A DNA stretch of 64,000 bases, from contig NZ_KB904769.1 in NCBI RefSeq assembly GCF_000380185.1, positions 114,002-178,001 of the forward strand. Reading direction: 5' to 3'. A model generated the notes under the pieces. That model made no database searches, was not told the origin of the DNA, and worked only from the letters and a program-made list of their open reading frames with translations. Both the position numbers and the translations under genes were made by a program. Below, in pieces: positions 1 through 64,000 of this stretch; the stretch's first letter is position 1, and each line of letters begins with the position of its first letter. The DNA is from Thiofilum flexile DSM 14609 (lineage in GTDB: Bacteria; Pseudomonadota; Gammaproteobacteria; Thiotrichales; Thiotrichaceae).

Positions 1-206
1 TGATTGACATAGGTGCTATTGGTGCTTCCTAAATCTTCTAGTAAATATTTAGACGCTCGTAGGCTAATCCGAGCATGTTGATTGCTAACGGTTTTATCAC
101 CTAAGACTAAGTCACAGCTAGGGTGACGCCCTATGGTATAGGAGTCTTGTTGTAAGTTAACACGTTTAATAATTTGATTATTGGTTCTAATAACGAGTTG
201 GGGCAT
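1..206 (-). CDS. FHA-domain protein (N-terminal part; runs off the left edge)
   Basis: The minus-strand frame opens with ATG at 206 and stays open to base 1, giving about 68 residues. The translation carries the core of a forkhead-associated (phosphothreonine-binding) domain: GRHPSCDLVL near residue 29, then VSNQHARI, then the LEDLGSTNSTYVN strand. These are the conserved Gly-Arg, Ser..His and Asn positions that bind phosphothreonine. The FHA domain sits at the very N terminus, so whatever it regulates would lie beyond the window. The gene follows the lytic transglycosylase on the same strand with an 11-bp gap, so the two are probably co-transcribed. The full length and C-terminal domain cannot be seen. 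Confidence 0.8.
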   Translation of the reverse strand, partial: MPQLVIRTNNQIIKRVNLQQDSYTIGRHPSCDLVLGDKTVSNQHARISLRASKYLLEDLGSTNSTYVN

Positions 207-217
207 GATTTTTTCTC

Positions 218-1255
218 TTAACGATTCATCACCAAGCGCCCGCTATAAACAGGCGGCAGGGCTTGGATAATGGTGGCTAAAGCAGCGGCTTGTTGGCGCG
301 GCAAAATAATACGGTTGGAAAACTCTGGTGTAACGACACCATAGCGAAAATAGGGATTTAGATAGGTCAACGTATGAGCAGGTAAGCCGGCTTGCAGCGC
401 TGCTTGGCGTAAATCAATCGGTTTATTAATGCGCATTTGAGCCAGTATAGGTGCATCAGGGACATGAGGGAGACGAATACCATAACGCTCAGGGTGGCTA
501 ATAATTTCCTTAAAAGCCAAGAGGCGTGGTACATACTGCGCGGTTTCTTTGGGCAAGCTGAGTTTCCAATAGCTTAAACGCTGCCCAGAGCGCTGCAAAG
601 GCCATAAGGCGGAGCGCACCCGATTAGGCCCTGCATTATAAGCGGCGAGTGCCAGCATCCAGTCCCCATTAAATTGTTGATTTAGTTCTTGTAAGTAATT
701 TAATGCGGCTCCAGTAGCGGCAAAAGAGTCTAGACGTCCATCATAGAATTGATTACGAATTAGTCCGTAAGAATGCCCGGTCTTAGGCATAAATTGCCAT
801 AAGCCGGCAGCACCCGCGTGAGAGGCTGCATCAGCAGTAAAGCCACTTTCCACCAAAGGGAGTAAGGCTATTTCTGCGGGCATGCCACGTCGCTCTACCT
901 CTTCAATAACAATATGGAGGTAACGGCTAGCATTGAGGGCTAAAGCCTGAATACGCTGCGGGTTAGCGGTATATTGACGAATAAAGTATTGTACACTAGG
1001 GTTAATAGTATGATCACCTAGTTGGTAACTACGCCCAATACGTTGCCAAATCGAGGAGGATTGATAATAAGCCTCAGCGGGTGTGTTTCTGGCAGTATAG
1101 GGATTAAAATTGGCTTTTTGGACAAAAACAGCGGGTGCCCTATTAGGGGCATAGCCCTGTGCTAGTTCATAGGCAAAACTGTTAGTGCTAGTCCCCAGGC
1201 TAACCACAACGGAGGTGAGAGCGCGAATTAGCAAAGCATTAAAACGTGCAGGCAT
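218..1255 (-). CDS. mltD: Lytic murein transglycosylase, MltD-like (GH23 SLT domain)
   Basis: This is a periplasmic enzyme expected to cleave the MurNAc-GlcNAc bond and leave 1,6-anhydro ends. The SLT fold is clear: the catalytic Glu lies in LPLVESGF, followed by AGAAGLWQFMP and later LALAAYNAGPNRV, the family 1 signature. The start at 1255 is preferred over an upstream ATG at 1321 because a GGGGA ribosome site lies 7 nt before it and it places a signal peptide (MPARFNALLIRALTSVVVSL, cleavage after SFA) at the N terminus. At 345 residues it is shorter than E. coli MltD, and no clear LysM repeat is visible at the C terminus. In E. coli mltD lies beside gloB-yafS-rnhA-dnaQ, and the last three genes are divergent neighbours here. 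Confidence 0.85.
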   Translation of the reverse strand: MPARFNALLIRALTSVVVSLGTSTNSFAYELAQGYAPNRAPAVFVQKANFNPYTARNTPAEAYYQSSSIWQRIGRSYQLGDHTINPSVQYFIRQYTANPQRIQALALNASRYLHIVIEEVERRGMPAEIALLPLVESGFTADAASHAGAAGLWQFMPKTGHSYGLIRNQFYDGRLDSFAATGAALNYLQELNQQFNGDWMLALAAYNAGPNRVRSALWPLQRSGQRLSYWKLSLPKETAQYVPRLLAFKEIISHPERYGIRLPHVPDAPILAQMRINKPIDLRQAALQAGLPAHTLTYLNPYFRYGVVTPEFSNRIILPRQQAAALATIIQALPPVYSGRLVMNR

Positions 1256-1495
1256 ATAATTATCCCCATTATTATTATGGTTATCAGGATGACAGAATAA
1301 TTGCAGCTTGAAAGTACTCATTCATAGAGGAGTAAAGATGCGCTGACCGTTAACTCCTGTTATGCTCTAGCAGGTTTCAAGTGATACCTTTGAATAACCG
1401 ATATTATATTGAGCCACGCTTAACTAATAAGCACGGGTAGGCTAATTAGTTGTTAGTATTGGGTTGTGTGCCTGACTATAATCGCTACTAGATTG

Positions 1496-2278
1496 ATGAA
1501 CAAGCAAAAGCCATTACATGATTTTCAGCCCATAAATGCAGCAACGACGGTACTACAAGGCTGGTATGAATCCCATCGTGGGCAAGCAACATTACAACAG
1601 CTAAATATCCCCATACGACGTATGACGGCGGATATTTTTGGCTATTATGCGTTGGAAATGGGGCTATTAGCGCCCCATCAAACCTTTTTGACAGAGTCCC
1701 GCATTAGTCACCATATTCGTTTAGGGTCGGCGGGGGTGGCCTCACCCTTTATTGATTTGAGTAGCCATTGGACTGCCTTGCCTTTTGAGTTTGGCACTAT
1801 AGATTTAGTGCTCAGCACCCATAGCTTAGAATTGGTAGCAGACCCTACTTTAGTGTTGAATGAAATCGAGCGGGTCTTAATGCCAGAAGGGCATTGTATT
1901 TTGATCGGTTTTAATCCCTATAGTGCTTTGGGGATGCAACAATGGTTAAGTAATAGCCCCTCTAAGCTCAACTTTCCCTCTCCATGGCAAGTCAGTCAGT
2001 GGTTACAAGCCTTGGGATTTGAGGTGCTAGAAACGAAATTATTGAGCTATCGCCCGAATTGGGGGGGGATGCGCTTTTGGCACTATACGCGTTGGTGGGA
2101 ACGTGCCTGCCAAAAAGCTCGCCTACCCTTTAGTCATTTATATATTATCCACGCCCGCAAAAAGGTCACCCCGTTGATTCCGCTGGGAGCTAAGCGTAAA
2201 TGGTGGCGCTCTTCGGTCTTGCGCCCGGTGGGTAGTATTGCTGTTAAACAAACCACCTCGAATAAGAGTCTATTATGA
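1496..2278 (+). CDS. Class I SAM-dependent methyltransferase, YafS-like
   Basis: The protein (about 260 aa) has a degenerate Rossmann methyltransferase core: the segment [20 protein letters not shown] corresponds to the acidic loop and the Methyltransf_11 'D-V-hydrophobic' strand, and [17 protein letters not shown] is the typical strand-5 region. The substrate is unknown. Its place directly before rnhA-dnaQ matches E. coli yafS. It ends in an ATGA overlap with rnhA, which implies translational coupling. The start is uncertain: ATG at 1496 was chosen, but a GTG at 1466 is in frame, and neither has a convincing Shine-Dalgarno sequence. The C terminus is rich in Arg, Lys and Trp. Confidence 0.8.
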
Positions 2279-2724
2279 CCCAAACTATGCACTCAGTCGT
2301 GTACGCTTTTACCGATGGAGCCTGTCGGGGCAATCCGGGCAAAGGGGGCTGGGGAGTCTTATTACGTTTTGGTGAGCATGAAAAAGAGCTTAAAGGCTAT
2401 CAAGCCGAAGCGACGAATAATCAAATGGAATTAATGGCAGCGATTCAAGCTTTAGAGGCATTAAAACGTCCTTGCCAAGTGATTTTGACCACGGATTCGC
2501 AATATGTACGCCAAGGGATCACCGAATGGATTAGCGGCTGGAAACGTAAAGGCTGGCGTAATGCTAAAGGTGAAGCGGTGAAAAATAAAGAACTATGGCA
2601 ACGCCTAGAACAAGCAACTTTAAGCCATGAAATTGATTGGCGTTGGGTTAAAGGTCATAGCGGTCATGCCGAAAATGAGCGTGTAGACCAACTCGCCAAC
2701 CAAGCTATTGAGGAAGGAATTTAA
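2275..2724 (+). CDS. rnhA: Ribonuclease HI
   Basis: RNase HI degrades the RNA strand of RNA-DNA hybrids, removing Okazaki primers and R-loops. All catalytic residues are visible: D14 ([11 protein letters not shown]), E52 (NNQMELMA), D74 (TTDSQYV), H128 (KGHSGH) and D138 (ERVDQLA). The basic handle region ([21 protein letters not shown]) is present, as in the E. coli enzyme. At 149 aa it is of standard length. It overlaps the methyltransferase by 4 bp and ends 1 bp before the dnaQ ATG, so it is part of a three-gene operon. Confidence 0.97.
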
Positions 2725-2725
2725 G

Positions 2726-3430
2726 ATGCGCCAATTAATACTCGATACCGAAACCACCGGCTTAGATCCGCAACAAGGCCATCGCCTGATTGAAATTGGT
2801 TGCATTGAATTAATAGATCGCCAAGTGACCGGGCGTAATTTTCACTATTACCTACAACCAGATCGTGAAATTGATGCCGAAGCCGTGCAGGTTCATGGTA
2901 TTACCAATGATTTCTTACAAGATAAACCCCGCTTTAATGAGATTGTGGCAGAGCTAGCGGAGTATGTACGTGGAGCGGAGTTGATTATTCACAATGCACC
3001 CTTTGATGTGGGGTTTATTGAGAATGAATTACGGCTAGTGGAATTCCCTACTCAGCGTTTAACCGATATTTGTACCATTACCGATACCTTAGTGATGGCA
3101 CGTAATCGCTTCCCCGGACAACGTAATAGCTTGGATGCTTTGTGTAAGCGTTATGAAATTGATAACTCTAATCGTCAGTTTCACGGTGCCTTACTAGATG
3201 CGCGGATTTTAGCGGATGTTTATTTAGCCATGACGGGTGGGCAGGTGAGTATGGTATTAGAAACCACCTTGGACTCGTGGGGCGGGGGCGCTAGTGCGGG
3301 TAAAGGTTTGAGCCATTTAGACTTAAGCCAATTACGAGTGATTAGAGCGAATGTAGATGAAATGGCAGCACACGAAGAACGCTTAGCGGCTATTACTAAA
3401 GCAGCAGGCAAGTGCGTGTGGGGCGTTTGA
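2726..3430 (+). CDS. dnaQ: DNA polymerase III epsilon subunit (3'-5' proofreading exonuclease)
   Basis: Epsilon proofreads within the replicative polymerase core. The DEDDh exonuclease motifs are complete: Exo I DTETTGLD (residues 7-14), Exo II NAPFDVGFIENEL, and Exo III FHGALLDARILADVYLAM with the catalytic His and Asp. At 234 aa it is close to the family norm, and a C-terminal tail follows a Gly-rich linker, as expected for binding to the alpha subunit. ATG at 2726 is chosen because AGGAAGG lies 8 nt upstream; an in-frame TTG at 2708 lies inside rnhA and has no such site. It follows rnhA directly. Confidence 0.96.
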   Translation: MRQLILDTETTGLDPQQGHRLIEIGCIELIDRQVTGRNFHYYLQPDREIDAEAVQVHGITNDFLQDKPRFNEIVAELAEYVRGAELIIHNAPFDVGFIENELRLVEFPTQRLTDICTITDTLVMARNRFPGQRNSLDALCKRYEIDNSNRQFHGALLDARILADVYLAMTGGQVSMVLETTLDSWGGGASAGKGLSHLDLSQLRVIRANVDEMAAHEERLAAITKAAGKCVWGV

Positions 3431-3478
3431 CTAGTGCTGTAATCTAGTTACATTTATATCCGGAGTTAAAGAAAAATT

Positions 3479-4264
3479 ATGATTTTTAGACAATTATTTG
3501 AGCCGGACTCCTCAACTTATACTTACCTGTTAGCCTGTGAGCGCACAGGGGAATGTGTATTGATTGATCCGGTGATTGATACAGTGGAACGTGATCTAGG
3601 GGTATTACAAGCACTAGGTCTCACACTCACTTATACATTAGAAACCCATATTCATGCTGATCATCTCACCGGAGCACGCAAGTTACGCGCCTATACAGGT
3701 AGCAAAATTGCAGTGCCAGCCATGGATCAATTAGCTTGTGCTGATATTGGAGTGGAGGAGGGTGTACCGTTTCGGGTCGGGGATATTGAACTAGCTCCAC
3801 TCTTCACCCCCGGTCACACTGGGACACACCATGCCTACCTGCTCAACAAGGGTATGCAGCCGGTATTGTTTACGGGTGATGCGCTGCTGATTGAAGCTTG
3901 TGGGCGTACCGATTTCCAGTCCGGTGATCCGGCGGCTTTGTACCAGAGTATTCACAATAAGTTTTTCAAACTAGTGGATGAAACCCTAGTCTATCCAGCA
4001 CATGATTATGAAGGGCGGCAGATTACCACTATAGGGCAGGAAAAAAACCGTAATCCGCGTCTGGGGCAGGGCAAGTCTTTAGCTGAGTTTGTGCAGATTA
4101 TGAACGAGATGAAATTACCCTATCCGCGCAAAATTGATTTTGCGGTGCCCGGTAATCAGGCTTGTGGACAGTGCCCAGAGAATGTGCCCGAACAATATCG
4201 TGGCCCTTGCGACATCACCGCATTACCTATTGAATTACAGCGCATAGTTGGCGATCAGGGATAA
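3479..4264 (+). CDS. Persulfide dioxygenase-like metallo-beta-lactamase-fold enzyme (ETHE1/SDO family)
   Basis: The protein (261 aa) has the glyoxalase II-type metal signature THIHADHLTGA, then GHTGTHHAYLL, FTGDALLIEACGRTDFQSGDP and YPAHDYEGR. The GRTDFQ-G-D segment is typical of ETHE1-type sulfur dioxygenases rather than hydroxyacylglutathione hydrolases. These iron enzymes oxidise glutathione persulfide to sulfite. The C terminus adds a Cys-containing tail (GNQACGQCPE and GPCDIT) that the core family does not need; its role is unknown. Such an enzyme fits a sulfur oxidiser. It lies 48 bp after dnaQ, on the far side of the block from the position that gloB, another MBL-fold enzyme, has in E. 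coli. Confidence 0.82.
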   Translation: MIFRQLFEPDSSTYTYLLACERTGECVLIDPVIDTVERDLGVLQALGLTLTYTLETHIHADHLTGARKLRAYTGSKIAVPAMDQLACADIGVEEGVPFRVGDIELAPLFTPGHTGTHHAYLLNKGMQPVLFTGDALLIEACGRTDFQSGDPAALYQSIHNKFFKLVDETLVYPAHDYEGRQITTIGQEKNRNPRLGQGKSLAEFVQIMNEMKLPYPRKIDFAVPGNQACGQCPENVPEQYRGPCDITALPIELQRIVGDQG

Positions 4265-4384
4265 GGCTTAAGCAAGGTGGGTAATCTTCTCGGAATCCGT
4301 CAAGTATTGTAGGTGATCTAACAGCCGGGCAGCGAAAGTGTGTAATAATCTTTGCCTATCACCTAACGAACAAGGAGCGGGTTA

Positions 4385-5401
4385 ATGAATATTGGAATGA
4401 TCGGGCTAGGACGCATGGGGGCGAATATGACCCGTCGCCTAACACGTGCAGGCCATACCTGTGTGGTCTATGACCGCGATGCGGCAGCGGTTGCTGCATT
4501 GGTTGAAGAAAAGGCTCTAGGTGCTGATTCATTACGTAATCTCGTGGAGCAGCTAGAGGCACCTAGAGCGTTATGGCTCATGCTACCAGTAGCGATTACC
4601 GACCGAGTACTCGAAGAGTTGACTCCCTTATTGAGTGCTGGGGATGTGATCATTGATGGCGGTAATTCCCATTATCATGATGATATTCATCGCGCTCAAA
4701 ACTTGCAGAAGCATGGTTTGCACTACCTAGATGTAGGTGTCAGCGGTGGGGTTTGGGGCTTGAGTCGTGGTTATTGCCTCATGATCGGTGGAGAGGCTAA
4801 AGTGGTTGAGCGTCTAGAGCCTATCTTTGCTGCTCTAGCACCGGGGGTAGAGCTGGCTGCTCGTACACCGGGTCGGGATGGAGCCGTTTCCAGTGCCGAG
4901 CAGGGTTATTTACACTGTGGTCAGCATGGAGCGGGACATTTTGTGAAAATGGTACATAACGGAATTGAATATGGCTTGATGGCGGCTTTTGCTGAGGGAT
5001 TCAATATCCTACATGGCGCTAATATAGGCAGTCAGGATCATGCCGCCGATGCCGAAACCACACCTATGCGCCATCCAGAATACTATCAATATGATTTTAA
5101 TCTGCGTGATATTGCTGAGGTTTGGCGGCGCGGTTCTGTCGTGGGTTCTTGGCTACTGGATCTCACAGCAGCAGCATTACAACAAAGCCCCAAGCTCGAA
5201 GATTTTGCTGGGCGAGTTTCTGATTCTGGAGAAGGACGTTGGACGGTGCAGGCTGCGGTGGATGAGGGCGTGCCTGTTCCGGTGATTAGTGCGGCGCTAT
5301 TTGATCGCTTTAACTCGCGTGGTGAGAGTGAGTTTGCCTATAAGGTGCTGTCTGCTATGCGTCATGGTTTTGGTGGTCACTTTGAAAAGCCTAAGCAGTA
5401 A
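4385..5401 (+). CDS. gnd: 6-phosphogluconate dehydrogenase, short (GndA/YqeC-type) form
   Basis: This enzyme would decarboxylate 6-phosphogluconate to ribulose 5-phosphate. The N-terminal Rossmann motif is GLGRMGANM. DVGVSGGVWGLSRGYCLMIGG matches the substrate-binding SGG loop, and HFVKMVHNGIEYGLM contains the catalytic Lys and His-Asn. At 338 aa it belongs to the short class, which is usually NAD-preferring; the cofactor choice here is inferred. A strong AAGGAGCGGG precedes the ATG. It appears to be a single-gene unit closed by the hairpin at 5430. Confidence 0.88.
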   Translation: MNIGMIGLGRMGANMTRRLTRAGHTCVVYDRDAAAVAALVEEKALGADSLRNLVEQLEAPRALWLMLPVAITDRVLEELTPLLSAGDVIIDGGNSHYHDDIHRAQNLQKHGLHYLDVGVSGGVWGLSRGYCLMIGGEAKVVERLEPIFAALAPGVELAARTPGRDGAVSSAEQGYLHCGQHGAGHFVKMVHNGIEYGLMAAFAEGFNILHGANIGSQDHAADAETTPMRHPEYYQYDFNLRDIAEVWRRGSVVGSWLLDLTAAALQQSPKLEDFAGRVSDSGEGRWTVQAAVDEGVPVPVISAALFDRFNSRGESEFAYKVLSAMRHGFGGHFEKPKQ

Positions 5402-5429
5402 GCAGACCCCGTAGTAACCGATAAAACTG

Positions 5430-5463
5430 AGGACTGCTGTGGCAGGACAGTCCTTCGTTTTTA
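5430..5463 (+). terminator. Rho-independent terminator after gnd
   Basis: AGGACTG (5430-5436) pairs with CAGTCCT (5448-5454) across an 11-nt loop, and TCGTTTTTT follows. It lies 28 bp after the gnd stop codon. Confidence 0.75.
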
Positions 5464-5501
5464 ACTTTACTCCCGTATTGGATTGGCGTATAAAGCCCAC
5501 A

Positions 5502-5615
5502 CGGTCGGCAGAACCGAGGCGTCGCTGATCCCGTAAGGGAAGCTAAACCTGCCTGTAATTCGAATAGTCATTGTATTTATTGTTTCTATTCGGTGCAAAG
5601 TCGTAAGACAGCGAC
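5502..5615 (+). promoter_or_regulatory. Candidate structured leader upstream of the DUF2087 gene
   Basis: Several nested pairings are visible before the gene at 5649. CGGT/ACCG forms a small hairpin (5502-5516). GTCGCTG (5521-5527) can pair with CAGCGAC (5609-5615). Inside this outer helix lie TCCC-GTAA-GGGA (5529-5540, a GNRA-type tetraloop) and CGAATAG/CTATTCG (5561-5567 with 5586-5592). The layout resembles a three-way junction. I do not recognise it as a known riboswitch class. Function is inferred only from the potential structure. Confidence 0.35.
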
Positions 5616-5648
5616 CATCGACGCGGTGATGCGCCGTGAGGAAATAAT

Positions 5649-6251
5649 ATGTCAAAAGAAACCATTCCCTTATATGTGGACGATGTGTCTGCATTCGCTC
5701 GTTCATTAGCTAAACAGCTAGAAAAAACCACAGAACTACCTTCTCATCTAAGCCTAATGAATATGCTGGCGCGTGCCGGTGGCTACACTAATTATCAGCA
5801 CTTGCGTACTCAGAAGGCGGTGATGCCTAAGCTAGAAAGCCAATCTGAGCCGGAAAATAGGGAAGATACAGCTCTGATAAGTCTCCCATTCGTAGAATCC
5901 CCCCATACGGCTAAGACAGAGGCCATCAATTTACCCTTAGTAGAAAAGACTCTACGTCAATTTGATACCGAGGGAAAACTGACTTGGTGGCATGCTAAGC
6001 GCTCAGTACAGGACTTAAGTATCTGGGCGTTGTGGGCACAATTACCAGCAGGTATGGCGATGCACGAGCGCGAGATCAGTGAGCGCCTTAATCATTTGCA
6101 CCGCTTTGAAGATGCAGCGCTATTGCGCCGTCGGTTGGTAGGATTAGGACTCTTCACACGTAATGAGGATGGGTCGAATTATCGACGAGTAGAACTAAAG
6201 CCAACGGCGGACGGATTGGCATTAATTCGCCGCCTTAAGGTAGCTTCTTAG
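5649..6251 (+). CDS. DUF2087 domain-containing protein
   Basis: The protein (200 aa) has two parts. Residues 1-60 contain MLARAGGYTNYQHLRTQ, a short segment seen at the N terminus of other DUF2087 and glyoxalase-superfamily-associated proteins. Residues 95-200 match DUF2087: a predicted winged-helix-like block with MHEREISERLN, FEDAALLRRRLVGLGLFTR and an ending in DGSNYRRVE. Nucleic-acid binding is often proposed for this domain but is not shown here. GAGG 8 nt before the ATG supports the start. The long upstream region may form a structured leader. No membrane segment or signal peptide is present. Confidence 0.75.
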   Translation: MSKETIPLYVDDVSAFARSLAKQLEKTTELPSHLSLMNMLARAGGYTNYQHLRTQKAVMPKLESQSEPENREDTALISLPFVESPHTAKTEAINLPLVEKTLRQFDTEGKLTWWHAKRSVQDLSIWALWAQLPAGMAMHEREISERLNHLHRFEDAALLRRRLVGLGLFTRNEDGSNYRRVELKPTADGLALIRRLKVAS

Positions 6252-6391
6252 TAAAAGTGGTGGGTTGCTGAAACCAGTAACCTGCTACCTCAAGCTGGCT
6301 TAGACGGACAATTGCCTCGCTCTAAAAAAACCGCTAAGGTTAGCACCGTTTTGTTTTACCCAGTCAGTAACATAATGGAGTGCTATCAAGC

Positions 6392-7015
6392 ATGAGCAAT
6401 TTTATGGAAGCAATGGCGTTTCGCCATGCCTGTAAAAAATTTGATCCCAGCAAAAAAATTCCTGCGGAACAATTCACGCAAATTTTAGAATTTGGACGTA
6501 AGTCACCATCTTCTTTTGGGCTAGAACATTGGAAGTTTTTAGTCATACAAACACCAGAGTTGCGTGAGCAATTAAAAGCCGCTTGCTGGGGGCAGGCACA
6601 GATTAGTGATAGTAGTCATGTGGTCGTGATTTTGGCAAAAACTAAAGAGGTAGAGCCAGATCAAGCCTATGCCATTCATTCGATTAAACGCCGTGGCCTA
6701 CCAGAGGAAATGGTTAAGGCCTATATGCAGCGTTATGCGGGTTACCTAGAGAGTGAAGTGTACCCCATTACCAGTATCTATGCGTGGAGCTCTAAACAGT
6801 GCTATCTCGCGTTGGCAAATATGATGACGGGGGCGGCTTCTTTAGGTATTGATTCTTGCCCCATGGAAGGCTTTAGCAAAAAAGCGGTAGAAGAGGTGCT
6901 GAATATTGATACTAGCTTGTATCAAGTAGCCGTTGTAGTCGCGTTTGGTTATCGTGCAGGAGCCGCTTCTGAGCAGATGCGTCTACCCTTAGATGCCGTA
7001 GTTGAGTACCGTTAA
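6392..7015 (+). CDS. NAD(P)H-dependent nitroreductase-family oxidoreductase
   Basis: This is an FMN-binding nitroreductase-fold protein (NfsB/YdjA type, 207 aa). The family's N-terminal phosphate-binding pattern is seen in AFRHACKKFDP. GRKSPSSFGLEHWKFLVI corresponds to the usual S-P-S-x-x-n-x-q-P-W segment, and a late SLGIDSCPMEGF matches the G-x-x-[ST]-x-P-[ML] FMN loop. The physiological substrate cannot be told. ATG 6392 was chosen because GGAG lies 11 nt upstream and the extra N-terminal residues from a GTG at 6380 add nothing to the domain. It is probably monocistronic, with a hairpin following at 7047. Confidence 0.85.
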   Translation: MSNFMEAMAFRHACKKFDPSKKIPAEQFTQILEFGRKSPSSFGLEHWKFLVIQTPELREQLKAACWGQAQISDSSHVVVILAKTKEVEPDQAYAIHSIKRRGLPEEMVKAYMQRYAGYLESEVYPITSIYAWSSKQCYLALANMMTGAASLGIDSCPMEGFSKKAVEEVLNIDTSLYQVAVVVAFGYRAGAASEQMRLPLDAVVEYR

Positions 7016-7046
7016 TAAACCTTTCCTTTCCTACTCAAAGTAGCTA

Positions 7047-7080
7047 CAAGGCGGTGAATTTCAGCCGCCTTGTGTTCGAT
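7047..7080 (+). terminator. Hairpin terminator after the nitroreductase gene
   Basis: CAAGGCGG (7047-7054) pairs perfectly with CCGCCTTG (7065-7072), followed by TGTTCG. The T-tract is weak, so termination strength is uncertain. The rest of the gap to 7298 is AT-rich, and I see nothing else definite in it. Confidence 0.55.
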
Positions 7081-7298
7081 AGATAATGCCGCCCTCTTAG
7101 TCTACGAGAGCCTTTAGGGTTTCTTTGAAAAACTAGTGGAGATAAATAAATTAAGATTATAGTTGGCATTAATAAAAACATTAGGTTATATTTTAATTAA
7201 CTAATCATTGTATACTGATACACAAGATGAGTAGTATTCTGTTCGCTAAACCTGATTATAAATACACCTTGCAACACTAACTTTTAGGAGTCTGTACG

Positions 7299-7904
7299 TT
7301 GAAATTTGGTAAGAGTGGTGTTCTGGGGCTTCTAACCTTGTTGCTGCTTATCGGTCTTGGGATTTTTTTTAGTAAAAATTACTTTAGGCTATTTAGTGAC
7401 GACCCCATGATTGTGATCACGAATCAGGTCGGTGATACCGCTAATATGGGGAGGGCGTCTCCTAAACTGAATGAGCAGGGTATGTTATTGGAGGTACTAG
7501 GGAGTAAGGATAGTGGTTGCCCGCCGGATACGGTGTTAAACGAACAACAATTGCTAAATTTGCCACAACAGACCTTTAAGACTAGTCATACTTGGAGTAA
7601 GGAACCGCAAACCTTTTCAGGACCATTGTTAGAAGATGTGCTCAAATACGTTTGTCCAGACAAAAAATTTATCAAGCTACACCTTCGCGCTCTGGATGGC
7701 TATGCTATTGATCTTAATTTTCCAGCTGTACAAAAATACCGCCCTATTGTGGCACTAACCGTGAACGGCGAAGGGATGAAAATCAGAGACAAGGGACATT
7801 TATGGGTTATGGCTCCACTTGATGATTTTAATATTCCTGAACGTAGTTTAGATGAATTGCTAATATGGCAGCTAAATCAGATTTCCGTGAACTTAACCGA
7901 GTAA
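7299..7904 (+). CDS. Membrane-anchored molybdopterin-binding-fold protein (no cofactor Cys recognised)
   Basis: The protein (201 aa) starts with one N-terminal transmembrane or signal-anchor segment (GVLGLLTLLLLIGLGIFF). The rest resembles the small oxidoreductase 'molybdopterin-binding-like' domain: an L-x-x-LPQ-x-TF region, then T-x-T-W-type residues (KTSHTWSKEPQTFSG), PLLEDVLKYV and LRALDGYAIDLN. Proteins of this kind often precede signalling proteins and may act as periplasmic sensors without catalysis; that is inference. The start is TTG at 7299, supported by TAGGAG 8 nt upstream. Its 3' end overlaps the following diguanylate cyclase by 40 bp, so the two are surely one transcription unit. 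Confidence 0.7.
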   Translation: MKFGKSGVLGLLTLLLLIGLGIFFSKNYFRLFSDDPMIVITNQVGDTANMGRASPKLNEQGMLLEVLGSKDSGCPPDTVLNEQQLLNLPQQTFKTSHTWSKEPQTFSGPLLEDVLKYVCPDKKFIKLHLRALDGYAIDLNFPAVQKYRPIVALTVNGEGMKIRDKGHLWVMAPLDDFNIPERSLDELLIWQLNQISVNLTE

Positions 7905-9052
7905 TACACTTTTCTTATAAAACAAGTATGGTTCAATCTATGCATTGGGTTTTAAGTCCGGTATTAGCATTTGCTATTTACCTCGCTATTTTGAATCTGA
8001 GTACGACGTATTTTCGGCTAGAGAACTATCAGCGTGAAGCCGTTTGGAGCTTGGTGCATCTGAATACTCAGTTACAATCAACTCAACAGGATATTCAGCT
8101 TTATGAGATGAACGCACTGGATATAAAAGCGCTGCGTATCCGCTATGAGTTATTGTGGAGCAAATTTGCTGTTATCCAGAACAATATTGAGCAAGATAGC
8201 ATGTTGCGTAATATCACCGAATTACAGACAGCACTCAACGAATCCTTTAATAATTTTAAGGCCATGGAACGCGCTGTTTACTCCGGTGAAGTCATTCCAC
8301 CTAGTCTATTAGATAAGTGGATTGCAGAGCTCAGTCACGCCCATGAAATTATTAATCGCTACCTTATTCATGAAATCGCCGATGCTGACGGGAGTTATAG
8401 TAGAGCCTCTTGGTATACCCTGCTCGATTCTTTATATCTAGTAGCCGCTGCTAGCCTAGCCTTCTTTGTGCATATCGGTTATGTACTTCTAAGCTTGGTA
8501 CGAGAGCGCTCCGATAACCTCTTTAAACTCAATCACGACGCTCTAACGAGTTTGGCTAACCGCAGTCATTCCATGACTATTTTGGATCAATCTTGCCGTG
8601 AAAATATGTTTTTTACTCTGGTTATTATTGATTTAAATGAGTTTAAAAAGGTCAATGATACTCACGGTCATCCGGCGGGTGACCAAATTTTGATACACCT
8701 CTCCAATACATTTAGAAAAACCATTAACCGCCACGGGCTAGTGGGTCGCTTAGGTGGAGATGAGTTTGTTTGGATTATTAATACCACCGACCAAGAGGTG
8801 GTAAAACACCATTTTCAGGAACTGTTGGAGCAGCTTGCCCAAGCTTATATTATTAATGGCTATGATTTTTATCTGAAACTAAGTGCAGGCGCTAGCATTT
8901 GTCATGGTAACAATCCAGATCCCAAAAGCTTAATGGCACAGGCAGACTCAGCCATGTATCAGGCAAAGAAAAGCGGTTCTACTGAGATTGCTTGGTATAA
9001 AGCCAATGAAACCCCTGCCAAAAATACTTATCTAAACATGCTCTTCTTTTAG
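7865..9052 (+). CDS. Membrane-bound GGDEF diguanylate cyclase
   Basis: This 395-aa protein is predicted to make cyclic di-GMP. Two transmembrane segments (about residues 28-50 and 190-212) enclose a helical periplasmic domain of about 140 residues. The cytoplasmic GGDEF domain has LTSLANR, DLNEFKKVNDTHGHPAGD and an intact GGDEF at 297-301. The allosteric RxxD inhibitory site that normally lies just upstream is not conserved (RHGL at 289-292), so product feedback is probably absent. There is no EAL domain. It overlaps the molybdopterin-fold gene by 40 bp, which suggests that the partner feeds a periplasmic signal to it. No strong ribosome site is seen; translation may be coupled. Confidence 0.88.
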   Translation: MAAKSDFRELNRVIHFSYKTSMVQSMHWVLSPVLAFAIYLAILNLSTTYFRLENYQREAVWSLVHLNTQLQSTQQDIQLYEMNALDIKALRIRYELLWSKFAVIQNNIEQDSMLRNITELQTALNESFNNFKAMERAVYSGEVIPPSLLDKWIAELSHAHEIINRYLIHEIADADGSYSRASWYTLLDSLYLVAAASLAFFVHIGYVLLSLVRERSDNLFKLNHDALTSLANRSHSMTILDQSCRENMFFTLVIIDLNEFKKVNDTHGHPAGDQILIHLSNTFRKTINRHGLVGRLGGDEFVWIINTTDQEVVKHHFQELLEQLAQAYIINGYDFYLKLSAGASICHGNNPDPKSLMAQADSAMYQAKKSGSTEIAWYKANETPAKNTYLNMLFF

Positions 9053-9098
9053 CAGTGATAGGGCATTTCGTATCAGAATGTCAAATATTAGAATCTAA

Positions 9099-9125
9099 CT
9101 AACACCTTAAAAAATAAGGTGTTAG
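9099..9125. terminator. Bidirectional hairpin between convergent genes
   Basis: CTAACACCTTA (9099-9109) and TAAGGTGTTAG (9115-9125) form a perfect 11-bp stem with a five-A loop, between the diguanylate cyclase and the convergent glsB-like gene. No long T-tract follows on either side. Confidence 0.6.
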
Positions 9126-9150
9126 TGCTAACCTTAGTTAAGCTTTAGCG

Positions 9151-9420
9151 CTAAACACGCTTAACCAGTTTAACAATAAATAAAGCAATCACTGCGCCAA
9201 TGGTCGACCAGACTAGTGAGCCTAACCAAGAAGGCATGCCTGCTAACGCGGGAATAGCACCCGTGATAATACCGCCGATAAAGAAACCAATAAATGAGCC
9301 GACTAAACCGACAACAATATTACCAATCAAGCCAAAACCACCGCCTGACATTAGGTTACCTGCAAGCCAGCCCGCTGCAGCACCGATCGCTAACATAATG
9401 ATAATTTCTACTAAACCCAT
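9151..9420 (-). CDS. GlsB/YeaQ/YmgE family stress-response membrane protein
   Basis: This is a tiny (89 aa), Gly-rich inner-membrane protein with about three hydrophobic helices. The pattern IGAAAGWLAGNLMSGGGFGL followed by IVVGLVGSFIGFFIGG is typical of the transglycosylase-associated/GlsB family, members of which are induced by general stress. The exact function is unknown. AGGAG lies 7 nt before the ATG. It stands alone on the minus strand and converges on the diguanylate cyclase gene. Confidence 0.88.
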   Translation of the reverse strand: MGLVEIIIMLAIGAAAGWLAGNLMSGGGFGLIGNIVVGLVGSFIGFFIGGIITGAIPALAGMPSWLGSLVWSTIGAVIALFIVKLVKRV

Positions 9421-9742
9421 GATTGTACTCCTAATTGTAATTTATCTAACTTAATGGAATAGATAGTTATTTATATTGAACATGCAAATTGCCTGAAGCT
9501 ACTTTTAGGTATTGCTGTATAACAGCTTATAGGGCAGCTTCTCTCCCTTTCAAACATATAGACCATAATTGATAGTTAAGGACGATTTATTTGAAATAAT
9601 AGCAGCCGTTTAAGCATTGGCTGAACAGGGACAAATCACAGCAGCCAAGCCTCTAGCTGGATAAGTTTTATTGACTATCTGTATCATTAGCACTTATCGG
9701 GCAGCTATTATGACCCCTTTTTTGGGGATTAATAAAGTTGAA

Positions 9743-10696
9743 ATGATGAAAATATTCTCGGATTTAAAAAATAGTTTCGCTTACCTCCTGATGGCTGTAA
9801 GCCTATTAGGGACACCTACAGCGCTGGCTCAAAAACCTACCTTGACCTACCTAAATAGTTTTTCTCTACCAGACTATGAGGTGGATGGTTTGAAGGTGAA
9901 CGAACTGTCGGATTTAGCATGGGATGAAGATGAACAACTACTCTATGCGGTATCCGATAGGGGGATGTTGTTTCAATTTAAAATAGAGCTTACCCACGAT
10001 GCTATCAAGCAGTTTAAACCGATTCATGGCATGATTTTACTTGATCGAAAGGGTAAAAAAGTAGATTGGCGTGATGCGGAGGGCTTAGACGTACTGAAGG
10101 CTAATAATGGCATTAAGGGGGATACCGAGTTAGTGATTGCTTTGGAGGGCGTACCAAGGGTCGGGCGTTTTACACCGCAGGGGCAGTTAATTGCCGAATA
10201 CCCTTTACCTAAGGCGCTGCGCGATCCAAAAAGCTATCGAGCGCGTAACACTATGTTAGAGTCCGTCACTTGGCATCCGAAATGGGGCTATATAACGGCT
10301 CCAGAACAATCCCTAAAAAACCAGCCCATTACTATGCATACCCTCTATAGCCGCAAGAAACATTGGTCGTTTCCAGCGTATCCTGCCACCAATAGTGCGA
10401 TTACGGCTTTGCAAACTTTACCTAATGGTAATTTGTTAGTCTTGGAGCGAGCGTGGTCAGGGGTGATGAATCCTTTGGTGATTAGCTTGCGCTATTTAGA
10501 TTTTCAGCGTTGTGATAAGACAGGTCAGTGCCCTATTGAGAATGTGAGTGTTCTCTCTAGCCTCTTCTTAGTAGATAATTTCGAGGGCTTGACCCATGTG
10601 CGCGATAATCTATATTTGATGGTCAGCGATGATAATCAAAGTCGATTTCAACGTACTTTAATAACCCTATTTCGTTTGGAGTTACCAACACCATGA
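9743..10696 (+). CDS. Secreted esterase-like activity of phytase family protein
   Basis: The protein (317 aa) has a signal peptide (FAYLLMAVSLLGTPTALA, cleavage before QKP). The mature part fits the Phytase-like/esterase-like beta-propeller family: ELSDLAWDEDEQLLYAVSDRG near the N terminus, WRDAEGLDVL, GVPRVGRF and a final NLYLMVSDDNQS. These proteins are periplasmic or lipoprotein-like and their substrates are poorly known. ATG 9743 is chosen because it directly precedes the signal peptide; an upstream in-frame TTG would add 24 residues. The stop codon overlaps the ATG of the HtrA-type protease gene (ATGA), so the two are co-translated. Confidence 0.78.
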   Translation: MMKIFSDLKNSFAYLLMAVSLLGTPTALAQKPTLTYLNSFSLPDYEVDGLKVNELSDLAWDEDEQLLYAVSDRGMLFQFKIELTHDAIKQFKPIHGMILLDRKGKKVDWRDAEGLDVLKANNGIKGDTELVIALEGVPRVGRFTPQGQLIAEYPLPKALRDPKSYRARNTMLESVTWHPKWGYITAPEQSLKNQPITMHTLYSRKKHWSFPAYPATNSAITALQTLPNGNLLVLERAWSGVMNPLVISLRYLDFQRCDKTGQCPIENVSVLSSLFLVDNFEGLTHVRDNLYLMVSDDNQSRFQRTLITLFRLELPTP

Positions 10697-11811
10697 TTGC
10701 TTTTAAGATGCCAGCTTATCTTCTACGACTTGTAGGAGGCGCTATTGTTATTTGGGTAATAGCGATGGTATGGATGGTGTGGGCTAAAGATGTACATAGC
10801 GAAGGTGTACGTGATGTGACAGCACGCGGTAAGCTGACGGCGGATGAGCAAAACACTATTACTGTCTTTGAGCGTAATAGTCCAGCGGTGGTATATATTA
10901 CCACCACGCAAAAGGTGATTAATCCTTGGACACGCAATGTGAATGAAGTACCTAATGGTACGGGAACGGGTTTTATTTGGGATAATAAGGGACATATTGT
11001 TACCAACTATCACGTTATCGAAGGTTATAACGTTGCCAAAGTGCGCATGTCCGATCAGCGCTTATACGATGCCAAATTAGTGGGGGCGAGTCGTGAGCAT
11101 GATTTAGCCGTGTTACGCTTAACTGAGCTAAAAGATTTACCCAAGCCGGTGCAAATTGGTACTAGTCATGATTTAAAGGTGGGGCAAAAAGTCATGGCAA
11201 TCGGTAATCCCTTTGGTCTAGATCACACCTTGACCTCCGGTATTGTTTCCGCTTTGGGGCGCAGTATTGATGGTGATAACAATCAACTCGATGATCTGAT
11301 TCAAACCGATGCCGCGATTAATCCGGGCAATTCCGGCGGGCCTTTACTCGATAGTGCTGGACGTGTCGTGGGCGTGAGTGTGGCGATTTATAGCCCCTCT
11401 GGCGTATCGGCGGGGATTGGTTTTGCCATTCCGGTGGATACAGTGAATCGGGTTATCCCACAGCTAGTACGCTCAGGACGTTACGAGCGTTTGGTGCTAG
11501 GGGTTAGTATTAAAGATGAAGTCAATGCGGCGGTAACGCGCAGACTAGGTGTCAAGGGGATATTAGTACTACAAGTCACTCCGCGTTCACCAGCGGCTGA
11601 TGCTGGGATTATTGGCACGCAATTAGATAATGCGGGGGGGTTGATCCTAGGTGATATTATTCAAGCCATTGATGGCAAACCTGTGACTAAAGTGGCCGAT
11701 ATATCACGCATACTGGATACTTATAAGCGTGGTGATACGGTTAAAGTTAAATTATTACGCGATGGTACGGAACCTGTGGAGGTACGCGTAAAGCTCACCC
11801 AAACCAATTAA
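10693..11811 (+). CDS. DegS/HtrA-type serine protease with one PDZ domain
   Basis: The protein (372 aa) has an N-terminal membrane anchor (VGGAIVIWVIAMVWMVWA), a trypsin-like domain and one C-terminal PDZ domain, the layout of DegS. The catalytic triad is visible: H107 (TNYHVIEG), D137 (REHDLAVLRL) and S214 (NPGNSGGPLL). The PDZ part begins near VLGVSIKDE and includes GLILGDIIQAIDGKPV. By analogy it would sit in the inner membrane facing the periplasm and process a stress regulator such as an anti-sigma factor, but no rseA-like partner lies nearby. It overlaps the esterase-like gene by 4 bp. Confidence 0.9.
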   Translation: MIAFKMPAYLLRLVGGAIVIWVIAMVWMVWAKDVHSEGVRDVTARGKLTADEQNTITVFERNSPAVVYITTTQKVINPWTRNVNEVPNGTGTGFIWDNKGHIVTNYHVIEGYNVAKVRMSDQRLYDAKLVGASREHDLAVLRLTELKDLPKPVQIGTSHDLKVGQKVMAIGNPFGLDHTLTSGIVSALGRSIDGDNNQLDDLIQTDAAINPGNSGGPLLDSAGRVVGVSVAIYSPSGVSAGIGFAIPVDTVNRVIPQLVRSGRYERLVLGVSIKDEVNAAVTRRLGVKGILVLQVTPRSPAADAGIIGTQLDNAGGLILGDIIQAIDGKPVTKVADISRILDTYKRGDTVKVKLLRDGTEPVEVRVKLTQTN

Positions 11812-11847
11812 TAATATTGTCATAATATTTGGCTAAGTAGAGGTATA

Positions 11848-11955
11848 CCAAAGTCATCGGGTATTTCTGGAGCAGTCTTGGCGGCAAGGATGCCGCCTTG
11901 TAGCGTACAGGGATGTATTCACAGCGACTGCGGAGGAAATACCCGATGACTTTGG
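11848..11955 (+). repeat. 108-bp palindromic element, copy 1
   Basis: The ends are 20-bp perfect inverted repeats (11848-11867 with 11936-11955). Inside lie a GCAGTC/GACTGC stem, a 7-bp hairpin GGCGGCA-AGGA-TGCCGCC (11880-11897) and a small TGTA/TACA hairpin. A second copy of exactly the same length lies inverted at 22397-22504. The 88-bp cores differ at two positions, while the outer 10-bp arms differ at four positions, each compensated on the other arm. It sits between the convergent htrA-like and HAD genes. It may act as a bidirectional terminator, a REP/MITE-like element or a structured RNA. Confidence 0.85.
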
Positions 11956-11998
11956 CTCAAGTACTTACTAATGGCTAGTGTAGCCAAACTAGCGAGGG

Positions 11999-12667
11999 CT
12001 AGGGGAGGCCACGTTCGTGTAGATCAATGATAGGCCATTGCCTTTCTTTGGCGACTGCCGTCAATTGAGGGTCGGGATTGACCACAATGGGATAGGTCAC
12101 CATCTCTAATAAGGGCAGGTCGTTGTGTGAGTCACTATAAAAATAGCTACTTTCTAATGTTTCGGCATGATTTTTCAACCAATCTTGTAAGCGTGTCACT
12201 TTACCCCCCTTAAAAGAGGCCACACCTTCGACTTCATTGGTATAACGCCCATTCACTCGCTTAGGCTCGGTCGCGATTAAATGTTCAATACCAAATGCCT
12301 CAGCGATTGGGCGGGTCACAAAGCTATTAGTCGCGGTAATAATCATCAGCGTATGCCCTTGCGCTCTGTGTTTATTAACTAACTCAAGGGCTTTCGGTGA
12401 CATTTTTTCTTGGATGACCGTCGCCATGAATTCGTGGTGCAGTTTATTTAAGGTCTCATCATCATGCTGGCTCAGCGGGGTCAGCGAAAAGCGCGCAAAC
12501 TCATAAATATTGAGCGTACCGGCTTTATATTGCTCATAAAATTCCAAGTTTTTGGCAGTATAAGTCGGCCCATCCACTAAGCCTTTGCGAGCTAAAAACT
12601 GCCCCCACTCAAAATCACTATCCCCATCTAAGAGGGTATTATCTAAATCAAATAATGCTAAGGTCAT
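11999..12667 (-). CDS. HAD-IB family phosphatase (SerB-like)
   Basis: The protein (222 aa) is a haloacid dehalogenase-superfamily phosphatase. Motif I is DLDNTLLDGDSD with the nucleophilic Asp and second Asp, motif II is IITATNSF, the motif III Lys lies in KGGKVTRL, and motif IV is YSDSHNDLPLL. The IB subgroup includes phosphoserine and histidinol-phosphate phosphatases; the substrate here cannot be decided. It is divergent from rppH, an arrangement also known in other gammaproteobacteria. A small GCTAGT/ACTAGC hairpin just beyond its stop may help termination. Confidence 0.85.
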   Translation of the reverse strand: MTLALFDLDNTLLDGDSDFEWGQFLARKGLVDGPTYTAKNLEFYEQYKAGTLNIYEFARFSLTPLSQHDDETLNKLHHEFMATVIQEKMSPKALELVNKHRAQGHTLMIITATNSFVTRPIAEAFGIEHLIATEPKRVNGRYTNEVEGVASFKGGKVTRLQDWLKNHAETLESSYFYSDSHNDLPLLEMVTYPIVVNPDPQLTAVAKERQWPIIDLHERGLP

Positions 12668-12775
12668 GGTACTCGTCCTAAGGTCTGATCAAAGTGCACC
12701 ATTGTAGCGGGTTGAAATTGCCGAATCATGGTGAATATGAAAGAATCTTATTAAACATTTTTTAGGAGTGATGTC

Positions 12776-13270
12776 GTGATTGATGAGGACGGCTTTCGTG
12801 CTAATGTCGGCATTATCCTCTGTAATTGCGACGGCAAAGTGTTTTGGGGAAGGCGTTTTGGACAAGATTCTTGGCAATTCCCCCAAGGCGGCATTGATCA
12901 CGGGGAGACACCTTTGCAAGCGATGTTTCGAGAGCTATTTGAAGAAACGGGTTTACAAGCGAGTCAAGTCGAGGTCATTGGTCAAACGCGGGGGTGGCTG
13001 CGTTATCGCATCCCCCATTACATGATTCGCCGTCGTGCGAAACCGCTGTGCATCGGACAGAAACAACGCTGGTTTTTGGTACGTATGCTGTGTCGGGACA
13101 AAGAGGTTAATTTAACAGCGTGCTCCCATCCTGAGTTTGATCATTGGGAATGGGTGGATTATTGGTCTCCCGCACGTAATGTGGTGTTTTTCAAGCGGCG
13201 TGTTTATCAACGTGCCTTATATGAGTTAGCACCGTATTTAGGGCAGGATGATTCAATATTAGAACACTAA
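12776..13270 (+). CDS. rppH: RNA pyrophosphohydrolase RppH (NudH)
   Basis: RppH removes pyrophosphate from 5' triphosphate mRNA and so triggers RNase E-dependent decay. The 164-aa protein opens with [11 protein letters not shown], then has WQFPQGGID and the full Nudix box in [20 protein letters not shown] followed by TGL. These match the family closely. GTG 12776 is used as start, with TAGGAG 8 nt before it. A possible promoter (TTGAAA at 12712, TATGAA at 12736, 18-bp spacer) lies in the divergent gap. RNase E, which acts downstream in the same pathway, is encoded 4 kb away. Confidence 0.93.
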
Positions 13271-13275
13271 ACCTA

Positions 13276-13299
13276 ACAGAGGTAGTCGTCTACCTCTGT
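13276..13299. terminator. Bidirectional hairpin between rppH and hemJ
   Basis: ACAGAGGTAG (13276-13285) and CTACCTCTGT (13290-13299) form a perfect 10-bp stem with a TCGT loop, 5 bp after the rppH stop codon and 11 bp before the end of the convergent hemJ gene. Confidence 0.7.
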
Positions 13300-13310
13300 C
13301 TCTCCTGAGC

Positions 13311-13742
13311 TTAAAAGGGTTTCACCACGGCTAATAGCACAATTAAAATCAATAATAAGCCCGGTATCTCATTAAAATAACGATACCAACGTTGAGAATG
13401 TTGGTTAGCATCCGCTCTAAAGGCTAGCATGAAGCGATAGCAAGCATAGTGATAGGCAAATAAGGCCAATAGTAAGAGCAACTTGGCATGAAACCAGCCC
13501 ATTTTAAATAACACACCCTGTCCTAAGACCAGCATAGTAATACCGAATACTAAGGTCAGGATAGCGCCGATAGTCATGATGCCAAATAAGCGCCGCTCCA
13601 TGACCTTAAATAGCTCAAAGCTAGTTTGATTCTCCGGCATAGCGTGATAGACATACAGGCGCGGCAGATAAAATAAGCCCGCAAACCAAGTCACCATAAA
13701 GATCACATGGAGTGCCTTTATCCAAATATAGAGGCTATCCAT
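13311..13742 (-). CDS. hemJ: Protoporphyrinogen IX oxidase HemJ
   Basis: HemJ is a membrane protein that oxidises protoporphyrinogen IX to protoporphyrin IX in haem synthesis. The 143-aa sequence has four hydrophobic helices and the family features: IKALHVIFMVTWFAGLFYLPRLYVYH at the N terminus with its conserved His, ERRLFG after the first loop, and FHAKLLLLLALFAYH. It matches the UPF0093 family in length and motifs. Its start abuts the stop codon of the upstream TlpA-like gene with no gap, so the two form an operon. Haem supply fits the cytochrome-rich cbb3 locus later in the window. Confidence 0.9.
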   Translation of the reverse strand: MDSLYIWIKALHVIFMVTWFAGLFYLPRLYVYHAMPENQTSFELFKVMERRLFGIMTIGAILTLVFGITMLVLGQGVLFKMGWFHAKLLLLLALFAYHYACYRFMLAFRADANQHSQRWYRYFNEIPGLLLILIVLLAVVKPF

Positions 13743-14249
13743 TTAACTAGCCTTTAGCTCAGCCACACGTTTTTGTAAGTCTTGTAGAGTGAGATTACCC
13801 ATCTTAGCCAATACGATTTGCCCATCAGCATTGACGAGGAAATTAGTCGGGGTGACTTTTACCCCACCAAAGGCTTTAACCAGCGAACCATCTTGGTCAA
13901 AGACAATGTCATAGTTCATTTGCTTTTGAGTACGCATGGTGCGAATCGCATCCAGATTATCGTGTGGCATGGCAATAGCGATAATAGGAACCGTGGTATT
14001 AGCCGGATCTTGTTTAAACTTAATAAGCTCAGGGATCTCTTCCACGCAGCCGGGGCAATCAGTTGCCCAAAATACCACTAGATAGGGATTACCTTTGAGC
14101 TTATTCAGCTCAATTTTATCACCATCAATGGTCGTAACCGTGCTATTAGGGGCGGCTTGTAAGCCACCTGATCCGGGTACTAAGAAAAAGAAGACCGCCG
14201 CAGCGACCACTACACCCAACACTATTAAAGCTTTAATATCGATTTTCAT
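13743..14249 (-). CDS. Membrane-anchored TlpA-like thioredoxin-fold protein
   Basis: The protein (168 aa) has an N-terminal signal anchor (ALIVLGVVVAAAVFFFLVP) followed by an AhpC/TSA-type thioredoxin domain. The active site is VVFWATDCPGCVEEIP, with the C-P-G-C pair; the cis-Pro lies in KVTPTNFLV. Such proteins reduce periplasmic disulfides, often in cytochrome c maturation or copper delivery to oxidases; the partner here is unknown. It is co-transcribed with hemJ, which suggests a role linked to haem or respiration. Confidence 0.85.
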   Translation of the reverse strand: MKIDIKALIVLGVVVAAAVFFFLVPGSGGLQAAPNSTVTTIDGDKIELNKLKGNPYLVVFWATDCPGCVEEIPELIKFKQDPANTTVPIIAIAMPHDNLDAIRTMRTQKQMNYDIVFDQDGSLVKAFGGVKVTPTNFLVNADGQIVLAKMGNLTLQDLQKRVAELKAS

Positions 14250-14543
14250 AACGGAGTCAGTAGTTGTCCAAAAGGGAAAGACGTATTATACATGACATTT
14301 TTCTGGATGTAGGATTTGCAGCATGATAGCGTGTAAATGTTGTAAACTGATTGTTATTTAGCCAGATGAAAGCGTAAGGAACGAGTCTAGAGTGGATGTT
14401 AGTGGCAAAACGTCACTATTACATGCCAAATAATGTTACTCTTGCACACCATTACGATAAAGTTAAATAGGTAACCAAAGAGGTAACTAGTCGCGCATTC
14501 GGGCAGCGATTAGACCCATAAAACTAATTAGGAGTAAATATTA

Positions 14544-15092
14544 ATGTTTGGTAAGAGTTCTAAACCAGCCCCAGCACCTATGCCTTTACCCGCAGTGCCA
14601 CAAAATACTAGTTCATCGGCTGTAAGTGCTCCCTTGCCCACGAATACCCAACCTCAAGAGCCTAAAGTACGCAGTGCTCGTGTGGATACTTTAATCGGGC
14701 GGGGTACTACCATTGATGGTGATTTACAATTTTCCGGTGGTTTACATATTGAAGGGACGGTGAAGGGGAATCTCATTGCCGAGAATGACGATGCTACTTT
14801 AATTTTAAGTGAGCAAGGCCGAATCATTGGTGAAGTACGAGTTCCTAGCATGGTGCTCAATGGCTCCATTGATGGCGATGTGTTTGCCCATGGTAAGGTA
14901 GAGTTATTTGAGAAAGCGCGTATTTGTGGTGATGTGTATTATAATTTACTAGAGATGGCGGTAGGAGCTGAGGTCAATGGTAAACTGGTACGCCAAAAAC
15001 CAGAGGCTAAACCTGCCGCACCAGCATTACCACCGGCTGTAGCGACTCCGGAGCTTATCGTAGAGCCACCCGTTGAGAGCCAAAATCAATAG
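14544..15092 (+). CDS. Bactofilin family cytoskeletal protein
   Basis: The protein (182 aa) has the bactofilin beta-helix core at about residues 45-150, with short repeated turns such as GDLQFSGGLHIEGTVKGNL and GSIDGDVFAHGKVELFE. The flanking N- and C-terminal tails are Pro- and Ala-rich and probably disordered, as is usual. Bactofilins polymerise without nucleotide and organise cell-wall enzymes or polar structures. GGAG lies 9 nt before the ATG. Upstream 14250-14543 holds no gene I can support. A weak hairpin with six T residues lies after it, before erpA. Confidence 0.92.
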   Translation: MFGKSSKPAPAPMPLPAVPQNTSSSAVSAPLPTNTQPQEPKVRSARVDTLIGRGTTIDGDLQFSGGLHIEGTVKGNLIAENDDATLILSEQGRIIGEVRVPSMVLNGSIDGDVFAHGKVELFEKARICGDVYYNLLEMAVGAEVNGKLVRQKPEAKPAAPALPPAVATPELIVEPPVESQNQ

Positions 15093-15143
15093 TTTCAGTA
15101 AATCATCACGCGCTAAAGGACATATTGCCCTTTTAGAATAACG

Positions 15144-15170
15144 ATGCTAACGTCGTAGCATACTTTTTTA
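15144..15170 (+). terminator. Weak hairpin plus T-tract between the bactofilin gene and erpA
   Basis: ATGCTA (15144-15149) pairs with TAGCAT (15156-15161), followed by ACTTTTTTA. The stem is only 6 bp but the T-run is good. It ends just before the erpA ribosome site, so it could terminate the bactofilin transcript or attenuate erpA. Confidence 0.45.
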
Positions 15171-15186
15171 GTAGGAGATTATTAGA

Positions 15187-15531
15187 ATGACTGTTGAGAC
15201 TGCGTCTCCTCTGGTTTTCACAGATGCCGCTGCTGCTAAGGTCAAGGCTTTGATTGCCGAAGAAAAAAACGACGCTTTAATGTTACGAGTCTTTGTAACA
15301 GGGGGCGGTTGTTCAGGTTTTCAATATGGCTTTACCTTCGACGAAAGCGAAAATGAGGGTGATACTGCTGTAGAAAAGGGTGGGGTTAAATTATTAATTG
15401 ATCCCATGAGTTTTCAATATATGGTAGGCGCTGAAATCGATTATACCGAAGGATTAGAGGGAGCACAGTTTGTAATCCGTAATCCTAATGCTACCACTAC
15501 TTGTGGTTGCGGCTCCTCTTTCAGCCCCTAA
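15187..15531 (+). CDS. erpA: Iron-sulfur cluster insertion protein ErpA
   Basis: ErpA is an A-type carrier that delivers [4Fe-4S] clusters to apoproteins. The 114-aa sequence has the family Cys ligands: [11 protein letters not shown] near residue 43 and the C-terminal CGCGSSF pair. Its length and the ending match ErpA better than IscA, though the A-type paralogues are close. TAGGAG lies 9 nt before the ATG. A perfect 12-bp hairpin terminator follows. Confidence 0.9.
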
Positions 15532-15560
15532 GTCTAGGCGAGATCGATAGACTGTGACGA

Positions 15561-15595
15561 TTAAAGACCACTCTAAAGTGGTCTTTAATATTTTA
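15561..15595. terminator. Strong bidirectional terminator after erpA
   Basis: TTAAAGACCACT (15561-15572) and AGTGGTCTTTAA (15577-15588) form a perfect 12-bp stem with a CTAA loop. TATTTT follows on the plus side and the stem itself starts with TTAAAG, so it can serve both erpA and the convergent lipoprotein gene. Confidence 0.85.
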
Positions 15596-15610
15596 ACGAG
15601 ATGAATACGC

Positions 15611-16612
15611 TTAACGCATAGCCACTGTATTAGGTTGATAAGTATTCAAACGCGCTCGCCAGCCAGCTAGGAACCGTGCTTCTCGTTGCTCTAAAGGTGC
15701 ATTAGCAATACGTTGCAATAATACCTCTTCAGCCGCCAATTTAAAGGCATCCAGTGCTCTAGCCCCTGTGTTAGGTTGCATGGATAATAATACTTGAGCT
15801 AAGCCCCAGCCTTGATTGTTATAACGCTCATTAGGATTTAAACCATCCCCTTTAAAGCTCACATAATCCAATAAAGCATATAAGCCTTCAGGTGTTTGCA
15901 GTAGGGTTTGGTAATTCTGATTAATAATCGTTTGTTCCCTAGTATTGAATTGACTGAGTAATTCAGGACGGGCTTGTTTTAAACGCTCCAACATAAAGTT
16001 AGCTTGTAGGTTTTTAGTATTGGCTAAAAATGCTTGTAATTCATGCATTTGTCTATCATTGAGCGCATTATCAAACGCACGACGATTTCTCCAAGGCCCC
16101 CCACGTGTTTGGCGTTGAGTTAGCCAAGTTGGGAGTGCTACCCCGCGTACTTGCATATATTGTAGCAACTCAGGAAAGGTATCATTGTGTTTATAAGTTT
16201 GATTATTAGGATACCAAGAGAAGCGTCCTATCCCTAGTACGGCATAATTACCCACGCTATTCCAGCGCACTAATTGATTAGCCTTGCCCCCGGTTTCATT
16301 GAGATAAATTTTTTCGGCAATTTGGTTTAAGTTTTTAATAGGTTGTTTCGTCAGTACCGTAGGTTGATAGATACGTACGGCTTGAGGATTGACTTGCGGA
16401 GTGGATGTTACCACCGGAGGTCTGGCAACCGCGACATTAACAGCAGGTGTGGTAACAGGTGTTGAGTGATAAGCGACGGGTAGCGCATTAGGTAAAGCAG
16501 AGTATTGTGCGACTGTGGCGGATTTGGGTTGGATAACCGCCACAGGAACAGGAACAACAGTGCATGCACTCAAACTCGCCACGACCCCCAGCGATAAGAT
16601 AACCTGTTTCAT
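15611..16612 (-). CDS. Predicted lipoprotein of unknown function
   Basis: The protein (333 aa) has a lipoprotein signal peptide: MKQVILSLGVVASLSAC with the lipobox LSAC at Cys17. A low-complexity Pro/Val/Thr linker runs to about residue 90. The C-terminal domain contains KIYLNETGGKANQLVRWN, YAVLGIGRFSWYPNN, PTWLTQR and a final FLAGWRARLNTYQP. The 'NETGG...WN...LGIGRFSWYP' region recalls lysozyme-like or peptidoglycan-active folds, but I cannot assign an activity. It is transcribed alone and divergently from the phosphatase gene. Confidence 0.75.
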   Translation of the reverse strand: MKQVILSLGVVASLSACTVVPVPVAVIQPKSATVAQYSALPNALPVAYHSTPVTTPAVNVAVARPPVVTSTPQVNPQAVRIYQPTVLTKQPIKNLNQIAEKIYLNETGGKANQLVRWNSVGNYAVLGIGRFSWYPNNQTYKHNDTFPELLQYMQVRGVALPTWLTQRQTRGGPWRNRRAFDNALNDRQMHELQAFLANTKNLQANFMLERLKQARPELLSQFNTREQTIINQNYQTLLQTPEGLYALLDYVSFKGDGLNPNERYNNQGWGLAQVLLSMQPNTGARALDAFKLAAEEVLLQRIANAPLEQREARFLAGWRARLNTYQPNTVAMR

Positions 16613-16817
16613 AGTAAGCCCTTATTAGTATAATGAAATTATTAGACATTAGTTTTTTAGACATTCATTGAACGCAATTTATAGGTAAAGTGCAAGTCCT
16701 TGCGTAAAAAATTATTGACCGAATGAGTGTCCCTAATTTGTACCAATGTTGAACCTTAAATTAGGTACTAATAGTATAATCAGCTTGTTTGAATAGAATC
16801 TTAGCTGGGAGAATATA

Positions 16818-17312
16818 ATGGCTAAAATCAAGGTGTTAATGGTTTGCATGGGCAATATTTGCCGTTCACCGACTGCACAGGGTGTTTTGGAGTCTAAATT
16901 GCTACAACGCAACTGGCAGCAGTATGTGTTTGTCGATTCTGCGGGTACGCATGCCTATCATGTGGGTAGCCCGCCAGATAAGCGTTCACAGCAAGCCGCC
17001 CTACGCCGAGGCATTGATTTATCGGAGCAACGTGCCCGCCTAGTACAGGAATTAGATTTTGCTGAGTTTGATTATGTATTGGCAATGGATATGCATAATT
17101 TGCAATATTTACAACGTATGACTCCCCTGGTTTATAAGCAAAAGTTAAAATTATTATTGAGTTTTGCGCCACAATTACCGGCTTTGGCGGAAGTTCCTGA
17201 TCCCTATTACGGTGGGGAGAATGGCTTTGAGCGGGTATTGGATTTGATTGATGAGGCCACTGAGGGGCTATTAGTAGATATTGAACAGCGCCTCGCATTG
17301 GCTGGGCATTAA
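16818..17312 (+). CDS. Low-molecular-weight protein tyrosine phosphatase
   Basis: The protein (164 aa) has the P-loop VCMGNICRSPTAQG, in which C10 and R16 form the C-X5-R catalytic motif, and the general acid Asp in VPDPYYGG. It is a complete member of the LMW-PTP/arsenate reductase-like fold. Bacterial relatives act on tyrosine kinases of polysaccharide export or on small phosphoesters; no such kinase lies nearby. GGGAG lies 6 nt upstream of the ATG, and TATAAT at 16775-16780 could be its -10 element. Its stop codon lies inside the terminator hairpin shared with rne. Confidence 0.9.
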   Translation: MAKIKVLMVCMGNICRSPTAQGVLESKLLQRNWQQYVFVDSAGTHAYHVGSPPDKRSQQAALRRGIDLSEQRARLVQELDFAEFDYVLAMDMHNLQYLQRMTPLVYKQKLKLLLSFAPQLPALAEVPDPYYGGENGFERVLDLIDEATEGLLVDIEQRLALAGH

Positions 17313-17327
17313 ATGCTACCCAGCCAA
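17298..17327. terminator. Bidirectional hairpin overlapping the phosphatase stop codon
   Basis: TTGGCTGGG (17298-17306) and CCCAGCCAA (17319-17327) form a perfect 9-bp stem with a 12-nt loop that contains the phosphatase TAA. It lies 13 bp before the end of the convergent rne gene. Confidence 0.6.
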
Positions 17328-17340
17328 TGATTCGATTTAC

Positions 17341-20300
17341 TTACTCAATAGGTTGATGCATCCAAGAGGGTAGCTTTTTAGCAGGAGCTACCGCCACCGG
17401 AGCAGGAGTGGCTAATTCCTCAAAGCTACGGGCATTCTCACTCTCTGCTGAAAGAACAGGAGCTGGCTCTGCTTCAAACTTTTCCTCGACCTGCTCTATT
17501 GCGGCCTTAGTCTCAACCACAATAGGGGTAACAACAATATTATTATTGTCCACCTCAGGTTCTGGGTTAATACTGTGAGCGGTATCGTTAGTAGTAGTTT
17601 CCGTCTCTGCTTCAGCCTCTGCAGCTAACGTTTGAGCGGTATCATGAGTGGCGATGTCTGCGCCGGCTTCCTCCATCGCTACTTGTTGAGCCGTATCATT
17701 AGAAGACGTTTCCACCTCTAACTCTACCGCTGCTGCTTTCGGGGCGGTATCGTTAGCGCTGGTTTCTACACCTAATGCTTCTACGCCTAAGGGTTCTACC
17801 TTTTGTGGTGTAGCTGCTAAAACAATAGCAGGCACATCAGCCGGAGTAGGTTGTTCAATAGCTGTGATATGGTGGTGATCGTCTGCTTCTGCAGCTACTT
17901 GCTCTACGGTTTCAGTCGTGATAGCTAATAAATCACGATAGAACGACTCGTCTAGTGGATGCAGATACTTTGGCGTCGTTAAAGCAACGATGGCCTCTTC
18001 TGTTTGATCCGTCGATTTCACCAGGTTAGTAAAATCTGCCGTTTCATCCTCAAAGACAGGAACCTGTTCTGTGTCAGCTTCTAGGGTAAAGGAGATTTGT
18101 TTGTGCTCATACCGAGTTTTAGTAGTAGGTTGCTCCACGGTATCCACTACAGAACCACTGGCATCGTCAGTTCCTTGGGCTTGCATTGCCGCATCAAAGA
18201 CTAACTCAGGCTCATAGACAGGATATTCAGGCGCTAGATCAAACTCATGATTATTGACAGGATCATTCGTTTCATTAGCCTCGTCTAAAGCCCAGATAGG
18301 AGTATTACCTTCTTCATCCATAATCGGAGCGCCTTTTTCTGGGCGCGATTCACGCCGACTGCGGTGGCGTTGGGAGCGGCGACGATTATGTGCATTACGC
18401 GGTACAAAGCTAGGCGTATCGGCTTGAGTGGGTTCTTCAGTAATAATGTCCTCAATAACATCTGTTACTGCTTCCTCTTGAGTCGTGAGAGTAGCCCATT
18501 CTTTAGGCTCTTCAGTCTCCTCACTATCTGCAACAATAGGTGTAGTATCAGCCTCAATATCCAACTCATCCCGCCGTCCCCGACGGCGATTGCGCCCTCG
18601 GCCTCCACGCGCATTATTGCCATTACTTTCGTGTGGTACGGTAAGGGTAATTTCCACCTCAGCCTCTTCTGCTAGTTCGAGTTTTTCGGCTGAATTGACG
18701 TCTTCTAACTCTTCTTTGCGCTCTTCAACTCGCTCCCGATTCCGATTACGGTTCTGACGATTGTTACGCTCTGATCGTGGGCCGCGTGTGGATCGTTCAG
18801 CACGTACTGGTGTAATAATTTCATCTACTTCTTCGGAATCATTATCACTAGGCTCTCTATAGAGATCATCGAAATCCTCGTCCTGATCCGGCACACTGCG
18901 TTTGGAGCTTGCTGCTAAGGCTTCTGCTTCAATGCGATCATTATCATTCGCCGCCTTCCGTGAACGGCGGTCATCGCGGCTTTTACGCTCCTCACGGGCT
19001 GGTGTATCAGCGTGTGCAGGCTCGGTGCTAAATAAGCCGCCTAAAATGCGCCGAATTAAGCTAGTACCGCGATCAGCCACCATAGGTTCATTCATACCCC
19101 TACGTGCTTGTGGCGCAGGTTGATTAGGTACGACATTACCTACCACTGGAATATCAATGACTTGAGGGGCTACCTTATTATCAGCACGCGCATCATCCGT
19201 ACTATGTGGCAGACGCTGAATATGCTCGTAGCTAGGGCCAATGGTCTCAATTTCATCACTGCGCACCCGCACAATATCATAATGCGGTGTATCTAAATGC
19301 GGATTAGGCACGATGGTTAGAGTAATATCACGGCGCTGTTGAATATTACTAATTGCCTCACGCTTTTCATTGAGCAAGAAAGTAGCCACTGGAACGGGAG
19401 CCTGTACAATCACATGCCCGGTCATTTCCTTCATGGCTTCTTCTTCCATGAGGCGTAAAATCGATAGAGCTAAGGAGTCGGTGTTACGAATATGACCGTG
19501 GCCTTCACAGCGTGGGCAGACTAATTGGCTCGATTCACCGAGTGAAGGGCGCAAGCGTTGGCGCGACATCTCTAATAAACCAAAGCGTGAAATACGACCT
19601 ACCTGTACCCGCGCCCGATCGACTTTTAAGGCATCCCGTAACCGCCGCTCAACTTCGCGTTGATGTTTGCTGGGCAACATATCAATGAAGTCAATCACGA
19701 TAAGACCACCTAGGTCACGTAGACGTAATTGACGTGCAATTTCATCTGCCGCTTCAAGGTTGGTATTCAGCGCGGTTTCTTCAATATCCTGTCCCTTAGT
19801 AGAGCGTGCCGAGTTAATATCAATCGAGACTAAGGCCTCGGTATGATCAATAACAATCGCACCACCAGAAGGCAGATTTACCGAGCGCTGGAAAGCGGTT
19901 TCGATCTGATGTTCGACTTGGTAACGACTAAATAATGGGGTGGATTCTTTGTAGTGCTTTAGTTTGCGCAAATTATGCGGCATTACCGCCTGCATAAAGT
20001 CATGCGCCTGCTTATAAACCGCCGGGTTATCAATCACAATCTCGCCAATATCACGACGGAAATAATCGCGTAAGGCGCGAATAATGACATTACTTTCTTG
20101 ATAGAGCAGTGTAGGGGCAGGGTGATGCTCATAGGCATACACAATCGCTTCCCACAGGGTTTTAAGATAGTCTAAATCCCATTGTAATTCTTCTAGTTCT
20201 CGATCGACCCCAGCGGTGCGTACAATCGCGCCCATATTATCGGGAATATCTAAATCGGAGAGGGTTTGTTTAATTTGCTGACGATCTTCGCCTTCAATAC

Positions 20301-20727
20301 GCCGTGATACGCCACCGGCTTTAGGGTTATTAGGCATTAACACCAAATAACGCCCGGCAAGGCTAATATGCGTAGTGAGTGCTGCCCCTTTATTACCGCG
20401 TTCTTCTTTATCGACTTGCACGAGAATTTCTTGGCCTTCGCGCAAGACATCTTTGATATTCGGGCGACCATTAGTCACATTGGCATTGGGGTGATAATAC
20501 TCTTTAGCGACTTCACGGAAGGATAAAAAACCATGACGCTGAGCGCCATAATTCACAAAAGCAGCCTCCAGACTAGGCTCAATACGGGTAATAACACCCT
20601 TATAAATATTCGCTTTTTTCTGTGCCTTAAAGGTGTGTTCAATATCTAAATCATATAGACGTTGACCATCGACCATTGCCACCCGAATTTCTTCAGGCTG
20701 AGTGGCATTAATTAAAATACGTTTCAT
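17341..20727 (-). CDS. rne: Ribonuclease E
   Basis: RNase E is the main endonuclease of mRNA decay and rRNA/tRNA processing, and the scaffold of the degradosome. The catalytic half (about 500 residues) is intact: an S1 domain near residues 35-120, VSIDINSARSTKGQDIEETA and LIVIDFIDMLP with the metal-binding Asp residues, and the zinc-link CPRCEGHGHI. The C-terminal half is long, acidic and disordered, with Arg-rich patches (RGRNRRRGRR; RRRSQRHRSRR) for RNA binding. Residues about 982-1052 hold four degenerate repeats of 18-19 aa, each containing (N/H)DTA. The protein ends KKLPSWMHQPIE. At 1128 aa it is slightly longer than the E. coli protein. A perfect hairpin abuts the start codon. The rluC gene diverges upstream, as in many gammaproteobacteria. 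Confidence 0.97.
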   Translation of the reverse strand: MKRILINATQPEEIRVAMVDGQRLYDLDIEHTFKAQKKANIYKGVITRIEPSLEAAFVNYGAQRHGFLSFREVAKEYYHPNANVTNGRPNIKDVLREGQEILVQVDKEERGNKGAALTTHISLAGRYLVLMPNNPKAGGVSRRIEGEDRQQIKQTLSDLDIPDNMGAIVRTAGVDRELEELQWDLDYLKTLWEAIVYAYEHHPAPTLLYQESNVIIRALRDYFRRDIGEIVIDNPAVYKQAHDFMQAVMPHNLRKLKHYKESTPLFSRYQVEHQIETAFQRSVNLPSGGAIVIDHTEALVSIDINSARSTKGQDIEETALNTNLEAADEIARQLRLRDLGGLIVIDFIDMLPSKHQREVERRLRDALKVDRARVQVGRISRFGLLEMSRQRLRPSLGESSQLVCPRCEGHGHIRNTDSLALSILRLMEEEAMKEMTGHVIVQAPVPVATFLLNEKREAISNIQQRRDITLTIVPNPHLDTPHYDIVRVRSDEIETIGPSYEHIQRLPHSTDDARADNKVAPQVIDIPVVGNVVPNQPAPQARRGMNEPMVADRGTSLIRRILGGLFSTEPAHADTPAREERKSRDDRRSRKAANDNDRIEAEALAASSKRSVPDQDEDFDDLYREPSDNDSEEVDEIITPVRAERSTRGPRSERNNRQNRNRNRERVEERKEELEDVNSAEKLELAEEAEVEITLTVPHESNGNNARGGRGRNRRRGRRDELDIEADTTPIVADSEETEEPKEWATLTTQEEAVTDVIEDIITEEPTQADTPSFVPRNAHNRRRSQRHRSRRESRPEKGAPIMDEEGNTPIWALDEANETNDPVNNHEFDLAPEYPVYEPELVFDAAMQAQGTDDASGSVVDTVEQPTTKTRYEHKQISFTLEADTEQVPVFEDETADFTNLVKSTDQTEEAIVALTTPKYLHPLDESFYRDLLAITTETVEQVAAEADDHHHITAIEQPTPADVPAIVLAATPQKVEPLGVEALGVETSANDTAPKAAAVELEVETSSNDTAQQVAMEEAGADIATHDTAQTLAAEAEAETETTTNDTAHSINPEPEVDNNNIVVTPIVVETKAAIEQVEEKFEAEPAPVLSAESENARSFEELATPAPVAVAPAKKLPSWMHQPIE

Positions 20728-20755
20728 GTACTACATATCTCGCTATATGTAGTAC
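20728..20755 (-). promoter_or_regulatory. Perfect 11-bp hairpin directly before the rne start codon
   Basis: On the mRNA, GUACUACAUAU, loop AGCGAG and AUAUGUAGUAC are followed at once by the AUG. The only Shine-Dalgarno-like bases (GAG) lie in the loop, 11 nt from the AUG. The stem would keep the start site inaccessible or expose GAG in the loop. E. coli rne is autoregulated through hairpins in its 5' leader, so a comparable role is plausible here but inferred. Confidence 0.65.
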
Positions 20756-21434
20756 CTGTTAAAGCACCCCGGTTTAGGACTAACCCTTATCCACTATACA
20801 CATAGTGAACTTAAACTTTTTCCTTGTCTTTCAGGTTATTAAGTCTGCCTGATTGAAACAGTGTTGAAGTTATGCTGTAAGCTCCATAGGCTATTCAGTT
20901 AAGAGGTCATATCACAGAAATAGCTTTTAAATCAATCATTTGTCGACCTTATTGTTAAGCTTTAGGCTTAAATATTGTGAAATGACTACTTTACTAGCTG
21001 GCTTAGTAAGACGCTTTATTGCCTCTTACCTAAAATCGGTTTTGCCTACCTGGTCTAAACTAAGATGCAGGTACAGGTACTACGGTTCTTGTTTCGCCTT
21101 ATGTGGGTAACTGACACACATAAAACAGTAGTGATCTAGCGTAACGGCAGTATTGTCTGTAAGCCCAATACACTATCCCATTATCATCGTCTACGCTGAT
21201 CGATCAAACTCAGATTAAGAATTTGATTGAATCGTTTGGGTATGCGCCCTATCATGCCTGCCTTTGACGCAGGGAAGGGTCTAGCTGCAAATTGAATGAC
21301 AGCTTATCACCCAATTTGAACCCTATGCGAATATATCAATTTGACTAATTACATTCAATTAGGATTACGTGCTGGTGTCAGTAAAAACCTAGTTGATTAC
21401 CCCATGACTACCCCAGTGGTATCTAGGTGAGACT
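20756..21434. other. Long divergent intergenic region between rne and rluC
   Basis: About 680 bp without a convincing gene. A long rne leader is expected here from E. coli. Before rluC, ACCTAG (21387-21392) can pair with CTAGGT (21423-21428), which would cover the AGGTGAG ribosome site of rluC. No tRNA or known RNA family was recognised. Confidence 0.5.
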
Positions 21435-22382
21435 ATGACTGTTCAATACCACACGGTTTCCGAGCACGAAGCCGGTCAGCGTATCGATAATTTTTTATTA
21501 CGCTATTTTAAAAATGTGCCCAAAAGTGTGATTTACCGCATTATTCGTAAGGGTGAAGTGCGGGTAAATAAAGGGCGTATTAAGCCAGAGCATAAATTGG
21601 CCTTGGGGGAAGTGGTGCGTATTCCTCCGGTTAAACAAGATGAAGTGCCCCAAGATACTAAAGCCGTAGCTGCGCATAGTTTGCTACAACAAATCGAGCG
21701 GGCAGTGATTTTTGAAGATGAGCAAATCATTGCTTTAAATAAACCCGCAGGGATTCCGGTGCATGGTGGAACGGGGCACGAGGTGGGGCTGATTGAAGCG
21801 TTTCGTCAATTGCGCCCGAATTTGCCCTATGTGGAGTTAGTCCACCGCATTGATCGGGATACCAGCGGAGTGGTAGCCCTAGCGAAGTCGCGTGAAGCCT
21901 TGACCCAATTGCATGCTTTAATGCGTGAGGGGGAGGTGGATAAACGTTATCAAACCTTAGTCGCGGGACAATGGCAAGACGGCGTGCAACATATCACGAC
22001 TAATCTAATGCGCGAACATAATGCCGTACGCGGTCACAAAATGCGCGTGCTAGACGATGACGACGAGGGCAAAGAAGCGGAAAGTATTTTTACCCCTAAG
22101 CGCATTATGTCTCAAGCTACTCTCATGGATGTCAAAATCCTCACCGGGCGTATGCATCAGATTCGGGTGCAGTTAGCGCATTTAGGCTATCCGATTTTAG
22201 GGGATGATCGTTATGGTGATTTTGCCCTCAATCGAGAGCTGAAAGCGCTGGGTTTAAAACGGATGTTTTTACATGCCAATCACATGGAGTTTATTTTGCG
22301 CATGACGGGGCGGCGTTATCGCTTAGAAGCGCCTTTGCCTGCTGAATTGCATCATGTGTTGCGTGAGTTGCAAAAGAATTAG
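21435..22382 (+). CDS. rluC: 23S rRNA pseudouridine synthase RluC
   Basis: RluC isomerises uridines 955, 2504 and 2580 (E. coli numbering) of 23S rRNA. The 315-aa protein has an N-terminal S4 RNA-binding domain (residues about 14-75, with NFLLRYFKNVPKSVIYRIIR) and the RluA-family catalytic domain with VHRIDRDTSGVV, where the Asp is the nucleophile. GRMHQIRVQLAHLGYPILGD and the short C-terminal tail match the family. It diverges from rne, a common gammaproteobacterial arrangement. AGGTGAG lies 4 nt before the ATG. A 108-bp palindromic element follows 14 bp after the stop. Confidence 0.92.
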   Translation: MTVQYHTVSEHEAGQRIDNFLLRYFKNVPKSVIYRIIRKGEVRVNKGRIKPEHKLALGEVVRIPPVKQDEVPQDTKAVAAHSLLQQIERAVIFEDEQIIALNKPAGIPVHGGTGHEVGLIEAFRQLRPNLPYVELVHRIDRDTSGVVALAKSREALTQLHALMREGEVDKRYQTLVAGQWQDGVQHITTNLMREHNAVRGHKMRVLDDDDEGKEAESIFTPKRIMSQATLMDVKILTGRMHQIRVQLAHLGYPILGDDRYGDFALNRELKALGLKRMFLHANHMEFILRMTGRRYRLEAPLPAELHHVLRELQKN

Positions 22383-22396
22383 TTGAACCATCTGAT

Positions 22397-22504
22397 GCAA
22401 CGTAAGCGGGTATTTCTTCCGCAGTCGCTGTGAATACATCCTTGTACGCTACAAGGCGGCATCCTTGCCGCCAAGACTGCTCCAGAAATACCCGCTTACG
22501 TTGC
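22397..22504 (-). repeat. 108-bp palindromic element, copy 2 (inverted relative to copy 1)
   Basis: The ends are 20-bp perfect inverted repeats (22397-22416 with 22485-22504). Read on the minus strand, the 88-bp core matches the element at 11848-11955 with two differences, one converting a G-U pair to A-U and one in an internal loop. The outer arm is GCAACGTAAG instead of CCAAAGTCAT, and both versions are perfectly self-complementary. It lies between convergent rluC and thiD, 14 bp and 11 bp from their ends. Confidence 0.85.
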
Positions 22505-22515
22505 TTACCTTACCT

Positions 22516-23286
22516 TTAAATCCGCTTAGGTATCCATTGACCACCACCTAGCGACTCTGCTTGCGCCAAGGTCTGCCATGTATATTGTTGGGCTTGTTCA
22601 AGTGCTGCTTCTAGAGGTAAACCTTGAGCTAAAAAGGCGGTGCAGGCTGATGCTAACGTGCAACCCGAACCATGATAGGTTTCGGGTAAGCGCTCCCATT
22701 CCCATTGTTGGGGGGCTTGCTGAGGCTGATAGAGGCACTGAATCACTTTAGGGGTAGGGGCGTGAGTGCCTGTTAGTAGTACTGCCTTACAGCCAAATTT
22801 TAGTAACACCTGAGCCTGCTCACTGCTAGACGCTTTTGGTAAGGCACTCAGTCGTGCTAATTCCGGTACATTGGGGGTAGTTAAGGTAATGTGGGGTAGT
22901 AACTGCTCCCGTATTTGGGTAGTCAACTGCTGGCTAGCTAAAGAAGTCCCCCCACCCGCCGCTAATACCGGATCGAGTACTTTGGGAATAGAGGGGTATT
23001 TTAGAAGTATCTTTTCCACGATAGGAATTAAATCACTACTACCCAGCAAGCCAATTTTAAGCGCTGCAATCGGCATATCGGCTAATAAGCACTCTAATTG
23101 CACAGCAATAATATCTGGACTAATCGGGAGAGTACGTTTCACATTATGCGTATCTTGCACCGTCAAGCAGGTAATGACAGATATCGCATGGCAACCATTA
23201 GCCGCAAGCGCTTCACTATCCGCTTGAATCCCCGCTCCGCCCGTGGGGTCGTGTCCGGCTAGGACTAATACTACGGGGCGGGTCAT
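22516..23286 (-). CDS. thiD: Hydroxymethylpyrimidine/phosphomethylpyrimidine kinase
   Basis: ThiD phosphorylates HMP and HMP-P to HMP-PP, the pyrimidine half of thiamine. The 256-aa ribokinase-fold protein shows AGHDPTGGAGIQAD at the N terminus, KIGLLGS, LDPVLAAGGG, TPNVPELARLS and the C-terminal catalytic GSGCTLASACTAFLAQG with the anion hole and base. It overlaps thiE by 4 bp and forms the thiED operon. No TPP riboswitch was seen before this operon, unlike thiC. Confidence 0.95.
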   Translation of the reverse strand: MTRPVVLVLAGHDPTGGAGIQADSEALAANGCHAISVITCLTVQDTHNVKRTLPISPDIIAVQLECLLADMPIAALKIGLLGSSDLIPIVEKILLKYPSIPKVLDPVLAAGGGTSLASQQLTTQIREQLLPHITLTTPNVPELARLSALPKASSSEQAQVLLKFGCKAVLLTGTHAPTPKVIQCLYQPQQAPQQWEWERLPETYHGSGCTLASACTAFLAQGLPLEAALEQAQQYTWQTLAQAESLGGGQWIPKRI

Positions 23287-23921
23287 GATAAAGCCGGACT
23301 CAAGGCTAATAATTCACGTGTGACTTGTTCTGGGTTTGGTGCTTGTGTGATGACACTTAATACAGCGACACCATCAACGCCGGTTTCCCATACAGTGGGT
23401 AAGCGTTCTGCGTTAATTCCCCCAATCGCTACTAAGGGATAGGGGATTTTCTTACGCCAATGCCGAACACCCTCTAAGGTTTGCGGCTGCCAAGGCATGA
23501 TTTTAGTTTGGGTAGGATAGACAGGCCCGGTGGCGATATAGCTCGGTTGTAGGCTTAAAGCACGTTGTACTTCGTCTTCGCAATGGCTACTAAGCCCTAA
23601 ACGTATGCCCGCTTGTTGTAGTTTTATCAGATCCGCCGTTTCTATATCTTTTTGCCCTAAATGTACCCCATAGGCACCTAGCTCTAGCGCTAACTCCCAA
23701 TAGTCATTAATAAATAATTGTGCTTGATACTGTTGGGCGAGTTGCACACTCGTGGCTAATTCTTGCTTTAACGCCTCTCCGGTTAAATCTTTAATGCGCA
23801 CTTGAATAGTCCGTATACCTAAAGGCAGTAAACGTTCCAACCACTGAGCGCGATCAACAATGGGATAAAGGCCTAAATGGGGATGGGTACAGCGGGCAAA
23901 GGCTTGGCGCGGGGTGTGCAA
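23283..23921 (-). CDS. thiE: Thiamine phosphate synthase
   Basis: ThiE joins HMP-PP and thiazole phosphate to give thiamine phosphate. The 212-aa TIM-barrel protein shows YPIVDR at the N terminus, TIQVRIKD, FINDYWELA, GVHLGQKD, GLSSHCEDE, YIATGPVYPTQTK and VAIGGINAE. The usual 'QLR-K' is here QVRIK, a conservative change. It is the first gene of the thiED pair and overlaps thiD by 4 bp. Confidence 0.95.
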   Translation of the reverse strand: MHTPRQAFARCTHPHLGLYPIVDRAQWLERLLPLGIRTIQVRIKDLTGEALKQELATSVQLAQQYQAQLFINDYWELALELGAYGVHLGQKDIETADLIKLQQAGIRLGLSSHCEDEVQRALSLQPSYIATGPVYPTQTKIMPWQPQTLEGVRHWRKKIPYPLVAIGGINAERLPTVWETGVDGVAVLSVITQAPNPEQVTRELLALSPALS

Positions 23922-23996
23922 GATAAACTCCTAGAGCGGTCATATAGGGGGTTAGGTTACAAGGTGGTTTCCTGATTGCCAAGCGGGTTCTAGCAA

Positions 23997-24563
23997 TTAG
24001 GTGAACTGGATACTCGAATCAGTAATGGTTGCATGACTATAAGTGTCACGAATATAGACTGAAACAGTAGTAAAGTCGGATTTCGACAGGATATATAGTT
24101 TAACTAAAGGTAGTTTCGTTGAAGCCAGTGCCGCACTGAAATATGTTTTTAGCATATTATCCAGTGCCACTAATAAGTCTAAACGCCATCCACCGACCAT
24201 AACAGCCGTAGCAATAGTTTTTATGCCTTTTGCTTCGGCTAGTGATAATACCTGCCTAAATGCGTGGGTTTGAATGCTAAGTTTTTCTGGTTCGGAAAGC
24301 GTTTCCAAATGATGAAGCGTTGATGCTATAAAACAATAGGCATATTTACATTCATAATCGGGATGAATAGGGTATATTTTAGTAACCCCTAGAGGTATAG
24401 GGTAGTTTAGTGTGTATTCTATATCGTCCCAAACATCGGGGTATAATCTGGCAAAGGCTCTAGCAAGATTACCCTCTAATCCTTTAGCAGCACCATCTAT
24501 GGTCAGAATGATTCCCTCTTCTGAGCTTTCAAACAGGTTTTTATAGATGATTTCAAGTGCCAT
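23997..24563 (-). CDS. Macrodomain-like protein of unknown function
   Basis: The protein (188 aa) looks like a divergent macrodomain (ADP-ribose-binding fold): the N terminus IILTIDGAAKGLEGNLARAF followed by ARLYPDVWDDI resembles the 'n-x-x-l-x-g-G-v-a-xA' and helix regions, YPIPLG matches the glycine turn before strand 3, and AFRQVLSLAEAKGIKTIATA resembles the helix-strand pair near the C terminus. The classical Asn-Ala-Ala-Asn motif is replaced by TIDGAAKG, so ADP-ribose hydrolysis is doubtful. It lies just downstream of a gene fragment, in a stretch that looks like accessory DNA. Confidence in the fold is moderate. Confidence 0.55.
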   Translation of the reverse strand: MALEIIYKNLFESSEEGIILTIDGAAKGLEGNLARAFARLYPDVWDDIEYTLNYPIPLGVTKIYPIHPDYECKYAYCFIASTLHHLETLSEPEKLSIQTHAFRQVLSLAEAKGIKTIATAVMVGGWRLDLLVALDNMLKTYFSAALASTKLPLVKLYILSKSDFTTVSVYIRDTYSHATITDSSIQFT

Positions 24564-24607
24564 GTTTTTATCTGTCCATCTATTAGGTTAGCCTAAGGCT
24601 AAATTAA

Positions 24608-24736
24608 TCAATGCCCAAAATCGTCAACATAATAAAAATCAAGATCGAAAGCTAAACCTAATTGGGCAGCTTGCCGAATTTGCTCACGGTCAAAATATAC
24701 ACCGTGTCCTCTAGGTAGGTAATAGCCTACGCATTG
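24608..24736 (-). pseudogene. 3' remnant of a protein gene (about 42 codons, no start codon)
   Basis: The minus frame from 24736 to the TGA at 24608 encodes QCVGYYLPRGHGVYFDREQ followed by IRQAAQLGLAFDLDFYYVDD and FGH. It looks like the C-terminal end of a real protein, but an in-frame stop lies directly upstream and there is no ATG, GTG or TTG in the frame. I therefore read it as the tail of a truncated gene. The parent family was not recognised. Confidence 0.5.
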
Positions 24737-24795
24737 TTATACTACGGGTTTTAACGGATAACCTCTATTATACTAACCCTCTTAGCCCAGCAATA

Positions 24796-25521
24796 TTATT
24801 GCTTAAACTCAGCTAATTCAGTGCTTAATTGATGATATAGCAGGTTAATCCACTCCATTTCTTCAGTGTGGGTATAGTTGGGGTTTAGGCGAAAATCGGT
24901 AGGGCTGATAATGATTTTGGTTTTTGTGGGTGCGATGAGAGCAGAAAGAGTGAATAACTCTTCAGCCACTGTATTACCCATTGCTAAGCACCCAATTGAA
25001 ACGGAGCTGCCATGAATCATAATATCGCCACCTAATTGATCTCTGCCCTCTAAACGAGCCATTTCCTGATCAAAACTATTCGGGTAGCTGACTCGAATAG
25101 CGAGATGATAGCGGCTATTAGGGTTTAATAACGCTGACTGGTAAATACCCTCTGGTACTTGGCGATCTCCCTCTCTAAGCTTTGGCCCTAACTTTCCGCT
25201 CATTTGCACAATAGGGTAGGCGCGAATAAATACCCATGATGCTGTTTCAGGTGAGCGAGCATAAACCTCTAATTGGGCCGTATCTTTAAAGGCAAGATAA
25301 GCCACTTCTGTAGGAGGATAGTTAACCTTTGCTAACTCAAAATAAGGTCTTAATCGACTCGCAACGCTGCTACCGTATTGCTCTAGTCGTTCTTCAACGG
25401 TGTATCCGCCGCGCATCTTTGTATAAATATACTCAATAGTAGTTCGGGTAGGCTCATATGCTAAGGCACATAGGATAGTAATGGCTGTGAGTGAAAGGGT
25501 TATTAGGGTCTTTGTTCGCAT
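24796..25521 (-). CDS. YafK-like L,D-transpeptidase family protein (YkuD domain)
   Basis: The protein (241 aa) has an N-terminal signal or anchor segment (TLITLSLTAITILCALAY) and a YkuD catalytic domain. The active-site motif IMIHGSSVSIGCLAMG contains H170 and C178. The ending of the motif (GCLAMG) and the length fit the YafK (DpaA) branch, in which the E. coli enzyme releases the Braun lipoprotein from peptidoglycan; other branches build 3-3 crosslinks. Which reaction applies is inferred. It is a single minus-strand gene, preceded by the long palindrome at 25540-25607. Confidence 0.82.
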   Translation of the reverse strand: MRTKTLITLSLTAITILCALAYEPTRTTIEYIYTKMRGGYTVEERLEQYGSSVASRLRPYFELAKVNYPPTEVAYLAFKDTAQLEVYARSPETASWVFIRAYPIVQMSGKLGPKLREGDRQVPEGIYQSALLNPNSRYHLAIRVSYPNSFDQEMARLEGRDQLGGDIMIHGSSVSIGCLAMGNTVAEELFTLSALIAPTKTKIIISPTDFRLNPNYTHTEEMEWINLLYHQLSTELAEFKQ

Positions 25522-25539
25522 TGGCTATCCATATAGAGT

Positions 25540-25607
25540 ACTCGGCCTATGTTGATTAGGTGATGGGCTTACGGTTGTATACCCATCGCCCTTAACATAG
25601 GCCGAGT
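25540..25607 (-). terminator. Long interrupted palindrome between two minus-strand genes
   Basis: ACTCGGCCTATGTT (25540-25553) pairs perfectly with AACATAGGCCGAGT (25594-25607). After an asymmetric internal loop, GATGGG (25562-25567) pairs with CCCATC (25582-25587). It lies 22 bp after the stop of the 25630-27213 gene and 18 bp before the start codon of the L,D-transpeptidase. There is no T-tract. It is probably a terminator or processing site. Confidence 0.65.
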
Positions 25608-25629
25608 TTCATAGCGTTATAACACTACT

Positions 25630-27213
25630 CTAGAAGCGTTGAATCGCCTGTAGTTTAGGTGCTTGATTATCCGGTTGACGGATATGTTCTTTCATACCCC
25701 AGAAACCAAAAAAGGCATGGGGACGTGGAGAAGAGAACGCCACAAATAACTGCCCACCCGCTTGTTTAAAGCCTTGTAATAGTTGGGTATAGGCTTGAGC
25801 CATACGTGGATCTTTATTGGCTCCTGATAACAAGGGGTTAGGGTATTGCATACGTGACTTAGTGCCATAGTGTACAAGATGCTGCCCACCTTCATAGGCT
25901 ACTAAATGTACTTTATACGGGGCAATTAGTTCCGCATGTTTTTGGACTTGCCTGAGCGTCGCTGCAATACCATAAGGCTGTTTGGGGTCATTCAGTAGTG
26001 CAAATACATCATCGACGGTTTTTATTTGCATTAAGCTATCTTGATTCGCATAAAAATACGGAGCAATAGCAAACACATCGGTATTTTTATAAACATCATC
26101 CGGCTTTAAAAAAAACGGAGTTAAATCCGGGCGACCTGACCAGCCCCCAATGACGCGCACTAAGCGTTGTGTACCGTGAAAGGCTTGTTCAAACATTTGG
26201 AAAATTTGTTTACTACGTCTACCATAGTAATTAATCCCCGCCATAATAGGATCTTTAGCTAAGCCTTGTTGTGCTCCCATTTGACGCACATATTTAGCTT
26301 GGGAAAAGGCCTCATTCCACGCCTCATTGGTGTATTCCACATAGGCTTTGAGATTAGGGCGTAAATTAGCAGCGACATAGGCGGCATATTGCTGCACTAA
26401 TTGATCATTGGCGCGGTGGGGGATATTAAACCACGCATTCGCATTTAAGGTATTAGCGAGCTGTACCATCACTTCAAGTGGTACACCCCGTCTGCCTTCT
26501 TTACCCCCCCAGGTGGCATTTTGCACATTAGGCATTTGCTGCCATGTTTGGATGTCATTACGGGTAATACCGGACATATTCATAAAGCGTAATAGCTTGA
26601 ATTGGCGCATGAAATTGAGATAGTCGGGATTGAATAAAACCGTATCGGCATGATCCGCAAAACTCAAATAACTGCCCCCCCCGCAAGCGGTGGCATTCGG
26701 TACGGCCTTAAAAGGATTGCCATGGCAAATGCCGCCGGGCATAGTGATTTGAATATTCCGAATCGGGTCTCTAGGGTCAGATTGAGTAATAACTAACGCC
26801 GCATTGATTTCATTAGCCGCATTAGGGACTAGTTCAAGGATATCTTGATTAGCGCCGCGCTTAACAACCTTGACATCCTCTTGATAGTTAAGCACCCCTT
26901 TGCCCTGATAGCGCACGGTGTATAGCCCTTTAGGAAAGGCATCATAAGGTATCCAGCGAATAAAATAGGTGCCCGCCTGCCCCCCATTGAGGTTGCGTAC
27001 CCAGCCGAGATTGTCTAATTGAATATTGCCTTTGGTATAGCTGGAGTCTTTAAAGGGTTCGGATGTTTTAAATAAATCCACGAAAGGAAGGCTAGCATCG
27101 AAGTGAGTCGATTCATTGGTATTAATGCCAATAAACGGACTGGCTGCCTGAAGCGGAGTGGTAAAGCCCATTACCACTAGAGAGGAAAGGATAGCCCACT
27201 GTTTTAATTGCAT
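25630..27213 (-). CDS. Secreted GH-A-like protein ('cellulose-binding protein' family)
   Basis: The protein (527 aa) has a signal peptide (MQLKQWAILSSLVVMGFTTP, cleavage after LQAA). Residues about 25-170 form a beta-rich N-terminal domain. The remainder resembles a TIM-barrel glycosidase of clan GH-A: KLLRFMNMSG, then YVEYTNEAWN with the Asn-Glu pair expected of an acid/base, and HLVAYEGGQHL with a Glu in the nucleophile position. Relatives are usually labelled cellulose-binding proteins. The substrate is unknown. It is transcribed alone. Confidence 0.68.
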   Translation of the reverse strand: MQLKQWAILSSLVVMGFTTPLQAASPFIGINTNESTHFDASLPFVDLFKTSEPFKDSSYTKGNIQLDNLGWVRNLNGGQAGTYFIRWIPYDAFPKGLYTVRYQGKGVLNYQEDVKVVKRGANQDILELVPNAANEINAALVITQSDPRDPIRNIQITMPGGICHGNPFKAVPNATACGGGSYLSFADHADTVLFNPDYLNFMRQFKLLRFMNMSGITRNDIQTWQQMPNVQNATWGGKEGRRGVPLEVMVQLANTLNANAWFNIPHRANDQLVQQYAAYVAANLRPNLKAYVEYTNEAWNEAFSQAKYVRQMGAQQGLAKDPIMAGINYYGRRSKQIFQMFEQAFHGTQRLVRVIGGWSGRPDLTPFFLKPDDVYKNTDVFAIAPYFYANQDSLMQIKTVDDVFALLNDPKQPYGIAATLRQVQKHAELIAPYKVHLVAYEGGQHLVHYGTKSRMQYPNPLLSGANKDPRMAQAYTQLLQGFKQAGGQLFVAFSSPRPHAFFGFWGMKEHIRQPDNQAPKLQAIQRF

Positions 27214-27542
27214 TGAAGTTCTCTTGGTTTAATTGATTAAAACGTGCGCAGTATAGCAAGGTATGTTGAGTACTTTAATGCCTTAAGCATCTACACCCTA
27301 GCATTAAGCTAAAAATAGTGGGTGTCATTGCCTACCACTGGGCTGTGGGAAGATAGTTTTGGGCTTGCTGTGCTTGATGCGCGTTTGAGTAGGGCAATGT
27401 ATTTGATGGTCAGAACAGACAGAGTAAGTTGGTGATGATAGCAATATCATGTTTTATCACTAGATATCACTAAATGATCAATAGCGATAATTGGTAAAGT
27501 TGCTAGACTGGTCATCATTCAAATTAAGCGGAGATATTCAAA
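27214..27542. other. Intergenic region upstream of the duplicated small-protein gene
   Basis: About 330 bp between divergent genes. It is AT-rich towards the right end, with short interrupted repeats of ATCACTA/ATATCA type around 27447-27480. Apart from the ribosome site GGAG at 27530 I can support no specific element. Confidence 0.4.
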
Positions 27543-27857
27543 ATGAGTAAACAAAACGATCATAATTCAGATATAAATAACCCTAATAAAGGTACTCCAG
27601 GTACTAACAAAACTTATGATAAAAACCAGGGCAACAGAGGGTGGCAAATGAATCCTCAAAACCCAGCAAATACTGGTCTTGAGCAGAAAAAAACGGAGAC
27701 ATCTAAAATGAACAAGCAAAACGATCATAATTCAGATATAAATAACCCTAATAAAGGTACTCCAGGTACTAACAAAACTTATGATAAAAACCAAGGCAAT
27801 AGAGGATGGCAAATGAATCCTCAAAATCCAGCAAATATTGGTCGTAAGCAGAAAAAG
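27530..27857 (+). repeat. 165-bp direct tandem duplication including a ribosome site and start codon
   Basis: Unit 1 (27530-27694) and unit 2 (27695-27857) begin with GGAGATATTCAAAATG and GGAGACATCTAAAATG and stay nearly identical through the coding part. The period is 165 bp, which is 55 codons, so the second copy stays in frame with the first. Confidence 0.9.
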
Positions 27858-27860
27858 TAG
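27543..27860 (+). CDS. Small hydrophilic protein made of two fused copies
   Basis: The 105-aa product consists of two nearly identical 50-aa units joined by about five linker residues. Each unit reads KQNDHNSDINNPNKGTPGTN, then KTYDKNQGNRGWQMNPQNPA. It is rich in Asn, Gly, Gln and Lys, lacks hydrophobic segments, and is probably disordered, reminiscent of small stress- or desiccation-type hydrophilic proteins; no function can be assigned. The duplicated DNA includes the ribosome site and ATG, so unit 2 could also be translated alone from ATG 27708. In unit 1 the codons that should end the gene read AAA-AAA-ACG, where unit 2 has AAA-AAG-TAG. Confidence 0.75.
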   Translation: MSKQNDHNSDINNPNKGTPGTNKTYDKNQGNRGWQMNPQNPANTGLEQKKTETSKMNKQNDHNSDINNPNKGTPGTNKTYDKNQGNRGWQMNPQNPANIGRKQKK

Positions 27861-27873
27861 GTGATAATAAAGG

Positions 27874-27900
27874 AAGAGATCTGATCGATCTCTTTCTTTC
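27874..27900 (+). terminator. Terminator after the duplicated gene
   Basis: AAGAGATC (27874-27881) pairs with GATCTCTT (27887-27894), followed by TCTTTC. It ends 6 bp before the first start codon of the HTH gene, so that gene may depend on read-through. Confidence 0.6.
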
Positions 27901-27905
27901 TGCAT

Positions 27906-28601
27906 ATGGATGAAATAATGTCAGATAGTAAAAACTCGAAGAAAAGAGTGTTTAAGTGGACACGTGAGCTTGTCCGCTTTGCTATTAATGATGGCAAGAC
28001 TCAGCAAGAAATAGCTAAATTATGTCGAACACAGCAGTCAATTGTTAGTGCTTGGTATACAGGTTCTAAACAAGGTACGGAGCAACAGCTTAAGCCTTTA
28101 TTGGATGAATATGGGCATAGACTAAGGAGAAATACATTTAAGGTATACTGGTTTTTAGACACTGAAACTATGCAAAGAACCATTTATCGAGTAGAGGGAA
28201 AAGTAATCTTATCACAGGCTTTTTATGATCTTAGACGAGATTATCGTGGCAAACTAATAAAAAAAATTCCAGAGTTCAAACTTGTTATCCATCATCAAGG
28301 AGGGCAAAATTTTGTAATCATCCATCAATGTAGGCTTAAATTCAAAGCTACAAACGAAGAGCTTGAGCATAGTGTTGAGGACGCTATATGGTCTTCTTAT
28401 CATATACTTAATTGCATGGATGTAAACACATTGCTAAAACATGTAGATGATTATGCAAATCAACAGCTTGCTAAATATCCAAGTGACGCAAATACACTTC
28501 CATTTTTGATAAGGCGAGCACTATTAAATCATGGTATTCCCATTGATGATATAAAAGAGTATCCTTTAGTTGATAATTTAAAACCCCCAATAGGTACATG
28601 A
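27906..28601 (+). CDS. Helix-turn-helix domain protein of unknown function
   Basis: The protein (231 aa from ATG 27906; 227 from ATG 27918) has an N-terminal Cro/C1-like HTH at about residues 20-60: FAINDGKTQQEIAKLCRTQQ followed by SIVSAWYTGS. This is the classic two-helix pattern with Q and S at the contact positions. The C-terminal 150 residues contain no domain I recognise and no membrane segment. The lower GC content and the position next to a duplicated gene and structured intergenic DNA suggest accessory material. Neither start has a clear ribosome site. Confidence 0.65.
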   Translation: MDEIMSDSKNSKKRVFKWTRELVRFAINDGKTQQEIAKLCRTQQSIVSAWYTGSKQGTEQQLKPLLDEYGHRLRRNTFKVYWFLDTETMQRTIYRVEGKVILSQAFYDLRRDYRGKLIKKIPEFKLVIHHQGGQNFVIIHQCRLKFKATNEELEHSVEDAIWSSYHILNCMDVNTLLKHVDDYANQQLAKYPSDANTLPFLIRRALLNHGIPIDDIKEYPLVDNLKPPIGT

Positions 28602-28713
28602 GCACCTTAATGCTCAGTTATACAGGCAGAAAGCCCTTAGACTTAAGTACTTAAATGAGAATAGCCACGTGTAAAGCCTTTTGCTTGCACGATGCGATTA
28701 AGTCATTTCGGAA

Positions 28714-28872
28714 TTCACAACCGTTGCTTTATCTTTGAGGCTAGGAGAAAGGGAGACCGATTAGCCGAATCACCGTTGTGAAAAATGGGTATGGGGTGGG
28801 ATGATATCCAAGCCGCTAGATTTCTAGCCGCTTGGGTATGTTTTTTTAGAAAAATAAATATCATACCCATTT
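28714..28872 (+). other. Structured intergenic region, candidate small RNA or palindromic element
   Basis: The 357-bp gap between the HTH gene and thiG holds stacked pairings. TTCACAAC (28714-28721) pairs with GTTGTGAA (28775-28782), enclosing GGCTA/TAGCC (28739-28743, 28762-28766). Directly adjoining, AAATGGGTATG (28783-28793) pairs with CATACCCATTT (28862-28872), enclosing a 12-bp hairpin with a T7 run. The purine-rich AGGAGAAAGGGAG lies in the first loop. No protein is encoded. The left part of the gap (28602-28713) shows nothing definite. Confidence 0.4.
28808..28847 (+). terminator. Rho-independent terminator-like hairpin
   Basis: CCAAGCCGCTAG (28808-28819) pairs with CTAGCCGCTTGG (28824-28835) with one mismatch and an ATTT loop, followed by GTATGTTTTTTT. 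It is over 200 bp beyond the HTH gene stop codon, so it may end a separate short transcript. Confidence 0.65.
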
Positions 28873-28958
28873 GCTTGGTATGTTTATCAAACTCCTATCT
28901 AATCTAAAAAGCCTTATAAGTCAGTAGATTGACCTAAGGATAGAAAATTGGGGGGTAG

Positions 28959-29735
28959 CTAATGCCCCAACCAAAACGGCGTACCTAATATGGGGGTGCT
29001 GGGTTGGGCTAAATCTTGCTCTGGCATCAGACCAGCCTCAAATCCGGCACGTCCGGCTTGTACGGCATAATTAAACCCTTGCGCCATTTGTATAGGGTGA
29101 TGCGCTTTAGCAATAGCGGTATTGAGCAGTACCCCATCAAAACCTAATTCCATGGCTTGAGCTGCATGTGAGGGTGCGCCTAGTCCAGCATCCACAATCA
29201 AGGTTAAGTCTGGAAAGCGAGCGCGTAAGGTTTTGAGTGCATAAGGATTAATCAAACCCTTGCCAGTTCCAATCGGTGCGCCCCACGGCATCAGAATACG
29301 GCAACCTGCATCGACCAAGCGTTGACACAATACTAGATCATCGGTGCAATAGGGAAACACCTCAAAACCCTCTTTAATCAAAGCAGTAGCCGCTTCGACT
29401 AGACCAAAAGGATCAGGCTGTAGGGTATAATCATCCCCAATCACTTCCAGTTTAATCCAGTGAGTGCCAAACACTTCCCGCGCCATGTGTGCGGTAGTAA
29501 TCGCTTCTTTAGCAGAATAACAACCGGCGGTATTGGGGAGAATCAAACGCTTTAAAGCTTTAAGTTCACTCCAAAAGGCTTGCCCTGCGGTATTTTGGCG
29601 GCGCAATGATACTGTAACGACCTCGGCTCCAGAGGCCACAATACTGTCTTGCATGGTAGTCAGCGCGGGATAGAGCGCTGTACCGATTAGTAAGCGGCTA
29701 TTTAAGGTCTGATCCGCTAATTGCCAAGTACTCAT
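28959..29735 (-). CDS. thiG: Thiazole synthase
   Basis: ThiG forms the thiazole phosphate carboxylate ring from DXP, dehydroglycine and the thiocarboxylate on ThiS. The 258-aa TIM-barrel protein shows [59 protein letters not shown] and [18 protein letters not shown], all family signatures, with the Lys that forms the Schiff base in WIKLE. It is the last gene of the thiC-thiO-thiS-thiG operon, 1 bp after thiS. Confidence 0.96.
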
Positions 29736-29736
29736 A

Positions 29737-29943
29737 TTAACCTCCTACATTAGGGCTAAGCACTTCAATACTATCGCCTTGTTTTAGCGTAGTTTTCGTA
29801 TATTGTTGGCGTGGCACAAATACCCCATTAATAGCCACAGCAAAGGGTAGATCAATATTTTCTAAATACTCGGCAAGTATTTGATCCAGTAATGTATTCG
29901 CATGGGCTTGTATGGTCTCACCGTTAAGCGTGAGGGTTAACAT
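29737..29943 (-). CDS. thiS: Sulfur carrier protein ThiS
   Basis: ThiS (68 aa) is a ubiquitin-like sulfur carrier, and the C-terminal Gly-Gly (SPNVGG) is adenylated and thiocarboxylated. The start [12 protein letters not shown] and the central [13 protein letters not shown] are typical. It overlaps thiO by 7 bp and precedes thiG by 1 bp. The adenylating enzyme ThiF is not encoded in this operon and must be elsewhere. Confidence 0.94.
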
Positions 29944-30974
29944 AGGGCATACTCCAATTGTTGCTCAAGCTGATAGGCTATTTCAGGGCTCAATAGTATA
30001 CCATGTCGATATAAGCCATTGGCACGTAGGAGGCCACGTTCTACCTGAAGATGGGGTGCATGGTCGGGCAAGGTGGGGCGGCAGTTAGTACGCAGCGCTA
30101 CAATCCGCGCCTCAGCAAAGCCACTATGAATACTATAGGCAGCACTTAATAATTCCAAGGCCGAGCGTACACTAATGGGGCTAGAGTCTTCACTCTCAAT
30201 TTGAGTCGCACCAATCACATAATGATGATGAGGGCGGGGCACAATATAAAGCGCATAACGCGGATGCAACAGGCGCACGAGGCAGTTTAACTCCACCTCA
30301 GGGGCGAATACCTCAATCACTTCACCGCGCACCCCACGGAAACCTTGCCAAGCCTCTTTTGCACCGAGGCCGCGCGTATCCACCACACAATCAAAAGTAT
30401 AGGTATGGTGTGGGGTCTGAAGCGTATAGGCACTAAGTGTCGTGATGGGTGAGGACTCATGCCATTCTACACCGGCCTCTAGTAGCTTGGTCGCTAAGGC
30501 ATGCATAACTTCGTGTGGGTTGACCCATTGCTCTTGTGGAAACCAAAGTGCTTTACGAAAGCGCTCTGCTAATTCGGGCTGTAAGTCTTTGAGTGCAGCA
30601 TAGTCTAAATGCTCCGCTTGAGCCGAAGCACGAGCAGCATGATGCTGCAGTACTTGATTAAATTGTGCGAGGCTAGCCGTGTCTTGTGGATGCGCGACGA
30701 CTAAGCAGCCACCGCGATTTAAGGTCACTAACCCTGTTAGTGACTCCGCTAAACTAGTCCAACGTGACAATGCACTTAGCTCTAATTCAAACACAGCGTT
30801 TGAGGCTTCGAGTTCCGTGTGGGGGGTCAGCATACCGGCTGCTGTCCACACTGCACCTTGATTACCGTGCTTACTGTCACTATCAAATAGGCTAACCTTA
30901 AAACCCGCTTGTACTAAACGCCAAGCGAGTACTCGACCTAAGATACCTGCACCTGCAATTCCAATGCTAGGCAT
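29937..30974 (-). CDS. thiO: Glycine oxidase ThiO
   Basis: ThiO is an FAD enzyme that oxidises glycine to dehydroglycine with oxygen, supplying the aerobic thiazole route instead of ThiH. The 345-aa protein has the dinucleotide-binding motif GIAGAGILGRVLAWRLVQAG, then WTAAGMLTPHTE, RGVRGEVIEV, YIVPRPHHHYVIGATQ and a C-terminal NGLYRHGILLSPEIA, as in DAO-family oxidases. It starts 2 bp after thiC ends. Its presence implies an oxygen-using lifestyle. Confidence 0.92.
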   Translation of the reverse strand: MPSIGIAGAGILGRVLAWRLVQAGFKVSLFDSDSKHGNQGAVWTAAGMLTPHTELEASNAVFELELSALSRWTSLAESLTGLVTLNRGGCLVVAHPQDTASLAQFNQVLQHHAARASAQAEHLDYAALKDLQPELAERFRKALWFPQEQWVNPHEVMHALATKLLEAGVEWHESSPITTLSAYTLQTPHHTYTFDCVVDTRGLGAKEAWQGFRGVRGEVIEVFAPEVELNCLVRLLHPRYALYIVPRPHHHYVIGATQIESEDSSPISVRSALELLSAAYSIHSGFAEARIVALRTNCRPTLPDHAPHLQVERGLLRANGLYRHGILLSPEIAYQLEQQLEYALC

Positions 30975-30976
30975 GT

Positions 30977-32897
<1,921 letters not shown>

Positions 32898-32903
32898 GCG
32901 AGG

Positions 32904-32933
32904 ATTGTAAGCACAGATCGGGGTGCTTGTCAC
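32904..32933 (-). promoter_or_regulatory. Sigma-70-type promoter for thiC
   Basis: On the minus strand, GTGACA (-35, 32928-32933) and TACAAT (-10, 32904-32909) are separated by 18 bp, each 5 of 6 to consensus. Transcription would start near 32897, exactly at the 5' edge of the TPP aptamer. Confidence 0.7.
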
Positions 32934-32949
32934 GCAGGTTTGACGGTAT

Positions 32950-33483
32950 CTACATTAAACCATTGGGATACTGCTCTCTAACAAAGCGTTCAAATGCTTC
33001 AGTATACGCAGAACCACCTGAACCCCATGATTTAGACACCATCATGGCTGTAAAACCAGGGCCTTTTGGTACATAGTTGGAGGCTTCAAAATCATCAGCT
33101 AATGACTTGAGCGCTCCAATGGAGTATTGCTGATTATTAATCGTCACTATGTCTGAGTTATTCAATACTTTATTTTGTGATGGATCGAAAGGAAAGGGGA
33201 AGGGGAGTGGGACTTCTCCAATCGTTGTACCTACACTGGCGGGGCCAATTTGAACAGGCTCTTGTGGGGCGGACGTTATGGTTTGTTTCGGTGGGTTTCC
33301 TTGTAATGATTTAATCAGATTCATTAATAGGGAAATAAGTGATTGTAATTGATCAGCACTAATAGGGTTTGGTTTAATAGTTTTGTTCGGACCAATATTA
33401 GGATTAGAGCTATGAATTCCTCTATTGGCAATGGGGGTAGTGCTAACCAAGGTAATAGAAGGGTAAACCATGCTAGTCATCAT
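32950..33483 (-). CDS. Hypothetical protein with a Pro-rich centre
   Basis: The protein (177 aa from ATG 33483) is not recognised. It has no signal peptide or membrane helix. Residues about 40-60 (ISADQLQSLISLLMNLIKSL) form a likely amphipathic helix, a PLPFPFPFDP stretch follows, and the C terminus (VTINNQQYSIGALKSLADDF, then EAFERFVREQYP) looks folded. AAGGA lies 6 nt before ATG 33483; a second ATG follows at 33480. It precedes the thiC promoter on the same strand but is probably separate. An inverted repeat at 32882-32928 could terminate its transcript. Confidence 0.6.
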   Translation of the reverse strand: MMTSMVYPSITLVSTTPIANRGIHSSNPNIGPNKTIKPNPISADQLQSLISLLMNLIKSLQGNPPKQTITSAPQEPVQIGPASVGTTIGEVPLPFPFPFDPSQNKVLNNSDIVTINNQQYSIGALKSLADDFEASNYVPKGPGFTAMMVSKSWGSGGSAYTEAFERFVREQYPNGLM

Positions 33484-33793
33484 CTTTTTCCTTAAAATAC
33501 TATCTTTCACCCTTAATAATGTAGGTTATTGGTGAAATAGATAAAGGTGGGGCGAGATAGAGGGGGAGGTTGTAGGGATAGGTGGGCTATATAAATCTGT
33601 TAATAATTTTAATAGTTATATTTTATAGATCAAGGCTTTATATAGGATAGCTACCTATTAGTGGCTCTTAGGTTAAATCCTACTTGGCCTAGTTAGGATT
33701 CTATTTCTATGGGATAAATCCCTTTTCTTTACACTTTCGCAGGTTACACTAACAGGCTGCGTGCTGTTGTTTTTTAATAAGGCTAACTATTTC

Positions 33794-35560
33794 ATGTTTA
33801 AGTATTTGATAATATTATTAAAAATAATACTTCCTTTTGTGGTATTAGGATTGGGTTTGGGGTTAGCTAAGTATTTAATGGATTCTGCTCCTGAGCCGCC
33901 TAAACGTCCTCCGGTGGATCGTACCCCTGTGGTGGAGGTAGAAACCTTTGCACCCCGTGATTATACCGTCTTGGTTCGTGCTTCTGGCACGGTGAAAGCC
34001 CGCGCTCAATCTAATTTAGTATCCGAAGTAGCGGGTAGGGTAATCGATTTAGCCCCTCATTTTCGGGAGGGTGGCTATTTTGAAAAAGGCGATATATTAC
34101 TGACGCTAGATGACACGAATTATCAAGATAGTATTCGTATTGTAGATAGCAGCATAGCGGCTAATCAGGCGGCTCTACGGCAATTAGATCTGGAAGAGCA
34201 AAATGTACTTAATACTATTAAGCTCGCCGAGCGTAATTTAGGGGATATTCAAAGGAATCTGCAATTAGCCCAAAAAAATCGTCAGAATGTCGCGCGTCAA
34301 GCCCCTAGTATTCAAAATACCCGGACTTTAACCCAGCAAAATATTGGCCTAGTCCAAAAAAATCTACAGCTTGCTCAGCGTAATTTAAGTCTAGCGCAAA
34401 AAAATCTATTGATTAGCAAACAAGAATTAGGGCGAGCGCAAAAACTATGGAATCAGCGTTTAATACCCCGTGCTGAGGTGGAAACAGCGCAGCAAAAAGT
34501 GGTACAGCAAGAGCAGGCTATTGTGCAATTGCAGCAGTCCATCGTGCAGCAAGAGCAAGCGATAGTACAGCAGCGCCAACAATTAGAAACCAATCAACAG
34601 CAAGTCATACAATACGATCAAAGCGCGGTACAACAAGACCAACAAGTCATACAGCAACAGCAAGCCGTGACGCAACAATTGCAATCGATTGAGAACCTAA
34701 AAGGGCAGTTAGCCACCTTTGACACCAAGCGCGATAGTTTACTAGCCAATATCGAAACCAATAAAACACAACGTTTACAACAAGAACGTAATCTTGGGCG
34801 CACTAAAATTGTTGCCCCTTATAGTGGTCGGATTTTGCAGAAAAATGTGGATATTGGGCAGTATGTTTCGGCGAATAATACCGTGGCAGTGATTTATGCG
34901 GCGGATTATGTTGAGGTCGATATCCCGCTTACTTTAGCGCAGTATGCCCTATTAGATTTACCCACCGGACGCAATGCCAAGACCAAGGACTATCCTAAGG
35001 TGGAGTTGAGTTTGCCTTTTGGCAAAAGTAATCAGCATTGGGTAGGACAAGTCACCGGCACCCGCGCCACACTCGACTCACAAAGTCGGCAAATTACCGT
35101 AGTGGCACGGATTGATCAGCCTTTCACGGGGGAACATGCCGAAACCTTGAAAATTGGGCAATTTCTCAAGGCGGTTTTACCCGCGCGTACTTTAACTGAT
35201 GTGTATGTGGTGCCGCCGGCAACCGTGCGTCAAAACCGCGATATTTTAGTGCTACGCGAGAGTAAAGTGCATGTGGTGCCGATTGAAACCTTATGGACGA
35301 ATGAGGAAGAGATTGTCATTCGCCCCTCAGAACCACTGACCGAACCTGTCATTATTACCCCCTTAGCTCAAGCCAGTGAAGGCATGGCAGTCGCACTCGC
35401 AGGGCAGAAAAAGCGTAGGGGTAGACAAAACAAACCTGACCTGGCGGATACTTCCCCCTCGACTGAGAGTAGCTCTACGCAAGAGCAAAAGGGTAATCAA
35501 GCACCACAGGGCGAGCGGCGACGTCCTCGCACTGAAGCTAATGAGTCAGGAGGTCAATAA
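33794..35560 (+). CDS. RND efflux periplasmic adaptor (membrane fusion protein)
   Basis: The 588-aa protein has an N-terminal membrane segment (IILLKIILPFVVLGLGLGLA), an HlyD/MFP beta-barrel and lipoyl region (VRASGTVKARAQSNLVSEVA followed by GRVIDLAP) and the closing lipoyl half TKIVAPYSGRILQKNVD. Between them lies an unusually long helical hairpin of about 200 residues, very rich in Gln, with repeated VQQ-Q-A-V-type units at 34498-34685. The C terminus is a charged, Arg- and Ser-rich tail. It should link the pump encoded next to an outer-membrane channel; no tolC-like gene is present. The ribosome site AGGAGG of the pump gene lies in its 3' end, and the TAA and ATG share one base. Confidence 0.88.
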   Translation: MFKYLIILLKIILPFVVLGLGLGLAKYLMDSAPEPPKRPPVDRTPVVEVETFAPRDYTVLVRASGTVKARAQSNLVSEVAGRVIDLAPHFREGGYFEKGDILLTLDDTNYQDSIRIVDSSIAANQAALRQLDLEEQNVLNTIKLAERNLGDIQRNLQLAQKNRQNVARQAPSIQNTRTLTQQNIGLVQKNLQLAQRNLSLAQKNLLISKQELGRAQKLWNQRLIPRAEVETAQQKVVQQEQAIVQLQQSIVQQEQAIVQQRQQLETNQQQVIQYDQSAVQQDQQVIQQQQAVTQQLQSIENLKGQLATFDTKRDSLLANIETNKTQRLQQERNLGRTKIVAPYSGRILQKNVDIGQYVSANNTVAVIYAADYVEVDIPLTLAQYALLDLPTGRNAKTKDYPKVELSLPFGKSNQHWVGQVTGTRATLDSQSRQITVVARIDQPFTGEHAETLKIGQFLKAVLPARTLTDVYVVPPATVRQNRDILVLRESKVHVVPIETLWTNEEEIVIRPSEPLTEPVIITPLAQASEGMAVALAGQKKRRGRQNKPDLADTSPSTESSSTQEQKGNQAPQGERRRPRTEANESGGQ

Positions 35561-38500
35561 TGCAAGGTGGAATGATTGCATGGTTTGCGCGTAATCCGGT
35601 GGCAGCTAATCTTTTAATGCTAGCCATTATTATCTTTGGGGTATATGCGGTATGGAAAAAAATCACCTTAGAAGCCTTTCCTGCCTTTGAAATGAATGTG
35701 GTGAATATCTCGGTCTCTTATCCTGGTGCGACACCGGCGGAGGTTGAGGAAAGTATTATATTAAGAATCGAGGATGCAATTGCTGATTTAGCCAGTATTA
35801 AACGTATTTACAGCAATGCCAATGAAGGCTCGGCTCAGATTAGAACAGAGATTCGGGATGATTACGATTTTGCGAAAGCCCTAAATGAAATAAAAACACG
35901 GGTGGATGGTGTCATTGGACGCTTACCAGAGGATGCCGAGCGTCCGGTGGTGGAGCAGGTCACACGTTTACGGGATTTGATTACCGTGGTCGTGGCAATG
36001 GATGGTAATGATGAGGTGCAATTACGCCGTACCACCGAGCAGATTCGGGATGAGTTACGCAGTTTGCCGGGCATTACTCAGTTAACCATGAGCGGGGTAC
36101 GTCCGTGGGAGATCACGATTAGTATTCCGAAAGCCGCCTTAGAGCAATATGGTCTAACCCTTGACTCCGTTGCTTCAGCTATTCGCGCCTCCTCGCGCGA
36201 TATTCCGGGCGGCACGATTAAAACCAGCGCGGGTGATGTATTAGTGCGTGCCTTAGGGCAGGCCTATCGTAAGGATGAGTTTGCCAATATTAGTATTCTC
36301 AGCCGTGAAAATGGCACGCGGATTCGCTTGGGCGATATTGCGACCATTGTCGATGGTTTTAATGATGACCCTTTGTATAGTAATTTTGATGGGCGAGCGG
36401 CGGCTTTTATAGATGTGTATCGCGTGGGTGATCAAAATGCGATTACTTTAGCCACTACCGTGAAGGATTATATTGAGCGACGCATGGAAACGCTGCCTGC
36501 GGGGGTGGAGCTGAGTTATTGGCGGGATGATTCTAAGGTTATTGAGGCGCGTTTGAGCCTATTGCTGGTCAATGCCATACAAGGCATGTTATTGGTCGTG
36601 ATTTGTTTAGCGCTATTTTTAAGATTTTCTATTGCCCTCTGGGTGAGTGCCGGTATACCGATTAGTTTTCTAGGTGCGCTAGCGACTATGCCAGAAATTG
36701 GTATTACGCTAAATCTAATGAGCATGTTTGCCTTTATTTTGGTGCTGGGTATTGTGGTGGATGATGCGATTGTCACAGGTGATAATGTCTATAGCCATTT
36801 GCTAAATCATGAAGATCCACTTAAAGCCGCGATTGAAGGTACGCAAGAAATTTCGGTTCCAGTGACCTTTGGGGTCTTAACCACTGTGGCGGCCTTTATG
36901 CCCTTATTATTACTAGAAGGGGATAGAGCGCCGATTTTTGCCCAGATTCCCCTGATTGTCATACCCGTTTTAATTTTTTCACTCATAGAATCTAAGCTGA
37001 TTCTACCGGCGCATTTAAGTACGTTGTCGATTGAAAAGCCTAGTCGTTGGGATCCTTTAGGTTATTTACAACGGGGCGTTTCAGCGACTATTAATGGCTA
37101 TATTAATTATGTTCACCGCCCCTTTTTAGAAATGGTGTTGCATTGGCGCTATTTGGTATTAGCTATTTTCATTGTATTACTCCTGCTAAGTATAACCTTA
37201 TTAGCGAGTGGACGTTATAAGTATGTATTTTTCCCCCGTATTGAAAGCGAGGTAGTATCCGCTACCTTGCGTATGACGGAGGGTACTCCTATTGAAGTTA
37301 CCTCCCGCCATATTGAGCGTATGCGTAGCATGGCTGAGGACTTGCAAGCTAAATATTTAGAGCCAGATGGCAGCAGTGTGATTCAGCATATCCTTATGAC
37401 AGTAGGTACACCGAGTGGCGGCAGTTCGCGTGCCTCTAGTAGCGGTCAGTCGCATGTGGCGGGTATTTCCTTTGAGGTCAGCGCTCCCGAAAAACGCATG
37501 AATCCGGTTAAAACCCGTGAAATTGCCAGCGAATGGCAGCGCCTCATCGGTGATATTCCCGGCGCGCAAGAGTTAAGTTTCCGCGCTGAAATAGGACGAG
37601 CCGGAGAGCCAATTAATATTCAATTAACGGGTGTTAGCTTTGATGAACTGAATGAAGTCGGGGAGTTAATTAAAGAGAAACTAGCCGATTATGACGGGTT
37701 ATTTGATATTAAAAATAGCTTTGAAAGTGGCAAAACCGAGGTGCAGTTGCGTATTCGTCCTGAGGCGGAGCAACTGGGTTTAACCTTGACCAGTTTAGGG
37801 ACTCAGGTACGCCAAGCGGTATTTGGAGCAGAAGCGCAAAGTATTCCACGTAATCAGTCGGATGTTAAAGTGATGATACGTTATCCTAAAGAGGAGCGTT
37901 ATTCCTTATCCGATTTACAAAATTTGAAAATCCGTACGCCTAATGGTGCAGAGCTACCCCTAACAGAGGTGGCAGAGGTAAAAATAGGCCAAGGACGCTC
38001 CAAAATTTCACGGGTAGATCGCAAGCGTATTATTAATATCACCGCAGACCTCGATAAGGAAAAGGTCGATGCCACGGCAGTAGGGGCCAGTATTAAAACC
38101 TATGTGGTAGAACTATTAAAAGATTATCCGGGTGTTGGCTTTGATGCCGAAGGGGAGCAGCGCGAGCAGCAAGAGTTTAGCCAATCATTGATCTCAGGAT
38201 TTGGTATTGCGCTCATGAGTATCTATGTCTTATTAGCTATTCCTTTAAAATCCTATGCCCAACCGATTCTAGTCATGCTGGTGATTCCTTTTAGCTTTAT
38301 TGGCATGTTAGGCGGACATGTGTTGCTGGATATGGATCTGAGTATTAGTAGCTTACTCGGCGGATTAGCCTTAGCGGGGGTGGTGATTAATGATTCATTG
38401 GTATTTGTCGACTTTGTTAATCGCCAATTAGAGCAGGGCGTTCCGATTAAGCAAGCGATTCGTCGCACGGGTGGAGCGCGTTTTAGACCGATTTTACTGA

Positions 38501-38838
38501 CCTCGATTACGACCTTTGGTGGCTTAGCTCCCCTGATTTTGGATAAAAGTACGCAAGCCCAGTTTTTAATTCCTATGGCGGTGTCTTTAGGGTTTGGGGT
38601 GTTATTCGGGACTTTATTGTCGCTATTTTTGGTGCCGGTGTTATATATGATTTTGGATGATATTAAACAATTACCGCACCGTATCGTGCGGATGTTTACC
38701 GGAGAGCCAAAACAAGAAGCGGTTGAGCCATTTAGCCCAACCATGCCACCAGCAGCAGTAATAGAGCAATCACCCCCAATAGCCACCAAGGTATTGCAGA
38801 TAAATTCGGAGTCTCCTCCTGCATCGCCAGCTTCGTAG
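35560..38838 (+). CDS. RND-family efflux permease (AcrB-like)
   Basis: The 1092-aa inner-membrane pump has the expected RND topology: TM1 near residue 15, a large periplasmic loop, a TM2-6 cluster, a second loop, and TM8-12. TM4 contains GIVVDDAIVTGDN with the adjacent Asp pair used for proton transfer. SISSLLGGLALAGVVINDSL and TGGARFRPILLTSITTFGGL are the family C-terminal signatures. The SYPGATPAEVEESI start of the porter domain is typical. The substrate (drug, lipid or metal) cannot be read. It is translationally coupled to the adaptor. Its last 107 bp overlap the 3' end of the convergent gene. Confidence 0.93.
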   Translation: MQGGMIAWFARNPVAANLLMLAIIIFGVYAVWKKITLEAFPAFEMNVVNISVSYPGATPAEVEESIILRIEDAIADLASIKRIYSNANEGSAQIRTEIRDDYDFAKALNEIKTRVDGVIGRLPEDAERPVVEQVTRLRDLITVVVAMDGNDEVQLRRTTEQIRDELRSLPGITQLTMSGVRPWEITISIPKAALEQYGLTLDSVASAIRASSRDIPGGTIKTSAGDVLVRALGQAYRKDEFANISILSRENGTRIRLGDIATIVDGFNDDPLYSNFDGRAAAFIDVYRVGDQNAITLATTVKDYIERRMETLPAGVELSYWRDDSKVIEARLSLLLVNAIQGMLLVVICLALFLRFSIALWVSAGIPISFLGALATMPEIGITLNLMSMFAFILVLGIVVDDAIVTGDNVYSHLLNHEDPLKAAIEGTQEISVPVTFGVLTTVAAFMPLLLLEGDRAPIFAQIPLIVIPVLIFSLIESKLILPAHLSTLSIEKPSRWDPLGYLQRGVSATINGYINYVHRPFLEMVLHWRYLVLAIFIVLLLLSITLLASGRYKYVFFPRIESEVVSATLRMTEGTPIEVTSRHIERMRSMAEDLQAKYLEPDGSSVIQHILMTVGTPSGGSSRASSSGQSHVAGISFEVSAPEKRMNPVKTREIASEWQRLIGDIPGAQELSFRAEIGRAGEPINIQLTGVSFDELNEVGELIKEKLADYDGLFDIKNSFESGKTEVQLRIRPEAEQLGLTLTSLGTQVRQAVFGAEAQSIPRNQSDVKVMIRYPKEERYSLSDLQNLKIRTPNGAELPLTEVAEVKIGQGRSKISRVDRKRIINITADLDKEKVDATAVGASIKTYVVELLKDYPGVGFDAEGEQREQQEFSQSLISGFGIALMSIYVLLAIPLKSYAQPILVMLVIPFSFIGMLGGHVLLDMDLSISSLLGGLALAGVVINDSLVFVDFVNRQLEQGVPIKQAIRRTGGARFRPILLTSITTFGGLAPLILDKSTQAQFLIPMAVSLGFGVLFGTLLSLFLVPVLYMILDDIKQLPHRIVRMFTGEPKQEAVEPFSPTMPPAAVIEQSPPIATKVLQINSESPPASPAS

Positions 38839-39727
38839 TGCGCGTCACGGTTTGAGGCTTCGTATCTGTAGGCGTGTTAAGTAAGGATTCCATGGTTACT
38901 TTGCTATTTAGATCATGGGGTTGGGTACTAACAGTATCCACCTCTGAGAGAGTGATATTTGCATCAGGTGTGTTCAGAGAGAGTGGTGGCGTTTCGACCG
39001 TTGGGAGCGGTGGAGGCTCATGGGGGGGGGGTGTATGTAGCGCTGTTTCTTCAACAATTTGATACTCGGCTTCTAAAGGGGGCGCAATAGGCGGCACTAT
39101 GGGGGTCGATTGGGGAGCCGGTGCCGGATTAGGGGTGGGTGTGCTAAAGAAATTAGTGCCTAGATTAACCGATTGGCGGCGCACATGACTGTCGAGTTCA
39201 TAAGCTAACATCCGAGTTTCGGCGTTATCTAGCATCGGTAACATGCGATGCAGGCGTGTATTGAAGCTAGGACTAGGCCCTGCATCATAAAGTACTGCCC
39301 GCGTTTCATCCGGCATAAGGCTAATCAGCTCATCGAGGGCTTGAGTAGGATTATCATTGTGCTGATAACGTTTTAAAGCCGCAAAAGCTTGCTGATCACG
39401 CTCAATCACAAACTGTAAGGTCTGAACATCTTTTTGCAAGAGCGAGTCTAATTGAGCAATGGGTTGCCAGCCTAATTCATCGTGATAGACATAGTTAGTA
39501 TAGGTGACACCGGCATCGGTTAGGCTACGCATTTCGGTTTGCATTTTAGCTTGCCATAATTTTAGCTTATTGAGATCACGCTCGCCAAACTCCCAAATTC
39601 CTAAAATATCACCCTTAGTGACACCATCCTTTACGTCATTAATACCGAGTTTGCCTAGATTTTTAATCGCTAAATACGATTTATAGCCATGCTTGACCTC
39701 AAGCACTTTGATTCCGTAACGAAACAT
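38732..39727 (-). CDS. Hypothetical tail-anchored protein
   Basis: The 331-aa protein is not assigned to a family. The N-terminal 200 residues are soluble and mostly helical. Residues about 205-300 form a Pro-, Thr- and Ser-rich linker (PTPNPAPAPQSTPIVPPIAP and similar). One transmembrane helix closes the protein (IPWWLLGVIALLLLLVAWLG), so it is probably tail-anchored with its N terminus in the cytoplasm. ATG 39727 follows GGAGAGAGC. Its last 107 bp, which encode the membrane anchor, are antisense to the end of the RND pump gene. Confidence 0.7.
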   Translation of the reverse strand: MFRYGIKVLEVKHGYKSYLAIKNLGKLGINDVKDGVTKGDILGIWEFGERDLNKLKLWQAKMQTEMRSLTDAGVTYTNYVYHDELGWQPIAQLDSLLQKDVQTLQFVIERDQQAFAALKRYQHNDNPTQALDELISLMPDETRAVLYDAGPSPSFNTRLHRMLPMLDNAETRMLAYELDSHVRRQSVNLGTNFFSTPTPNPAPAPQSTPIVPPIAPPLEAEYQIVEETALHTPPPHEPPPLPTVETPPLSLNTPDANITLSEVDTVSTQPHDLNSKVTMESLLNTPTDTKPQTVTRTTKLAMQEETPNLSAIPWWLLGVIALLLLLVAWLG

Positions 39728-39824
39728 GCTCTCTCCAATCACTCATTATGGGATATTGTGGGTTATATTAACATACTAGCAAAGTTGAACCTCAACTGAT
39801 TCGGGACGAGATAAATGGTCTAGG

Positions 39825-40589
39825 TCATAAAAAACCCGCGACTCCATCCCAAAGTAATTTGCTACCTGTAATAAAGAGCAAGATATAGGCCACTCGATAA
39901 AATAAAGTATCCGAGACACGATGATGTAAAATAAAACCTAGCTTCATGCCCAAAAAGGCGAGGGGTAATAACACTAATGAAGTCATGATATTAGTGGTAC
40001 TAAACTGCCCCATGCTGGTGTAGGGTATCAGCTTGATATAATTGACGAGGGTAAAAAACAAAATGCTGGTGGCTTGATACTCGGTGCGCGGTAATTTTAG
40101 CGGTAATAAATACACACTAATCGGCGGCCCACCGGCATGAGCAATAAAGCTGGTGAAGCCTGCAATCATTGCCCAGAACCGTCCTTTAGTGGCACTGGTT
40201 TGAGCGGCTTGAATATGGGGGAGTAGATAAGGTTTAAGCCAATGATACAAGGCAAAGCCGACGGCAATGAGGCCTACTAATAATTTAACATCACTCGCCC
40301 GTAAGTATTGAGCTGTTAGGGTGCCTAGTGCAATGCCAATCATTGCCGCCGGAACAATGATTTTGATCTGTTCAATATTCCAACGTTGCCAATAGGCTTT
40401 TAAGCCCATTAAATCCATAGAACATAAAATAGGCAACATAATAGCTGCTGCCACGACCGGATCAATGGCAAGTGCCATTAAGGGTACGGAAACCACACCT
40501 AAACCGCCGCCAAAGCCACCTTTAGAAATCCCTGCAATTAAAATCGCAGGAATAGCCAAGAGGTAAAATAAAGGATCATCAATCAACAT
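39825..40589 (-). CDS. TauE/SafE-family anion exporter (TSUP)
   Basis: The 254-aa protein has about eight hydrophobic helices and the family signatures IAGISKGGFGGGLGVVSVPL in the first half and FIAHAGGPPISVYLLPL in the second. TSUP members move sulfite, sulfoacetate or other sulfur anions across the inner membrane. In a sulfur oxidiser, sulfite or thiosulfate export is plausible, but the substrate is inferred. It lies 11 bp after the two-domain response regulator on the same strand and may ride on the chemosensory operon. Confidence 0.86.
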   Translation of the reverse strand: MLIDDPLFYLLAIPAILIAGISKGGFGGGLGVVSVPLMALAIDPVVAAAIMLPILCSMDLMGLKAYWQRWNIEQIKIIVPAAMIGIALGTLTAQYLRASDVKLLVGLIAVGFALYHWLKPYLLPHIQAAQTSATKGRFWAMIAGFTSFIAHAGGPPISVYLLPLKLPRTEYQATSILFFTLVNYIKLIPYTSMGQFSTTNIMTSLVLLPLAFLGMKLGFILHHRVSDTLFYRVAYILLFITGSKLLWDGVAGFL

Positions 40590-40600
40590 ACTAAAAAAAC

Positions 40601-41392
40601 TCAGCGTAGCCAGCGTGTCATTCGTCCTATGGTTTGTTGTAGCCGCTCAGGATTAACTGGCTTGGTTAAATAAGTGGTCGCCCCCGCTATAATACCTTTT
40701 ACCTCATCCAAAGGAGTATCTTTGCCACTGAGCATAATAATGGGGGTTTTGCGGGTTGCAGCGCGTTGGCGAATTTGTTTACACACTTCATAACCATCGA
40801 TACCCGGCATAATAATATCCAAGAAGATCATATGGTAAGATTTTTGCTCTAAGAGTGCTAGACCTCGTTCTCCATCTTCCGCTTGCTCACAGGCAATATT
40901 CATATTGCGTAATTCAATCGCTAATTGCGTCCGAATAGCCAGACTATCATCAATAATCAACGCTAGTAGCGTCTGGCCTGTAGGTTCCGGTGTGGGGAGG
41001 ATTGGCTCAGGTAGGGTCGTATTCGGTGCTGACAACTGTAATGCATGAGCCGTTTGAGCCTCCGTAGCACTCGGCGTTTGCGCGGCTCTTAACTGATTAA
41101 CCGCCTCATCCAGCACCCGCATGACCCTAGTCACCAGTAAAGGTGGTGCTAAGAGTAGCTCTTGTGGCGCAATGACCTGATGGTGAATGCGAATAATGGG
41201 AATAGGATTTTGTGTTTGTACGGGGGTATCGCCCGCGACGATTAAAATATGAGATTCAGCCGGATTGGGGTGTAGCACATAGGGTTTACCTTGTGAACTA
41301 CTGAAATTAACCACACGGGTAATAATAGCGGCATCCTTTTCCGCTAACTCATGCAAATAAATCCGTAAAATATGATTCGGTTGCTCGCTCAT
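40601..41392 (-). CDS. Response regulator with an N-terminal extension
   Basis: The 263-aa protein has an unrecognised N-terminal region of about 130 residues, then a Pro-rich linker, then a CheY-like receiver domain: acidic pair D148/D149, phosphoacceptor D192 (FLDIIMPGIDGYEV), S222 and K244 (YLTKPVNP). There is no DNA-binding output domain. It resembles the PilG/PilH-type single receivers of twitching-motility systems, but with an added domain that may be the output or a localisation module. It sits just downstream of the hybrid CheA. Confidence 0.85.
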   Translation of the reverse strand: MSEQPNHILRIYLHELAEKDAAIITRVVNFSSSQGKPYVLHPNPAESHILIVAGDTPVQTQNPIPIIRIHHQVIAPQELLLAPPLLVTRVMRVLDEAVNQLRAAQTPSATEAQTAHALQLSAPNTTLPEPILPTPEPTGQTLLALIIDDSLAIRTQLAIELRNMNIACEQAEDGERGLALLEQKSYHMIFLDIIMPGIDGYEVCKQIRQRAATRKTPIIMLSGKDTPLDEVKGIIAGATTYLTKPVNPERLQQTIGRMTRWLR

Positions 41393-41436
41393 CCTAATTG
41401 CTCCGTGGCCAGTTGAGGGTACGACTCGCTTACTAT

Positions 41437-44307
41437 TCAGGCTAAAAGTGCATCCAATTGAGCCCGTAATGCGGTAGGGTCAACCGGCTTGGTTAAATAG
41501 GCATTGACACCGGCCTCAAGCGCCATTTGACGATGCTTTTGAGTGCTGCGTGAGGTTAACATAACCACGGGTAGTGCTTGTTTTTCAGGCCAAACGCGTA
41601 AGGCATGGGTTAACTCTAAACCATTCATATTGGGCATTTCTAGATCAGTTAAGATTAAATCGACTGATTCTTGACGCAGTATTTCTAGGCCATTATAGCC
41701 ATCACGCGCAGTCAAAACATGATAGCCCAAAGGCTCTAATATCTGGGTCATGGCTTTACGATTGCTAAGCGAATCATCGACCACTAATAAAGTGGTTTGC
41801 TGACGTGCTGTTGTTGAGATTGGGCCAGAACGGTGGCGTTGATAGCGGCGCTGAGGTGAAAAGTCCACCGTTAATAAGCGTTGTAAATCGAGTACCGGAG
41901 CTAAATGACCATTAGGCAAAATACTCGCACCGTATACAAAGCGACTGAGGTTATACCAAGGTGATGAGCTTTTAACAACTATATCCTGTACGGTTGTGAG
42001 TTCATCCACACCGAGGAAAAGCCTTTCCCTGCCATTATCAATGAGTAAAAACGATTGATGGGCACCAACATCAACCTGATCGCTACTATCCCATTCCAGT
42101 AAACTAGCCAAGGTATAGACAGGTAGTGTAGCACCCTCAAATTGAGCTACCCATTGCCCTTGCTGCTCCGATTGAGCACTACTGTCGATTTGTACTACTT
42201 GAGTAATCGTATCGGCTGGTATCGCTACCCAATGCTTGCCAACGCGCGCGATGAGTGCTTGAGTGGTTACTAGGGTTAAGGGGATTTCAATCAGAATACT
42301 AGTGCCTTGATTAGGTTCTGAAGCTAGACGTAGTTGTCCACGCAATTGGTGAACCGCATGGTAGACCACATCCATACCCACGCCCCGCCCAGAAGTTTCA
42401 CTCACCGTCGTGCGGGTACTAAAGCCGGGCAAGAGTATCAGTTGCATAATCTCCTGTTCACTCAAGGTTTGCTCAGCACTGACTAAGCCTTGAGCTTCAG
42501 CATGAGTGCGAATAGCCGCTAGATTTAGTCCTATCCCATCATCTCTTAAGGTAATGCGAATATGCCCTTGATGGCGGGTAAAGTGAAGGGTTAATAAACC
42601 CTCTATGGGCTTGCCTTGTTCGGTACGCTGCTCAGGTGATTCAATCCCGTGATCAATAGCATTGCGTACCATATGCAATAGCGGGGCTTGAAGAGCTTGT
42701 AAAATATCGGTATCTAATTGCAGCTCGGTGCCTTGAAATTCAATTCGGGCTTTTTTATTGGTGCTGCGACAGGTTTCCCGTACCGCACGTTCTAGCCGAT
42801 TGATTAAACTACTGACTGTAACCAGGCGGGTACCGAGTAATTTAGCGCTTAATTCTTGTTGCCAATGTTTTTGGCGTTGAATTTGCTCTTGCATATCGCG
42901 CAGGGTTTGGCGCAGTTGGCGATTGAGTTCACGAGTATCTAATAAGGACTCTGCCAATAAACTATAGGTACTGTATAAAGCGTGATAATCCTCTAATACT
43001 AGCTCATCCGTCGCAGTGGTTTTATGGTTGATTTTGCTAGTATTTGCCTGATTTTCAATGGAATCCTCTAGCTCTTCAAATAAACGCTGAATGCGTTGAT
43101 CGTGTTGCGTTGTTTGCTGGAGTTGCCCTTCGGCGGTATGAGCCTGAGCCTGCAAACGGGCATTACAGGTAATGGTTTCTCCGGCTAAATTTAATAAGGA
43201 TTGCAACACTTCGGTGGGGACATGAATAGCGCTGGAGGAACCCGTAGGGGCCGGTGTTGTGCGCGTCTCGCTATAGTCCCCTACGGTAATAAAGTCGGGT
43301 AATAGTGGCAGGACTAGTGCATTAGCCTCTTCAATGACTGGTGTTGGGGATAGGTTTTGTGCAGTGCTGACTGCAACAGGCGCAGGGGTTACTTTAATCC
43401 GATCAATCCAAGCGCCTAAGCCTAGTACTAACGCTTCATGTTGTTCGGGTAGCTCCCCTTGTGAGAGGAGATTATCAAACAAGAGGGCTAAATGATCTGC
43501 TGCTGCACTGAGCGTCTCCTCTAACCCATGAGAGAGCCACGGGTCAATGGGTAGCTCTAATAGATCCTCTAAGCGATGGGTAAATTGGACTAAGGGCTGA
43601 ATACCTAATACCGCACTAGACCCTTTAATAGTGTGGGCTAAGCGCACTGCTTGGCGTTTTTGCTCAGCATTAGCTTGTTGTTTAGTAATGAGCTGCATTA
43701 AGGCACAGGCTTGCTCAATTTGCTGAGGTGTTTCTTGTAAATAGGCCGCTAACAGTTCAGGGTGGGTATCCGGTGACCAACGCAATGCGGTATGAGAGGG
43801 CGTGGTCGAAGGGGTAAAGGTATTATTAGCCGGTGCTGGAGGCAAGGGCGTGGGGGAAATATCACTAGCGGATTGCCCTAGTTGACGTAGTGCAATCAAA
43901 AAGTCCTCAATCAAGCCATTAGGCAGCGGCTCAGGCCAAGCCTCGTGCGTGAGTGCTTGATGTAGCGCGGGGAGATGAGCATCAATAGCCGTATCTCGTA
44001 GGCTAGCAGAGCCTAGTTCTAGCCATTGAGTCAGCAAACCTAATTGCAATAATTCAACGCCTGCCTCTGGAATCAGCTCACGGTATTGATTTAATAACGT
44101 ATCAATATGAGCGGCTAAGGCACTGAATGCAGGCAAGTGATAGAAGCTCGCTGCCATAACTAAACGTTGATACTCTGCTTGAATATTCTCCACTAATGCC
44201 GCCGCTAATGCAGGGTCTAGCAGTGCCTCAGCGCTTTGTGCTTGATAAAGCGTAAGTTGCTGGGCTACTTCCTCCATCTCGCCAGCAAAGGCGCGTAAAT
44301 CATCCAT
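41437..44307 (-). CDS. Hybrid chemotaxis histidine kinase, ChpA-like
   Basis: The 956-aa protein combines a degenerate N-terminal helical region, one clear HPt domain with phospho-accepting H225 (RLAHTIKGSSAVLG), a dimerisation helix region, the CheA HATPase (N box MVRNAIDHGIES, G1 DDGIGLN, G2 GRGVGMDVV), a CheW-like coupling domain (ALIARVGKHWVAIPADTITQ) and a C-terminal receiver (LLVVDDSLSN; LILTDLEMPNMNG). This matches Pil-Chp CheA proteins, but with fewer HPt domains than Pseudomonas ChpA. It would receive signals from the adjacent PilJ-like receptor and phosphorylate the receivers. Confidence 0.93.
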   Translation of the reverse strand: MDDLRAFAGEMEEVAQQLTLYQAQSAEALLDPALAAALVENIQAEYQRLVMAASFYHLPAFSALAAHIDTLLNQYRELIPEAGVELLQLGLLTQWLELGSASLRDTAIDAHLPALHQALTHEAWPEPLPNGLIEDFLIALRQLGQSASDISPTPLPPAPANNTFTPSTTPSHTALRWSPDTHPELLAAYLQETPQQIEQACALMQLITKQQANAEQKRQAVRLAHTIKGSSAVLGIQPLVQFTHRLEDLLELPIDPWLSHGLEETLSAAADHLALLFDNLLSQGELPEQHEALVLGLGAWIDRIKVTPAPVAVSTAQNLSPTPVIEEANALVLPLLPDFITVGDYSETRTTPAPTGSSSAIHVPTEVLQSLLNLAGETITCNARLQAQAHTAEGQLQQTTQHDQRIQRLFEELEDSIENQANTSKINHKTTATDELVLEDYHALYSTYSLLAESLLDTRELNRQLRQTLRDMQEQIQRQKHWQQELSAKLLGTRLVTVSSLINRLERAVRETCRSTNKKARIEFQGTELQLDTDILQALQAPLLHMVRNAIDHGIESPEQRTEQGKPIEGLLTLHFTRHQGHIRITLRDDGIGLNLAAIRTHAEAQGLVSAEQTLSEQEIMQLILLPGFSTRTTVSETSGRGVGMDVVYHAVHQLRGQLRLASEPNQGTSILIEIPLTLVTTQALIARVGKHWVAIPADTITQVVQIDSSAQSEQQGQWVAQFEGATLPVYTLASLLEWDSSDQVDVGAHQSFLLIDNGRERLFLGVDELTTVQDIVVKSSSPWYNLSRFVYGASILPNGHLAPVLDLQRLLTVDFSPQRRYQRHRSGPISTTARQQTTLLVVDDSLSNRKAMTQILEPLGYHVLTARDGYNGLEILRQESVDLILTDLEMPNMNGLELTHALRVWPEKQALPVVMLTSRSTQKHRQMALEAGVNAYLTKPVDPTALRAQLDALLA

Positions 44308-44312
44308 GACAA

Positions 44313-46160
44313 TTACCCTTCGAGTTTAAAGACATTGACAGAGGATACCAAGCGACGGCTGTAATCTGTCATGGTTTTAGTCAGATGGGTTAAGGAACTT
44401 AACTCACGCCCCGTGGTTTGAGTGGCTTCTAAAATACGCTCAGCACGTACTTGAATCGCGCGGCTTAAAGCAACTTGATCGGCAGAAGAAGTAGCGATTT
44501 GTTCAACGGAATCAATCAATTCATTAGTAGCCTTGAGCGTCACCCGCATTTGGGTCGCGGTTTCTTCCGCTAGATCAGAGCCGGTAATGACTTGCTCAAT
44601 CGCTTTTTCCATGGTGGAAATCGTGATATTTGCTTCTTGTTGAATATTATAAACTAGGGTTGCAATTTGCTCGGTTGAGTCGCGCGAGCTTTCAGCAAGG
44701 CGTTGAATTTCTTCCGCAATTAATGAGAAGCCACGCCCCGCCTCACCAGCAGCCGTGGCTTGCATACTGGCATTGAGAGCGAGAACAGTCGTCCGTTCGG
44801 CAATATTATTAATTAAGGTAATAATATTAGAAATTTCTTGCGAGCGTTCACCTAGGCGTTTCAAGCGTTTGCTGGTTTCTTTGACACCATCGCGAATCGT
44901 TTGCAGATTATCGAGGGTGCGAGTCACTGTCTCTTGGGTTTTAGCGGTGGCATTGCCGGTGGTGGTCGCTACTTGATTGGCGCGTTGAGCGGAGTCTGCA
45001 ATAGTATCAAAGCGTTGTAATACTTCATTGAGCTGTTGCTGGGTTTCTTGTGCTTCGGTTTGTTCGAGTTGCGCGAGTTGATTGACCGATTGGGCGTGTT
45101 GATTGACATCTAATGAGGTATTTTCTACGGCAAAGGCAATCTGACGGACTTGTTTTAGGACATCGGTGGTATCTTCAGCGAGTTGATTAATCGCATCCGC
45201 TAGGGGGCCGGTGGCATCCTCAGTGACTTTAGCCCGCACGGTAAGATTACGATCACTTAAATCCGATACCGCTTGGAGTAGGCCATAGACTGATTCATTG
45301 AGGTTTTTATGCTCACGGTCAATTCGCGCTTGAATAGTGAGACGTTCATCCATCATACGATCAAAATTATTACCCAGTTCGGCTAATTCATCTTTCCCCG
45401 GTAATTCGACACGAGAGTTTAAATGCCCCGCCTCCACGTCGCGAATAGTGCTAATTAAGCGTTTGATAGATAAGGAAATAGAACGATAAATCCAATAACC
45501 TAATAATACGGTCAAGATCAATGCACCTAGAATCGCTAAGCTAGCTTGCTTTACTAAGCGCGACGACTGATCTAAACCTTGGGCAAGATCAAGACGGGTG
45601 CTATTGAGATCCGATGACACCGTGGTGGATAGATCACGCACAATGGGGGAGATTTTTTTTGCTAAATCCTCGCGAATAAAACGATTGAGTTCAGTAGGAT
45701 TTTTGCTGTTGACTAGAGTAATCGCTTCGGTCAAGAGGGTTTGCAAGCTATTCATCGCTTCAAGGGTCGATTTGTCTTGCCTTCTAGGGCGCTGAGGTTG
45801 GGGTGAGGTCTTATTTTTTTCGTTATAGGCAAATAGCGGCAATAATTCTGAGCGGAGACGTTGCTCGGCAGCGGTCAGGCGATCTTTTGCGGTGTTTGCC
45901 GAGATCATATTGGCATTGAGTTCGTGTAGGGTAAGGCGATAGTCACGATTTAATAATAATAAAGCATCTTGGCTTGCGTATAGGGTATTAATGCGTGTCC
46001 CAATATTGGTAAAGGCGAGATAGTTAGTGTTAAGTGCTAATAAGCCTGCCGCTCCTAATGCGGTTAAGACTAATAATGAAATACTCAGTAATAAATAAAT
46101 GCGCCGTGCCACCGTAAGTTTGCTGAGTATGCTGTGTTTAGTTGTTTTATCCCTGACCAT
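44313..46160 (-). CDS. pilJ: PilJ-like methyl-accepting chemoreceptor
   Basis: The 615-aa protein has two transmembrane segments (about 28-48 and 205-228) around a helical periplasmic domain, a HAMP domain (SIKRLISTIRDVEAGHLNSR) and a long cytoplasmic coiled coil. The signalling hairpin tip reads IITLINNIAERTTVLALNAS, then MQATAAGEAGRGFSLIAEEI, with the conserved E-AGRGF hallmark. It ends 5 bp before the CheA start. The gene symbol rests on its neighbours and on the PilJ-like double-HAMP/helix region; the ligand is unknown, pilin in Pseudomonas. Confidence 0.88.
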   Translation of the reverse strand: MVRDKTTKHSILSKLTVARRIYLLLSISLLVLTALGAAGLLALNTNYLAFTNIGTRINTLYASQDALLLLNRDYRLTLHELNANMISANTAKDRLTAAEQRLRSELLPLFAYNEKNKTSPQPQRPRRQDKSTLEAMNSLQTLLTEAITLVNSKNPTELNRFIREDLAKKISPIVRDLSTTVSSDLNSTRLDLAQGLDQSSRLVKQASLAILGALILTVLLGYWIYRSISLSIKRLISTIRDVEAGHLNSRVELPGKDELAELGNNFDRMMDERLTIQARIDREHKNLNESVYGLLQAVSDLSDRNLTVRAKVTEDATGPLADAINQLAEDTTDVLKQVRQIAFAVENTSLDVNQHAQSVNQLAQLEQTEAQETQQQLNEVLQRFDTIADSAQRANQVATTTGNATAKTQETVTRTLDNLQTIRDGVKETSKRLKRLGERSQEISNIITLINNIAERTTVLALNASMQATAAGEAGRGFSLIAEEIQRLAESSRDSTEQIATLVYNIQQEANITISTMEKAIEQVITGSDLAEETATQMRVTLKATNELIDSVEQIATSSADQVALSRAIQVRAERILEATQTTGRELSSLTHLTKTMTDYSRRLVSSVNVFKLEG

Positions 46161-46203
46161 AATAAAGTCCTGCTTGAGTCCTAGCGATAGTGGTAATCAG
46201 TCA

Positions 46204-46674
46204 TTAATGAGAGGCTTGTTTGAGTCGTTGAATGAGCGTGCGATGATCAGCCACTAAGAGCTTTTTGGCTTCATAACTCACAACACCTTGAACCCAGCTC
46301 GGCAGGAGTGATTCTTGAGAGCGCGGTGTGGGGGGAATATCGAATTTCAGCACTTTAGGGTAACTATCACAGGTTACGACAATGGCTGAGCTTTGAGCCG
46401 GTTTGAGCCAGAGGAGCTTGGGTTGCTTAAGCGGGCTAGTTTGACCGTATAGAATATAGTACATATCCACTAAGGGATAAAAATCACCCCGTACCGCCAC
46501 TAAACCTTTACACCAATGCGGCGGGAAAGGTAGGGGGGATAGTGTGGCTTGTAATAATACCTCCGCCATTGTATCGGGTTCTAGTAATAGCGCGTGAGTA
46601 CCTACTTGATAGTAAAATTGGGTTAGGGGTGCGACGGGGCGGGTCGCTGGGGTTGCTACAGCTTCGACACTCAT
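46204..46674 (-). CDS. pilI: CheW-like coupling protein, PilI-like
   Basis: The 156-aa protein is a CheW domain: HALLLEPDTMAEVLL near the N terminus, WCKGLVAVRGDFYPLVDMYY and LPSWVQGVVSYEAKKLLVAD match the two beta barrels. CheW proteins tie receptor and CheA into arrays. Its place between a receiver and a PilJ-like receptor corresponds to pilI. ATG at 46674 follows AGAGGATATT, a moderate ribosome site. Confidence 0.85.
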   Translation of the reverse strand: MSVEAVATPATRPVAPLTQFYYQVGTHALLLEPDTMAEVLLQATLSPLPFPPHWCKGLVAVRGDFYPLVDMYYILYGQTSPLKQPKLLWLKPAQSSAIVVTCDSYPKVLKFDIPPTPRSQESLLPSWVQGVVSYEAKKLLVADHRTLIQRLKQASH

Positions 46675-46732
46675 AATAAATAATATCCTCTACTAGTAAT
46701 GCATCACTCTCAATGGGGGTTAGCGTGACGAC

Positions 46733-47125
46733 TTAGGGCAGGGTAAGTGCGGCAATACCGCTTAAAATATCTTGTGCCTCATAGGGTTTAGTAATATAGC
46801 CACTAGCACCTTGTTTTTCCGCCCATAGCTTATCTACGGGATTGTTTTTGCCTGATACCATAAGCACGGGAATATGCTGGGTGGCGGTGTTGCGTTTAAT
46901 GGCGCGACAAGCCTGATAGCCATCACCATTGTCCATAATGATATCCAGCATAATTAAATCGGGATGGTGCTCCACTGCTGCGAGTTTGGCCTCATTACCG
47001 GATTGGACTTCAATGACTTTATAGCCAGCTTGTTCAAGCGTTTGCCGTAATTTGACTCGTTCAGTCTGCGAGTCATCGGCAATTAATACGGTGCGCTGGG
47101 TACTAGACTCACTATTTACACTCAT
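46733..47125 (-). CDS. Single-domain response regulator, PilH/PilG-like
   Basis: The 130-aa CheY-like receiver has the acidic pair D17/D18, phosphoacceptor D61 (LIMLDIIMDNGDGYQ), a Ser in VLMVSGKNN and the Lys in YITKPYE. It has no output domain and would act by protein contact on the pilus motors or as a phosphate sink. ATG 47125 was chosen; an in-frame extension to 47203 lacks family support. It is the first gene of the operon that continues with the CheW, MCP, CheA and second receiver genes. A CRISPR-repeat-like sequence lies 79 bp upstream of its start codon. Confidence 0.87.
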   Translation of the reverse strand: MSVNSESSTQRTVLIADDSQTERVKLRQTLEQAGYKVIEVQSGNEAKLAAVEHHPDLIMLDIIMDNGDGYQACRAIKRNTATQHIPVLMVSGKNNPVDKLWAEKQGASGYITKPYEAQDILSGIAALTLP

Positions 47126-47203
47126 GACATTAACTATCCCTAGGTTGAAACCTCGCCCTCTAGGAAGATAAACTGCTTTGGGGGAAGCAAACTCTCTTCC
47201 CAA

Positions 47204-47230
47204 TTCGCCTCTAAGGGCGTGGATTGAAAC
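47204..47230 (+). repeat. Isolated CRISPR-repeat-like sequence (type I-C-like)
   Basis: TTCGCC-TCTAAG-GGCG can form the short repeat stem and is followed by the typical TGGATTGAAAC end, as in type I-C repeats. There is no second copy at spacer distance and no cas gene in the window. It lies between the pilH-like gene and the 4.5S RNA gene. Confidence 0.4.
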
Positions 47231-47343
47231 ATTAATACTGGTCTAGGATGTTATTTTTTGCCAAAAAATTTTAAGCATATGCGCAATAATTATGCTTTTG
47301 TGGCGATTAAGTGAGTTAAATAGGATTAATGTTGGAATAAACC

Positions 47344-47372
47344 TTGAGGCAGGCTATGAATTTAGTCATAAT
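47344..47372 (+). promoter_or_regulatory. Sigma-70-type promoter for the 4.5S RNA gene
   Basis: TTGAGG (47344-47349) and CATAAT (47367-47372) are separated by 17 bp, and a GC-rich ACCGCCC stretch follows. Transcription would start about 10 nt before the RNA's first stem. Confidence 0.6.
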
Positions 47373-47387
47373 ACCGCCCTCATCTAT

Positions 47388-47503
47388 GGAGGCTCATATC
47401 GGTTCTCTCGCAATGGTATGTTGTGAACCCCGTCAGGTCCGGAAGGAAGCAGCGGTAACAGCAGATTCATGTGCCGAGATGTGGCTGGTATGAGTCGCCA
47501 CCA
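47388..47503 (+). ncRNA. ffs: 4.5S RNA (small bacterial SRP RNA)
   Basis: The conserved domain IV is exact in character: GTGAACCCCGTCAGGTCCGG followed by AAGGAAGCAGCGGTAACAG, which binds Ffh. The ends pair to form a long hairpin (GGCTCATA near 47391 with TATGAGTC at 47489-47496). It would direct membrane proteins to FtsY and SecYEG. The position just upstream of dnaX is typical for gammaproteobacteria. Ends are estimated to within a few bases. Confidence 0.95.
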
Positions 47504-47526
47504 TTCTACCTCCAGTCACGCAAGTC

Positions 47527-49323
47527 ATGAGTTATCAAGTATTAGCCCGTAAATGGCGACCACAAAATTTCGAGCAAATGGTGGGGCAACAGCATGTGCT
47601 GCGTGCGCTTAAAACTGCTTTAAATGAACAACGGTTGCATCATGCTTACTTATTCACCGGAACACGGGGAGTCGGTAAGACCACGGTGGCGCGGGTATTT
47701 GCTAAGAGTCTCAATTGCGAGGTGGGTATTTCAGCCACTCCTTGTGGTGTGTGTCGTAGTTGTGTGGAAATTGCTGAAGGGCGGCATGTAGATTTAATCG
47801 AGGTGGATGCTGCCTCACGCACTAAAGTCGAAGATACCCGCGAATTACTAGAGAATGTACAATACGCCCCCACACGCGGGCGCTTTAAGATTTATCTGAT
47901 TGACGAAGTGCATATGCTCTCCGGGCATAGCTTTAATGCCTTGCTCAAAACCTTAGAAGAGCCACCCGAACATATTAAATTCCTCCTAGCTACCACTGAC
48001 CCGCAAAAGTTACCTGTCACGGTTTTATCGCGTTGTTTACAGTTTAATCTCAAACGTATGTCACCGGAGATGATTGGTAACTATTTAAAGCAGGTATTAG
48101 AGAGCGAGCAGATTCCTTTTGAGGAGGGAGCGCTTACTCTATTAGGGCGGGCGGCAGATGGGAGTATGCGCGACGCGTTGAGTTTAACCGATCAGGCGAT
48201 TGTGACCGGCGAGGGGCAGCTCGTCGAAGATGCAGTGCGTGATATGTTGGGGCTATTACCACAAGGCTTATTAGCACAATTGCTATTAGCCATTGCCCAA
48301 GAGGATACGCTAGCGGCCTTTGCTAGTATTGAGCAGTTATCTCAAATGAATACCGATTTTATGCAAGCGGCGGAGAATGTTATTTCCTCCTTGCATCAAA
48401 TTGCGATTCGCCAAGCGGTGCCGAGTCCTAGTCAAGATGAGCTATCTACTTTAGTAGAGGTATTGAGTCCGGCGGATGTGCAGCTTTATTATCAGATAGC
48501 CTTGTATGGGCGACGTGATTTACCACTAGCGCCGGATGCACGTGCAGGGTTTGAAATGATGATTTTGCGGATGCTAGCATTTCGCTTGGATCAGCAAGAG
48601 AGTGTTCACGGGGACGGCAAAAAAAAAACTTTAACACCACCACTGGCACCTAATAATAAAACTCCCGCTACTATTGAGCCTGCTAAGGCAGTACCTGTTC
48701 CACCGGCTAAGCGAGAGGTATTACCTTGGGAAGACGAGCCTGCCGCGATTATACCTACACCTAGTCAAGCAGCACCCGTTCAAGCCATAGTACCTAGCCC
48801 CACTACAACAGCACCTACCCCCCGTACTGTACAACCGGCTCCCTTGCTACCCGTAATGCCTACACCTAGCATACCCGCCCCGGCAGAGGTTAGTAGTGCT
48901 AGCGCTACTCTTAACAATACAACTAGTAGCAGCGAAGAAAATCCTTGGCATGCTATTTTACCTAAGCTGGGTCTCACTGGAATGACCGCAGAGATTGGGC
49001 GTAATTGCATCTTAGAGCGTTATGATGCATTAGCCGGACGAGTACATTTACTCTTAGATCCTGCGAGTGACTCCTTACGCTCTGAAAGTACAGAAGCAGC
49101 TTTTATTGAAGCATTAAGCCAGTATTATCAACAGCCTGTGTCAGTAGTCTTGCAAGTGAAAGTGTTAACCGCCGAGTCTCCCGCGCAAAAAATTATCCGT
49201 TTAAGAGCAGCGCGGCAAAAAGCGGCGGAGACTAGTATTCTCAGTGATCCCTTGGTGCAAGCACTGCAACAAGAGTATGGTGGGGTGATTATTTCGGGGT
49301 CGATTCGACCGATTGAGCAGTGA
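47527..49323 (+). CDS. dnaX: DNA polymerase III tau subunit (gamma by frameshift)
   Basis: DnaX is the clamp-loader ATPase. The 598-aa tau product shows the start [17 protein letters not shown], Walker [10 protein letters not shown], a zinc module (CGVCRSC preceded by a Cys at NCEVG), [20 protein letters not shown] and the SRC arginine finger. Domain III ends near residue 360. A Pro-, Ala- and Thr-rich linker then leads to the tau-specific C-terminal domain that binds polymerase and helicase. At codons 365-367 an A10 run (48619-48628) precedes stops in both other frames. It starts 24 bp after the 4.5S RNA. Confidence 0.96.
48619..48628 (+). other. A10 slippery run in dnaX, predicted gamma/tau switch
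   Basis: Ten A residues encode Lys-Lys-Lys at codons 365-367. After a -1 shift the frame reads Asn-Phe-Asn-Thr-Thr-Gly-Thr then TAA at 48651-48653. In the +1 frame a TAA occurs at 48632-48634. Either slippage gives a product of about 368-375 residues, ending directly after clamp-loader domain III, the size expected for gamma. Confidence 0.7.
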
Positions 49324-49372
49324 TAGCAATTCTGTAGTAGACTATTCGCACATTACATTTAGGAGTACAGCT

Positions 49373-49699
49373 ATGATGAAAGGTGGTTTAGGTAATCTCA
49401 TGAAGCAAGCGCAAAAAATGCAAGAAAATATGCAAAAAGCGCAGCAAGAAGTGGCAGAATTAGAGATTACGGGGCAATCCGGCGGGGGATTAGTCAGTGT
49501 GGTCGTGACAGGCAGCCATGAGTGCAAACGCGTCACGATTGACCCATCCTTATTTGAAGATGATAAAGACATGATTGAGGACTTGGTTGCTGCTGCTTTT
49601 AATGATGCGGCACAACGCCTTGATGAGCGTACTAAAGCGCTGATGGCGGGTGCAACCGCTGGCATGCAATTACCGGCTGGTATGAAATTGCCCTTTTAA
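49373..49699 (+). CDS. ybaB: YbaB/EbfC nucleoid-associated protein
   Basis: The 108-aa protein matches the YbaB family: [20 protein letters not shown] at the start, a coiled-coil helix with [20 protein letters not shown], then [16 protein letters not shown] and the Met/Gly-rich end ([12 protein letters not shown]). It is a DNA-binding dimer of the nucleoid, linked to RecR in function by its fixed position. ATG 49373 follows AGGAG by 7 nt; an in-frame upstream start overlaps dnaX and lacks support. It lies in the dnaX-ybaB-recR unit. Confidence 0.95.
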
Positions 49700-49740
49700 T
49701 GGATCAGTATTGATTAGGGAGAGACCTTATTTCTCCCTCC

Positions 49741-49767
49741 TTCGTCCTTAGTGTCGTGGATCGAAAC
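49741..49767 (+). repeat. Degenerate CRISPR-repeat-like sequence before recR
   Basis: The end CGTGGATCGAAAC differs by one base from the corresponding end of the sequence at 47204-47230, and about 20 of 27 positions agree overall. The stem half is not conserved. It could be coincidence. Confidence 0.2.
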
Positions 49768-49787
49768 AAGCAAATAGATAAACAAAC

Positions 49788-50384
49788 ATGAGTGATTCTT
49801 CCCTCCTTAAAGGTTTGATTGATGCTTTGCGGGTGCTGCCCGGCGTGGGGGCGCGTACCGCTCAACGGATGGCCTTTCATTTACTAGAGCATGATCGTGC
49901 CGGAGGGTTATACTTAGCACGTACTATGGCGCATGCTTTAGAGCATATTCATCACTGTCGTTGGTGTCGTACCCTGACCGAAAATGAGCTATGTAAAATC
50001 TGCTCCGATAGTGGACGCAATGGCAAGTTGCTGTGTGTAGTTGAGCATCCTTCCGATGTGATAGCACTAGAGCAGGCGACGGATTATCAGGGCTATTATT
50101 TTGTCTTAGGGGGGCGTTTATCCCCTTTAGATGGTATTAGTCCCGAAGATATTGGCCTAGATCAGCTTGAAAAGCGCCTCAGTGAGGGGCTAGTGAGTGA
50201 AATTATTTTAGCCACTAATCCGACCGTAGAAGGTGAGATGACTGCTTATTATATCAATGATTTAGCCAAAAAATACCATATTACCACCAGTCGCATTGCT
50301 CATGGTGTGCCCGTAGGGAGCGAGCTGGAGTATGTAGATAGTAGTACGCTCTCGCATGCTTTTGCAGGGCGGCGTAAATATTAA
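49788..50384 (+). CDS. recR: Recombination mediator RecR
   Basis: RecR works with RecO/RecF to load RecA on gapped DNA. The 198-aa protein has the N-terminal HhH motif [20 protein letters not shown], a zinc finger ([16 protein letters not shown]), and the Toprim domain with [27 protein letters not shown] and the late [16 protein letters not shown]. The length is normal. It lies 88 bp after ybaB, in the conserved dnaX-ybaB-recR order. Confidence 0.96.
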
Positions 50385-50408
50385 TTTGGGTTTAAATAGG
50401 GTTTGCAT

Positions 50409-50750
50409 ATGGATCAGAATTGTATTTTTTGCCGTATTGCGGCAGGGACTATGCCCGCTAAAGAATTGTATCGGGATGATGAAGTCGTTGTTTTTAATGA
50501 TATTAATCCACAAGCTCCCTTTCATGCGTTAGTTATTCCGGTGAAACATCTAGCCACTTTGAATGAGGCCGAGGCGGTCGATCAAGCCGTGTTAGGTAAG
50601 CTTATGCTGGTAGCTAAACAAGTAGCCAATGCAGCCGGTTATCCCGACTACAAAGTCCAGATGAATTGTGGCAAAGGCGCGGGACAGATAGTGTTTCATA
50701 TTCATCTACATGTGTTAGCCGGTCGGATGAGCCATAAAGAAGTAGGTTGA
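50409..50750 (+). CDS. hinT: HIT-family purine nucleoside phosphoramidase (HinT-like)
   Basis: The 113-aa protein is a histidine-triad hydrolase: N-terminal CIFCRIAAGTMPAKELYRDD, PQAPFHALVIPVKH and the active-site triad H97-I-H99-L-H101. HinT cleaves nucleoside 5'-phosphoramidates such as AMP-NH2 and aminoacyl-AMP adducts. ATG 50409 is chosen; a TTG two codons upstream is possible. It lies 24 bp after recR and is probably read with it. Confidence 0.9.
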   Translation: MDQNCIFCRIAAGTMPAKELYRDDEVVVFNDINPQAPFHALVIPVKHLATLNEAEAVDQAVLGKLMLVAKQVANAAGYPDYKVQMNCGKGAGQIVFHIHLHVLAGRMSHKEVG

Positions 50751-50812
50751 TTGGGTTAGTTGTCATTGCATTGTGCTATGCTTGTTAAACATCAATCTAG
50801 AGGGATAACAGT

Positions 50813-51139
50813 ATGCAAACCTTCAGTATTCGTGATCTACCTGAACATACAGGCGACCTTAGTCGCACCGCTGAGCAAGGGCAATTGGCATTAGTGACCC
50901 ATCATGGACAGCCTTTGTTTGTTAGCGTTCCGTTTAGTGAGAGTCTGTTGGCATTTGGTGTACATGTTGCTCTGGCTACCCATCTGTTTCAAGCCAACAG
51001 TATGAGTTTAGGTAAAGCTTCCAAACTGGCACGCATGTCTATTGCAGAATTTACCGAACATGTCAGTCGTTTGGGTATTCCAGTGGTAGATTATGATCCT
51101 AGTGAGCTAGACCAAGAGCTGGCGTACCTCAACTCATGA
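50813..51139 (+). CDS. Antitoxin: Phd-like N terminus fused to a UPF0175-type C terminus
   Basis: The 108-aa protein starts like a Phd/prevent-host-death antitoxin (FSIRDLPEHTGDLSRTAEQG followed by QLALVTHHGQPLFVSVP), and its C-terminal half matches UPF0175 (SLGKASKLARMSIAEFTEHV followed by SRLGIPVVDYDPSELDQEL). It would bind and neutralise the toxin encoded next and repress their promoter. The AGAGG ribosome site is good. The stop codon overlaps the toxin start (ATGA), so the two are co-translated. Confidence 0.78.
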   Translation: MQTFSIRDLPEHTGDLSRTAEQGQLALVTHHGQPLFVSVPFSESLLAFGVHVALATHLFQANSMSLGKASKLARMSIAEFTEHVSRLGIPVVDYDPSELDQELAYLNS

Positions 51140-51627
51140 AGTCTGTTATCGTCGCTGATACCAGTCCATTAATTGCGCTGGCGAAACTCCAACAACTCAC
51201 CTTATTGAAAAGCGAGTTTGCCAATGTGCATGTACCATTTACAGTATTAAGTGAGGCAACCCGCGACTTGCAACGTCCTGATGCTCGTCTGATTCGGGAT
51301 TTTGCCAGTGAGTATTTGATTGTGCATGATGATGCGGATAATGATTTCTGCACCCAATTACGTCCAACGTTGGATGAGGGCGAGCTTCAAGCACTGTATT
51401 TGGCGCGACAACTTAATTGTGCTGTATTGATTGATGAATACATCGGGCGACAAGTTGCACAAAGTTATCAAATTCCGGTGGTGGGTGTACTGGGTATTTT
51501 GCTTAAAGCGAAACAGTCAGGAACTATTCCAGCAGTTGCACCACTCATCAATGATTTGCTAGCACAGGACTATCGCTTATCAAAAGCCTTGGTGCAAAAA
51601 GTGTTGCATGCAGCAGGTGAGGGGTAG
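51136..51627 (+). CDS. DUF3368 PIN-like toxin
   Basis: The 163-aa protein belongs to the DUF3368 branch of PIN-domain nucleases: VIVADTSPLIALAKL with the first acidic residue, LDEGELQALYLA with the central Glu, and AVLIDEYIGRQVA with the third Asp, then VVGVLGILLKAK. It would act as an RNase toxin; RNA targets are unknown. It overlaps the antitoxin by 4 bp. Its stop lies in the hairpin shared with rtcB. Confidence 0.8.
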   Translation: MKSVIVADTSPLIALAKLQQLTLLKSEFANVHVPFTVLSEATRDLQRPDARLIRDFASEYLIVHDDADNDFCTQLRPTLDEGELQALYLARQLNCAVLIDEYIGRQVAQSYQIPVVGVLGILLKAKQSGTIPAVAPLINDLLAQDYRLSKALVQKVLHAAGEG

Positions 51628-51650
51628 GGTTTAACCCACTACCCCTTCAC
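51617..51650. terminator. Bidirectional hairpin spanning two convergent stop codons
   Basis: GTGAGGGGTAG (51617-51627) pairs with CTACCCCTTCAC (51639-51650) with one bulge, and GGTT/AACC lies in the loop. The stem contains the toxin TAG and the rtcB stop codon; only 11 bp separate the genes. Confidence 0.65.
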
Positions 51651-52868
51651 ACAAACTACTTGTCTAAGCGTATGCACAATCTCCACTAAATCGCTTTGAG
51701 CAGCCATAACCTTATCAATCGGTTTATAGGCGGCTGGTGTTTCGTCGATCACACTTTCATCCACTCGACACTCCACTCCAGCAACAGCGAGTTTATGTTC
51801 ATCAAGCGATACGCGGCGTTTGGCTTCGGTACGTGACATCACGCGTCCGGCACCGTGGCTACAACTGCAAAAACTTTCTTCATTCCCTAGACCGCGCACA
51901 ATAAAGGATTTTGCCCCCATACTTCCGGGGATAATACCCATTTCCCCCGCTTTTGCACTCACCGCACCTTTACGCGTAACCCATACATCCTTACCGTAAT
52001 GGTGTTCGCGGCTGATATAGTTATGGTGACAATTCACTGCCTCTACATCGGCTGTAAAAGGAACGGGGAGCACTTCACGGATCGCCTGTAAAGTACGTGC
52101 CATCATCACCTCACGGTTCGCTTGAGCAAAATCTTGCGCCCACGCTACAGCCTCTACATAATCACGAAAATGTGAGCTACCTTCGGGGATATAGGCCAAA
52201 TCTTTATCCGGCAAGTTGATGAAATAGCGCTCCATATCCTTTTTGGCTAACTCGATAAAGTGTGTACCAATCGCATTTCCCACCCCGCGTGACCCGCTAT
52301 GTAGCATCACCCATACCGCTTGGTTTTCATCCAAACACACCTCAATAAAATGGTTCCCTGTTCCTAAGGTTCCCAAGTGATGTAGGTTATTCGTATTTTT
52401 CAAAAAAGGATGTTTTTCACATAACTGTTGGAAACCAGCGCTAAGTGTTAACCATTTATCTAATACCTCAGCAGGTGGCTGTCCCCAACTGCCGGTATCA
52501 CGTTTACCACGGGTCGCGATACGCCCATGTGGAACGGCTTGCTCAATCTTTTTACGCATGGCTTCTAATGAATCGGGCAAATCGCTGGCTTTCAACGTGG
52601 TTTTAGCCGCCATCATGCCACAACCTAAATCCACCCCGACCGCCGCTGGAATCACCGCGCCAATGGTGGGAATCACGCTACCAATCGTAGCCCCCTTACC
52701 CAGATGTACATCAGGCATCGCCGCAACCCATTGATGAATAAAAGGCATCTTGGCAATGTTGAGCAGTTGACGCTTAGAGTTATCGTCAAAGGGTACGTTT
52801 TTAGTCCACGATTTAATCGGAGCATGACCTTCCTCATAGAGGACTTCATAATTACCAGTAATAGTCAT
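51639..52868 (-). CDS. rtcB: RNA-splicing ligase RtcB
   Basis: RtcB joins 2',3'-cyclic phosphate (3'-phosphate) and 5'-OH RNA ends with GTP and Mn. The 409-aa length equals E. coli RtcB. Metal ligands are visible in VGVDLGCGMMAAK (C83) and LGTGNHFIEVC, VMLHSGSRGVGNA and VNCHHNYIS, and the guanylated His lies in CSHGAGRVMSR. No rtcA or rtcR neighbour is present. It stands beside a PIN-type toxin, whose RNA damage RtcB-type repair could reverse; that link is speculative. AAGGAACG precedes the ATG. Confidence 0.95.
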   Translation of the reverse strand: MTITGNYEVLYEEGHAPIKSWTKNVPFDDNSKRQLLNIAKMPFIHQWVAAMPDVHLGKGATIGSVIPTIGAVIPAAVGVDLGCGMMAAKTTLKASDLPDSLEAMRKKIEQAVPHGRIATRGKRDTGSWGQPPAEVLDKWLTLSAGFQQLCEKHPFLKNTNNLHHLGTLGTGNHFIEVCLDENQAVWVMLHSGSRGVGNAIGTHFIELAKKDMERYFINLPDKDLAYIPEGSSHFRDYVEAVAWAQDFAQANREVMMARTLQAIREVLPVPFTADVEAVNCHHNYISREHHYGKDVWVTRKGAVSAKAGEMGIIPGSMGAKSFIVRGLGNEESFCSCSHGAGRVMSRTEAKRRVSLDEHKLAVAGVECRVDESVIDETPAAYKPIDKVMAAQSDLVEIVHTLRQVVCVKG

Positions 52869-53162
52869 GATCGTTCCTTATTTGTTGTTAGTGACAACCT
52901 CAGTATTGCAAAGGGCGTGCCTAATTATAAAAATGTAAATAAGATATTAATAATCCTGTATTTTTATATTAATCCATAATAGGGCTATGAAAAAATTTCT
53001 ATGAAAATATATCTTATAGGATAAGCTTTTATTTTATTAGATATCTAGTCAGTATAGTGTTTTATTCTGGTTATAAGTGGATAAGTATGGGGTAATAACG
53101 CTTTGTATTCGTGATTAAGTTTGCTATTTTCACGCCCTTCATTATGTTTGAGGACTTACACC

Positions 53163-53522
53163 ATGCCTAAAGCTAAACATGGAATGGATCGACTGACTAA
53201 TGCCTTGCGCTATTCTCGGCAGGGGTTGCAAGCAGCATGGCGCGAGGAGGCCGCGTTTCGTGAGGAAGCGATTGTCGTAATGTTGAGTATTCCGCTGGCA
53301 TGGTGGTTAGGTGATACGCCGCTAGAGCGTGTACTGCTGATTGCTAGTGTGTTGCTGGTGTTGATTGTGGAATTATTAAACTCTGCGATTGAGGCTGTGG
53401 TGGATCGTATTGGTACAGAGCAGCATGAGTTAGCCGGGCGTGCTAAGGATATGGGATCAGCAGCGGTATTATTGACGATATTCTTGAGTATATTGATCTG
53501 GTTAGGGATTTTATTCACTTGA
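53163..53522 (+). CDS. dgkA: Diacylglycerol kinase
   Basis: DgkA phosphorylates diacylglycerol to phosphatidic acid at the inner membrane. The 119-aa trimer-forming protein has three hydrophobic helices and the family core ELLNSAIEAVVDRIG, with ALRYSRQGLQAAWREEAAFR and LAGRAKDMGSAAV around it. ATG 53163 follows GAGGA; an in-frame extension to 53121 has no family support. Its stop codon lies inside the FNR-type palindrome of the cbb3 operon. Confidence 0.92.
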   Translation: MPKAKHGMDRLTNALRYSRQGLQAAWREEAAFREEAIVVMLSIPLAWWLGDTPLERVLLIASVLLVLIVELLNSAIEAVVDRIGTEQHELAGRAKDMGSAAVLLTIFLSILIWLGILFT

Positions 53523-53532
53523 TAAAAATCAA
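53519..53532. promoter_or_regulatory. Perfect FNR/Anr-type site upstream of ccoNOQP
   Basis: TTGATAAAAATCAA is an exact TTGAT-N4-ATCAA palindrome. It lies 224 bp before the ccoN start and overlaps the dgkA stop codon. Activation of cbb3 genes by FNR/Anr under low oxygen is well known in other proteobacteria. A core promoter downstream could not be fixed with confidence. Confidence 0.8.
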
Positions 53533-53755
53533 GAACAGTTCTGATAAATAAAAACTTGTCAAGTTTCACCCGATTAAGTTGGCATATTAAGATTCTCTTA
53601 AATGGGTTTTTGCTGTATCCTTAGGGATAGTTGTGTGTTTTCACACAGGTCATGCATAGGTTAAGGGTAATGCTGTTTTTACAGTAATTATATTTACCGC
53701 TAATTGTGTTTCCTACCCAATTCTGTTTTAAATTTTAAGTTAATGTTGAGGGCAA

Positions 53756-55204
53756 ATGATGGCTCATAGTGCAGTAGCTCCATCCGAGCAATATAACTAT
53801 GAAATCGTGAAGAAATTTGCGATTGCTGCGATTGTCTGGGCTTTGGCAGGTATGACTGCCGGTGTGTATATCGCGTCAGAGCTGGCTTGGCCACTTTTGA
53901 ATTTCGATATCGCCCAGATTACCTTTGGACGTTTACGTCCAGTCCATACCAGCGGCGTTATTTTTGGATTTGGTGGTAATGCGTTGTTTGCAACGTCTTA
54001 CTATGTCATCCAACGTACGTGTCAGGTTCGCCTAGCAGGTGGTAATTTCTGGCCTAACTTTACGTTTTGGGGTTGGAATCTGTCGTTAGTGGTGGCAGGT
54101 ATCGGTTATATGTTTGGTGTTACGCAAGGGCGTGAGTATGCCGAGCCTGAGTGGTATGTTGATATTGCGATTGCAATCGTGTGGGTAACGTATTTCTTTA
54201 TCTTCACCCTAACACTGATGCGCCGCAACCAACCGCATATCTATGTGGCTAACTGGTTCTATATGTCCTTTATTTTAGCCACAGCATTACTCCATATTTT
54301 CAATAACTTGACTATGCCAGTAAGCTTCTTTGGTACTAAATCCTATAGCTTATTCTCTGGTGTGCAAGATGCGATGACGCAATGGTGGTATGGTCACAAT
54401 GCGGTAGGCTTCTTCTTAACCGCTGCCTTCTTAGGGATGATGTATTACTTCGTACCTAAGCAAGCAGGCCGTCCGGTTTACTCTTATCGTTTATCCATTG
54501 TGCATTTCTGGGCGTTAAGCTTTATGTATATGTGGGTAGGTACTCACCATCTCCATTGGACAGCGATCCCTGACTGGACTTCTTCACTTGCAGCAGCTTT
54601 CTCGATTCTATTATTAATGCCATCTTGGGGTGGGATGATTAATGGGATTATGACGCTATCGGGTGCTTGGGATAAATTACGTACTGATCCGATTATGCTG
54701 TTCTTAATCACTTCATTGTCTTTCTACGGTATGTCGACCTTTGAAGGCCCGATGATGTCCTTAAAAAGTGTGAATGCTTTATCTCACTACACTGACTGGA
54801 CAGTCGGTCACGTACACTCTGGTGCTTTGGGTTGGGTAGCGATGGTATCGATTGGTTCGTTCTATCATATGATTCCGCGCCTATGGAATACCACGATTTA
54901 CAGCATTAAACTGATTTATGTACATTTCTTCTTAGCCACTATTGGTACTATTTTATATATTACTGCGATGTGGGTGTCTGGTATTGGTCAAGGTTTAATG
55001 CTGCGTGCGTTTGATGAGTTTGGTAACTTGTCTTATTCCTTTATTGAAACGGTTGCCTTTATGCATGGCCCATTAGCTGCGCGTGCGATTGGTGGTATGT
55101 TCTTTGTAACCGGTATGATAGTGATGGCTTATAACGTCTATATGACGATTGCCCGCGCTAAACAAGAAGATTCTGTACCTGTTGCTGCTGCCGCTAAAGC
55201 CTAA
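53756..55204 (+). CDS. ccoN: cbb3-type cytochrome c oxidase subunit I
   Basis: CcoN is the catalytic haem b / haem b3-CuB subunit of the high-affinity oxidase. The 482-aa protein has about 12 membrane helices. Haem and copper ligands appear in [39 protein letters not shown] and [12 protein letters not shown]. The Tyr of the His-Tyr crosslink lies in [11 protein letters not shown]. Two ATG codons (53756 and 53759) follow GAGGG. It heads the ccoNOQP operon. Confidence 0.97.
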
Positions 55205-55215
55205 GGAGGGCGATA

Positions 55216-55974
55216 ATGTTTAAACACGAAAGTATTGAAACGAATTCCGGTTTACTTATTGTCCTAACCCTAGTTGCAATCAGTATTGGTGGTTTAGTTG
55301 AGATTGTACCGCTGCACTATATCAATGGTACGGTGGAAAAAGTACAAGACCCTCAAACCGGATTGGATATGGTACGCCCTTATACCCCCTTAGAGTTACG
55401 GGGACGGGATATTTATATTCGTGAGGGTTGCTATACCTGCCATTCGCAAATGATTCGTCCCTTCCGTGATGAAGATTTGCGTTATGGTCATTATTCTCTG
55501 GCAGCAGAGTCTAAATATGATCACCCCTTCCAATGGGGTTCTAAACGGACAGGGCCTGATTTGGCTCGTGTCGGTAAAAAGTACTCCAATGAATGGCATG
55601 TGCAGCATTTGATTGCACCTCGTTCAGTAGTACCTGAGTCCATTATGCCTAACTACCCTTGGCTTGCCGAAACGGAACTGGCTTATGACGATATTCAAGA
55701 TCGAATGATCGCACTCAAGAAAGTGGGTGTACCTTATTCGCTCACTCAAGAAGAATATCAAGCCAATGTGAAGCAATTTGGTGAAGAAGTTGCCAAAAAG
55801 TTAAACATTAATGCCGCAGAGAAAACCTTGGTTGCGGATGCCGCTGCCGGTAACTTTGATGGTCAAGCCAACCGTGTGACTGAAATGGAAGCGCTCGTGG
55901 CTTACTTACAAGTACTCGGTACGATGGTGGACTTTACCAAGTTTGATGAAGATTATTTCATCCAATTCCGTTAA
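55216..55974 (+). CDS. ccoO: cbb3 oxidase subunit II, mono-haem cytochrome c
   Basis: CcoO (252 aa) is a membrane-anchored cytochrome c with one N-terminal helix ([20 protein letters not shown]) and one haem site, [16 protein letters not shown] distal Met ligand is expected in [11 protein letters not shown]. It passes electrons from CcoP to CcoN. It lies 11 bp after ccoN with AGGAGGG as ribosome site. Confidence 0.96.
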
Positions 55975-56016
55975 TTAGGACAAGTTTGTGGTCAGTGTAA
56001 CGACAAGGAGAAAGTA

Positions 56017-56232
56017 ATGTTAACGAATGCTTGGTTATGGCTAATTGATTTAGGAAATAGCAAAGTACTCGCGCTATTAATTTTCTTCTTCACGTTTTTA
56101 GGAATTTTGTTTTATGTGTATGGTAGTCGCCGGCGTAGTGAGCGTTTAGAGTCGTATCGGTTCTTGCCACTACAAGATGATGACGCACCCGGAGTTCCTC
56201 ACACTGAGCAACAACCCAAAGGTGAGAAATAA
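56017..56232 (+). CDS. ccoQ: cbb3 oxidase subunit CcoQ
   Basis: The 71-aa protein has a single membrane helix (VLALLIFFFTFLGILFYVYG) followed by SRRRSERLESYRFLPLQDDD, the typical CcoQ/FixQ tail. It stabilises the oxidase complex. It lies between ccoO and ccoP, 3 bp before the latter. Confidence 0.92.
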   Translation: MLTNAWLWLIDLGNSKVLALLIFFFTFLGILFYVYGSRRRSERLESYRFLPLQDDDAPGVPHTEQQPKGEK

Positions 56233-56235
56233 ATT

Positions 56236-57168
56236 ATGGCGAAACCCGTAAAAGATCCCTTGACTGGTGCGGAAACCACTGGTCATGTGTGGGATGAGAC
56301 CTTACAAGAGTTTAATAATCCACTCCCTACTTGGTGGATATGGACATTCTACGGCACGATTATATTCGCATTAGTGTATTGGATTATTTACCCTAGCTGG
56401 CCTATTGCGAGTAGTTATACCAAAGGGATCGGTACCATTGAGTATAAAAATGCTCAAGGCCAAGAAGTCACTAGGCCTTGGAATATGCGCTCATTATTCG
56501 TGAAGGATATGCAAGAAAGCGAAAGCGCTCTGAAGCAAAAAGAGTATCTCGCTAAAGTATCAGCAGCCTCTTATGAGCAAATTGCCCAAGACAATAATAT
56601 GACTGCTTTCGTGCGCTCTTATGGTAAAGGCGTGTTTGGTGATAACTGTGCCGCTTGCCATCAAACGGGTGCTAATGGTGTGGTCGGTTTATTCCCTAAT
56701 CTAGTCGATGACGATTGGTTATGGGGTGGTAAAACGGAGCAAATTGAGGAGACTATTCGTCAAGGCCGCTTAGGCTTTATGCCCGCCTTTAAGGAAACCT
56801 TGAATGATGAGCAAACGACCGATGTTGCTGAGTATGTATTGAGCTTATCCGGTCTTGAGCATAATGCCGAGGCTGCTAAAAAGGGCGAGGTCATTTTCAA
56901 TGGGCAGACAGGTGGTTGCTATTATTGCCATACTACCGAAGGTAAGGGGCTGTATTCACAAGGTTCGGCTAACTTAACAGATAAAGTGTGGACGATTGCC
57001 AATGTTCCTGCTGCGGCAGACACAGAGGCGAAGTTAAAAGCAGTGAAATCTGTGGTGTTAAATGGTGTGAATCGTCAAATGCCCTCTTTCAATCATCGTT
57101 TAGACGATACTGAAATTAAGGTATTGGTTGCTTATTTACGTGAGATGTCAGCTACGGATACCAAATAA
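56236..57168 (+). CDS. ccoP: cbb3 oxidase subunit III, di-haem cytochrome c
   Basis: CcoP (310 aa) has a short cytoplasmic N terminus with GHVWDETLQEFNNPLPTWWI, one membrane helix, and two haem c sites, CAACHQTG and CYYCHTTEG. It takes electrons from soluble cytochromes or bc1. It is the last gene of ccoNOQP, followed by a strong terminator. Confidence 0.96.
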   Translation: MAKPVKDPLTGAETTGHVWDETLQEFNNPLPTWWIWTFYGTIIFALVYWIIYPSWPIASSYTKGIGTIEYKNAQGQEVTRPWNMRSLFVKDMQESESALKQKEYLAKVSAASYEQIAQDNNMTAFVRSYGKGVFGDNCAACHQTGANGVVGLFPNLVDDDWLWGGKTEQIEETIRQGRLGFMPAFKETLNDEQTTDVAEYVLSLSGLEHNAEAAKKGEVIFNGQTGGCYYCHTTEGKGLYSQGSANLTDKVWTIANVPAAADTEAKLKAVKSVVLNGVNRQMPSFNHRLDDTEIKVLVAYLREMSATDTK

Positions 57169-57192
57169 GGGATTCGGTAGTTAGTCAACTGC

Positions 57193-57221
57193 AAAAAAGC
57201 CGGACTAGTTCCGGCTTTTTT
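57193..57221 (+). terminator. Strong Rho-independent terminator after ccoP
   Basis: AAAAAAGCCGGA is followed by a short loop and CCGGCTTTTTT, a GC stem flanked by A- and T-runs. It separates ccoNOQP from ccoGHIS. Confidence 0.92.
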
Positions 57222-57374
57222 ATTTGGCCTTAGCACAAAATAATTCCCCCAACTTTGGAAATTATCATACTTATCATATTAGGAGATGTTAAAATTCCTC
57301 GTCCTTCTTCATAGGTTATCCTAGACCCTAATCTATCCAAGTACGACCTACCTCATTGGGAGCTAAGCATTTTT

Positions 57375-58784
57375 ATGAGTAATGAGCAAATTATTCAGCC
57401 CCACTCACGAGTACAACCTCGCAGTGTTCATGGGCGCTTTAGAACGATTAAAACCGGCATTTTGATTTTCGCTTATGCCATGTTTTTTATTTTGCCGTGG
57501 TTGCGTTGGGAGAGGGCTTATGGTCCAGATCAACTAGTACTGTTTGATATTCCGGCTCGACGTTTTTATATGTTTGATTTAGTCATGCACGCACAAGACG
57601 TGTTTTGGCTGACGGCCTTATTGTTCTTAGCTGCGGTATTACTCTTCTTTGTGACGACGCTCTTTGGGCGGGTATTTTGTGGCTACTTTTGTTTTCAGAC
57701 ACTGTGGGTAGATGCCTTTCGCTTTATTGAGAGTAAAATTCAAGGGGATCGTGTTGCCCGTATTCGTCTAGAGCGGCAAGCTTGGAATGGTGAAAAAGTA
57801 CTTAAAGTCGGCGGCACTCATGCGCTGTGGTTATTACTCTCCTTCTGGACGGGACTAACCTTTGCCTTATATTGGGGCGATGCTTATGAGCTAACAGCCC
57901 AATTCTTTACCGGACAAGCCCCCGCAGCCGCCTATGGCACCGCCTTTATTTTAATGGCAACTACTTATTTCGCAGCGGCTTGGATGCAGGAATATATCTG
58001 TATTCATATCTGCCCTTACTCTCGTTTTCAGAGTGTCATGTTTGATATTGATACCTTAATTGTGTCGTATGACAAAAAGCGCGGCGAGGGTAGCACGGGA
58101 CGGGTGAAACCCATTAAGGATTTACGTGAGCACGACACCCGTCTAGCGCAAGGGCATGGGGATTGTATTGATTGCGGCTATTGTGTGCAGGTGTGCCCGA
58201 CTGGTATTGATATTCGGGATGGTTTACAGATTAGCTGTATTCACTGTGCGCTATGTATTGATGCGTGCGATTCCATTATGGATAAGCAGGGTTGGGAGCG
58301 TGGCCTGATTCGTTATACCTCTGAAAATGAATTAGGCGGTAAGAAAACCCAATTCTTAAAATTACGTACCGTCGGCTACGGTATTGCTACTTTATTAGCT
58401 ACAGCCTATCTCGTATGGATGGTTAGCTCGACTAAACAATTAGAGTTATCCATTGTGCAAGTACGTAATCCGTTATTTGTCACGCTATCCGATGGCAGTA
58501 TTCGCAATAGCTATGAGATTAAGATTAATAATAAAACCATGTCCCCCGCGCGTTATAAACTGGAACTAGAGGGTTTGGAAGGCGCGAAATTAAGCCTTGG
58601 CAGTGAAGTAGGGGATCTGGTTGTGAAGCCTGATAGTAGCCTACGGGTCTTTGCACAGGTAAACTATATGCCCCCTAGTACGGGTATGATCAGCAAGAAT
58701 CGTGAATTCACCTTTAAATTAACTCCGTTGGAAGGTGAGGTTCAAGAGCCTGAAGTAGTGGTTTCACACTTCATGTTACCTTAA
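57375..58784 (+). CDS. ccoG: cbb3 assembly ferredoxin-like protein CcoG
   Basis: CcoG (469 aa) is a membrane ferredoxin that reduces copper for delivery to CcoN. It has about five membrane helices, a CGYFCFQTLW motif, ICIHICPYSRFQ, and two [4Fe-4S] motifs, CIDCGYCVQVCPTGIDI and CIHCALCIDACD. The C-terminal periplasmic part is Ig-like. GGGAG lies 12 nt before the ATG. It starts the ccoGHIS unit. Confidence 0.95.
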   Translation: MSNEQIIQPHSRVQPRSVHGRFRTIKTGILIFAYAMFFILPWLRWERAYGPDQLVLFDIPARRFYMFDLVMHAQDVFWLTALLFLAAVLLFFVTTLFGRVFCGYFCFQTLWVDAFRFIESKIQGDRVARIRLERQAWNGEKVLKVGGTHALWLLLSFWTGLTFALYWGDAYELTAQFFTGQAPAAAYGTAFILMATTYFAAAWMQEYICIHICPYSRFQSVMFDIDTLIVSYDKKRGEGSTGRVKPIKDLREHDTRLAQGHGDCIDCGYCVQVCPTGIDIRDGLQISCIHCALCIDACDSIMDKQGWERGLIRYTSENELGGKKTQFLKLRTVGYGIATLLATAYLVWMVSSTKQLELSIVQVRNPLFVTLSDGSIRNSYEIKINNKTMSPARYKLELEGLEGAKLSLGSEVGDLVVKPDSSLRVFAQVNYMPPSTGMISKNREFTFKLTPLEGEVQEPEVVVSHFMLP

Positions 58785-58802
58785 GGTATTGGATAAAAAG
58801 GC

Positions 58803-59651
58803 ATGGAAAATCAAAGTTTACTTTTAACCCTAACACTAGGAACAGTGATTTCTTTTGTACTGTTCTTTGTGTTTTATGCGGGTTTAAAGCTCAGTAGTAA
58901 ATTGTCAGCTTTATTGACTATTTTGGCAGTTGAGATTGTATATATTCCGCTAGTGGCATTTAATTGGCCGGGTTTAGATGTCTTTGCCATTCACTTTGCC
59001 TTTTTTACCATGGTGCCTTATGGCCTAGGCATGATTACCAGTCAGCGGGATACCCAACAGCGCTATGATCAACGCCACGGTACGGATAAGCCCGTAGCAA
59101 AGTGGCGTTTTCATTGGGCACCCGCTACGATTGTAGGGTTTTTTATTGTCTTAGCCTGTGTCGACGGGCTAATTATTACGCTGGCTAATAAAGGCGCTGA
59201 TGCGAGTTTTATGCAGCGCTTTTTACCCGAACCGCGCTCAGGTAATACCGCAGTCTCGGCCTTTCCCGGCGTCGTATCCCACGATTTTAAAGAGAAATAT
59301 GATCAATTTAATAGCTATATTAATCAGCTAAAAGTGCAAAATGATCGCGGATGGAAGCTCACCGAAGGTTGGAAAGCTAAACCTATTGTAGGGCAGGATA
59401 CCTTGTTTGAGGTAGCCTTAGCCGATCGTGATGGTAAGCCTATTACCCAAGGCCAAGCGACTATCCATTTCCTAAGACCCGCTAATCAAAAATTCGACCA
59501 ACAGGTTCAGCTTTTAGAAACCGCTCCCGGACATTATGGTAATCAGATTAAATTATCTGAGCCGGGTCTATGGCAGATTGTGATTAAAATTCAACAAGAT
59601 ACTAATCTTCATGAAGTAAAAGGTACGACGTGGGTTCAGCCAGCCTCTTAA
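58803..59651 (+). CDS. ccoH: FixH/CcoH family protein
   Basis: The 282-aa protein has hydrophobic helices at residues 5-25, 35-55, 65-85 and 107-130, then a periplasmic FixH domain (about residues 160-282) with KEKYDQFNSYINQLKVQNDR, GWKLTEGWK and ETAPGHYGNQIKL. CcoH proteins are needed for cbb3 assembly. It is longer than the usual 160-170 aa because extra helices precede the FixH domain. It overlaps ccoI by 22 bp. Confidence 0.85.
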   Translation: MENQSLLLTLTLGTVISFVLFFVFYAGLKLSSKLSALLTILAVEIVYIPLVAFNWPGLDVFAIHFAFFTMVPYGLGMITSQRDTQQRYDQRHGTDKPVAKWRFHWAPATIVGFFIVLACVDGLIITLANKGADASFMQRFLPEPRSGNTAVSAFPGVVSHDFKEKYDQFNSYINQLKVQNDRGWKLTEGWKAKPIVGQDTLFEVALADRDGKPITQGQATIHFLRPANQKFDQQVQLLETAPGHYGNQIKLSEPGLWQIVIKIQQDTNLHEVKGTTWVQPAS

Positions 59652-62050
59652 CTACGGGGTGCTTCCATTGTGGTTTAACCCTGCCTGCGGGTGCCACTTA
59701 TAGTGCTGAGGTATTGGGTGAGTCGCGTCAGTTTTGCTGTACCGGGTGTCAATCTGTGGCAGAGGCCATTGTCGCCAATGGCCTAGTCGATTTTTATCAG
59801 TTTCGCTCAGAAGTGAGCACTAAACCAGAAGCGTTAGTGCCGGATGCTTTGCGCCAATTATTTATCTACGACGAACCGGAACTGCAAAAAAGTTTTGTAC
59901 AGGTGAAAGTTGGCGATGAGCGCGAAGCATCTCTCATGATGGAGGGCATTGTTTGTGCCGCTTGTGTGTGGCTAAACGAACATCACGTCAAGCAGATTCC
60001 CGGCGTGTTGGATTTTAGAGTGAATTACTCTACCCATCGAGCGACGTTGCGCTGGGATAATTCCCGTGTGGTCTTAAGCACGGTGCTTAAGGCTATTGCT
60101 GATATGGGGTATCTCGCACATCCCTTTGATCCGGGGCGGATGCAGACCCTGCAAAAGAAAGAAAAGTCTATTGCGCTCAGACGTATTGCTATCGCCGGTT
60201 TAGGCATGATGCAAGTCATGATGATTGCAGTAGCAATGTATGTGGGAAGCTATTCGGATATGACGGATAGCATGCGGAGCTTTCTGCGTTGGATTAGTCT
60301 GATTATGACTATTCCGGTGGTATTTTACTCGGCTAATGTATTTTTTATCTCCGCATGGCGCGATCTGCGGCGCGGCTACTTTGGCATGGATGTACCCGTT
60401 TCCATTGCGATTGGGGTGGCTTTTAGTGCGAGTGTTTGGGCCACTATTCATCACACAGGTGAAGTGTATTTTGACTCGGTCACCATGTTTACCTTCTTTT
60501 TACTGACTGGGCGTTTTCTAGAAATGCAGGCTCGGCATAAAGCCGGACAGGTAGCCGAGGCCTTAGTACGCCTTTTACCCGCTACGGCTACGCGTTTACG
60601 GGCAGGTCAGGTGGAGGTCGTGGCGGTGAGTGCTTTAGAAAAGCATGATCAGGTATTAATTAAGTCCGGTGAAATCGTGCCTGCGGATGGTATGGTGCTA
60701 GAGGGTATTAGTAGTATTAATGAGTCATTGCTGAGCGGCGAGAGTTTGCCTACTAGCAAACAGGTAGGGGATACCCTAGTTGGTGGAACGGTGAATTTAG
60801 AAAGTCCACTGGTAATGCAAGTAGAAAAAGTGGGCGATAGCACTGTATTAGCCGCAATTATTCGTTTATTAGAGCGTGCTCAGTCTGAAAAGCCTTACTT
60901 AGCACGTTTAGCAGAAAAAGTAGCCTCGCGCTTTGTGCCGCTGATTTTATTAACAGCCATCGCTGTATTTGGCTATTGGTATGCTCAGGGTTCCGAGCAT
61001 GCATTTTGGATCGCCTTATCGGTATTAGTGATTACTTGCCCGTGTGCTTTTTCTTTGGCAACGCCGGTGGCTTTAACGGTGGCAACGGGTCAATTAACCT
61101 CACAGGGCGTACTCACCACACGAGGGCATGCTCTAGAAACCTTAGCTCAGGTAACTCATATTATCTTTGATAAAACAGGGACTTTAACTACCGGACAGCT
61201 CGCGTTAACAGCAACCCAACCTTTGAGCCATTTAAGTGCAGATGAGTGTTTAAATGTAGCCGCAGGGCTTGAGCGAGTATCCGAGCATCCTGTCGCGCGG
61301 GCATTATTAGCCGCTGCTACGAGTCCAGAGCCACTACAAACTATTCAAGCTTATTCGGGGCGGGGCTTAGAGGGACAGTGGAATAATGTAACGCTGAGGA
61401 TTGGGGCTGCGGCATTCGTGGCGGAGTTAGTCGGGTCAGAAGTGCCATCACACAAGCTGTTAGCGGATCAGTCTGTAGTCTGGCTGGGGCAAGCGGGGCA
61501 GTGGTTGGCACTATTTTATGTACAAGATCATATCCGTCCTGATGCTCAGCATACTGTGCAGATGTTACATCAACAGGGCATTAAGGTCTCGCTACTCAGT
61601 GGTGATAATCCCGCCGTGGTGGCGAGTGTGGCGCAAGCCTTATCCATTCAGCAGGCTTTGGGTGCTCAATTGCCCGCTGATAAATTAGCCTATTTACAAG
61701 GTTTACAAGCACAGGGCGAGATTGTGGCAATGGTGGGAGATGGGGTGAATGATGCTCCCGTTCTCGCCGCTGCTCAGGTATCGCTGGCAATGGGCAGTGG
61801 TTCACAGCTAGCCCAAGCTAGTGCGGATATGGTGTTATTAAGTGAGCACTTAGAGCGTATCCCCTACGCGATCACCACAGCAAAACGCATGCAAACCATT
61901 ATTAAGCAAAACTTTGCATGGACGATTGGCTATAATCTTATAGCGATTCCCTTGGCTGCCTTAGGTTGGGTTGCCCCTTGGTTAGCAGCGATTGGTATGT
62001 CTATGAGTTCGTTAATTGTTGTACTTAATGCCTTAAGGCTTAAGAATTAA
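59630..62050 (+). CDS. ccoI: Copper-exporting P-type ATPase for cbb3 assembly
   Basis: CcoI/FixI (806 aa) moves copper for CuB insertion. N-terminal motifs are CFHCG and FCCTGCQSVAEAI, then an HMA-like segment MEGIVCAACVWLNE. The P-ATPase parts are LLSGESLP, the ion-binding CPCAFSLATPVALT, phosphorylation site DKTGTLT, SEHPVARALL and GDGVNDAPVLAAAQVSLAMG. GTG at 59630 lies inside the ccoH 3' end (22 bp overlap), and no later start keeps the first Cys motif. Confidence 0.95.
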   Translation: MGSASLLTTGCFHCGLTLPAGATYSAEVLGESRQFCCTGCQSVAEAIVANGLVDFYQFRSEVSTKPEALVPDALRQLFIYDEPELQKSFVQVKVGDEREASLMMEGIVCAACVWLNEHHVKQIPGVLDFRVNYSTHRATLRWDNSRVVLSTVLKAIADMGYLAHPFDPGRMQTLQKKEKSIALRRIAIAGLGMMQVMMIAVAMYVGSYSDMTDSMRSFLRWISLIMTIPVVFYSANVFFISAWRDLRRGYFGMDVPVSIAIGVAFSASVWATIHHTGEVYFDSVTMFTFFLLTGRFLEMQARHKAGQVAEALVRLLPATATRLRAGQVEVVAVSALEKHDQVLIKSGEIVPADGMVLEGISSINESLLSGESLPTSKQVGDTLVGGTVNLESPLVMQVEKVGDSTVLAAIIRLLERAQSEKPYLARLAEKVASRFVPLILLTAIAVFGYWYAQGSEHAFWIALSVLVITCPCAFSLATPVALTVATGQLTSQGVLTTRGHALETLAQVTHIIFDKTGTLTTGQLALTATQPLSHLSADECLNVAAGLERVSEHPVARALLAAATSPEPLQTIQAYSGRGLEGQWNNVTLRIGAAAFVAELVGSEVPSHKLLADQSVVWLGQAGQWLALFYVQDHIRPDAQHTVQMLHQQGIKVSLLSGDNPAVVASVAQALSIQQALGAQLPADKLAYLQGLQAQGEIVAMVGDGVNDAPVLAAAQVSLAMGSGSQLAQASADMVLLSEHLERIPYAITTAKRMQTIIKQNFAWTIGYNLIAIPLAALGWVAPWLAAIGMSMSSLIVVLNALRLKN

Positions 62051-62180
62051 CGAATGCGCTAGATCCTTATAAATAGTGATAATTTTCACATAAAAAATTG
62101 AATAGTAACATTTCATTAATCTCAATTAGATGGTAAATTAATTCCTAACCACTCCTCATAATAAAAGAGTATGACCTATT

Positions 62181-62387
62181 ATGGATGCCCTCTATATGTT
62201 GATTCCGATAGCTATTGGGGTCATGATTGTGATTGTGATTGCTTTTATTTATACGGTTAAAAGTGGTCAATATGATGATCTTGAAGGGCCTGCGCATCGT
62301 ATTTTAATGGATGATGATGATCCACGTATCCCCCATCAGCCTACTAAACCCCAGCCCACTAACCCTTTAGATAAAGGGCAAGCGTAG
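62181..62387 (+). CDS. ccoS: cbb3 assembly protein CcoS
   Basis: CcoS (68 aa) is a small membrane protein needed to insert cofactors in CcoN. It has one helix (MLIPIAIGVMIVIVIAFIYT) and the family tail SGQYDDLEGPAHRILMDDDD. It lies 130 bp after ccoI. Nothing beyond short repeats was seen in the AT-rich gap. Confidence 0.92.
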   Translation: MDALYMLIPIAIGVMIVIVIAFIYTVKSGQYDDLEGPAHRILMDDDDPRIPHQPTKPQPTNPLDKGQA

Positions 62388-62648
62388 GCATGATTTTTGT
62401 ACACTAATGTTTATTTTTAAGCCTTTTGTCAAAAATCTTACTATCTATTACGCATAACTGACCGAGTTGTCCTATTCTCAGTGGTAGATTGTGTATAGAA
62501 AGAGTTTATTAATGTGTTGTTTTATCCGTAAACCAATGGTTTATATCCGGTAAGGGATGACTGGACAGCCATAACGTCGCACCATGGGCAGTATTAGGAT
62601 AGGTGGTAGTGTGCTGGCTAAAAGTCTCAATAAGGAGAATTGTTTTTT

Positions 62649-63581
62649 ATGTCAGATAGAAGGTTACAGGTCTTTCATGCTGTTGCAAGACTCTTAAGTT
62701 TCACTAAGGCTGCTGAAGTGTTGCATATGACACAGCCTGCCGTGACTTTCCAGATTCGTCAATTGGAGGACCAATTTGATACGCGATTATTTGATCGCAC
62801 TCACAATCGTGTGACATTGACCGATGCTGGGCAAATTGTTTTTGAGTATGCCGAAAAGATTTTCGAGCAATATAATGAAATGGAAAATGCCATTCGTGAA
62901 ATGACCGATGATATCAGTGGCTCACTGACTATTGGTGCAAGCACGACGATTTCAGAGTATATGTTGCCCGCTTTGCTCGGTGATTTTAAGTCTAAAAATA
63001 CGGATGTAAAACTACGCCTGCGGGTATCTAATACCGAAGGCATTGTGTCAATGGTGGAAAATAACGTCATTGATCTGGGCGTGGTAGAAGGCCCCGTATC
63101 TAATAGAAATCTATTAGTGGAAGTCTGCCGTCATGATGAGTTGGTATTAATCGTGCCCCCAAATCACGCATTAGCTAGCTACGATACCGTCTCAGTGAAG
63201 GATATACTGAAATATCCTTTTATTTGTCGTGAAGAAGGCTCCGGTACGCGTGAAGTTACGTTAGAGTATATGAACTCACAAGGGGTTGATAAGCACTCTA
63301 TGAGTAATTGCTTAGAGCTAGGCAGCCCTGAGGCCGTCAAAGGTGCAGTTGAAGCAGGTATGGGGGTATCGATTGTATCGAGTGCCTCGATTAGTAAAGA
63401 GCTGCGTTTAGGCAGTTTAGTCCCTGTTAAACTAGACCCACCGCTCGCGCGCGATTTTTCCTTTGTACGTCAGCGCCAAAAGTTCAAAGTGCCTGCTATG
63501 GAAGAACTCTTGGAGTTTGCCCGTAATTATTGCCAGAAAACTCAACAAGACGACGCTATTAATCCCACTCCTTTAGCGTAA
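62649..63581 (+). CDS. LysR-family transcriptional regulator (CysL/CbbR-like)
   Basis: The 310-aa protein has an N-terminal winged HTH (LQVFHAVARLLSFTKAAEVL followed by HMTQPAVTFQIRQLE) and a LysR substrate-binding domain with GSLTIGASTTISEYMLP, VVEGPV and ICREEGSGTREV. That last motif is typical of the CysL/YeiE/CbbR branch, whose members respond to sulfur or carbon metabolites. The target is unknown; carbon fixation or sulfur genes are guesses. ATG 62649 follows GGAG by 11 nt; a TTG at 62640 is too close to it. Confidence 0.9.
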   Translation: MSDRRLQVFHAVARLLSFTKAAEVLHMTQPAVTFQIRQLEDQFDTRLFDRTHNRVTLTDAGQIVFEYAEKIFEQYNEMENAIREMTDDISGSLTIGASTTISEYMLPALLGDFKSKNTDVKLRLRVSNTEGIVSMVENNVIDLGVVEGPVSNRNLLVEVCRHDELVLIVPPNHALASYDTVSVKDILKYPFICREEGSGTREVTLEYMNSQGVDKHSMSNCLELGSPEAVKGAVEAGMGVSIVSSASISKELRLGSLVPVKLDPPLARDFSFVRQRQKFKVPAMEELLEFARNYCQKTQQDDAINPTPLA

Positions 63582-63693
63582 GCTGAGGGAGTCGTGACAA
63601 TAATAATGAGATTAAAGGCAGACGAAACTATCAAAGGCTGAATAGTTCTAAGATAATACGTGTGATTTTATTCTCTTTAAGTCGTCGAGATAC

Positions 63694-64000
63694 ATGTTAT
63701 TAGGTTCCCCCCCATCAAAATCGCTCTCGGCTAGAGAGCGTGAGTTATTGGGTCTGTTTCAGACTCTAGAGGAAAGTCATCAAACCACTATCTTGGCGTT
63801 TGCGGCATTTTTAGTAAGTCGCCAAACCCCAGTGGTTGCTCCAACTCTACCAGCGCCTCAGTTACTACCAAGACCTGAGCAAGAAAGTGTGGTTAAAGCC
63901 CTCAAACGTCTTAAGGCTAGTTATCCTATGCTAGAAAATGAGGTATTACTACACGCATCGACTGCTCTCATGACGGAACATATTATGCAAGGTCGTCCTG
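63694..64000 (+). CDS. Conserved hypothetical protein (N-terminal part; runs off the right edge)
   Basis: The frame opens with ATG at 63694 (CGAGA just upstream) and is open to the last base, about 102 residues. The visible part begins MLLGSPPSKSLSARERELLG, then FQTLEESHQTTILAFAAFLV, a Pro-rich stretch, and VVKALKRLKASYPMLENEVL. It appears helical and soluble. I do not recognise the family. It follows the LysR gene on the same strand, 112 bp downstream. Confidence 0.6.
   Translation, partial: MLLGSPPSKSLSARERELLGLFQTLEESHQTTILAFAAFLVSRQTPVVAPTLPAPQLLPRPEQESVVKALKRLKASYPMLENEVLLHASTALMTEHIMQGRP

Follow-up and report, generated by a model that had tools for sequence, protein, structure and literature searches.

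A dispersed palindromic repeat of Thiofilum flexile with a YPAL/RU-2-like core and two candidate CsrA/RsmA sites

Two copies of a palindrome in convergent gene gaps

A 64,000-nt stretch of the Thiofilum flexile DSM 14609 genome (the window) contains two copies of a 108-bp palindrome on opposite strands (11848-11955, +, and 22397-22504, -). What kind of element is it, and which part of it is maintained? The initial annotation described two inverted 108-bp copies with outer arms that differ at 4 of 10 positions, every change being compensated on the opposite arm, and both observations hold. It placed the two core differences in a small hairpin (G-U to A-U) and in an internal loop. They are instead a G/A exchange at element position 63, which is the N of the second apical loop (CANGGANG), and a U.G to U-A change in the innermost pair of the outer stem (position 88). 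The length of 108 bp is correct for both copies, but the unit of copy 1 includes terminal tips and spans 11834-11967; its left tip reaches 2 bp beyond the consensus of its class. Folding energies are about -60 to -65 kcal/mol for either strand of both copies, with z of about -10 to -11 against dinucleotide shuffles and 0/200 shuffles as good. Both copies sit in gaps between convergent genes, 10-44 nt from the gene ends by our gene calls, and the gene 5' of copy 1 stops 22 nt ahead of the left tip. The features are as follows, with gene products read from sequence motifs.

10693-11811, +, gene 5' of copy 1: trypsin-like serine protease with PDZ, DegP/DegS type
11834-11967, +, full copy 1: class 1, tips TAAGTA...TACTTA, ends common to about 45 genome copies
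11848-11868, +, 5' arm of the long outer stem of copy 1: partner 11935-11955 (fold, covariation)
11880-11897, +, hairpin P1 of copy 1: apical loop CAAGGATG at 11885-11892, matching CANGGANG; candidate CsrA/RsmA-type site 1
11906-11917, +, hairpin P2 of copy 1, UACAGGGAUGUA: loop CAGGGATG at 11908-11915, CsrA SELEX consensus; candidate site 2
11935-11955, +, 3' arm of the long outer stem of copy 1 (fold, covariation)
11999-12667, -, convergent gene 3' of copy 1: HAD-type phosphatase
21435-22382, +, gene left of copy 2: RluC/D-type pseudouridine synthase
22397-22504, -, copy 2: class 2, without TAAGTA tips, flanked by convergent genes
22435-22446, -, hairpin P2 of copy 2: loop CAAGGATG at 22437-22444
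22455-22472, -, hairpin P1 of copy 2: loop CAAGGATG at 22460-22467
22516-23286, -, gene upstream of copy 2 on the GGA strand of copy 2: ThiD-type kinase

Site 2 of copy 1 begins 23 nt past the start of site 1. A covariance model of the core (R1) finds both copies in the window (E about 1e-23) and nothing else. Ordinary Rfam matches in the window are a COG3860 RNA (5502-5554, +), a TPP riboswitch (32800-32901, -) and a small SRP RNA (47397-47493, +).

Copies across the genome and their anatomy

Searching the genome with the core pattern identified 89 places, and the reversed-pattern control identified none. In the further copies aligned the arms still pair, and the palindrome is clearly not confined to the two copies from which it was described. 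A similarity search returned at least 40 copies at 88-97% identity, with 119 first-look candidates. The first 30 loci were taken from a BLAST-type search; the pattern used to list the copies left both P2 N positions free and did not include P1.

The anatomy is based on 86 ungapped copies. From the outside inwards, the element consists of a 21-bp outer stem, an asymmetric internal loop (TGGA/GGAA), a six-pair inner stem and two hairpins, P1 (GGCGGC-ANGGAN-GCCGCC) and P2 (GUAC-ANGGAN-GUAU, followed by UUYACAGCG). There are two classes. Class 1, to which copy 1 of the window belongs, has about 45-48 copies that extend to the tips TAAGTA...TACTTA and measure 134 bp. Class 2, with copy 2, has about 38-41 copies that end at the outer stem and measure about 106 bp. 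Several class 1 copies (among them the second copy of L004, and L024, L026, L028, L030, L068, L097 and L143) look as though the palindrome has turned over: their centre is reversed while the asymmetric tips GGTATA/CTCAAG are not. Long-core variants (L126, L131, L165, L169, L170, L171 and L125) carry an additional block of about 55-60 nt 3' of P2. The reverse complement of this block bears CATGGACG and CAGGAACG loops, which resemble the extra hairpins of a long form found in Pectobacterium (loci L235 and L253). In one copy (L150, G000:C10:62333), TTCAC is followed, inside the element, by a fragment that looks like the right end of an IS200/IS605 sequence (GAATCCCCGTCCTTTAGGTCGGGGAGGATGTCAA).

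We considered whether the arms are host terminators captured at insertion. For the T. flexile genome this was rejected: class 2 arms share a common ancestry (consensus AAAAGTAANCGGGTATTTC), pairing ends sharply at the outer end, and apart from deletion derivatives no empty palindromes with the same arms were seen.

Covariation and strand asymmetry

Covariation was measured on 35 aligned, diverged class 2 copies, which are without tips. Stem cells are paired in 97.6% of cases, versus 84.1% after shuffling, and two-sided compensations number 148 cells versus 33, with two-sided changes at 21/21 outer pairs. None of 500 shuffles matches any covariation measure, and shifting the partner abolishes the signal. 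The arms of class 2 copies differ from one another by 36% and the core, less the loop N positions, by 4.8%. Two double compensations at a single locus are seen by eye between orthologous Marinobacter copies (L218 and L261), the flanks of which are 86-88% identical. Of the possibilities first raised, a palindromic mobile element whose paired structure is selected or maintained proves right. The further step of taking covariation as the mark of selection stands only in part. In L137, L140 and L141 the internal loop TGGA/GGAA has become a perfect palindrome in one direction, and in L139 in the other. Block conversions of this kind are as template switching between the arms would give, and covariation alone is therefore no proof of selection.

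Such arm-to-arm copying also fits a structure-specific DNA mobile element, in which a transposase would recognise the GGA strand as ssDNA, the arms would go on pairing because template switches correct them and the strand has to fold, and CANGGANG would belong to the recognition site and resemble a CsrA site by chance. We consider this unlikely, for reasons given with the loops and the tips below.

A stronger sign of single-strand constraint than covariation is the excess of G.U over A.C in the inner stem. Neutral expectation is equal counts of the two. On the GGA strand the inner stem (pairs 13-21) has 84 G.U versus 1 A.C (37 versus 0 in class 2 alone), the arms across genera have 66 versus 19 and those of Marinobacter 29 versus 9, in counts that take related copies as independent, so that p-values are a guide only. 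The excess holds also at copies that are antisense to neighbouring genes. The inner structure thus appears to be constrained as a single strand of GGA sense, whether as RNA or ssDNA, and that the fold of the GGA strand is under constraint we regard as very probable. The asymmetry is compatible with the DNA element as well, since G.T is the best-tolerated mismatch in DNA. The outer stem (pairs 3-12) has 28 G.U versus 21 A.C (10 versus 6 in class 2 alone). Outer arms without strand bias would be expected if both strands mattered, as in bidirectional transcription terminators or mRNA-protecting 3'-end hairpins, a reading to which we return with the gene context.

The fixed part of the core and CsrA/RsmA-type sites

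The core is made of two stem-loops with CANGGANG apical loops. Exactly four core positions vary freely among the 86 copies, and all four are the N of these loops: position 40 (G44/A29/T13), position 44 (T78/A5/C3), position 63 (G41/A40/T4/C1) and position 67 (T53/G19/C13/A1). Deviation from the consensus is 32-34% at the loop N positions, versus 2-3% at other core sites. The invariant part of the element is two CsrA/RsmA-type loops, which the initial annotation could not see. The consensus for RsmE/RsmA is (A/U)CANGGANG(U/A) (PMC6849547). The SELEX consensus for CsrA is RUACARGGAUGU, with ACA and GGA invariant, loops of six nt and AC paired with GU (PMC7652899), and the P2 sequence UACANGGANGUA is a match to it. 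Both hairpins are predicted to present GGA in a loop of about six nt with a closing C-G pair, as in a CsrA/RsmA ligand. P1 stems, with at least six G-C pairs, are stabler than most winners of the SELEX experiment (PMC7652899), which counts against the ligand reading. Site starts are 23 nt apart in 76/86 copies and 22-25 nt apart in most other genomes, which falls in the range of 10-63 nt over which one CsrA dimer bridges two sites (PMC7652899).

The same loops are found across genera. CANGGANG occurs within 75 nt upstream of P2 in 67/79 cross-genus copies, where about 1.3 would be expected, and this 75-nt stretch was outside the search pattern for these copies. The looser CA(N)GGA occurs upstream of the P2 segment in 76/79. 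P1 stems covary freely across genera. In 383 kb of Marinobacter, 55/57 copies have exactly two CANGGANG, and the P2 stem varies with compensation (GUAC/GUAU, CCCC/GGGU, GCAC/GUGC and GCUC/GAGC). Additional GGA hairpins occur on some P1 arms elsewhere (L199, L222, L235 and L238).

Because the parts fixed class-wide are those that CsrA/RsmA reads, while stems, arms and tips are replaceable, we consider the GGA-strand RNA to be probably a two-site CsrA/RsmA ligand, judging from sequence and predicted fold. The same pattern, in which the only fixed residues are loop residues known for CsrA/Rsm and both stems drift, speaks against the DNA element.

T. flexile has a single csrA gene. Among near-complete genomes, csrA is present in 52/53 with the element versus 160/183 without it (p=0.02). 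The comparison agrees with a CsrA/RsmA ligand, but it is confounded by genome reduction and has little weight, as almost every member of the class has csrA. On the other side, among the genomes that are near complete and bear the element, one (G254) has no csrA among the matches listed. A separate hint comes from Pseudomonas putida, in which RsmA, RsmE and RsmI bind several intergenic RNAs at ISPpu8 sites in vivo, and one Rsm-bound RNA is described as a "long palindromic region" (PMC7937890). The unexplained bound intergenic palindromic RNAs in these RIP-seq data (strain KT2440) lie downstream of PP_3547 and at ISPpu8 copies (PMC7937890). It is possible that they are members of the element family.

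Relation to known repeats

The initial annotation knew of no named family with this layout. By its core, the element is almost certainly related to YPAL/RU-2. The Y. pestis RU-2 sequence printed in PMC2759123 contains the P1-P2 core (P1 loop CAAGGATG, together with GAGCCTACATGGATGTATTTACGGCG), and an HMM of our alignment scores RU-2 at 46.4 bits. Rfam Ysr224 (RF02770) matches relatives of the element over its full length, on the opposite strand and below threshold. Like YPAL/RU-2, the element is a palindromic long stem-loop, intergenic and mobile, found 3' of genes and without an autonomous transposase. YPAL/RU-2 repeats are about 130 or 168 bp long and insert shortly past stop codons and at sites of dyad symmetry; the element shares the 3' position in T. 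flexile. It differs from the form of about 168 bp in length (106-134 bp), and otherwise in its arms, which are unrelated, and in the TAAGTA tips on some copies. YPAL has a target-site duplication of 3-26 bp (PMC2229807). No such duplication is present here, and for this reason we file the element as a core relative and not as a strict YPAL. In the T. flexile genome, flank repeats equal those of shuffled pairs, with none beyond chance. In a second genome (G307) nothing longer than TA was found, and a long repeat at L334 was rejected as a target duplication, being a tandem repeat in the target.

The tips recall TA-target MITEs (Tc1/IS630-like), with TATACC...GGTATA in G307, TAAGTA...TACTTA here and a duplication of at most TA. 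Unlike in those MITEs, many copies here, those of class 2, are without such tips, and the tips are host-specific while the core is common. Different transposases are suggested by tips that are wholly different between genomes (TAAGTA..., TATACC... or none), yet the loops are class-wide, which is hard to reconcile with a DNA element read by its transposase. REP/BIME sequences, palindromes of 20-40 bp with a GTAG/CGTC foot, are likewise short palindromic intergenic repeats, and some Marinobacter copies stand in divergent pairs as BIMEs do. The element differs from them in being about 3-5 times longer, in its architecture and in having neither a constant GTAG foot across genera (the GTAG ahead of P2 in T. 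flexile is GAGC in other genera) nor a linked REP-associated transposase (RAYT). A linked RAYT, which the initial annotation suggested looking for, was not found. Fragments of a Y1 transposase (PF01797) occur in the T. flexile genome at contig ends only (L181-L187, on C2, C11, C23, C24, C33, C36 and C47). IS200/IS605-type copies therefore probably break the assembly. The confinement of the Y1 genes to contig ends again tells against the DNA reading.

Distribution and mobility

A scan of GTDB contigs with the P2 segment gave at least 120 places, and the matches listed include Marinobacter, Microbulbifer, Pectobacterium, Catenovulum, Rheinheimera, Sedimenticola, Saccharospirillum, a Pseudomonas, Legionellales and others. 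R1 matches 64/274 gammaproteobacterial genomes. Full counts reach 116 and 128 copies in two Marinobacter, 47 in Pseudomonas sp. WN033 and 15 in Pectobacterium aroidearum. All 16 matches of a phylum-wide search are in Gammaproteobacteria, in a sample for which the share of other classes is not given. In the genus of G307 each genome bears at least dozens of copies, 163 bp in length. A congener of G307 lacks the element at one locus, where the flanks are joined directly. This empty site shows mobility, as a DNA element would require and as our preferred reading of a mobile palindrome also holds.

Searches of PLSDB and INPHARED for carriage on plasmids or phages gave no matches at the sensitivity used; in IMG/VR the element is on two contigs. 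In E. coli it was seen in 5/5426 genomes (H1-H5, wastewater isolates) as single copies with 85% identity to the RU-2 core, four of them on plasmids. One locus (L431, G521:C1:94429-95648) holds six tandem copies in one orientation with a period of about 227 bp, and thus twelve CANGGANG sites at 23-nt spacing. This array looks like a nascent CsrB-like sponge. Shorter tandem arrays were seen at L204, L211 and L432.

Gene context and transcription

In T. flexile the element is found mostly 0-40 nt past stop codons, with 30/78 sites convergent and 10/78 divergent. This 3'-end location is what remains of the suggestion, made from the two window copies, that the palindrome may belong to a terminator family; nothing else was gained for it. 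An intrinsic terminator would be a simple hairpin with a G+C-rich stem and a U-tract behind it. The short T-runs of some class 2 arms (A-tract/T-tract arms) would suit bidirectional terminators or 3'-end hairpins, as would the unbiased outer arms. Set against this, the T-tracts are short or absent, the site context in G307 is like the background, and such a role accounts neither for the two fixed CANGGANG loops nor for a multi-hairpin core that closes a stem of 20-29 bp, nor for element ends that lie outside the stem. We regard it as improbable.

Where the neighbouring genes run in tandem, the sense:antisense counts of the GGA strand are 16:22 in T. flexile, 6:16 in G307, 18:10 in mixed genera and 17:9 for Marinobacter singles. 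A host RNA role through co-transcription was rejected, as the sense bias is inconsistent over the four data sets. The core and GGA are equally intact at antisense and divergent sites, and selection is therefore not tied to local read-through. Having no orientation preference and loops intact everywhere, the element would either give rise to its RNA independently of its neighbours or be constrained in its own multiplication. Random orientation relative to genes, with the core intact in all orientations, is also what a DNA element would be expected to show. In Marinobacter (L403-L422), divergent pairs, minus then plus and 150-300 bp apart, occur in 9/48 intergenic regions (e.g., L403:11151 and 11334; L406:11466 and 11655) and are BIME-like. 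A minus-plus pair presents one GGA strand in sense for either direction of transcription.

Indifference to the orientation of neighbours would also be explained if the copies were dispersed regulatory RNA genes of the CsrB/RsmZ kind, each transcribed from a promoter of its own and retained by the host as a means of titrating CsrA. Like CsrB/CsrC and RsmX/Y/Z, the element has GGA in the loop of consensus hairpins and more than one site per RNA, namely two high-consensus sites per copy; the tandem array in G521 and the annotation of Ysr224 as an sRNA point the same way. Canonical CsrB-type RNAs have many sites and no long closing stem, whereas the element is dispersed and mobile, with two sites at fixed spacing inside such a stem. 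It has no known promoter, and the orientation statistics lend no support to a sponge RNA. Copy numbers near 100 and the insertion ends point to a mobile element. Host-kept RNA genes are therefore, in our view, the least probable of the readings considered.

A mobile palindrome as a candidate CsrA/RsmA ligand

The explanation we favour, with a probability of about 0.6, is a non-autonomous mobile palindrome of the YPAL/RU-2 kind, the one-strand RNA of which binds a CsrA dimer. The RNA would come from read-through of upstream genes and possibly from a promoter of its own. When folded, it would form a long stem (P0) that diverges freely and is closed by the hairpins P1 and P2, with the CANGGANG loops about 23 nt apart, so that one CsrA/RsmA dimer could clamp both sites on one RNA; we infer that binding would follow. 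The constrained part would then be the two-site RNA ligand, while the arms and the element ends turn over. With about 90-130 copies of two sites each, the elements would occupy part of the available CsrA; where a copy lies in a 3' untranslated region, its stem would bear a CsrA clamp. Whether the net effect is mainly that of a sponge or of a 3'-UTR clamp we can propose only tentatively; both effects are inferences, since orientation and loop intactness ignore gene context.

YPAL/RU-2-type repeats have been known since 2006-2007, and we found no explanation of their conserved centre. Our literature search found no paper that combines CsrA and YPAL. Its coverage of subscription journals was thin and priority is not certain, but the match to CsrA/RsmA sites in a YPAL/RU-2-type core seems not to have been noticed before.

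More speculatively, a mobile palindrome may have spread across Gammaproteobacteria as the carrier of a two-site CsrA/RsmA ligand. Its sole conserved cargo would be a decoy for the global post-transcriptional regulator of the host. The amount of free CsrA would then partly depend on how many copies a selfish element has and how strongly they are expressed, and tandem arrays such as that in G521 would become new CsrB-like sponges. If the centre is a CsrA/RsmA ligand, genome parasites are linked to the Csr/Rsm network by a repeat present in about a quarter of the sampled gammaproteobacterial genomes. This could account for part of the unassigned intergenic RNA bound by Rsm/CsrA, and it would suggest a route for the origin of new sponge RNAs.
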